Shown here in pieces: positions 1-28,616 of a DNA stretch of 28,616 nt (position 1 is its first letter; each line of letters opens with the position of its first letter). A program made the position numbers and the translations under genes. Under the pieces are notes generated by a model. It was not told where the DNA came from. It saw only the letters and a list, made by a program, of their open reading frames with translations, and made no database searches. The stretch covers positions 1-28,616 of IMG/VR virus record IMGVR_UViG_3300012928_000031; one strand, written 5' to 3'. Source of the DNA: a virus.

Positions 1-708
1 GCACTAAATGTAATCTATATACCATCTATATTTTATGGTAGTAGAATTAATCCCGGCTCTGTTAGTCTCAAATGGTATGTAAGCGGTTCGGTAGTTGCTG
101 AGGTGCAGGACACCAAGGAAAATGGTGAACTTATAGAAGTGAGTGGTTCAAACACTGGTCTGGTTGCCGGTGTAGTCATGTATAACGAAGGTATAATAAC
201 ACTTACAGGTTCTTGGGATATTATCGAAGATGCTTTACCTCTTGTAACTGGTGCACCCGCGGGAGGTCTTGTAAATCCTAAGTGGATTTATTTTGGTGCT
301 GGTGGTAATGACAAGATAGATAAAACTGCCATAACGCAACATTTCGCTTCTGCATCATTCGGTATAAATTTTCAAGGTCAAACAGACACACAAGTTTGCA
401 CCATGTTTGCAAAAGCATCTAAAGGTCAAGCCAACTACTCCAATAATCCAACATTTATTAAAAAAGGTCAAACATACTTACTTACAACTGGTTCAACCAT
501 ATACGAAGAGAACCCCAATAGAACAGTTAAAAATATCAACTCTTCAAGCTTTGGTGCATACTCTGAGCCGTTTGAGCGACAAGTTTATATTTCTAGAATT
601 GGAATCTACGACGAAGATAAAAACTTAATTGGAGTTGCAACTCTATCTAATCCAGTTCTTAAGAAAGAAGATGAAGACTTATCATTTAAATTAAAGTTAG
701 ATATATAG
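1..708 (+). CDS. Beta-rich probable structural protein, 5'-truncated by window edge
   Basis: The reading frame is open from base 1 to the TAG at 706-708, giving 235 visible residues. The GTG at 103 is only an internal valine codon, so the true start lies upstream of the window. The visible N-terminal part (PSIFYGSRINPGSVSLKWYV) and the Gly/Ser/Thr/Val-rich body without charged catalytic motifs suggest a beta-sandwich virion or appendage protein. From memory, similar proteins with an IPSIFYGSRI-type segment occur in uncultured marine phages as unnamed structural proteins. The next gene starts 12 bases downstream in the same direction. Function is not established; the structural assignment is inference from composition. 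Confidence 0.6.
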   Translation, partial: ALNVIYIPSIFYGSRINPGSVSLKWYVSGSVVAEVQDTKENGELIEVSGSNTGLVAGVVMYNEGIITLTGSWDIIEDALPLVTGAPAGGLVNPKWIYFGAGGNDKIDKTAITQHFASASFGINFQGQTDTQVCTMFAKASKGQANYSNNPTFIKKGQTYLLTTGSTIYEENPNRTVKNINSSSFGAYSEPFERQVYISRIGIYDEDKNLIGVATLSNPVLKKEDEDLSFKLKLDI

Positions 709-720
709 TAGAATACTTTT

Positions 721-1281
721 ATGATTTTAGGTGTAGATGTATCAACTAGTATTACTGGTTTTGCTGTCGTGGCAGAGGGGCAGCTTGTGTATTATGACTC
801 TGTTGATTTAAGAAAGTATAAAAATGTATTTGATAAAACAATTGCGATGAAAGAAAAAATACTTGATCTTTATGAAATGTATCAACTTAATAATGATGAT
901 TCATCATCTGCTGGATATGGAGAGTCGATGTATCCTATTGAGCACATTTACATTGAGCAACCATTTACATTTTTTAATTCCGGTGGATCATCAGGGAAAA
1001 CAATGGCTGCATTACAAAAATTTAATGGTATAGTTTCATGGCTTTTGTTTGAAACATTTGAAATTAGGCCGGAATTTATTGGCGCAACATCAGCTAGAAA
1101 GCACGCGGGCATTAAAGTTCCAAGAGGCAAGAAAGCTAAACAAGTTGTATTAGAACATCTTCTGGAAACAGAACCAGCATTTCATATAGAATATACAAGA
1201 CATGGTAATCCAAAACCTGAAAGCTTTGATCGTGCTGATGCTATTGTAATTGCAAAGGCTGGTTGGGATATAGAATATTAG
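721..1281 (+). CDS. RuvC-like Holliday-junction resolvase / RNase H-fold nuclease
   Basis: This 186-residue protein has the layout of RuvC-type crossover-junction endonucleases, which cut four-way DNA junctions during phage recombination and before packaging. The first strand carries the expected acidic residue in GVDVSTSITGFAVV (D6). A second acidic residue lies in YIEQPF (E79), and the C-terminal helix has an aspartate pair in SFDRADAIVIAKAG (about D170 and D173). This matches the D-E-D-D metal-binding pattern. Length is close to bacterial RuvC (about 170 aa). It starts at ATG 721 with only a weak ribosome-binding site and sits in a repair/recombination neighbourhood with uvsE, primase and the SbcDC fusion. 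T4 itself uses an unrelated enzyme (endonuclease VII), so this would be a functional replacement. Fold is well supported; junction specificity is inferred. Confidence 0.8.
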   Translation: MILGVDVSTSITGFAVVAEGQLVYYDSVDLRKYKNVFDKTIAMKEKILDLYEMYQLNNDDSSSAGYGESMYPIEHIYIEQPFTFFNSGGSSGKTMAALQKFNGIVSWLLFETFEIRPEFIGATSARKHAGIKVPRGKKAKQVVLEHLLETEPAFHIEYTRHGNPKPESFDRADAIVIAKAGWDIEY

Positions 1282-1294
1282 TGCTAGTTACTAT

Positions 1295-1537
1295 GTGTCT
1301 GATGAAGAATATTTTAAAGTCGGTGATATTGTAACTGAAAAAGAATTAATTGTGCCATCTGATCGATCACGATGGAATGGTATTGTTATTTCTGTCGAAA
1401 GAAACTCTTGGGTGTTTACAACAATTAAGTCACCAGAAACTCAAGACCGAGTAACTGTGCTTTGGCTTGACAATGCAGTTGTAGAAGAATTGCCGGCATC
1501 TGTATTAATATTATGGTACCGTGCAGAACAAACATAG
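1295..1537 (+). CDS. Small SH3/KOW-like hypothetical protein
   Basis: This 80-residue protein starts at GTG 1295 (GTG TCT GAT GAA). The ATG two bases upstream is in another frame. It opens with FKVGDIVTEKE, followed by alternating hydrophobic strands (NGIVISVERNSWVFTTI, DRVTVLWLDNAVVEEL), the pattern of a small SH3-like or KOW-type beta barrel. The gene after uvsE (2506-2733) has the same VGD opening and GIVVKVE strand and may be a distant paralogue. No catalytic residues are visible. Such barrels can bind nucleic acid or protein, but nothing here decides which. It lies 13 bases after the RuvC-like gene, and a promoter for uvsE starts directly after its stop. Confidence 0.6.
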   Translation: MSDEEYFKVGDIVTEKELIVPSDRSRWNGIVISVERNSWVFTTIKSPETQDRVTVLWLDNAVVEELPASVLILWYRAEQT

Positions 1538-1546
1538 AATTTTGTG

Positions 1547-1575
1547 TTGACAATAAATAACTAATTGGATATAGT
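1547..1575 (+). promoter_or_regulatory. Near-consensus sigma70-type promoter for uvsE
   Basis: TTGACA at 1547-1552 and TATAGT at 1570-1575 are separated by exactly 17 bases in the gap before uvsE. The -35 box is perfect and the -10 box has one mismatch. The predicted start, about 7 bases after the -10 box, falls close to the GGAGG ribosome-binding site (1582-1586), so the leader would be very short. An AATAAATA string (1552-1559) inside the spacer also resembles the T4 late element TATAAATA (7 of 8). This suggests early expression by host RNA polymerase; not proven. Confidence 0.6.
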
Positions 1576-1591
1576 ATATGTGGAGGTTGTT

Positions 1592-2524
1592 ATGAATTAC
1601 TTGGGCTATGCCTGCATCAATATGGGTTTCTCTTCGTTGCCAAAGTCGCAACGTATTACCACTAACCGCAGTATGATTAGACGCACGTTTGATGAACGTG
1701 GAATCGAATACGCCGCAGAGCTTGCACTGCAAAATCTGCGTGACTTGCATACGATTCTTGAATGGAATCTTGAGCACGATATCTATTTTTATCGTCTTTC
1801 ATCGGATATTATTCCTTGGGCGTCTGAATATGACCTTACAGAACTGCCTAATTTTGGCGCTATACACGCTGCAGCACTCAAGGCAGGTAACTTTGCACGT
1901 AAGCATGGAATGCGCCTTACAGCGCACCCGGGACCGTTTAACAAGCTAGCATCACCAAAGGAGCGAGTGTTTGAATTGACTAAGACTGATTTGTCTGTTC
2001 ATGGTGATCTATTCGATCTAATTGGTTTACCACGTACACCATATGCCAAGCTAAACATTCACGTTGGTGCAGCCTACGGTGATAAGCCTTTTGCCCTCGA
2101 TAACTTTTGTCGCAATTTTGAGCGGCTACCCGACAACGTGCGCTCACGCTTGACAGTCGAGAATGACGATAAGACCTCATTGTACTCAACACTTGAATTG
2201 TATGAAGGTGTCTACAAGCGCATTGGTATTCCAATTGTATTTGATTATCATCATCATATGTTGCACCCCGGAGGTCAAACAGAACAAGAGGCACTTGAGT
2301 TGGCATTGTCTACGTGGGGTGATATCAAGCCTGTTGTGCATTATGCCGAGTCTCGCTCACTCGAACACAATAATCCCAAGATTAAGCCACAAGCACATTC
2401 AGATCTTGTGTATAACACACTGGACAATTATGGTCATGAGTTTGATATTATGATTGAAGCTAAGCATAAGGAACTAGCACTTTTACAATACAGAGAGAAT
2501 CAGAAGTGTCTAGCCGCAAAGTAA
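1592..2524 (+). CDS. uvsE: UV damage endonuclease UvsE (UvdE/UVDE family)
   Basis: The product is a TIM-barrel endonuclease that nicks DNA 5' of UV photoproducts and abasic sites to start alternative excision repair. ATG 1592 is preferred because GGAGG lies 5 bases upstream and the product then begins MNYLGYACINMGF, the usual family opening; the upstream TTG at 1565 lacks support. Length is 310 aa, normal for the family. Candidate metal-binding residues fall in the expected order: H112 (TAHPGPF), H157 (NIHVGAAYGDK), E190 (TVEND), D218 and the following histidines (VFDYHHH), H250 (VVHYAES), E289 and K291 (MIEAKHK). Arginine is encoded mostly by CGN, whereas neighbours mostly use AGA, suggesting recent acquisition or selection for high expression. 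It has its own promoter, and its 3' end overlaps the next gene. Confidence 0.92.
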   Translation: MNYLGYACINMGFSSLPKSQRITTNRSMIRRTFDERGIEYAAELALQNLRDLHTILEWNLEHDIYFYRLSSDIIPWASEYDLTELPNFGAIHAAALKAGNFARKHGMRLTAHPGPFNKLASPKERVFELTKTDLSVHGDLFDLIGLPRTPYAKLNIHVGAAYGDKPFALDNFCRNFERLPDNVRSRLTVENDDKTSLYSTLELYEGVYKRIGIPIVFDYHHHMLHPGGQTEQEALELALSTWGDIKPVVHYAESRSLEHNNPKIKPQAHSDLVYNTLDNYGHEFDIMIEAKHKELALLQYRENQKCLAAK

Positions 2525-2733
2525 AAGTTGGAGATCTAATAAAGAGAACAATTTATAGTCCTGTTCCTCCACCAAAGCAAATTAATTTTAAGTTTACTGA
2601 AATGGAGGATTGTGGTATAGTTGTTAAAGTAGAGCCAAATAGTGATACAGTGCATGCATATTTTTTTAAGCATAGTTCACTAGGTCCAATACCAATAAGA
2701 CATGGGTTCTTTACTGTTATAGGTGATGAATGA
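2506..2733 (+). CDS. Small hypothetical protein, SH3/KOW-like
   Basis: This 75-residue protein starts at GTG 2506, overlapping the uvsE 3' end by 19 bases in another frame. A purine-rich GAGAGA sequence upstream could act as a weak ribosome-binding site. The sequence begins with a basic segment and KVGDLIKRT, followed by a strand GIVVKVEPNSDTVHAYFF and a final GFFTVIGDE. This resembles the small beta-barrel protein encoded at 1295-1537. It ends with a TGA that overlaps the primase ATG, so the two are probably translationally coupled. No function can be assigned; a nucleic-acid-binding barrel next to primase is speculation. Confidence 0.6.
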   Translation: MSSRKVKVGDLIKRTIYSPVPPPKQINFKFTEMEDCGIVVKVEPNSDTVHAYFFKHSSLGPIPIRHGFFTVIGDE

Positions 2734-3434
2734 AAAATGCACAAGCTAAAAAAATATTGCAAGGTGTCTTGGGAAATTGTCATGACAAAGGTTCTGAGAT
2801 GCTATTCACATGTCCGGTCTGCCATCATCACAAACGTAAGTTTTCTGTTAATGTTGGTAAAAATGTTTACAAGTGTTGGATCTGTGATTATCGGGGCCGT
2901 AATATTAGGCGTGTTGTGCGTCGGTTTGGCAACTATAACCAACTTGCTGCGTGGGACCAAATATTCGGGCGTCAAGATTTGGAAAGATTTAATGACCTCT
3001 TTGCTGAACAAGAGCCTACAGAAAACAAGCAAAAATTGGAATTACCGCAAGAATTCTTAAGTCTTGCAACAGCAAAACTGCCAGCCACAGGATTATATGC
3101 TTATAAGTATTTAGCTAGCCGCGGCGTAACGATGGCTGATATTCTTAAATGGAAAATTGGTTATTGCTTTAGCGGTGAATATCGTAATAGGGTTATCATA
3201 CCATCGTTTGATGAAGATGGCGATGTAAGCTACTTTATTGCTCGTTCTTATAGTGGTGATTCTTACAAGTATAAAAATCCAAGAGCCTCAAAAGATATTA
3301 CATTTAATGAACTATATATCGACTGGAATAAAGACCTAGTATTGGTCGAAGGAGTTTTTGATGCACTGGTCGCCGGAAATGCTGTTCCTATATTGGGTTC
3401 AACCCTACGGTCGGGGACCGACTTAATACGATAG
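2730..3434 (+). CDS. DNA primase, zinc-binding and TOPRIM domains, ends at in-frame amber codon
   Basis: The protein primes lagging-strand replication in T4-type phages by making short RNAs. An N-terminal zinc finger is visible as CPVC (near residue 29) and CWIC (near residue 50), with HHH after the first pair. A linker and a TOPRIM region follow, including RNRVIIPSFDEDG and LVLVEGVFDALVAGNAVPIL, whose glutamate is the expected TOPRIM acid. Translation stops at TAG 3432-3434, after 234 codons and in the middle of the TOPRIM domain. The same frame then continues with the missing TOPRIM motif (see 3435-3668). ATG 2730 overlaps the previous TGA. A truncated protein would lack the DxD-type motif and would probably be inactive unless the amber codon is read through or is a sequence error. 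Confidence 0.85.
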   Translation: MKNAQAKKILQGVLGNCHDKGSEMLFTCPVCHHHKRKFSVNVGKNVYKCWICDYRGRNIRRVVRRFGNYNQLAAWDQIFGRQDLERFNDLFAEQEPTENKQKLELPQEFLSLATAKLPATGLYAYKYLASRGVTMADILKWKIGYCFSGEYRNRVIIPSFDEDGDVSYFIARSYSGDSYKYKNPRASKDITFNELYIDWNKDLVLVEGVFDALVAGNAVPILGSTLRSGTDLIR

Positions 3435-3668
3435 TTTGTACGGAACGACACCCCAATCTACATCGCCCTTGACCCAGATGCAGCAGACAAAGAAAGAAGG
3501 ATTATTAAAATGCTTCTACAATATGATATTGAGCTACACAAAATAGATGTATCTGGATACGAAGATGTTGGTTCAATGCCCAAATCTGTATTTGAGCAAA
3601 GAAAAAAGAATGCATCTTTTATTGATGCTGATAACTATTTATTGCTAGATTTATTATCGGCAGTATAA
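3435..3668 (+). other. In-frame continuation of primase after the amber codon (C-terminal TOPRIM part)
   Basis: Immediately after TAG 3432-3434 the same frame stays open for 77 codons to TAA 3666-3668. It reads FVRNDTPIYIALDPDAADKE, then VSGYEDVGSM and DADNYLLLDLL. ALDPDA is the second acidic TOPRIM motif expected right after the LVEG...VPILGSTL segment, so this is the rest of the primase and not a separate gene. The whole open frame from 2730 would give about 312 residues, a normal size for this primase type. The first in-frame ATG is at 3510, too late to restore the TOPRIM motif by re-initiation. The next gene's ATG lies one base after this stop, as expected for an intact operon. Confidence 0.8.
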
Positions 3669-3669
3669 A

Positions 3670-4608
3670 ATGATTATCAAAGAAGATAGATTAAAACAAA
3701 TTATTCGTCAAGAAATTGAACTTCACATTATTGAGCAAATTATTGACGAAGAGTTTGAAGCATTTTTATTAGAATCTGATGCTTATGATCGATATAAGGC
3801 ACAAGATCGTAAAGATTTAAAATCCAAAGTTGCCAGAAGTCTTGCTGGGTTGACCGCTGCAACGGGTGCGGGTTTTACCATGCAGCAGAAAGTAGATGAT
3901 CTCGGACAAGCAAAAAAAGCGTCAGCCCAAACCGCAGCGCAAAAAAATTACGAAGCCAGTTCAACAATTGAGAATGCGGCTAAAGAATTACAGAAACGAG
4001 CTGCTAATTTAAAGTCTTGGATGTGGACCTCAACCGACACACAAACTTTACCATTTCCAACAAACCCGGAAAATTATAGTGAAGCCGTGTTACCCCCAGA
4101 GTGGTCTGTTATGGCTCAAGTTGCTATTGATATGAAAGCACAAAAGCCTAAATACCCAGTAGATAAAAATTATTTACAAGTAGCAAACAATCCTGATTCA
4201 CTATCGAGTGCGTACAAAAACATAAAAGGCAACCCACCAAAAGGCCCTCATAAAAATTTCTTTAAAACATTTTCACCTGATACATACCCATTTTCTGATG
4301 CTAGCGAGTTAGGAATTAATAGGGCAATGTTTCCCGCGGGAACTGGCTTACCATCAGCTATGCTTGACTTGGATGGTGATGGTGGTCCAGATTTACAAAA
4401 TATAGTTTACATTCCCTTTGATGAATTACCGGATGATTATGTAATGCCATTAAGCGGATTGACCAAAAGCGATTATTATAAAAAATATTATTATGGCGAT
4501 GGTATGAGTTTAGAAATGTTTAAAAATTTAAAAGGTGCCAAACCGTCTGTGAAAGAAAGTAAGATAACTTGGCAGAATTACAAAAACCGAAAGAAAAAGC
4601 TTGCGTAG
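3670..4608 (+). CDS. Hypothetical 312-aa protein with leader-like N-terminus and DxDGDGGPD motif
   Basis: The protein is not recognised. Its N-terminus (IIKEDRLKQIIRQEIE) is a divergent form of the amphipathic leader found on several small proteins of this window. An Ala/Lys/Gln-rich helical stretch follows (about residues 55-120), then a Pro/Tyr/Asn-rich region. Near residue 235 it has LDLDGDGGPDLQN, which fits a DxDxDG calcium-binding loop of the kind seen in EF-hand/dockerin and some extracellular proteins. The C-terminus is Lys/Tyr-rich. The start lies one base after the primase frame, and no strong ribosome-binding site is visible. A virion or prohead-internal role is possible because of the leader, but this is inference. 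Confidence 0.6.
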   Translation: MIIKEDRLKQIIRQEIELHIIEQIIDEEFEAFLLESDAYDRYKAQDRKDLKSKVARSLAGLTAATGAGFTMQQKVDDLGQAKKASAQTAAQKNYEASSTIENAAKELQKRAANLKSWMWTSTDTQTLPFPTNPENYSEAVLPPEWSVMAQVAIDMKAQKPKYPVDKNYLQVANNPDSLSSAYKNIKGNPPKGPHKNFFKTFSPDTYPFSDASELGINRAMFPAGTGLPSAMLDLDGDGGPDLQNIVYIPFDELPDDYVMPLSGLTKSDYYKKYYYGDGMSLEMFKNLKGAKPSVKESKITWQNYKNRKKKLA

Positions 4609-4629
4609 TTTAAATTAGCATGCTATACT
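4601..4629 (+). promoter_or_regulatory. Sigma70-like promoter upstream of the small peptide and SbcDC-fusion genes
   Basis: TTGCGT at 4601-4606 and TATACT at 4624-4629 are spaced by 17 bases. The -35 element overlaps the last codons of the upstream gene. The -10 element lies 17 bases before the ATG of a 39-aa ORF, with GTGAGGG in between as ribosome-binding site. The -10 box has one mismatch and the -35 box two. It would drive the small peptide and the fused recombination nuclease. Confidence 0.5.
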
Positions 4630-4646
4630 AATTTAGTGAGGGTAAA

Positions 4647-4766
4647 ATGAATTTTATTTTTGATACACTGTGGAAGGCTTTTTTTATCCAATTTGGGATG
4701 ATTTTGGGGCAACTTTTTGACATCTTTCTTCATGCTTTCTTTGGTGTTCCTTACCTGACTATTTAG
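4647..4766 (+). CDS. 39-aa hydrophobic membrane peptide
   Basis: ATG 4647 to TAG 4764-4766 encodes 39 residues beginning MNFIFDTLWKAFFIQFGMIL and ending FFGVPYLTI. The sequence is almost entirely hydrophobic/aromatic and could span the inner membrane once. A good ribosome-binding site (GTGAGGG) lies just upstream, and a sigma70-like promoter lies upstream of that. The stop codon overlaps the AGGAG site of the following SbcDC-fusion gene, consistent with operon packing. Without these signals so short an ORF would not be called. Function is unknown; early-expressed phage membrane peptides sometimes modify the host envelope, but nothing here shows that. Confidence 0.5.
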   Translation: MNFIFDTLWKAFFIQFGMILGQLFDIFLHAFFGVPYLTI

Positions 4767-4774
4767 GAGAATTT

Positions 4775-7700
4775 GTGAGCATTAAAATAGCACACGTCTC
4801 TGATATTCATGTGCGAAAACTTAAATATCACAAAGAATATCGAGCCGTGTTTGAGCAGCTTTATGAAAAGCTGAGAGAAGAAAAGCCTGATATCATTGTT
4901 AATACGGGTGATACATTTCATACAAAGCTTGATTTGAGCCCTGAAGCAATCAGGATGATGAGCGAGCTATTTGTTGGTCTTGCTGATATTGCACCTTACC
5001 ACATGATTCTTGGCAATCATGACATGAACTTAAAGAATAGTGGTCGGCTTGATGCCATATCACCAATTGTTGATTATTTGGAACATCCAAATATTCACTT
5101 TCATAAATATGCATCTGTGGTGGAAGTAGCTCCCGGTATCGACTTGCATGTCTTGTCTATTGTTGATCCCGAGAACTGGCAGAAACAATTACCCGATGAC
5201 CGTGTTAATATTGCACTCTATCACGGTTCAGTAGTAGGGTCAGTGACTGATAGTGGCTGGATGATGACACACGGTGACATATCACTCGAAGAGCTTGAAA
5301 AGTATGATTATGCAATGCTGGGTGATATTCACAAGACAGACCAAAAAGTTGATAATGATGGTCGAGCACGGTACCCGGGCTCACTTGTACAACAGAATCA
5401 TGGTGAGTCAAATGATAAGGGTTATCTTATTTGGGATATTCAAGATAAGAATACATGGGCAACAAGGCATGTCTCACTTACTAACCCGAAGCCGTTTATT
5501 ACTATCGAACTTACTCGCAAAGGACGAATGCCAAAGAATATTTCTATTCCGCTTGGTGCTCGTCTTCGTCTCGTTAGTAATAATAATTTACCGCTTGACT
5601 CTATGAAAAGAGCAGTTGATGTAGCTAAACATAGATTCAAACCAGAAACAATATCGTTTTTGAATCGTGCATCAGGTGAGCGAGGTTCTGTTGAAGCATT
5701 AACTGATGGTTTGCAAACTGAAAATCTAAGAGATATAAAAGTACAAGAAGAATTGATAGATGAATATTTAGTTGACTATGAAGTGCAAGAAAAGACACTT
5801 GAGAAAGTTTACGAACTAAATAAGAAGTATAACAAAATTGTTGAGGACAATGAGGATGTATCGCGGAATATTAACTGGAAACTTGTTGACTTTGAGTTTG
5901 ACAATCTGTTTAATTACGGGGATGGTAATAATGTTAGCTTTGAAGAGCTAAGTGGTATTATTGGTATCTTTGGTAAAAACTTTTCTGGTAAAAGCAGTAT
6001 CATTGATGGTATCTTGTGGACACTGTTTAATACGACATCTAAGAATGAGCGAAAAAACTTAAATGTAATTAACCAGAACAAAGAAGATTGTCGCGGAAAG
6101 GTAACAATACAGATTAATGATTTGGTCTATACAGTCGAACGAAAAGCTAAGAAGTACATCAAAAGACTGAAAGGCGAAGAGACACTAGAGGCTAAGACGG
6201 AATTAAACTTTGAAGTTTATGATCCAGTTATGGATGAAACCACATCTTTAAATGGGCTCACAAGAACACTCACCGATGCTAACATACGAAAACAGTTTGG
6301 TACACTTGATGACTTTGCAGTTTCATCTTTATCGTCTCAGCACGGTGCTTTGGCATTTATCGATGAAGGCTCGACCCGTCGTAAGGAAATCATCGCGAAG
6401 TTTCTCGATCTTGAATTGTTTGATCGTAAGTTTAAGTTAGCCAAGGAAGACTCAGTTGACCTCAAGGGTGCACTTAAGAGACTTGAGACTAAGAATTATG
6501 ATGATGAATTAGATTCTGTAAATGCATCGCTTGTTGAAGCGAGACAACAGATGAGCGAACACAAGTCAATTTGCACTGCTCTAAAAGAAGCAGTCGTGGA
6601 ATTAACTGATGTCAAAAATGAGATTGAGTCCAAAATTGATTCTATACCCGCCGAAATTATCGATATTTCAGCAGTCAATAAAGAAATCAGATTAAAAGAA
6701 AATCAAATAACAAAGCACATTCTTGAGAATGATGAATTTGCTGATACTTTAAAAACAAAACAAGGTGTGTATAAAAAGATTGTAAGTTTTCTCGATGAGT
6801 TTGATTTACAGAAATTTGAAACTCAACGGCAACAAATTAATCAGTACAGAGAACAACTTAAGACACAAGAAGATAATCTTGATAAACTACTAGAAGAACA
6901 CAACTATATTCTGAAAAAAGAAAGCTTGTTGCATGATCATGAGTATGACCCCAACTGTGAATATTGTTCTAATAATGAGTTTGTCAAAGAAGCACAAGCA
7001 GCCGTTAGCAGAAAAGCTGATATAGAGGCTCAACAAGCTGACACATTACAAACGATTAATATAATCACGGAAGAAATCAAGAGTCTAAATCCAACAGATG
7101 TTGAAACACAATTTGAACGGTATAATAAGATAGAGTCTAACAAGCACACAGTATCATCAGAGATTGCTGATTTGAATCTTGAGATTGAGAGAAACAAAAA
7201 TTCTGTTTTATTTTTAGAAGATAAACTAAAAGAACTGTGTGCAAAACGAGATGAATACGAGGAAAACAAAGAAGCAATTGAAAATCTGGAAGCTTTAGTA
7301 ACTCAGCTTAACAAGTGTCATTATAAGATTGAGCAAACACAAAAGAAGATTGATACCTGTGATGCTGCCACACTTGAGCTTGTAAAGTCTGTTGGTTCAT
7401 ACGAACAAAAGATTGAAACCATCAAAGAACAAAAGCAGGAGTATCAAGACCTTCAGACCGAGTTTGCTGCATACCACTTGTTTATGATTTGTATGCACCC
7501 TAATGGTATTGCTTACGACATTATTAAGAAGAAGATACCAGTGATCAACGAAGAGATTGCGAAGGTGCTAGCTAATATCGTTGACTTTGAAGTATTCTTT
7601 GAAGCTGCAGGTAATAAGTTTGATATCAATATCAAGCATCCAAAGTATGAAGAGCGACCAATAGAGATGGCATCTGGTGCGGAGAAATCACTGTCTGCAA

Positions 7701-7942
7701 TGGCTATCCGTCTAGCATTGTTAGGAGTTTCATCACTACCAAAGTCCGACTTGTTCATTCTTGATGAACCGGGTACAGCACTGGACGAAGACAATATGTC
7801 GGGTTTTATTCAGATTTTGGAACTAATTAAGGTATATTTCAAGAATGTTTTGTTGATCTCGCACCTTGATTCGCTCAAAGATTGTGTCGATATGCAAATC
7901 GTAATTGATAAAAAATCAGGATACGCAAAGGTTAACCAATAA
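4775..7942 (+). CDS. Fused SbcD-SbcC (Mre11-Rad50; T4 gp47-gp46-like) recombination nuclease
   Basis: This 1055-residue protein joins both halves of the Mre11-Rad50 complex, which resects DNA ends for recombination-dependent replication. Residues 1 to about 230 are a calcineurin-like phosphoesterase: HVSDIH (D10, H12), NTGD (D46), GNHD (N81, H82, D83), LYHGS (H150) and LGDIH (183-186). A linker leads to an ABC ATPase with Walker A GKNFSGKSS (400-408), long coiled coils (about 560-900), a zinc hook CEYC (C728, C731), the signature ASGAEKSLSAM (from 966) and Walker B LFILDEPG (D997, E998), followed by LLISHLD. GTG 4775 is chosen because AGGAG sits 5 bases upstream. No stop or frameshift separates the parts; in T4 and bacteria they are separate genes. 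The stop overlaps the next ATG. Confidence 0.93.
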   Translation: MSIKIAHVSDIHVRKLKYHKEYRAVFEQLYEKLREEKPDIIVNTGDTFHTKLDLSPEAIRMMSELFVGLADIAPYHMILGNHDMNLKNSGRLDAISPIVDYLEHPNIHFHKYASVVEVAPGIDLHVLSIVDPENWQKQLPDDRVNIALYHGSVVGSVTDSGWMMTHGDISLEELEKYDYAMLGDIHKTDQKVDNDGRARYPGSLVQQNHGESNDKGYLIWDIQDKNTWATRHVSLTNPKPFITIELTRKGRMPKNISIPLGARLRLVSNNNLPLDSMKRAVDVAKHRFKPETISFLNRASGERGSVEALTDGLQTENLRDIKVQEELIDEYLVDYEVQEKTLEKVYELNKKYNKIVEDNEDVSRNINWKLVDFEFDNLFNYGDGNNVSFEELSGIIGIFGKNFSGKSSIIDGILWTLFNTTSKNERKNLNVINQNKEDCRGKVTIQINDLVYTVERKAKKYIKRLKGEETLEAKTELNFEVYDPVMDETTSLNGLTRTLTDANIRKQFGTLDDFAVSSLSSQHGALAFIDEGSTRRKEIIAKFLDLELFDRKFKLAKEDSVDLKGALKRLETKNYDDELDSVNASLVEARQQMSEHKSICTALKEAVVELTDVKNEIESKIDSIPAEIIDISAVNKEIRLKENQITKHILENDEFADTLKTKQGVYKKIVSFLDEFDLQKFETQRQQINQYREQLKTQEDNLDKLLEEHNYILKKESLLHDHEYDPNCEYCSNNEFVKEAQAAVSRKADIEAQQADTLQTINIITEEIKSLNPTDVETQFERYNKIESNKHTVSSEIADLNLEIERNKNSVLFLEDKLKELCAKRDEYEENKEAIENLEALVTQLNKCHYKIEQTQKKIDTCDAATLELVKSVGSYEQKIETIKEQKQEYQDLQTEFAAYHLFMICMHPNGIAYDIIKKKIPVINEEIAKVLANIVDFEVFFEAAGNKFDINIKHPKYEERPIEMASGAEKSLSAMAIRLALLGVSSLPKSDLFILDEPGTALDEDNMSGFIQILELIKVYFKNVLLISHLDSLKDCVDMQIVIDKKSGYAKVNQ

Positions 7943-8355
7943 TGAAAATTACAAAATCACAACTTAAACAAATCATTAAAGAAGAGCTTGAAGCTGTTTT
8001 GGAAAACAAAAATAGCTTTCCAGTTGATCAGAGAGAATTGGAAAAAGAAGCGAACAAACTTGAACTTGCCAGAGGCACCTCTGTTGCAAGAGGTGAACAC
8101 AGCCCTACTGATAGAACAATTGACGCACTGATGAACATAGTTGGTGATAATTATATGGTAGTCGATTATAGAAGCGATGAGGGTATGAAACAGTTTACAG
8201 ACATCGAGCAAGGGAATATAGATTTACCAGATGGAACAAAGGGTGCCATAATTATCATACCCAATAGAACATTTGCTACACAAGATGGAAATTTAATTGT
8301 TCATTATAAGACAATCCGTAGTAATAAATATGGTAGAGCAGTATTACCAAGGTAA
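7942..8355 (+). CDS. Leader-family small protein 1
   Basis: This 137-aa protein starts at ATG 7942, overlapping the TAA of the recombination nuclease (TAATG). It begins with the clearest form of the shared leader, MKITKSQLKQIIKEELEAVL, predicted as an amphipathic helix. The body is unrelated to the other leader proteins: a charged linker, then an alpha/beta segment including TIDALMNIVGDNYMVVDY and KGAIIIIPNRTFATQDGNLIV. No known domain is recognised. A 16-base stretch inside the leader (7973-7988) is identical to one in the next gene (8394-8409), so the leaders are related at the DNA level. The leader could be a capsid-targeting or partner-binding tag; this is inference. Confidence 0.65.
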   Translation: MKITKSQLKQIIKEELEAVLENKNSFPVDQRELEKEANKLELARGTSVARGEHSPTDRTIDALMNIVGDNYMVVDYRSDEGMKQFTDIEQGNIDLPDGTKGAIIIIPNRTFATQDGNLIVHYKTIRSNKYGRAVLPR

Positions 8356-8362
8356 AACAATA

Positions 8363-8716
8363 ATGAAGATATCCAAATCCCAACTTAAGCAAGTCATTAA
8401 AGAAGAGCTAGAATCAGTTCTAACTGAAAGATTATCTCAGAGAGAATTTCGACAAGAAGTATTTGCTTTAGCAAAAGCATTCGATAATCCTGAATATGTA
8501 AAAAAAGTTTTAAACCCTTTAAAAGACTTATATTTTAAATTGGATATAGGTAACGAAAAAATAAAAAGAAGATATGCCGAAGATGTCATTCGTGCTGCCT
8601 TCTCTCAATACTCAGATACAGAACAACAAGACTTGCTATCACAGCTTACGACTGATCAACCATACACTAGATATGGTGATAAGATGGCTGCACAAATTAA
8701 GGATACATATAGATAA
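8363..8716 (+). CDS. Leader-family small protein 2
   Basis: ATG 8363 is chosen because the product then starts MKISKSQLKQVIKEELESVL, matching the leader of the gene just upstream; an in-frame upstream start would only add residues that overlap that gene. The 117-aa product continues with a charged, mainly helical body (REFRQEVFALAKAFDNPEYV, KRRYAEDVIRAAFSQYSD) that shares no similarity with its neighbour beyond the leader. The two genes look like a leader duplication followed by fusion to, or divergence of, different bodies. The TAA overlaps the ATG of the tubulin-like gene. Function is unknown. Confidence 0.65.
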   Translation: MKISKSQLKQVIKEELESVLTERLSQREFRQEVFALAKAFDNPEYVKKVLNPLKDLYFKLDIGNEKIKRRYAEDVIRAAFSQYSDTEQQDLLSQLTTDQPYTRYGDKMAAQIKDTYR

Positions 8717-9852
8717 TGTCTAACAATGATAACAACGAATTTGATTTTCTGCCTCCCGCAGAGCCACCACCCTCCTTCAATCAGGAGAAAGATCACTATC
8801 ACGAAGAGGTAGAAGCAGAAGACTTTGGAATGGTAGAAGATTTCGGTCTACAGATGGAATACTCTGATGAAGATTTACTACCTGAGAACACAGCCCCATC
8901 ATCTATTAATGTGGGGTTTGTTGGTGTTGGTGGCGGTGGCAACAAAATGGCTAATGCTTTTATTGAGCTTGGCTTTAACAAAACCTTGCTTGTTAACACA
9001 ACAGGCAAAGACATTCCTAAGAATGTTGAAGAGGATCATGTTGTCCTCATTCCCGATGCCGATGGTATTGGTAAAAATGTAGAATATGGAAAAGAGGTAT
9101 TAACACAAAATGGTGCTATTGTTGAAGATGCTCTCCGCATCAAGCTTGGAAAAGTCGATTGGCTATTCGTCCTCGCCGGAGGAGGCGGTGGGACCGGCAG
9201 CAGTGTTACTGCTCTTCATCCTGTATTCGAGCGCTATCTTCGTTCTGTTCAAGCTTCTGGACAAGTAGTATATGTTACATCTTGGCCCACAGCACAAGAA
9301 AACCTTAATCCTACAATCGCTAGAAATGCTCTCACTCTTGCGAATGATGTGTCAAAACACCCACACATCATCCTAGACAACGAACGAGCAACAAGATTAC
9401 TTCGTGGTAGAATTGGTATGCTGGGTATGTATCCGGTTGCCAACACACAATTTGCAAAGTCATTAGCCCAAGTTTTGAAACTCTCCAATGAGGACTCACC
9501 GATCCAATCTTTTGATAGTAAGGATTTAGAAACTTGTCTGGGCAATGACGGTCGTGCCTTCATGGGCTCAACTATGATAAAAGATCCTAATACTGGAAAG
9601 CTTGGATCGGTGATCCTCCACAACTGCATGAACCGCTCTGCATGTCCTCCACCCAAGGGTAAGGCGGCAGCAGGCTCGTTAGTATTAGTTGTGTCAGAAG
9701 AGATGGTGGCTGACCCTAAAGTTAGCAAAAATATTGAGTCGGCAATCGCTTATGTCGGCGGTCGATGCGAGACACTTTTTTCTGGTGTTTATGTCAGAAA
9801 GAATGTGCCCGGTTTGATTGCGATACTAAGTATGAATGGATTAGCGACATGA
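8716..9852 (+). CDS. Tubulin/FtsZ-family GTPase (phage tubulin-like protein)
   Basis: This 378-aa protein has an acidic N-terminal extension (about residues 1-63) and then a tubulin/FtsZ GTPase fold. GFVGVGGGGNKMANAF (68-82) matches the first nucleotide loop of FtsZ. LAGGGGGTGSS (153-163) is the tubulin signature G-box. SFDSKDLETCLGNDGRAFMG (from 265) aligns with the FtsZ T7-loop region, and D267 and D270 fill the two catalytic acid positions used for GTP hydrolysis across subunits. It may therefore polymerise. It ends ILSMNGLAT, with no recognisable FtsZ C-terminal tail. It is flanked by leader-family genes, and its last 26 bases are duplicated downstream. Closeness to FtsZ rather than the PhuZ of jumbo phages is my reading of the motifs. 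A role in division interference, virion positioning or assembly is open. Confidence 0.85.
   Translation: MSNNDNNEFDFLPPAEPPPSFNQEKDHYHEEVEAEDFGMVEDFGLQMEYSDEDLLPENTAPSSINVGFVGVGGGGNKMANAFIELGFNKTLLVNTTGKDIPKNVEEDHVVLIPDADGIGKNVEYGKEVLTQNGAIVEDALRIKLGKVDWLFVLAGGGGGTGSSVTALHPVFERYLRSVQASGQVVYVTSWPTAQENLNPTIARNALTLANDVSKHPHIILDNERATRLLRGRIGMLGMYPVANTQFAKSLAQVLKLSNEDSPIQSFDSKDLETCLGNDGRAFMGSTMIKDPNTGKLGSVILHNCMNRSACPPPKGKAAAGSLVLVVSEEMVADPKVSKNIESAIAYVGGRCETLFSGVYVRKNVPGLIAILSMNGLAT
9825..9850 (+). repeat. 26-bp direct repeat, copy 1 (end of tubulin-like gene)
   Basis: The 26 bases ending at 9850 are identical to 10361-10386. This copy encodes the last residues of the tubulin-like protein (LSMNGLAT) and runs into the ATG (9849-9851) of the following leader-family gene. 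The copies diverge at the next base (g here, a in copy 2). Confidence 0.95.
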
Positions 9853-10361
9853 AAATAACAAAACAACAACTTAAAGAAATTATTTCAGAAGAGATCGAAA
9901 AGACATTAAACGAAAATGAATCAGATCATCTCAATTTAAATGAAAACGATGAGCTTAAAGGTAAACTATCAAATGCGTTCAAGATCAGAAGTGATCCCGA
10001 ATATCTGTTAAATATCATGTCAACTAGATACCCCATTGTAATCGACAAAATTAAAAAAAGAGGGTTAGGAGACAGGTATGTAGCAGCAGCTAAAGCAGCA
10101 GACAAGCAGCATGGGGCACTTTTAGACCCCAATCAATATTTGAGACAGCCTGACGAATTGGACGCCTACTTGGGACTATCACAAAAAGCACCAGCAGCCG
10201 CACCATCAAGCGCTGGCGGTAAGCAAGCGGTAGTATCAAATGTTCAAAAAATGTATGATGATTTGCGGACTTACGATACAAAGTTTCAAAAAGATCCCGA
10301 GATCAGAAAAAAATATGAAGCTGCTTTGGGTGCAATTAACTCCCTGTTAAGGAGTTTGTAA
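9849..10361 (+). CDS. Leader-family small protein 3, inside repeat-flanked cassette
   Basis: ATG 9849 overlaps the TGA of the tubulin-like gene; in-frame starts further upstream lie inside that gene and are rejected. The 170-aa product begins MKITKQQLKEIISEEIEKTL, a member of the shared leader family. It continues with an Asn/Glu-rich linker, a helical segment, an Ala/Pro/Ser/Gly-rich hinge (KAPAAAPSSAGGK) and a C-terminal helical region (MYDDLRTYDTKFQKDPEIR). No known domain is recognised. The gene lies almost exactly between two copies of a 26-bp direct repeat, so it looks like a discrete insertion into the junction between the tubulin-like gene and the gene at 10398. Function is unknown. 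Confidence 0.65.
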   Translation: MKITKQQLKEIISEEIEKTLNENESDHLNLNENDELKGKLSNAFKIRSDPEYLLNIMSTRYPIVIDKIKKRGLGDRYVAAAKAADKQHGALLDPNQYLRQPDELDAYLGLSQKAPAAAPSSAGGKQAVVSNVQKMYDDLRTYDTKFQKDPEIRKKYEAALGAINSLLRSL

Positions 10362-10386
10362 CTAAGTATGAATGGATTAGCGACAT
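10361..10386 (+). repeat. 26-bp direct repeat, copy 2 (after cassette gene)
   Basis: Exact copy of 9825-9850. Here it is mostly non-coding, follows the stop of the cassette gene and is followed by AGGAGATTACA and the ATG at 10398. Joining copy 1 to the sequence after copy 2 would give a tubulin-like gene ending GCG ACA TAG with the AGGAG ribosome-binding site of the next gene, a plausible ancestral junction. Confidence 0.95.
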
Positions 10387-10397
10387 AGGAGATTACA

Positions 10398-10961
10398 ATG
10401 GCTAGACGTAAAAATACAAGAACATTTGATCCTCGTTATTTTATGGACGAGAAGACAGAAATAATCAAAGAAGAAATCGAGAAGACAGAGCTTTTAAAAG
10501 AATCATTGGTTGATGCAATTATTCAGATAATTAAAAACTCTACCATTGATGACATGGATAATGCAGATCTTCACTATGCGATTAAGGAAAAGTTTCCAGA
10601 TTTAAGCGATGATCAGATTGATCAAGCCATGAATGATAAGAAGTTGGATCCTTATTACGATTCGACTAAAGGTGTCTACTCAAAAAATCCAGAATCAGAA
10701 GAGCCAGAAGAATTATTTGGATTTCCTGACAGGCAAACTGCAAAAAAATTTATCAGGGACAATCCATCGTTTTTTAACGAGGATGTAGAAGTTTCCGGCG
10801 GTGGTGTCAGAAGTGTAAAGGGTGTAAAAGATGCCATTATTAGAAATCTAGAAGATGCTATGAAAGCAGCACAACGAGGTGACTTTTCCATAGTTGCTAC
10901 TAAAGTTGCCAACTTGAAGGACCACATCGAAGCATTAAAGGATGTAGGAGAAGCCAGATGA
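10398..10961 (+). CDS. Hypothetical 187-aa acidic protein
   Basis: It starts at ATG 10398 with AGGAG 8 bases upstream. The N-terminus MARRKNTRTFDPRYFMDEK is basic and is followed by EIIKEEIEKTELLKESL, which resembles the second half of the leader helix of its neighbours but is not N-terminal. The middle is acidic (DDMDNADLHYAIKEKFPDLS), then FGFPDRQTAKKFI and a helical C-terminus (AIIRNLEDAMKAAQRGDFSI). No known family is recognised. The stop overlaps the next ATG (ATGA). It may be a divergent relative of the leader family. Confidence 0.55.
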   Translation: MARRKNTRTFDPRYFMDEKTEIIKEEIEKTELLKESLVDAIIQIIKNSTIDDMDNADLHYAIKEKFPDLSDDQIDQAMNDKKLDPYYDSTKGVYSKNPESEEPEELFGFPDRQTAKKFIRDNPSFFNEDVEVSGGGVRSVKGVKDAIIRNLEDAMKAAQRGDFSIVATKVANLKDHIEALKDVGEAR

Positions 10962-11254
10962 ATTGGTTAAAAAGTTTATGGACTACCTTAGTTAGAAAAA
11001 CATCAACGGTTGCCGAAGAGGTTACTGAGGTTTTGGTTGAAGAGGATGATTCTTCTGTAGCTGAGATCTTTGAAGGTATTTGCAAGCAAGCAGGTCTTGG
11101 AGGTAAGTTCCTTGAAGGCTTGAGTGCGACTGAGAAGTTTGTTGAATGGTACGAAGGTGATGCAGATGAAGAATCTATTAGAGCTTCATTAGCAGAATTT
11201 AAAACTACCGACCCAGCTATCAATGCAAAGATGACTTCTATAGGCAAATTTTAA
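10958..11254 (+). CDS. Hypothetical 98-aa protein
   Basis: The ATG at 10958 overlaps the previous TGA, indicating translational coupling. The product begins MNWLKSLWTTLVRKTSTVAE, a short amphipathic, Trp-containing segment, and continues as an acidic, mostly helical protein (EEVTEVLVEEDD, SATEKFVEWYEGDADEES). There is no signal peptide with a cleavage site, transmembrane segment or known motif. It is the second member of a run of small genes between the tubulin-like and lysis genes. Function is unknown. Confidence 0.55.
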   Translation: MNWLKSLWTTLVRKTSTVAEEVTEVLVEEDDSSVAEIFEGICKQAGLGGKFLEGLSATEKFVEWYEGDADEESIRASLAEFKTTDPAINAKMTSIGKF

Positions 11255-11255
11255 A

Positions 11256-11672
11256 ATGAAGATTAGCATATCAGAGCTTAAAGAAATTATACAACAGGAA
11301 ATTGATTCTCTTGCTGAAGGATATTATTCTAAAGGCAAATGTGTTTATAAAAAAAAAGACAATTCTAAAGTTGGTTGTACAGATGGTCCAGTAAAGGATT
11401 ATTTAGCCGCGCTCTATGCCAATGTCGGTGATGCAAAAGAAAGTAAACTTAAAGAGGGTATTGAACAACTTACGCCTGAAAACATTGAATCGTTGTTTAG
11501 TGCTATGAAAGAAATGGCAACAAAACCAGAAATTGTTAAGGCTTTAGGCGACGACGGCTTAGTTGGAGCAATAGATAAAATGAAAGATTCGTTTATGAAG
11601 AAAACATCGACTGGGACATCTGAGCCTACTATGCCAGCTAGTACGTTGCCGGCAAAAGAGATGGATCAGTAG
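11256..11672 (+). CDS. Leader-family small protein 4 with GKCVYKK / LYANV module
   Basis: It starts at ATG 11256, one base after the previous stop. The 138-aa product begins MKISISELKEIIQQEIDSL followed by AEG; L-A-E-G fits the T4 gp21 protease recognition pattern (L/I-x-E, cut before G/A). Next comes GKCVYKKKDNSKVGCTDGPV and DYLAALYANV, a small Cys-containing module that, from memory, recurs in many uncultured marine phage proteins. A helical middle and a Thr/Ser/Pro-rich C-terminus (about residues 115-138) follow. Function is unknown. The combined leader, possible cleavage site and reusable module make a processed virion protein plausible, but this is inference. Confidence 0.6.
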   Translation: MKISISELKEIIQQEIDSLAEGYYSKGKCVYKKKDNSKVGCTDGPVKDYLAALYANVGDAKESKLKEGIEQLTPENIESLFSAMKEMATKPEIVKALGDDGLVGAIDKMKDSFMKKTSTGTSEPTMPASTLPAKEMDQ

Positions 11673-11679
11673 AGGGCTT

Positions 11680-11880
11680 ATGATGTCTAAAGCAAATGCA
11701 TTTCTGGACACATGGTTAGCTAAACTAACATCTCGCAAGCTAATGGTCTGGTTAGCTGCGACAGGTCTAACGTTGGCGGGACATGTCACTAGCGAAGACT
11801 GGGTGATTATTTCAGCAATCTATATTGGAGGTCAAACTATTATTGATGGCATCTCTAGATTGCGAGGTTACAATGATTAG
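11680..11880 (+). CDS. Holin-like small membrane protein
   Basis: This 66-aa protein (ATG 11680 or the adjacent ATG 11683) has a short N-terminal helix, then LTSRKLMVWLAATGLTLAG and WVIISAIYIGGQTIIDGI, two hydrophobic segments separated by a short polar turn. It ends with a basic tail (RLRGYND). This two-segment layout with an LTSRK opening is typical of small proteins annotated as holins in marine phages; holins permeabilise the inner membrane to time lysis. Its stop overlaps the start of a protein with one membrane anchor and a coiled coil, and that gene overlaps one with a signal peptide, which looks like a lysis cassette. No endolysin gene is present in this window. Confidence 0.55.
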   Translation: MMSKANAFLDTWLAKLTSRKLMVWLAATGLTLAGHVTSEDWVIISAIYIGGQTIIDGISRLRGYND

Positions 11881-12256
11881 AAAACAAATTTTAGAGTTTG
11901 TTGTAACACACTGGAAAGAAATACTGATAGTTGTATTAGCAATTGTAGTTGTTGCTAAGACGAGATATGACTACAATCTAATGCAGAAAACATATAAGAC
12001 ACAAATAGAGTCTGCACAATCACAAATTGAAGGTCTTAAAGAAATACACAAGCAAGAGATTAGAGAAAAACAATTGCTTATGGAGAGTCATCTTAAATCA
12101 ATTGCGCAAATAGAAAAAGACTACGAAGATGCTCTAGATATGATAGACGAACTAAGACAAGATAAAGCCGGTAAATATAAGAACAAGTTTAATAGTGATA
12201 GAGAAGAACTAATTAAAGATATAGAATCTAAGTTTGGTATTGAGTATGTTCCTTAA
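11873..12256 (+). CDS. Membrane-anchored coiled-coil protein, possible i-spanin (Rz-like)
   Basis: ATG 11873 is preferred over upstream in-frame starts because it has GAGGT a few bases upstream and begins just inside the holin-like gene. The 127-aa product has one N-terminal transmembrane segment (WKEILIVVLAIVVVAKTRY, about residues 14-31). A long charged coiled coil follows (about 35-115: IESAQSQIEGLKEIHKQEIR and onward). This topology is that of Rz-type inner-membrane spanin subunits, which act in outer-membrane disruption at the end of lysis. The following gene overlaps its 3' end in another frame, as Rz1 genes often do. Sequence identity to spanins cannot be shown here; a structural membrane protein is the alternative. 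Confidence 0.5.
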   Translation: MIRKQILEFVVTHWKEILIVVLAIVVVAKTRYDYNLMQKTYKTQIESAQSQIEGLKEIHKQEIREKQLLMESHLKSIAQIEKDYEDALDMIDELRQDKAGKYKNKFNSDREELIKDIESKFGIEYVP

Positions 12257-12665
12257 ACTATTACTACTATTAACGATGGTTGCCAATGCCACAGAGCCTG
12301 CAAAGTTTACCGTATTAGAATATAAAGCTCCAGCACCTTTTGCTGGTGTTTTGTTTGACGAAAATGCGATTGCAAAGGTGTTGTCAGGTTATGATATAGC
12401 ATTATATTCCTGCGAGATAAAAACAGAGTATGAACTCAAAGTGTTGAGAGAAGAATACGAATTTAAATTAGAGAATTTAAAAATAGAACATAATGCTTTA
12501 ACAAAAGAATACGACTTGTTTATAATGGAGAAAGACAAGGAAATAAAAGCACTTGTAAACTCTCTAGAGAAAACAGCACCAAAATATAAGTGGTGGTGGT
12601 TTGCTGGAGGTGTTGCTGTCGGTACTGCGAGTGCATATAGTGCTTACAAGGTATTTAATGAGTAA
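12246..12665 (+). CDS. Secreted/membrane protein with signal peptide and C-terminal TM helix
   Basis: ATG 12246 is chosen over the upstream TTG because it directly begins a signal peptide: MFLKLLLLLTMVANA followed by TEP, with an A-x-A cleavage motif. The 139-aa product then has YKAPAPFAGVLFDENAIAKV, a single cysteine (YSCEIK), a coiled-coil region and a C-terminal transmembrane helix starting at WWWFAGGVAVGTASAYS. From memory, the APAPFxGVLF segment recurs in marine phage proteins of unknown role near the terminase. It overlaps the preceding coiled-coil gene by 11 bases. It could be the outer partner of a spanin pair, but a C-terminal membrane anchor is not usual for Rz1 lipoproteins and no lipobox is seen. 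Confidence 0.55.
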   Translation: MFLKLLLLLTMVANATEPAKFTVLEYKAPAPFAGVLFDENAIAKVLSGYDIALYSCEIKTEYELKVLREEYEFKLENLKIEHNALTKEYDLFIMEKDKEIKALVNSLEKTAPKYKWWWFAGGVAVGTASAYSAYKVFNE

Positions 12666-13050
12666 TAAAGATTTTGATCAAATCGCTGCAATTGAAAAAG
12701 CAATAAAAGAAAAGTATGGTGATGATGCGATTGCAAACCCCAAGGCATTTTGGGATGAAGATAAAGAAAAAAAATATCTTGAGCAAATGAAAGATTTTTA
12801 TGCCAAGACTTCTAAAAATTTTGAATGGGAAGATAAAATTGACGTAAATGGTATAAAGGTTAGCAAAAAACTACTTAATAAAGAACCACGTAAAAATTGT
12901 CCTGTCTGCGGAGCTTTTCCAAAGAAATCTATGGATGATGTTTGCTTAGTCAAATTTGATTGTTGCAATAAGTGCTACATACAATATGTCGAAGGCAGAG
13001 AAGAGCGTTGGGAAAAAGGTTGGCGACCAAAACTAAATAAGGATAATTAA
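12658..13050 (+). CDS. Zinc-ribbon-like hypothetical protein upstream of terminase
   Basis: ATG 12658 overlaps the previous stop; longer in-frame starts lie inside the preceding gene. The 130-aa protein has a charged helical N-terminus (IAAIEKAIKEKYGDDAI), then VSKKLLNKEPRKNCPVCGAF and FDCCNKCYIQYVEGREERW. The CPVC and CCxxC cysteines form a plausible zinc-binding ribbon. From memory, this type of protein is repeatedly found just upstream of the terminase in marine T4-like phages, with no assigned role. The very conserved-looking EGREERWEKGWRP end suggests a specific partner. A DNA-binding packaging or transcription accessory protein is possible, not shown. Confidence 0.6.
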   Translation: MSNKDFDQIAAIEKAIKEKYGDDAIANPKAFWDEDKEKKYLEQMKDFYAKTSKNFEWEDKIDVNGIKVSKKLLNKEPRKNCPVCGAFPKKSMDDVCLVKFDCCNKCYIQYVEGREERWEKGWRPKLNKDN

Positions 13051-13051
13051 A

Positions 13052-13594
13052 ATGGCTACAGTTTACGAAATAGTTCAAGGTCTCTCGCAGGCCGCTGCAA
13101 ATGCTTACGACGGAGCACTAGATGAGAATAATGAACCCTTGAGCGTTGGTTTAAATCGTGAAGAGGGTGATATGCTTCGTGATAAAAGAGTTATGGATGG
13201 GTTTAATATACGTTTTGCTGGCAACATCATGCACTTGACTTATATGTCGGAAGTTCAGCTTAAGAGAGTTCATGAAAACGGTTTTGAAAATGAAGTACAA
13301 TCTACCATGTCTGAAATTATTAAGTTTCTTAAAAAGGAATATAGAAAGATTACAGGTAGCTCTGTTACCCTAACACAAGTCGAAGAAGCCGATATTAGAG
13401 TTGAGAGCACTTCTAATGTGCGCTCATTCCTTACGGCAGTTCAACAATTTACCGTTGGTGGTTTAGATGAAGCCATGAATAATAAAGAAGGTTCACAAGC
13501 ACCCGACGCATATTGGCAAGACTTCATGTCTCAAGGCGGCTGGACTGGTGATGGTGGAAAGCGTCCATCTAATGACACCAGAAAGAAGGAGTAA
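13052..13594 (+). CDS. Conserved phage protein near terminase, possible packaging or structural role
   Basis: This 180-aa protein starts at ATG 13052, one base after the previous stop. It begins VYEIVQGLSQAAANAYDGAL. A central mixed alpha/beta part includes RFAGNIMHLTYMSEVQLKRV and IIKFLKKEYRKITG, and it ends with a Gly/Ser/Lys-rich tail. From memory, similar proteins are widespread in uncultured marine myophages just before the terminase, without experimental function. The position would suit a small terminase subunit, but no helix-turn-helix or coiled-coil core typical of gp16 can be recognised, so this is left open. Confidence 0.6.
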   Translation: MATVYEIVQGLSQAAANAYDGALDENNEPLSVGLNREEGDMLRDKRVMDGFNIRFAGNIMHLTYMSEVQLKRVHENGFENEVQSTMSEIIKFLKKEYRKITGSSVTLTQVEEADIRVESTSNVRSFLTAVQQFTVGGLDEAMNNKEGSQAPDAYWQDFMSQGGWTGDGGKRPSNDTRKKE

Positions 13595-13598
13595 GGTA

Positions 13599-14045
13599 AT
13601 GCAGATTACTAAAAAGCAACTTCGTAATATTATTCTAGAAGAATACATGAAAGAAGAAAATATTACCGAGTATAGTGAAGAGGCTGAAGAGCTTATTAGG
13701 CAAATGATTGGTGACGATGAGTATAGGCGTCGTAGAGAGCTTGAGATGCCCAGAGATCGAAATGACGGAAGCACTGCCCCAATGTATAAAGGATCCGATG
13801 CTGTCGAGGAACAGATTGCAGCCTTGGTTCAAGGTATGGAGCCAGATGATGTGGCTGAACTTTTTCAGTCCGTCTTTTCAAGATTGCCCGGTGTAGAGAT
13901 GCAGGATGATGAACCCGATCCACCTTCTTTGTATGGCGATCCTAGAGACGATGGAAGGTCGCCGATTACTTTAGGACCAGTAAGAGAAGATTTTGATTTA
14001 GCTGCTCTGCAAGAAATGATTCGCACTATGATCAGGGATGTATGA
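13599..14045 (+). CDS. Leader-family protein 5, acidic, directly upstream of terminase
   Basis: ATG 13599 is chosen because AAGGAG (13586-13591) lies upstream and the product then begins MQITKKQLRNIILEEYMKEE, a member of the shared leader family. The earlier in-frame start would run through the previous gene. The 148-aa product is strongly acidic with a Glu/Asp/Pro/Arg-rich middle (DEYRRRRELEMPRDRND, DDEPDPPSLYGDPRDDG) and short helices (VEEQIAALVQGMEPDDVAEL and a C-terminal LQEMIRTMIRDV). It overlaps the terminase ATG by four bases. The position fits a small terminase subunit, but the sequence gives no support beyond position; a head-associated acidic protein is equally possible. Confidence 0.6.
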   Translation: MQITKKQLRNIILEEYMKEENITEYSEEAEELIRQMIGDDEYRRRRELEMPRDRNDGSTAPMYKGSDAVEEQIAALVQGMEPDDVAELFQSVFSRLPGVEMQDDEPDPPSLYGDPRDDGRSPITLGPVREDFDLAALQEMIRTMIRDV

Positions 14046-15625
14046 GTTTTGAACTTACCAAAAAACAAAAGTTTCAAGAAATATTAAAGTGTGGTAAAGA
14101 CCCTGCATACTTCTTGAAAAATTATGCCCGTATATCACATCCGATGCACGGGCTAATCCTTTTTGATACGTATGATTTTCAAGATACTTTATTAAATGAT
14201 TTCAACGATTATAGATTTAATATTATTTTGAAAGCAAGACAATTAGGTATATCTACCATTACAGCCGGATATATCTCTTGGCTAATGCTTTTCCATAAAG
14301 ATAAATCAATCCTTGTCATGGCAACTAAGTTTGCTACGGCTGGAAACCTCGTAAAAAAAGTCAAGAGCATTATGAAAAACTTACCAGAGTGGATTCGCAT
14401 AGCTACCATCTCTGTAGACAACCGAACATCATTTGAATTGTCTAATGGATCATCTATTAAGGCTGCTTCAACTTCTGGAGATGCTGGTCGTTCTGAGGCA
14501 CTGTCATTGCTTGTTCTTGATGAGGCTGCACACATTGAAGGTCTTGAAGAGTTGTGGACTGGTCTGTACCCCACGCTGTCTACTGGTGGTCGTTGCATCG
14601 CACTGTCAACTCCTAATGGTGTTGGTAATTGGTTTCATAAAAACTGTGTCGATGCAGAAAGTGGAGCGAACAACTTTAATCTTACAACACTACCATGGGA
14701 TGTTCATCCTGATAGAGATGAAGAGTGGTACAAAAAAGAAACCAGAAATATGTCCAAGCGACAGATTGCTCAAGAGCTTGAATGTAATTTCAACACTTCT
14801 GGCGAGACTGTAATTGATCCTGATTGTATGGAATGGCTTTTATCAAATGTGTGCGAACCAAAGTACAGAACTGGTTTTGATAGAAACTTTTGGATTTGGG
14901 AAGAATATGATCCCACATGTAATTATCTTATGGTTGCTGATGTAGCTCGCGGCGATGGTGCTGATTACTCAACATTTCATATGATTAAGCTAGAGACCTT
15001 ACAAGTCATCGGAGAATACCAAGGTAAGCCAACATTGGATATGTATGCAAATATATTAAATCAAGTCGGTAGAGAATTTGGAAATGCCATGTTGGTTGTA
15101 GAAAACAATAATGTTGGATTTTCGGTTTTAGATAAACTCATTGAAGCAGGTTACCCCAATTTGTATCACTCTATCAAATCGACCCATGAATACATTGAAC
15201 AATATCAGGCAGAGTATAGAAACTCGGCGGTACCCGGTTTTACTACATCATCAAAGACTAGACCCCTTATCGTTGCGAAATTAGAAGAGTTTATCAGAAA
15301 TAAACTAATTACCGTGTATTCTTCTCGGACAATAAATGAGATGAAGACGTTTATTTGGAGGAATGGCAGACCGCAAGCTATGAAAGGTTACCATGATGAT
15401 TTAATCATGGCACTTGCAATTGCATGCTGGGTAAGAGATACAGCAATTCAAAATAGCGCTAGAGATTTAAATTATCAGAAAGCATTTGCAAACGCTATCA
15501 TCACGTCTAGAACAACCATGAACACAAAAATTAAAGGTCAAATTGGATACAAAGAACAAGAATCATTTGATAAAATAGATCAAGCAAAAAAAACTTACGA
15601 AGAGTTTAATTGGATAATAAAGTGA
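14042..15625 (+). CDS. terL: Terminase large subunit (packaging ATPase-nuclease)
   Basis: This 527-aa motor pumps DNA into the prohead and cuts concatemers. The ATPase domain has a variant Walker A in LKARQLGIST (63-72), Walker B LLVLDEA (156-162) and the coupling motif ALSTPNG (187-193). The C-terminal RNase H-fold nuclease shows its acidic residues in LMVADVARG (D300), LVVENNN (E354) and YHDDLIMALA (D452/D453). Length and motif spacing match T4 gp17-type terminases, though it is somewhat shorter than gp17 (610 aa). No intein or split is seen. ATG 14042 overlaps the upstream stop, and the portal gene follows after 8 bases, the usual packaging-to-portal order. Confidence 0.95.
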   Translation: MSFELTKKQKFQEILKCGKDPAYFLKNYARISHPMHGLILFDTYDFQDTLLNDFNDYRFNIILKARQLGISTITAGYISWLMLFHKDKSILVMATKFATAGNLVKKVKSIMKNLPEWIRIATISVDNRTSFELSNGSSIKAASTSGDAGRSEALSLLVLDEAAHIEGLEELWTGLYPTLSTGGRCIALSTPNGVGNWFHKNCVDAESGANNFNLTTLPWDVHPDRDEEWYKKETRNMSKRQIAQELECNFNTSGETVIDPDCMEWLLSNVCEPKYRTGFDRNFWIWEEYDPTCNYLMVADVARGDGADYSTFHMIKLETLQVIGEYQGKPTLDMYANILNQVGREFGNAMLVVENNNVGFSVLDKLIEAGYPNLYHSIKSTHEYIEQYQAEYRNSAVPGFTTSSKTRPLIVAKLEEFIRNKLITVYSSRTINEMKTFIWRNGRPQAMKGYHDDLIMALAIACWVRDTAIQNSARDLNYQKAFANAIITSRTTMNTKIKGQIGYKEQESFDKIDQAKKTYEEFNWIIK

Positions 15626-15633
15626 GAAACTAA

Positions 15634-17667
15634 ATGGCAGACAATTCAAACAAAAACAACCCTAGAAATAATCAGTCACAACTGTTTAAATCGCTAACCA
15701 GATTATTTTCTGGACCAATTATTAATTATCGTTCACAATCTGGGCGTAGAATACGTAGACAACATCTTGATAAGTTTTCTTCAAGATTTAAAACTGCATC
15801 AGGTCAACAATTTAAAAAAACACATTATAGCCCATTAGAACAAATTGGTGCTAACGCAATTGCTAATCAAAGACGTTCTGAGCGCTACGTCGATTTTGAT
15901 CAAATGGAATATACTCCTGAAATAGCATCGACTCTGGATATATATGCAGATGAGATGACAACATATTCTGATTTGAGACCTATGCTCAATATTAATTGCC
16001 CTAACGAAGAGTTAAGAGCAGTATTAACAATCTTATATGAGAACATCCTTAATGTAGAATACAACTTATTTGGTTGGTCGAGAACGATGTGTAAGTACGG
16101 CGACTTCGTATTATATTTGGACATTGATGAAAAGTACAGCGTGCAGTCTGCTATATCATTACCGCCTCAAGAGGTAGAAAGGTTAGAGGGTCAAGATGCG
16201 ACAAATCCAAATTATGTGCAGTATCAGTGGAACTCAGCCGGCATGACTTTTGAAAATTGGCAAGTTGCACACTTCAGAGTGCTTGGTAATGATAAGTATG
16301 CGCCTTACGGAACCTCGATACTGGAGCCCGCACGTAGAATCTGGCGTCAGCTTACATTGATGGAAGATGCTATGATGGCTTATCGTGTTGTGCGTTCATC
16401 TGAACGTCGCGTATTTAAGATTGATGTTGGTGCTGTTCCACCCAATGAAGTTGAACAATATATGGAAAAAGTTGTTACTCAACTAAAGAGAAATTCAGTT
16501 GTTGATCCAACCACTGGACGTGTTGATTTAAGATACAACCCAATGAGTATTGAGGAAGATTATTACATTCCGGTACGCCAAGGTTCACAAACCGAGATAC
16601 AATCATTAGCCGGAGCACAAAATATTACAGCTATTGATGATGTCAAGTATCTTCGCGACAAGCTGTTCTCAGCACTCAAGATACCTCAATCGTATCTCAC
16701 GATGGGTGAGGGAGCTACCGAAGATAAAACAACATTAGCACAAAAAGATATTCGTTTTGCTAGAACTATCCAAAGATTACAACGAGTTGTTATTTCTGAG
16801 CTTGAGAAGATAGGAATTATTCATCTTTATACACTTGGATTCCGCGGAGATGATTTGCTGTCATTTAACTTATCACTAAATAACCCTTCTAAGATTGCAG
16901 AAATACAAGAGATAGAACATTGGAAGGCAAAGTTTGATATCGCTGCATCAGCGACTGAAGGTTATTTTTCTCGTCGTTGGGTATCTGAAAATATTTTTGG
17001 TATTAATCACGAAGAATTTGTGCGTAATCAACGGGAAATGTACTATGACCGTAAACACGATGCATCCCTACAGCAAGTTGCTGAAGGCGCTGCAGCCGCC
17101 GCAGGTGGTGGTCTTGGTGGTGGTCTTGGTGGTGGCTTAGGCGGTGGTGATGCTCTTGGTGGTGGTTTGGACACCCCAACACCGCCAGCCGCCGGCGGTC
17201 CAGCAGAGATACCTGCTACCGATGTAACAGATACCACTCCACCGCCACCAGACGCCACCGGCGGAGACGCACCGGCCGGGGGAGATTCACCGTTATTAGC
17301 AGTTCCACCCGGTTCAAGAAGCTCAAAAAGTCTTAATCCAAATGATTCAAATGTTAGCACATACCAGAAGAGTAGTTATAGGAGAAAAGACGGAGTGAAT
17401 GATCGAAGACCAGCAGGCAAGCGAGCCCAATCATACGCCTCCATTGCTACACCAGAAACTAATACGCCAAGAAAGAATAATCTTGGTTACCCAGAGTTAA
17501 GATCTCTGAGCAGAGGAGTTTTTACCGAAGAGACATCTATATATTCTGATAGAGAATTGGATGAGGAACAAAAAATCCTTGAGATGAATAACTCAGTAAA
17601 ATCACTAATTGATGTTTTAGACAAAAAAGACAAACTACTGACGGAGCAAAAAGATGAAACACAATAA
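15634..17667 (+). CDS. Portal protein (T4 gp20-like) with extended low-complexity C-terminus
   Basis: The 677-aa portal forms the dodecameric DNA channel at one head vertex. Typical core features include SERYVDFDQMEYTPEIASTL, DIYADEMTTYSDLRPML, MCKYGDFVLYLDIDEK, the helical segment around LEPARRIWRQLTLMEDAMM and IPQSYLTMGEGATEDKTTLA, which are hallmark portal segments of T4-like phages. The core ends near residue 485. It is followed by a Gly-rich repeat (about 491-512), a Pro/Gly/Ala-rich region and a basic/Ser-rich tail ending in a Lys/Glu helix. T4 gp20 is 524 aa, so about 190 residues form an unusual tail. The 3' end overlaps the next gene by 14 bases. Confidence 0.93.
   Translation: MADNSNKNNPRNNQSQLFKSLTRLFSGPIINYRSQSGRRIRRQHLDKFSSRFKTASGQQFKKTHYSPLEQIGANAIANQRRSERYVDFDQMEYTPEIASTLDIYADEMTTYSDLRPMLNINCPNEELRAVLTILYENILNVEYNLFGWSRTMCKYGDFVLYLDIDEKYSVQSAISLPPQEVERLEGQDATNPNYVQYQWNSAGMTFENWQVAHFRVLGNDKYAPYGTSILEPARRIWRQLTLMEDAMMAYRVVRSSERRVFKIDVGAVPPNEVEQYMEKVVTQLKRNSVVDPTTGRVDLRYNPMSIEEDYYIPVRQGSQTEIQSLAGAQNITAIDDVKYLRDKLFSALKIPQSYLTMGEGATEDKTTLAQKDIRFARTIQRLQRVVISELEKIGIIHLYTLGFRGDDLLSFNLSLNNPSKIAEIQEIEHWKAKFDIAASATEGYFSRRWVSENIFGINHEEFVRNQREMYYDRKHDASLQQVAEGAAAAAGGGLGGGLGGGLGGGDALGGGLDTPTPPAAGGPAEIPATDVTDTTPPPPDATGGDAPAGGDSPLLAVPPGSRSSKSLNPNDSNVSTYQKSSYRRKDGVNDRRPAGKRAQSYASIATPETNTPRKNNLGYPELRSLSRGVFTEETSIYSDRELDEEQKILEMNNSVKSLIDVLDKKDKLLTEQKDETQ
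17104..17169 (+). repeat. Imperfect 12-bp tandem repeat encoding GGGL units in portal
   Basis: Units close to GGTGGTGGTCTT are repeated about five times (17104, 17116, 17128, a longer 18-bp variant at 17140, and 17158). They encode GGGLGGGLGGGLGGGDALGG. This is a flexible linker between the portal core and its tail and is prone to copy-number change by slippage. Confidence 0.85.
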
Positions 17668-18454
17668 AAAAAGAAACACGGCATTTGTTTTCGAGTCGCT
17701 CGTAAAAGAAATTACCGCAGCGATTATTAAAAATGATGTTGATAGAAAAAACAAAGCAGTTTCTATTGTTAAGAAACACTTCCGCCCCGGTAGTGCTCTT
17801 CGTCACCATCTAGAGTGTTACAAGTCACTGTATGAAAATCAAGGCTTAGAAAGAGAAGTATGTGAAAAGATTTTAAAAGAAGCTAATATATCTGCTCGCT
17901 TGATTGATCCGCATGGTTTATTTAAACAACAAACAGAACTTATTAACGACATTAATAAAGAACTTGATCCAACTGTGTTTAATAACTTTGTACCAAATTA
18001 TAAGACACTTGCAACTATTGACCAAATTTTTAATTTAAAGACTGCCCCCAAGACGAAGGTCATGCTAGAAAATCAAATCATCGGCAACATGTCACAGACA
18101 ACCGAACAGTCTACTGGTGACGATGTTGACACTTTAACTTTGACAACTTTTATCAATAAGTTTAATGAAAAGTATTCTGATACTTTACTTGATGAGCAAA
18201 AAGAACTTTTAAACCATTACATTACATCCTTTGTTGATAACGCTGTAGAGCTTAAGATGTTTTTGAATGAAGAATTAAGCCGTCTTAAAATCGAAATTAA
18301 TTCTATAAATGATGAATTATTAAATGAGAAAAAACAATTAATTTCCGAAAAACTTAACAGCTTTCAGGGTACCGAAATAGATGAAAATATTTTACTCACT
18401 GTATTAAAAACACAAGAACTTGTAAAGGAACTTAACGATGGCTGTGATAATTAA
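17654..18454 (+). CDS. Conserved hypothetical protein between portal and protease
   Basis: This 266-aa, mainly helical protein starts at ATG 17654 inside the 3' end of the portal gene. It opens with MKHNKKRNTAFVFESLVKEI, and ALRHHLECYKSLYENQGLE, FNNFVPNYKTLATIDQIF and a long C-terminal coiled coil (LFLNEELSRL-type region to the end) can be seen. From memory, homologues with the SALxxxLxCYKxLYE and NFVPNYKxLATI motifs sit behind the portal in marine T4-like phages, without assigned function. Position and coiled coil would suit a prohead core or neck-associated protein (T4 has gp67/gp68 core proteins here), but no sequence link to those is visible. Confidence 0.6.
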   Translation: MKHNKKRNTAFVFESLVKEITAAIIKNDVDRKNKAVSIVKKHFRPGSALRHHLECYKSLYENQGLEREVCEKILKEANISARLIDPHGLFKQQTELINDINKELDPTVFNNFVPNYKTLATIDQIFNLKTAPKTKVMLENQIIGNMSQTTEQSTGDDVDTLTLTTFINKFNEKYSDTLLDEQKELLNHYITSFVDNAVELKMFLNEELSRLKIEINSINDELLNEKKQLISEKLNSFQGTEIDENILLTVLKTQELVKELNDGCDN

Positions 18455-18977
18455 GGTTGGTAAAAAATCAAACCAGAAAAAAGTTAGACTAGAATTAGAT
18501 TTACGACGCTCTATGAACGGAGATTTGATGATTTTTGATCATGGGGATATTGACATCGTACTTTCACCTAATAAAAAGAAAGTCGTAGCTTTTCCGAAAG
18601 AGACCATGACTGATTTGGTTTATGGTGCACAAAATAGATTATTTGCTTGTCTTAGAAAAAAAGGTATCGTGGTACCCGAAAGTATTCAAGCTGGTGCTTT
18701 TTATGGCTCTTTCGAGGCTACACTCGAAGAATCAGTAGACCCTGATGCATCCTCTGCCAAGTTAGCGTTGATTAACATCCACAATTTTATTGAAGAAGAG
18801 AGACCATACTTTGAACAAGTTGAAGCAATTGTTTCGATGGATGATGACCATATCTTAAATCCTGATAAAGAATACTCTACTGAACTTGGGGAAGTACCAC
18901 AAGCTGACGAAAAGGGCTCAATCCGACCCGGATACATCAGAGATCCATACGCATACAACTACATGTATACTATTTGA
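18438..18977 (+). CDS. Conserved hypothetical protein in head module
   Basis: The 179-aa protein starts at ATG 18438, overlapping the previous gene by 17 bases. It begins with a basic beta strand region (VIIKVGKKSNQKKVRLEL), then DLRRSMNGDLMIFDHGDIDI and a VVAFPKETMTDLVYGAQNRL helix. An acidic C-terminal half contains IHNFIEEERPYFEQVEAIV. The last residues (GYIRDPYAYNYMYTI) are Tyr-rich. From memory, proteins of this type lie between portal and protease genes in related marine phages. Function is unknown; a head structural or assembly role is suggested by location only. Confidence 0.6.
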   Translation: MAVIIKVGKKSNQKKVRLELDLRRSMNGDLMIFDHGDIDIVLSPNKKKVVAFPKETMTDLVYGAQNRLFACLRKKGIVVPESIQAGAFYGSFEATLEESVDPDASSAKLALINIHNFIEEERPYFEQVEAIVSMDDDHILNPDKEYSTELGEVPQADEKGSIRPGYIRDPYAYNYMYTI

Positions 18978-18984
18978 GGAATTA

Positions 18985-19335
18985 ATGGAATTATTAACTT
19001 TTATACTTTGTGCATATGGCTTAACTCAAATTGTTGTATACGGTAAAATATTTAAAAACGTGAGACCAAAAGAGGGACGTTTAGGAGAGTTATTTAATTG
19101 TCCAATGTGCATGGGCTTTCACATAGGCTGGTTTTTATTGCTACTTTCTCCGTTCACAGAACTATTTAACTTTGATGTAACGGTAACCAATTTTTTCCTT
19201 ATGGGGTGGTTATCGTCAGGAACATCATATGTTCTTAATATGATTTTTGGAGATGAGGGAATTAAACATGAACACAAACACGCAAACCCAGAGTCCTGCC
19301 ACTTGGACAAACAAGTGGATGCTTCAACCAGTTAG
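18985..19335 (+). CDS. Three-helix membrane protein with CPMC motif (DUF1360-like)
   Basis: ATG 18985 is chosen because GAGGA lies 4 bases upstream; the longer in-frame start lies inside the preceding gene. The 116-aa protein has three hydrophobic segments: LLTFILCAYGLTQIVVYG, MGFHIGWFLLLLSPF and TNFFLMGWLSSGTSYVLNMI. Between the first two is GRLGELFNCPMCMGFHIGWF, the CPxCxGFxxG pattern I associate with DUF1360-type membrane proteins. The C-terminal tail is His/Lys-rich (HEHKHANPESCH). A membrane protein inside the head-assembly cluster fits T4-type proheads, which assemble on the inner membrane (T4 uses gp40 and the gp20 initiator). That link is inference. The tail overlaps a small ORF in another frame. 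Confidence 0.65.
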   Translation: MELLTFILCAYGLTQIVVYGKIFKNVRPKEGRLGELFNCPMCMGFHIGWFLLLLSPFTELFNFDVTVTNFFLMGWLSSGTSYVLNMIFGDEGIKHEHKHANPESCHLDKQVDASTS

Positions 19336-19357
19336 ACGTTGTTGTAAGGGATCTTAG
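19268..19357 (+). CDS. Possible 29-aa protein ending RRCCKGS
   Basis: ATG 19268 to TAG 19355-19357 encodes MNTNTQTQSPATWTNKWMLQ followed by PVRRCCKGS. It overlaps the end of the membrane-protein gene in another frame and stops two bases before the protease ATG. Proteins with a W...KWML.PVR.CC ending seem familiar from the same location in marine phages, but this is memory and cannot be checked here. It fills what would otherwise be a small gap. The ribosome-binding site is weak (GAGGGA 13 bases upstream). Confidence 0.35.
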   Translation: MNTNTQTQSPATWTNKWMLQPVRRCCKGS

Positions 19358-19359
19358 CT

Positions 19360-19965
19360 ATGGGTAAGAAATTATTAAGAGAATTTTATGAACTTTGCGA
19401 AGGCGGAGTTTGTAAAGATTTATTAACTGAAGAAGAAAAGAAATTTGTTGCAGAAGGTGGTCTTATTCTTTCTGGTATTATGCAGATGTGTGAAACTCTT
19501 AATGGAAACAAGCGAGTATACACCCGTCCAGTTCTCGAAAGAGAAGTAAAGAAGTATCAAAAACTCGTTAAGCAAAATCGCGCGCTTGGAGAGCTTGATC
19601 ACCCACAAGAAGTAGAAGTTTCGCTTGAAAGAGTGTCCCATAAAGTTAATGAAATTTGGATGGATGGTAACAAGGTAATGGGCAAAATTCAAGTTCTTGA
19701 TACCCCTGCTGGTCAAACACTCCGTGCTCTTGTGCAGGGTGGTTGTGCTATTGGTATTTCATCACGTGGAACCGGCTCTGTTATGGAACAGGGCGGTAAG
19801 TCTATCGTCCAAGAAGATTTTGAGTTGGTTTGCTTTGATGTGGTTTCAGAACCATCTACACCCGGTGCATTTATGATGCGAGAAGCAAAAGATTTTGGCT
19901 TGAAAGAAAGCAAAAGTGATAAAATTAACAGCCTAATAGACGAGGTATTAAAAGATGAAGTATGA
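19360..19965 (+). CDS. Prohead protease (T4 gp21-like serine protease)
   Basis: This 201-aa protease would cleave the scaffold and the N-terminal parts of head proteins during prohead maturation. The catalytic histidine is in LGELDHPQ (H81) and the serine in AIGISSRGTGS (S134/S135), both in the context typical of the gp21/herpesvirus-assemblin-like U9/S-type proteases. D160 in CFDVVSEPSTPGAFM completes the conserved end of the domain. The N-terminal 35 residues (REFYELCEGGVCKDLL) probably act as a propeptide. The ATG follows an AAGGGA site. It sits after the portal and before the fibre genes, while the probable scaffold begins at 28221. Together with the leader-family proteins it suggests a processing system. 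Confidence 0.9.
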   Translation: MGKKLLREFYELCEGGVCKDLLTEEEKKFVAEGGLILSGIMQMCETLNGNKRVYTRPVLEREVKKYQKLVKQNRALGELDHPQEVEVSLERVSHKVNEIWMDGNKVMGKIQVLDTPAGQTLRALVQGGCAIGISSRGTGSVMEQGGKSIVQEDFELVCFDVVSEPSTPGAFMMREAKDFGLKESKSDKINSLIDEVLKDEV

Positions 19966-20626
19966 AAATTATGGCTTAATTCAAGAGAATTGGGACAGGT
20001 TTGTCATAAATGAACAATCTTCGCGTGCTTTGCTTGAGAGTTTAACTACTGAAAAAATTAATGAAATGTTTGACACCGTGGGGCAACCAAGCGGCCCGAT
20101 CGAAAAGACATCGGCTGCAATTGGTAAGTTTATAAAAAGAGTTAAAAATAAAGTTTTAGGTGGTGCTGGCTTGGTGGCTATTGCTGATATAATGACTGAT
20201 CTTGACGAAACTGGTATTGGTCCTGAAGCTATGTTTGAATCTCCTTACATGACTGCAATCTTAACTGTGGCAATTATGAATCAGTTTAGTATTACAAAAA
20301 AGCAGGCAATTCAAGCTACAAAATCGGCTGCTCAGACTGTGAAAGATCAAGGACCAGATGCTGCTAGACAAGCCGCTGCAGCTACTGCTGATGCAGCCAG
20401 AGTGGCTGGCAAGAAAACAGTAGAATACACTAATAGAGTAGCGAACGATTCGCGAGCAAGTCCTTTTATGAAAAGTCTATTTAGAAACTTGTCTGTTATA
20501 TTGAGTCCAGAAGAATTGGAAAATCCTGAAGAAGTTCTTAATAATGAGCCAGTACTCCGCCGCCGTGTAAAGCAGCTTGTTGATAGAACACAGGGTTCAA
20601 TAAAAGATGATGATGAAAATCAATAA
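19955..20626 (+). CDS. Hypothetical Ala-rich helical protein after protease
   Basis: This 223-aa protein starts at ATG 19955, overlapping the protease 3' end by 11 bases. The N-terminal part (YENYGLIQENWDRFVINEQS) is polar. A Gly/Ala/Ile-rich hydrophobic region follows (VLGGAGLVAIADIMTDL, YMTAILTVAIMNQFSI), then an Ala-rich helix (AARQAAAATADAARVAG) and an acidic tail. There is no clear signal peptide. From memory, similar QENWDRFV-type N-termini occur in marine phage proteins of unknown role, often on proteins with otherwise different bodies. Function is unknown; a virion-internal or ejected protein is possible. Confidence 0.55.
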   Translation: MKYENYGLIQENWDRFVINEQSSRALLESLTTEKINEMFDTVGQPSGPIEKTSAAIGKFIKRVKNKVLGGAGLVAIADIMTDLDETGIGPEAMFESPYMTAILTVAIMNQFSITKKQAIQATKSAAQTVKDQGPDAARQAAAATADAARVAGKKTVEYTNRVANDSRASPFMKSLFRNLSVILSPEELENPEEVLNNEPVLRRRVKQLVDRTQGSIKDDDENQ

Positions 20627-20635
20627 GAGAGTATA

Positions 20636-21028
20636 ATGAAAAAATCAGATTTAAAGAAAGTAATAAAACCACTTGTAAAGGAATGCATACAAGAAGTTCT
20701 AATAGAAGAAGGACTTCTTTCTAATGTTGTTTCTGAAGTCGTAAAAGGTTTAGGCAATACACCAATTGTTGAGAAAAAGCAAGCAGTGCCTAAACAAATT
20801 GTTCGCGAACCAAGAAATATAAACCTTGATGAACAGAGACAAAAAATTATGGGCGCTATCAACAAAGATGCATATAACGGAGTTGACTTGTTTGAAGGCA
20901 CAACACCTGCACCATCGCAAAGAGACCAGCCCGCAGGAAGCGTTGATCTAGGTGATCCCAACGATGCAGGTGTTGATATAAGTTCTATTATGGGTGCTTC
21001 ATCTCAAATTTGGGAAAGGTTAAAGTAG
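20636..21028 (+). CDS. Leader-like small head-region protein
   Basis: This 130-aa protein starts at ATG 20636. It begins MKKSDLKKVIKPLVKECIQE, a divergent form of the shared amphipathic leader, and continues VLIEEGLLSNVVSEVVKGLG. I-E-E-G would fit the T4 gp21-type cleavage pattern. The rest is polar and Pro/Asp-rich (PAGSVDLGDPNDAGVDISSI) and ends with SSQIWERLK. It is encoded one gene after the prohead protease and directly before bS21. Function is unknown; together with the protease it is one of the best candidates for a processed head protein. Confidence 0.55.
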   Translation: MKKSDLKKVIKPLVKECIQEVLIEEGLLSNVVSEVVKGLGNTPIVEKKQAVPKQIVREPRNINLDEQRQKIMGAINKDAYNGVDLFEGTTPAPSQRDQPAGSVDLGDPNDAGVDISSIMGASSQIWERLK

Positions 21029-21034
21029 GTAATA

Positions 21035-21277
21035 ATGAAAAAAAATTCACAAGTAGTTACAAAGAGATTTAATAACAAAGAAAGCAATGAAAGATTAATT
21101 CGTAGATTTCTTAAAAAAGTTAAGAAAGAAAGAATAGTTGAAGAAGTCAGAGATAGAAGGCATTACGAAAAGCCTTCAGTTAAAAAGAAAATTAAAAAAG
21201 AGCGCGCCCAAAGAGCAAGACTTAGAGAACAAAGAAAAAAACAAAGAGCCTTAGAAAGACGGCGAAGAAAAATTTAG
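21035..21277 (+). CDS. rpsU: Phage-encoded ribosomal protein bS21
   Basis: This 80-aa, very basic protein matches bacterial small-subunit protein S21. The core RFNNKESNERLIRRFLKKVK, followed by RIVEEVRDRRHYEKPSVKKK, has the S21 pattern (a leading helix, then EVRxRxxYEKPxxxRK). A C-terminal Arg/Lys helix (RARLREQRKKQRALERRRR) follows. Bacterial S21 is about 70 aa. bS21 sits near the anti-Shine-Dalgarno end of 16S rRNA and helps initiation. Published surveys report bS21 as the ribosomal protein most often carried by phages, mostly aquatic ones. A phage copy could be built into host ribosomes and bias them to phage mRNAs; that is a hypothesis. It is encoded 6 bases after the preceding gene. Confidence 0.85.
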   Translation: MKKNSQVVTKRFNNKESNERLIRRFLKKVKKERIVEEVRDRRHYEKPSVKKKIKKERAQRARLREQRKKQRALERRRRKI

Positions 21278-21280
21278 CAA

Positions 21281-21297
21281 CTATTTACATTGTAAAT
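21281..21297 (+). promoter_or_regulatory. CTATTTA element plus 15-bp palindrome upstream of fibre cluster
   Basis: CTATTTA lies at 21281-21287, and an exact inverted repeat ATTTACA-T-TGTAAAT at 21283-21297 overlaps it. The element is 39 bases before the ATG at 21320. CTATTTAT also occurs at 23227, 23249 and 28181, in the other two larger gaps of this region. It may be a phage late-promoter variant, with the palindrome as operator or short hairpin; not proven. Confidence 0.35.
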
Positions 21298-21319
21298 TAA
21301 AATTTAAAGGAGTTTAATA

Positions 21320-21730
21320 ATGGGAAGTTGGGCAGTAAGACCGGGACTAAATAATGTTGGTTCTTACCAAGTTAGTGGTAAACCTTTCGCTTCAGGTTCG
21401 TGCTTGGCACCAGCAGCAGGATCAGCGACATTAAAAATAGAATTTCCTGCTGTGACAAAATGGGTTCAAATTGTACCACATAGTCAAGATTTAGGTGATT
21501 TAAAAGTTGGATTTAGTAAAGCCGGAACTCTTGGTACAAACTTTTTTACTGTTAATGTAAGCTCTAGTGCTGCAACAAGACTTGACTTAAAAGTTAGTGA
21601 ATTACATTTTGTTTCTGCTGATGCTACTACTTTTAAATTTGATATCATAGCCGGCTTAACTACCATTCCACCGAACTCTGTAGAAACTGATGATGGCGCT
21701 AGTTGGAAAGGCACTAGTGGAGTAGGATAG
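21320..21730 (+). CDS. Beta-rich small structural protein at start of fibre cluster
   Basis: This 136-aa protein starts at ATG 21320 with AAAGGAG upstream. It begins MGSWAVRPGLNNVGSYQVSG and consists of alternating beta strands (KIEFPAVTKWVQIVPHSQDL, NFFTVNVSSSAATRLDLKV, FKFDIIAGLT) with a Gly/Ser tail. From memory this MGSWAVRPGLNNVGSYQVSG opening is characteristic of a small protein located before tail-fibre or appendage genes in marine phages. It could be a head decoration or fibre-adaptor protein. No enzymatic motif is visible. Four bases separate it from the next gene. Confidence 0.65.
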   Translation: MGSWAVRPGLNNVGSYQVSGKPFASGSCLAPAAGSATLKIEFPAVTKWVQIVPHSQDLGDLKVGFSKAGTLGTNFFTVNVSSSAATRLDLKVSELHFVSADATTFKFDIIAGLTTIPPNSVETDDGASWKGTSGVG

Positions 21731-21734
21731 GCCC

Positions 21735-22439
21735 ATGGCGAATTTTGGCTGGGCATATGTAAATTGTACTGATGAGGAGGGTAGTGGCGGTCAAGCTGCT
21801 GGTCCCACTGGTTCTATTCAGTTTTTGTCCGCCCATAATACAACCAATGGTGTTGACAAACTAGTCTATCACACTGCCTCAGCATTTTCGTATAGCCCTA
21901 GTACTATGGTGCTATCTGGTAATTTAATAGTTACCGGTGCCATATCAGCTAGCGTTTTTCATTACAAAGACATTACTGTAATTGACGCAACAGGATCTAC
22001 AAATTTTGGCGATACTAACGACGACAGCCATATCAGAACTGGTAGTTTGATTGTTACAGAGGCTGGAGCCGGTCCCGCTAGTAATTTTGTTTTAAGTGCA
22101 AGTGCAACTCAAAAAGTTGTTAGTGTTGCTGGTTTTGCTGGCAAGTATACTGCGATTAGTGCGACACCTACCACACTTACGCAAGGCAGTCATATATATG
22201 GTGTGACTAGAACTTCTGCAACAACATTAGTATTTCCATCTGCTTCATCTGTCCCAGCCGGATTGATTTGGACAATTAAAGATGAAGTTCCTGCAAGAAC
22301 AGGTGCTGGTAATAATATTACATTAACAGGTACCGCCGGCGGTGATCAATTATTTGACAACGAAGGCACATATGTTCTTACTGGTACCATGCCGGCGATT
22401 AGTGTGTATTCAAACGGAACAAACTGGTTTGTCTTCTAA
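21735..22439 (+). CDS. Fibre/appendage protein with shared C-terminal domain (A)
   Basis: This 234-aa protein starts at ATG 21735. The middle has beta strands with T/S/G repeats (LSGNLIVTGAISASVFHYKD). The C-terminal 90 residues (TTLVFPSASSVPAGLIWTIK, then DEVPARTG, GGDQLFDNEGTYVL and SNGTNWFVF) match the C-termini of the proteins at 22459, 23326 and 25415 in order and spacing: L-P near the start, a V/I-K-D strand, D-G before the last strands, and an aromatic end. This is a small trimer-forming-type beta domain, probably a fibre tip or knob. A fibre role is inference from repeats and location. Confidence 0.7.
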   Translation: MANFGWAYVNCTDEEGSGGQAAGPTGSIQFLSAHNTTNGVDKLVYHTASAFSYSPSTMVLSGNLIVTGAISASVFHYKDITVIDATGSTNFGDTNDDSHIRTGSLIVTEAGAGPASNFVLSASATQKVVSVAGFAGKYTAISATPTTLTQGSHIYGVTRTSATTLVFPSASSVPAGLIWTIKDEVPARTGAGNNITLTGTAGGDQLFDNEGTYVLTGTMPAISVYSNGTNWFVF

Positions 22440-22458
22440 TTAAAGAAGGAGACACCGC

Positions 22459-23205
22459 ATGGCAAAAAATTCTATTACTGGGTCAGTAATTGCCCCTTTA
22501 TATTTTGGGCCCGGTTTAGATCAAGCCCCGGGTAATATTGTATCCGGTAATTTAAGTACCTCCGATGGTGCGGAAGTTATTAACATTCCTAGAGTTAGCA
22601 ATGCAACAAATAATGCTATTGTTACTAATGTAGATGGTAATGCTAATACTTTAACATGCGAATCCAACCTTACTTTTGATGGTGACACATTAAACGTCAC
22701 AGGAGAGATAACAGCTAGTACAGGTATTTCTGCGTCATACTTAATGGGCGATGGTAGTAGGCTTACAGGTATAACAGCCGGCGGTGGTACTGCTAATGCA
22801 CAGGGTCCATTAGGAGCACTTCAATTTCGCGATGATGCCGGAGCAGGAACGATTAGTGGTTCTAATAATCTTGTATTCAACAATAATATTTTACAGGTTT
22901 TTGGCGGTCTTAAACTTAATAGAAGAAATACAAACACTACTATAACAGCATCCACTACAGACTACTATATTGGCACCAATACAACCAATGGTGTTTTATC
23001 AATTAGATTACCTGATGCCGCTAATTTATTAGATGGTCAAACATACGTTGTGAAAGATGAAGCTGGTACAGCAGCATCTAATAATGTTACAATTTTGGCA
23101 TCTGGTTCGCAAACAATCGATGGTCAAAATTCAGTAATTTTGGAATCACCTTTTGCATCTATCCAGCTTTATTGCAACGGTGCAAATAAATACTTCATTA
23201 CATAG
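22459..23205 (+). CDS. Fibre/appendage protein with shared modules (B)
   Basis: ATG 22459 is preceded by AAGGAGA. The 248-aa protein has an N-terminal strand region, then module 1 (LTFDGDTLNVTGEITASTGI, then MGDGSRLTG), which recurs in the protein at 26580. It ends with the shared C-terminal domain (LSIRLPDAANLLDGQTYVVK, DEAGTA, TIDGQNSVILESPFASIQLY, NKYFIT). TIDGQNSVILESPFA is nearly the same as DIDGQSAVVLESPFA in the 23326 protein, showing recent shared ancestry. The gap after it (23206-23325) holds no gene but contains candidate late-promoter elements. It is a probable fibre or receptor-binding component. Confidence 0.7.
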   Translation: MAKNSITGSVIAPLYFGPGLDQAPGNIVSGNLSTSDGAEVINIPRVSNATNNAIVTNVDGNANTLTCESNLTFDGDTLNVTGEITASTGISASYLMGDGSRLTGITAGGGTANAQGPLGALQFRDDAGAGTISGSNNLVFNNNILQVFGGLKLNRRNTNTTITASTTDYYIGTNTTNGVLSIRLPDAANLLDGQTYVVKDEAGTAASNNVTILASGSQTIDGQNSVILESPFASIQLYCNGANKYFIT

Positions 23206-23226
23206 AAAAATACTGCACGGTACGTA

Positions 23227-23299
23227 CTATTTATAATTGAGCGGGTTGCTATTTATGCATATGAAAAATGGATAGGTGTATCTCGTTCAGCTATAAATA
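23227..23299 (+). promoter_or_regulatory. T4-type late promoter region before highly expressed fibre gene
   Basis: CTATAAATA at 23291-23299 contains TATAAATA (23292-23299), the exact T4 late-promoter -10 element recognised by the gp55 sigma factor with the gp45 clamp. It starts 35 bases before ATG 23326. Two CTATTTAT elements (23227-23234 and 23249-23256) lie further upstream in the same 120-base gap. No -35 box is needed for T4-type late promoters. Whether this phage encodes gp55/gp33/gp45 cannot be seen in this window. Confidence 0.6.
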
Positions 23300-23325
23300 A
23301 AACTTAAAATGGAGGGTTTTTAAAC

Positions 23326-25089
23326 ATGGCTTACAAATTTCAATTCGGACAGGCAATTTTGTCCGGTGCTTTGGACCAAGAAGGTGACGTTCAAATCAAG
23401 GATCAAGCTGGGGCTACCCAAATTAAACTTGATGACAACGGTATCATTTCTGGTTCTGGCGATTTTCAAATGAAAGGTAACCTCGTTGTTAACGAAGTCA
23501 ACCGCATTACTGCTGCTGGTGCAGCTTCCTTTACCAGCATTGATGGTTCTGGTGACTTAACAGTTGCTTCGATCACAAACGCTGAGTTTACTGTTGATGC
23601 AAGTGGTAACACCGACATTGATGGTACTTTAAATGTTGAAGGTGTTCCCACCTTTCAAGCTAAGTCGGTACACTCGGCTGGTGCTGAGTTTAACAGCCAA
23701 GGTATAACTTCAGTTGGTTCTATTGCTGGCGCTTCTAGCATTGACGGTACTGGTGATCTTACTATGGGCACCATTACTATGAGTGGTTTTGCTGTCGATT
23801 CCGATGGTGATACCGCGCTTAAGTCTTTAGCTGTTGACGATTCCTCAACCATTGGTTGTGATTCTGACACTGATCTTTTGACTTTTGCTGATCAATCGAT
23901 TACTGTTGCTGCTGATGCCGCTCTTACCTACAAGGGTACTGCCATCACTTCGACTGGTGCAGAACTTAACCTAGTTGACGGTTCTCAAGCTGGCACTGTT
24001 GTGAACAGCAAAGCTGTAATCTATGGCGCTGGTGGTCAGGTCGTTGCTAACGCACTTACAGGTACTCTTAGATTCTCGCTTGACGTAGCTGCTAACAGTG
24101 GTATCGGTATGACCCCATTCGATAACTCTGCTAACGTTGCTGATCTCGGAATTAGTGCTTCTTTCATGCAAGCCGCTGATGTTGCTGTCGCTGATGATCA
24201 GCTTGTTATGCTTGATTCTGATGGTTCTGTTAAGCGTGAAAGCTTCGCTGATTATGCTACCGCAATCGCTGGTGATGGTCTCGCTGCTTCTGCTGGTGTT
24301 CTCTCTGTCTCCTTGACCGAGTTAACCGAAGCTGCTGTTAACGTTGCTGCTGACTCGTTGATTTTCATCGATGCAGACGGAAACGTTACTCGTAGAGATA
24401 CTTTTGCTGATTATGCTACTGCACTTGCTGGTGACGGTATTGCCGCATCTTCTGGCGTCCTTGCTGTTGGTGTAGATGATTCGTCTATCGAAATCAACTC
24501 TGATGCACTTCGTCTTAAAGATGACGGTGTTACTGGTGCCAAGCTTGCTCCTGCAGTTGCTGGCGCTGGTCTCGCTCAAGACGGTTCTGGAAACCTTGAT
24601 ATTGGTGCTGCTGCAAATGCTGGTATCGCTGTGAATGCAGACGATATCGCTCTTGATCTTAACGATCTTTCTGCCGCTACTGTCAACGTTGCTAACGATA
24701 GCATCGCTATCATCGACGCTGATGACAGTAATGTTTCCAAGAAAGAAAGCATTGTAGACTTTGTTTCTGGTATCGCTGGTGCAGGTCTTTCGGCTGCATC
24801 TGGACAGCTTTCTGTTCAAGGCAACACAGTTACAGCTATCACTGATGGTATTTCGTTATCTGAAGGTTATAACTTTGCTACCGGCTCGACTGGTGGTACT
24901 ACGTTACTCCCTGCTTCGCCAAGCGTTGGTGATGTTGTTACTGTTAAGAATTCAACTGGTGGTGTCCTTGTTGTTGCTCGCGGAGACGCTGGTCACGACA
25001 TCGATGGACAATCTGCTGTTGTTCTTGAGTCGCCATTTGCTGCTGTCACATGTGTATACATGGTCGCAAACAAGTGGAAGATTGTGTAA
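23326..25089 (+). CDS. Long fibre/appendage protein, apparently highly expressed (C)
   Basis: This 587-aa, Ala/Gly/Asp/Val-rich protein starts at ATG 23326 with GGAGGG upstream. It begins MAYKFQFGQAILSGALDQEG. Three similar blocks are seen near residues 290-329, 344-383 and 458-500: a D-x-D hydrophobic strand, FADYATAxAGDGxAAS and GVLxV. It ends with the shared C-terminal domain (VGDVVTVKNSTGGVLVVARG, HDIDGQSAVVLESPFAAVT). The DNA uses GCT, GGT, CGT and AAC/GAC-type codons more than its AT-rich neighbours, as in highly expressed genes. With its own late promoter and terminator it appears to be a separate high-output unit. It could be a major fibre or head-decoration fibre; minor repeats argue for an elongated, trimeric shaft. 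Confidence 0.7.
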   Translation: MAYKFQFGQAILSGALDQEGDVQIKDQAGATQIKLDDNGIISGSGDFQMKGNLVVNEVNRITAAGAASFTSIDGSGDLTVASITNAEFTVDASGNTDIDGTLNVEGVPTFQAKSVHSAGAEFNSQGITSVGSIAGASSIDGTGDLTMGTITMSGFAVDSDGDTALKSLAVDDSSTIGCDSDTDLLTFADQSITVAADAALTYKGTAITSTGAELNLVDGSQAGTVVNSKAVIYGAGGQVVANALTGTLRFSLDVAANSGIGMTPFDNSANVADLGISASFMQAADVAVADDQLVMLDSDGSVKRESFADYATAIAGDGLAASAGVLSVSLTELTEAAVNVAADSLIFIDADGNVTRRDTFADYATALAGDGIAASSGVLAVGVDDSSIEINSDALRLKDDGVTGAKLAPAVAGAGLAQDGSGNLDIGAAANAGIAVNADDIALDLNDLSAATVNVANDSIAIIDADDSNVSKKESIVDFVSGIAGAGLSAASGQLSVQGNTVTAITDGISLSEGYNFATGSTGGTTLLPASPSVGDVVTVKNSTGGVLVVARGDAGHDIDGQSAVVLESPFAAVTCVYMVANKWKIV

Positions 25090-25119
25090 TCAATCTTTTT
25101 CAACTTTGTTGAATCCTTT

Positions 25120-25152
25120 GGATGTCTCCCTTGTGGGGGCATCCTTTTTTTT
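25120..25152 (+). terminator. Strong intrinsic terminator after fibre gene
   Basis: GGATG (25120-25124) pairs with CATCC (25140-25144), and CTCCC pairs with GGGGG (one T-G pair) across a TTGT loop, with one unpaired T in the 5' arm. Eight T residues follow (25145-25152). This is the only clear factor-independent terminator seen in the window. It separates the highly expressed fibre gene from the Smr gene. Confidence 0.85.
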
Positions 25153-25166
25153 GTACTACTTATTGT

Positions 25167-25403
25167 GTGAAGGTTTTAGATTTGCATGGTAAAACTCATG
25201 TTGAAGCTCGATATTTAGTGGAAGAGTTTGTACTTTTGAATGAAACACCTATTAAAATAGTGACTGGCAATTCAGATCAAATGAAAATTATCGTTAAAGA
25301 AATAGCAGAGAAGCATAAAATGTATTATTTCCCCGAACATTTCAGCAACTTTGGAGCCTACATAATACAAGACAAAACGATAAGTTCATCTATTTATGGT
25401 TGA
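25167..25403 (+). CDS. Small Smr-domain protein
   Basis: GTG 25167 is the likely start because the product then begins MKVLDLHGKTHVEARYLVEE. Upstream in-frame starts fall within the terminator, and the ribosome-binding site is poor. The 78-aa protein matches the Smr (MutS2 C-terminal) domain: the DLHG motif after the first strand, a helix, then PIKIVTGNSDQMKIIVKEIA, where TGNS takes the place of the usual HGKG/TGKG loop, and a final strand. Smr domains bind or cut nucleic acids (DNA junctions or RNA, as in SmrB). It is close to a minimal domain and lies alone among fibre genes just after a terminator. Role in the phage is unknown. Confidence 0.7.
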   Translation: MKVLDLHGKTHVEARYLVEEFVLLNETPIKIVTGNSDQMKIIVKEIAEKHKMYYFPEHFSNFGAYIIQDKTISSSIYG

Positions 25404-25414
25404 GAGGATTAAAA

Positions 25415-26548
25415 ATGGCATACAATGTTTTAAAAGGTAACGTAGAGGGTTCAGTTGACCAACATGGCGATCAAGAAATCAACGGAGTAAAAGTATTTAA
25501 AAATACCGTTAGCGCAAGTGTGTTTTGGGATACAGATTCTCAAAGCCCCTGTGCTACTATGAAAGATGTTGCAATAAAAAAGATAAAGGGTAATATAAAC
25601 AATGGATTAATTATCTGCGACAAAGAGCATGGAGCACGAACACACCATAATTTAAAATATAATCAAGACACCGAAACCCTTAGTGCGAACACAGTTGCAG
25701 CAACCACATTTGTTGGTTCTGGCATGTATTTAAAAGATATTCCTAATGATTCATTCACAGGGCCTATTGATGCTAATTTTTTAAATCACGGTGTAGGACT
25801 TCAAAATTTACGAGGTAATTTACAATTAAAAACAAATAACGGTTTAATCGCCGATGAAGCAGGTGTTGGACTATCCCTTTCGGCAAATTCTGGTATATCG
25901 ATTAAATCAAACAAAATATCTGTTGACCCAACTAAACTTGAGTCAATCAATAGAGAGGGACAAAATTTAAGTGATAACGATCTCCTCATTGTCGCTGATG
26001 TGTCAAGAGGCAATTCAACCAACACAACGTTATCTAATTTATATGATTCCTATATAAAAGCAAAAGTTCCATATCCAGTGGGTAATAAAGGCTCACTACA
26101 ATTTAAAGGTAAAAAAGATTTTGAATCCTGCGACAATTTGAATTATGACTCAGAAACTAGCACTTTAAGTTTAGAAGGCACAGTTGGTTCTAAATCAATT
26201 GTAAGTAAATCAAAAATGGTTTGCCAAGGTGCAGTTTATCATAATATAACTAAAGTAAGTGAAAAAACTTATGAGGTTAACAACACAGACTATACAATCA
26301 TATGCGATGCTCAAAAGAATCACGTCCACGTGAATCTGCCTCCAGCACAGAATAATACTGGAAGAATTATTGTTGTTAAGAAAGCAGACTCAGGTAAAAT
26401 CAAACTAACAGCTAATAAAGTTAGTGTTGTTTGCGAAGATAGTAAAATTGATTTAAACAATAGAACAGAAATAAAAATGAATTACTCATCGAGAACATTT
26501 CAGTCAGACGGTGAAAACTGGCACATTATTGGCACCAAGGGAACTTGA
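25415..26548 (+). CDS. Fibre/appendage protein with shared C-terminal domain (D)
   Basis: ATG 25415 is chosen because GAGAGGA lies upstream; an upstream TTG (25400) would overlap the previous stop. The 377-aa product begins MAYNVLKGNVEGSVDQHGDQ, an opening comparable to the MAYKFQFGQAILSGALDQEG of the 23326 protein and the MAYNNNKGPQHSGDIQFEG of the 26580 protein. The body has strand-rich segments (TTFVGSGMYLKDIP, GLSLSANSGISIKSNKISVD) and ends with the shared tip domain (NLPPAQNNTGRIIVVKKADS and FQSDGENWHIIGTKGT). In contrast to 23326 it uses ordinary AT-rich codons. Probable fibre or receptor-binding component; inferred. Confidence 0.7.
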   Translation: MAYNVLKGNVEGSVDQHGDQEINGVKVFKNTVSASVFWDTDSQSPCATMKDVAIKKIKGNINNGLIICDKEHGARTHHNLKYNQDTETLSANTVAATTFVGSGMYLKDIPNDSFTGPIDANFLNHGVGLQNLRGNLQLKTNNGLIADEAGVGLSLSANSGISIKSNKISVDPTKLESINREGQNLSDNDLLIVADVSRGNSTNTTLSNLYDSYIKAKVPYPVGNKGSLQFKGKKDFESCDNLNYDSETSTLSLEGTVGSKSIVSKSKMVCQGAVYHNITKVSEKTYEVNNTDYTIICDAQKNHVHVNLPPAQNNTGRIIVVKKADSGKIKLTANKVSVVCEDSKIDLNNRTEIKMNYSSRTFQSDGENWHIIGTKGT

Positions 26549-26579
26549 TTTCTACTTATAAACGAAGGAACCACACAAC

Positions 26580-28127
26580 ATGGCATATAACAACAACAAA
26601 GGACCACAACACTCAGGCGACATTCAGTTTGAGGGTGACCCTGACGAAACTAAGATTGATTTCGAGAATGACTCTATAACACTTAAAGCTGGAGCCGTTG
26701 GCAGTCTTGATCTAAATAACAGTAGAGTTGTGATTTCTGTGCCTTTGTCTGGTTCTGAAATTCTTGGAGACGGCACATACTTACAAGGTATCACTGGTTC
26801 TGGCGGTACTATGTCGAGTTTTATACTATCAGGCAACACCGGCACTACACAGACAATTATAAATGGTAACACTTTATTTGTTTCTGGTGGTACTGGTTTG
26901 ACAGCTAATGTTGCCGCTACTGATAAAGTATCTCTTGCTCTTGATGATACATCCGTGAGTGCTGGTTCTTATACATATACTTCTCTAACCGTTGATGCAC
27001 AAGGTAGACTAACCGCTGCATCAAATGGCACTGCTCCTGCTATTGCCACGCTTTCTAACGCTGGCTCAAACCGTGTTATAACTTCTGATGGGGGTGATCA
27101 AGCATCAGGGGAATCAAACTTAACATTTGACGGCACCAAGCTTGATGTAACCGGACACATAACAGCCAGCCTTGGGATTTCGGGTTCTTACTTTATGGGT
27201 GATGGTTCTGGTTTGACTGGTCTGCCGTTACCAGCTATTGCAAACTATAATACATCAGGTGATAATCGAATCATTACCTCGGTCGATGCTGATACAGTTC
27301 AAGGCGAAGCTAATCTTACATTTGATGGTTCACTATTGAATCTAGCAGGTGCACTTGAGGCTACTCAAGCAATCACAAGCTCCTTGGGAATACATGTAAC
27401 AGGTTCCAGTCCTAAATTATCTATCGGCACAAAAGGTGGTCATAGCAACCAAGACGGGATGCTCTTTGTTAGACCAACCGATGAAGCCGGCAATAATCAT
27501 GTTTTAGCTTTGTTCCAAGGAGCTTCGGGAGACGGACAACGAATTGTATTTGCTGCCAGTGGCTCCGGTCAAGTTCTTATAGGCGGTGGACATATCGCTG
27601 GAGGTATACTTAGTGTAAGTGGCTCGACAGCAGAAACGCTGATCACAGCAAAAAGTGACTCACTCACCAATGCTTTTCAGGTTGCTGGAAATGGTAACAC
27701 AACCATATCAGGCTCGTTAAGGGCTAAATCTTTACATATGACAAGTCACAAATTTGCACCCGGAGGATCTACTGCACATTTTGTAAGATTTGATACGAAT
27801 GGTTCTGATGCGGTGCAGAATGACAATAACAAATTAGTGGCACCGTTTTCTGGAAAACTTATAAAAGTCGTTGCTAGAGCAACATCAGCACCCGGTAGTA
27901 CAGTTATTGGGTTACACAGTAATGTAGACGGTGCACAAAATGTTAGCAGTACATCTACTGAGGACATAACAGTTAATATGGCAAGCGCTAATACGACATA
28001 TACCTTTAACTTTACAGATACCGCAAACTATGGTCCGGGCGACATTGTTGGTGTTAAATTTAACCCAACTAGCAATCCCGGTACAGTAACTCTTACCTCT
28101 GTCTGGGAATTTGATCAAAATTCATAG
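26580..28127 (+). CDS. Long fibre/appendage protein with repeated modules (E)
   Basis: This 515-aa protein starts at ATG 26580 with GAAGGA upstream. It contains repeated modules: LGDGTYLQGITGSGG (near residue 60), LTFDGTKLDVTGHITASLGI with MGDGSGLTG, and LTFDGSLLNLAGALEATQAI. Module 2 closely resembles the module in the 22459 protein (LTFDGDTLNVTGEITASTGI, MGDGSRLTG). The C-terminal 120 residues (FAPGGSTAHFVRFDTNGSDA, FSGKLIKVVARATSAPGSTV, TNPGTVTLTSVWEFDQNS) form a different tip domain from the other four fibres. It is likely a fibre shaft with a distinct receptor-binding or cap domain. The role is inferred from repeats and location. Confidence 0.7.
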   Translation: MAYNNNKGPQHSGDIQFEGDPDETKIDFENDSITLKAGAVGSLDLNNSRVVISVPLSGSEILGDGTYLQGITGSGGTMSSFILSGNTGTTQTIINGNTLFVSGGTGLTANVAATDKVSLALDDTSVSAGSYTYTSLTVDAQGRLTAASNGTAPAIATLSNAGSNRVITSDGGDQASGESNLTFDGTKLDVTGHITASLGISGSYFMGDGSGLTGLPLPAIANYNTSGDNRIITSVDADTVQGEANLTFDGSLLNLAGALEATQAITSSLGIHVTGSSPKLSIGTKGGHSNQDGMLFVRPTDEAGNNHVLALFQGASGDGQRIVFAASGSGQVLIGGGHIAGGILSVSGSTAETLITAKSDSLTNAFQVAGNGNTTISGSLRAKSLHMTSHKFAPGGSTAHFVRFDTNGSDAVQNDNNKLVAPFSGKLIKVVARATSAPGSTVIGLHSNVDGAQNVSSTSTEDITVNMASANTTYTFNFTDTANYGPGDIVGVKFNPTSNPGTVTLTSVWEFDQNS

Positions 28128-28180
28128 CAGTTAGTTAATAAATAATGAATGATTAAAATGGCTTTCCGTCCATAATAATA

Positions 28181-28188
28181 CTATTTAT
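28181..28188 (+). promoter_or_regulatory. CTATTTAT element, candidate late promoter of scaffold gene
   Basis: CTATTTAT lies 40 bases before the ATG at 28221, in a 93-base gap without a gene. The distance is similar to that of the CTATAAATA element before 23326 (35) and CTATTTA before 21320 (39). An AATAAATA string (28137-28144) matches TATAAATA at 7 of 8 positions in the same gap and is an alternative. Either could be a late promoter; not proven. Confidence 0.4.
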
Positions 28189-28220
28189 TTCTGAATTATT
28201 GTCAATTTAGGAGTAAATTC

Positions 28221-28616
28221 ATGTCTAATCTTCTTAACGAATCCATCGTGGATGCAAAAGCACTTCGCGAATCAGCACTAAAGAACGCTGAATCTGTTGT
28301 TATTGAAAAGTATGCCGATGAGGTGAAAAGAACACTTGAAAGCTTGTTAGAGCAGGAAGAAGATTTAGGCTTGGGCACTCAACCAACTGAAGAAGTTCCT
28401 GCTTCCAACGGTGAGGAAGTAGTTCAAGAAGAAAGTGATGATGTCCCACTCGCTGCAACTGATGGATTGGGCGAGAACGAAGGGACCAATCTTGATTCTC
28501 TACAATCTGAGGGAGAAGATGTTGAGGTGACTCTTGACTTGGGTGCCCTTCAAGAAGCTATTGAGGCACTTTCGAGCGAACTTGATGAAGAAATCGATTT
28601 GACAATTGAAGAAGAA
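28221..28616 (+). CDS. Probable prohead core scaffold protein, 3'-truncated by window edge
   Basis: ATG 28221 follows AGGAG (28209-28213) by 7 bases. The 132 visible residues begin MSNLLNESIVDAKALRESAL followed by KNAESVVIEKYADEVKRTL, a charged helix. A highly acidic Glu/Asp-rich, low-complexity region follows (EEVVQEESDDVPLAATDGL, DEEIDLTIEEE). Acidic coiled-coil proteins of this kind, encoded with the protease and major capsid protein, are the scaffold of T4-type proheads (gp22) and are degraded by the gp21-type protease. The LLNEAIxDAKALRE-type opening is familiar to me from marine phage scaffold annotations. The frame is still open at the window edge, and the major capsid gene is expected further downstream. 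Confidence 0.7.
   Translation, partial: MSNLLNESIVDAKALRESALKNAESVVIEKYADEVKRTLESLLEQEEDLGLGTQPTEEVPASNGEEVVQEESDDVPLAATDGLGENEGTNLDSLQSEGEDVEVTLDLGALQEAIEALSSELDEEIDLTIEEE

Follow-up and report, generated by a model that had tools for sequence, protein, structure and literature searches.

Phage-encoded tubulins have been described as a hallmark of the nucleus-forming Chimalliviridae (PMC9123017, PMC11835377). Among marine jumbo phages, tubulin was unique to the phiKZ-like cluster (PMC9123017), and a 2025 tree placed phage tubulin in Chimalliviridae and in "a handful" of scattered large phages (PMC11835377). A survey of Far-T4 phages mentions neither tubulin nor FtsZ (PMC4360716). An FtsZ-like protein has already been annotated in Bacillus phage G, and some proteins of uncultured phages have been labeled FtsZ automatically. 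Other described relatives are TubZ/RepX, a GTPase filament family of mobile elements known from type III plasmid partition and from Clostridium phage c-st; CetZ, which comprises archaeal cell-shape proteins; and FtsZ itself. The working tails of FtsZ, TubZ, and PhuZ, the last being the tubulin of Chimalliviridae, are all at the C terminus, and that of TubZ binds TubR. When subunits of tubulin or FtsZ stack, each supplies its T7 loop to complete the GTPase site of the adjacent one.

Here, we describe a phage tubulin-like GTPase, designated TUB, encoded on the IMG/VR record of a T4-like marine virus. The window, by which we mean the whole stretch of DNA analyzed, is 28,616 bases long, and the TUB gene occupies positions 8716 to 9852 on the plus strand. 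The open reading frame starts with ATG, overlaps its upstream neighbor (TAATG) and its downstream neighbor (ATGA), and encodes a complete protein of 378 amino acids. A sequence-only reading had proposed an FtsZ/tubulin-like GTPase at this position, and the gene is real: the protein scores 33.9 bits (E = 4.9e-8) against the Pfam Tubulin family PF00091, just above the gathering score of 33, matches FtsZ chains in the PDB at E = 7e-11, and has relatives in 171 viral stretches. PF00091 also matches relatives of TUB, some of them under the cut-off. TUB is thus confirmed as a complete GTPase of the tubulin/FtsZ superfamily. Within the literature searched, the scope of which left out subscription journals and preprints, we found no description of the TUB family. 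Phage tubulin as such is known; new here are this tubulin family, the phage group that carries it, the lack of a nucleus, the N-terminal peptide, and the position at head genes.

An AlphaFold2 model of TUB built on a 58-sequence viral alignment reached a pLDDT of 89.9 and a pTM of 0.83, with nearly all core residues above 90; an earlier model from 16 near-identical sequences had a pLDDT of only 45. The two-domain tubulin fold is present in the model, which gives structural Z scores of 27 to 32 to CetZ, TubZ, and FtsZ and aligns with both domains of CetZ2 (Z 32.3), TubZ (Z 32.1), and FtsZ (Z 29.2). CetZ2 from Haloferax volcanii (4b45) is the top structural match, at 2.5 A over 292 residues, and the sequence match to a second CetZ, 3zid from Methanosaeta thermophila, likewise spans both domains; CetZ proteins are about 20% identical to TUB. 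The fold and the family membership are well supported.

The active site is intact. The T1 nucleotide-binding loop GVGGGGN (residues 70 to 76; positions 8923 to 8943, plus strand) has G70, G72, G73, and G75 invariant in 47 family rows, as are G155 to S162 of the T4 tubulin signature GGGGGTGSS (residues 155 to 163; 9178 to 9204, plus strand), which the sequence-only reading had picked out. Relative to the superfamily signature GGGTG[ST]G, GGGTGS is invariant in the TUB family and the final G, as found in FtsZ, is replaced by S or A at residue 163. In the T6 loop DNER (residues 221 to 224; 9376 to 9387, plus strand), N222 is invariant in all 58 aligned proteins. So are both aspartates of the D-x-x-D that had been noted in the T7 region, now placed as the catalytic D267 and D270 of the synergy loop SFDSKDLE (residues 265 to 272; 9508 to 9531, plus strand), remote members included. 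Residues of T1, T3, T4, T5, T6, and T7 are retained throughout the alignment, none of the nucleotide-pocket residues is lost, and pocket and T7 aspartates stay invariant over the 58 proteins at identities down to 22 to 25%. Because this loop completes the GTPase site of a neighboring subunit in tubulins and FtsZ, its strict conservation argues for head-to-tail filaments, and we infer that TUB forms them.

In layout, TUB differs from PhuZ in carrying its tail at the N terminus and not at the C terminus. Residues 1 to 63 (8716 to 8904, plus strand) form an extension that was rightly read from the letters as acidic, with 18 acidic residues, one basic residue, and a net charge of -17. It is mostly disordered: residues 1 to 50 have a pLDDT of 43 to 55, and the exception is a predicted helix at residues 34 to 43. 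This helix is a conserved peptide, AEDFGMVEDF (8815 to 8844, plus strand), that follows a family motif [DE]F[DG][FM][VIL]..[YF], with DFGMVEDF in the window's clade and mostly DFDFVEAY in the sister clade. It was found in 156 of 159 family proteins, 33 to 34 residues ahead of the T1 loop, where shuffled tails gave an expectation of 0, and the other three proteins are from contigs that start inside it. Tail length varies from 28 to 173 residues with the terminal block fixed, and about 24 residues, with a common LPEN-x-A-x-S, lead from the peptide to the core. The pattern occurs in TUB only across four whole genomes of about 190 kb, and the peptide has no resemblance to the tails of host FtsZ. 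It looks like a docking peptide. At the other end, the protein stops with the final core strand (residues 367 to 376 of 378), and there is no C-terminal tail, linker, or conserved peptide.

The family profile scored phage G gp138 at 52 bits, plasmid RepX at 35, and Listeria FtsZ at 34, followed by other TubZ-like, CetZ, and FtsZ proteins; by group, FtsZ gave 16 to 34 bits and PhuZ at most 5. Pairwise BLASTP gave gp138 73 bits, CetZ 3zid 55, plasmid TubZ-like protein 50, and FtsZ at most 30. The suggestion that TUB is closer to FtsZ than to PhuZ thus holds for the profile score, but gp138, 3zid, and plasmid TubZ-like protein outscore FtsZ in BLASTP, and TUB is a clade of its own in a tree with FtsZ, PhuZ, TubZ-like proteins, and one CetZ, rather than grouping with a nonpolymerizing family. 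That clade has support of 100/100 and a stem of 1.6 and lies outside both FtsZ (100/99) and PhuZ (100/100); a first tree likewise set TUB apart. FtsZ plus 3zid is only a tentative sister, at 84/81, and every alternative placement examined survives the approximately unbiased (AU) test, with TUB as sister of FtsZ alone borderline (P = 0.068) and TUB as sister of PhuZ at P = 0.305. The sole CetZ included, 3zid, joins FtsZ at 97/95 as a row assembled from printed alignments that covers only residues 26 to 323. Against the TIGR00065 FtsZ equivalog, TUB scores 47 bits, where the cut-off is 295.2, and against the PhuZ family phrog_4733 it scores 13 bits (E = 0.077), where PhuZ of phiKZ scores 395 bits. 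PhuZ chains were not among the top 50 structural matches (VIA-align 2), which carries no weight against PhuZ. As judged from these sequence comparisons, TUB founds a separate clade that is not FtsZ, PhuZ, or TubZ. A captured host FtsZ was rejected on score, tree, and T7 motif.

Among the closest described systems are gp138 of Bacillus phage G ("putative FtsZ-like cell division protein") and phrog_17961. No other named protein matches TUB better in pairwise comparison than gp138, which shares the T3, T4, DNE, and S-x-F-D-x-x-D-L T7 motifs with TUB; however, its core identity to TUB is just about 24%, and it lacks the N-terminal extension, has a C-terminal tail, and groups in the tree with plasmid TubZ-like proteins. 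TubZ/RepX has the same fold (Z 29 to 32), but TUB has no nearby TubR or tubC and, in the model, lacks the long C-terminal helix and tail. FtsZ shares the fold, the GTP pocket, and the catalytic D-x-x-D. The FtsZ T7 motif is NxDFADV, and its N is S or T in TUB, which also lacks a C-terminal peptide and a dcw cluster. PhuZ is, like TUB, a phage-encoded tubulin of large lytic myoviruses, whereas TUB comes without chimallin and from a different phage group.

The family is large. By a peptide-pattern scan, at least 171 viral stretches encode a relative of TUB, the best 80 of these 171 being 88 to 99% identical, and 170 stretches came from a scan that used the most divergent member. An alignment led by gp138 uncovered a sister clade at 54 to 57% identity and remote relatives at 24 to 31%, and a scan led by the sister clade found at least 310 stretches, the best 80 of which include records of 201 to 293 kb; all of these stretch counts are lower bounds because only stretches matching the exact peptide patterns could be counted. 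Large records carrying TUB span 187 to 293 kb, with exactly one tubulin gene in each of those searched. The gene context had been described as non-jumbo, which fits the window's own clade, with contigs of 187 to 196 kb under the 200-kb line, but not the family as a whole, which extends into the 201- to 293-kb records. Plasmids searched with TUB gave no match, and cellular genomes searched with two N-terminal peptides gave no relative. Judged by terminase, the closest isolates are Flavobacterium phage immuto and Microcystis phage Mel-JY01; neither has a tubulin, which shows that not every phage of the wider group carries the gene.

The window carries T4-like head genes, all on the plus strand: a terminase large subunit (14042 to 15625; phrog_2, E = 4e-51), a portal protein (15634 to 17667; phrog_213, E = 1e-69), and a head maturation protease (19360 to 19965; phrog_207, E = 1e-56). 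Capsid genes resembling gp23 are present in its long relatives. The constant upstream neighbor of TUB in the window's clade is an SbcD-SbcC fusion of 1,055 amino acids with a nuclease domain and an SMC-type ATPase (4775 to 7942, plus strand). A gene order is conserved across 80 loci of this clade: primase and the SbcD/SbcC fusion come first, then TUB, then a variable set of small leader genes, and last the terminase and portal genes. TUB is present at each of the 18 terminase loci for which more than 6.5 kb of upstream sequence is available. In the sister clade, by tallies in which neighbors were recognized from their resemblance to a small set of reference genes, a major capsid protein gene precedes and a head-tail adaptor gene follows TUB in 23 of 80 genes, and one of the two is in view in 9 more. 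The head protease gene directly follows TUB in 8 of the 80 (synteny of L550 to L575), with a portal-side gene, o18438, before TUB in 7 of these 8. A remote protein of about 30% identity (L427) is encoded one gene ahead of a portal-like gene and a protease gene. The tubulin gene is therefore located within the head module or next to it in several lineages. In a third group, which includes several of the largest genomes, TUB is near PhoH, GroEL-like, or nucleotide-metabolism genes and not near head genes, so the link to head genes is strong but not universal. A family search of the genes flanking TUB found no TubR-like, FtsA-like, or DNA-binding family partner, and no iterons of the kind that make up a tubC centromere were found beside TUB; a partition locus was rejected on this ground. 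The window also encodes a UV-damage endonuclease (UvsE/UVDE; 1565 to 2524; NCBIfam, 204 bits, over the cut-off), and a similar uvsE is the nearest recognized gene upstream of tubulin in two sister-clade records, L531 and L562.

TUB is the most conserved of the 70 proteins of at least 150 amino acids common to four genomes of 187 to 196 kb, with a mean identity of 92.8%, compared with 82.7% for the next protein and a median of 59%. Its nonsynonymous divergence is the lowest of the 70 in all three genome comparisons. Against two of the genomes its 4-fold-site divergence is also the lowest (0.32 and 0.40; median, 0.67 to 0.69), which indicates that part of the similarity stems from recent exchange. 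In the third comparison, divergence at 4-fold sites is on a par with that of other genes (0.65, compared with 0.69), and protein divergence is still the lowest, at 0.092, with the next at 0.153. Constraint and exchange therefore both act. High-expression codon bias as a cause of the low synonymous divergence is unsupported: in three genomes, the TUB gene shows less codon bias than is usual (ENC rank 73 to 77 of 82 to 86), making exchange between relatives the likelier cause. Weak codon bias together with low synonymous divergence in the tubulin gene of the window and of L010, L016, and L049 can be read as signs of exchange among related phages. Across clades, TUB, at 60 to 62% identity, is no more conserved than terminase, at 62 to 63%.

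That no nuclear-shell genes are visible held up well beyond the window. The shell family phrog_4795, searched with one profile, is absent from the window and from 12 related metagenomic records of 185 to 293 kb, which are not established as complete, and was found in phiKZ as the positive control; likewise, the phiKZ shell, PhuZ, and RNA polymerase subunit had no phmmer match in four genomes. A hidden PhuZ/nucleus system was rejected for want of the shell gene. As to the host, one relative's contig, which breaks off inside TUB and encodes a terminase of 85% identity, has been binned with a Flavobacteriaceae metagenome-assembled genome that has an ordinary FtsZ, although a bin is not proof of host, and the nearest isolate by terminase, at 48%, is Flavobacterium phage immuto. 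These weak indications point to Flavobacteriaceae as a probable host group.

Going beyond the computed fold, pocket, catalytic residues, conserved peptide, gene positions, and shell-gene absence, we can suggest how TUB might polymerize, with what partner and cargo, and when. In the explanation that we consider best, with a probability of about 45%, TUB would form a filament late in infection, driven by GTP, that docks a partner of phage origin through its N-terminal peptide so as to organize head assembly, packaging, or capsid traffic. The protein would be expressed from a tightly packed operon, with head-assembly and packaging genes in the operon or close to it, and its subunits would stack head to tail, the T7 loop (D267 and D270) of each prompting the adjacent subunit to hydrolyze its bound GTP. 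Inside the infected cell, the filament would act in the cytoplasm and without any nuclear shell, with the acidic N-terminal peptide exposed about 24 residues off the core and available for docking. Because of the gene position, the most likely docking partner would be a head or packaging component. Late in infection, the filament would then organize or move proheads and packaging sites, a job like the capsid transport of PhuZ, of which TUB is a likely analogue, done by a different tubulin and with T4-like heads. A wider and more tentative proposal, which we would put forward as possible rather than probable, is that widespread T4-like marine phages build a cytoskeleton of their own without a nucleus, a tubulin filament docking proheads or packaging complexes through the N-terminal peptide and so organizing virion assembly in the open cytoplasm. 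If true, tubulin-based virion logistics would count as a general strategy of phages instead of a by-product of having a nucleus. The TUB family shows a separate tubulin shared across a large and common group of marine phages that has no shell gene, and it would uncouple the question of what phage tubulin is for from the phage nucleus. The conserved peptide makes a search for the partner directly testable.

Other explanations deserve to be weighed against a filament that serves heads. TUB could instead position DNA in the manner of TubZ, moving or centering replicating phage DNA by something like type III partition or PhuZ centering, with no tie to capsids. The structure is as near to TubZ as to CetZ2, the remote relatives include gp138, plasmid proteins, and proteins of 104- to 137-kb viral records related to plasmid TubZ, and some large genomes have TUB away from head genes. 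We nevertheless regard DNA positioning as unlikely, given that neither a TubR-like gene nor an iteron centromere adjoins TUB, that the protein has no C-terminal tail, and that the gene has head-gene neighbors in several lineages within a lytic, T4-like gene content. A nonpolymerizing GTPase, or a structural or scaffolding component packaged in or assembling with the prohead, would account for the two sister lineages in which TUB is embedded among capsid, adaptor, portal, and protease genes, and T4-like heads do mature by proteolysis. It would not account for a T7 loop that is required only for stacked subunits and yet is invariant, both aspartates included, over 58 proteins, nor does the TUB N terminus have the repeated MKIxKxQLK leader of its neighbors; we think such a role improbable.

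The sequence-only reading had also raised interference with host division, for which we found no support. Phages are known to use a block of FtsZ as a strategy, TUB is kin to FtsZ at the superfamily level, and a probable host group, Flavobacteriaceae, has a normal FtsZ, so that a tubulin decoy might cap or copolymerize with host FtsZ, stop division, and enlarge the cell. Identity to Bacteroidota FtsZ is, however, at most about 25 to 30% over 80 to 113 residues; TUB retains its own full catalytic set, has no C-terminal peptide of the FtsA/ZipA type, and bears an N-terminal peptide unlike the FtsZ tails of the host; and its sequence and position are kept in many phages, with head-gene synteny. 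A decoy thus seems to us no likelier than the prohead component. Least credible by far, and scarcely to be expected, is a PhuZ-type spindle of a phage nucleus that was missed through divergence of the shell protein. TUB is, to be sure, a tubulin in large phages, but phrog_4795 was found in phiKZ and in none of the 12 large records, the three phiKZ proteins had no counterpart in the four genomes, and PhuZ is a separate 100/100 clade, though the AU test does not reject a sister relation. Set beside these rivals, the late filament that docks a head or packaging partner is the reading we prefer.

Several minor observations were made alongside. Several small, unrelated proteins of the window, encoded at 7942 to 8355, 8366 to 8716, and 9852 to 10361, begin with a leader MKI(S/T)KxQLKx(I/V)I(K/S)EE(L/I), and variants of it occur at positions 3670, 11256, 13596, and 20636; three proteins match one strict pattern. 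By analogy with the internal proteins of T4, the leader may be capsid targeting. Another family of tubulin-like proteins, remote from TUB at 24 to 31% identity, is encoded on viral contigs of 12 to 75 kb (L432, L433, L435, L436, L437, L450, and L469); it falls in phrog_17961, listed as "unknown function," keeps the T7 aspartates invariant, and has little or no N-terminal extension. Finally, four IMG/VR records of 104 to 137 kb (L421, L422, L425, and L426) encode proteins closely related to a TubZ-like protein of a Bacillus pumilus plasmid, which suggests that they are plasmid-like prophages partitioning by TubZ.
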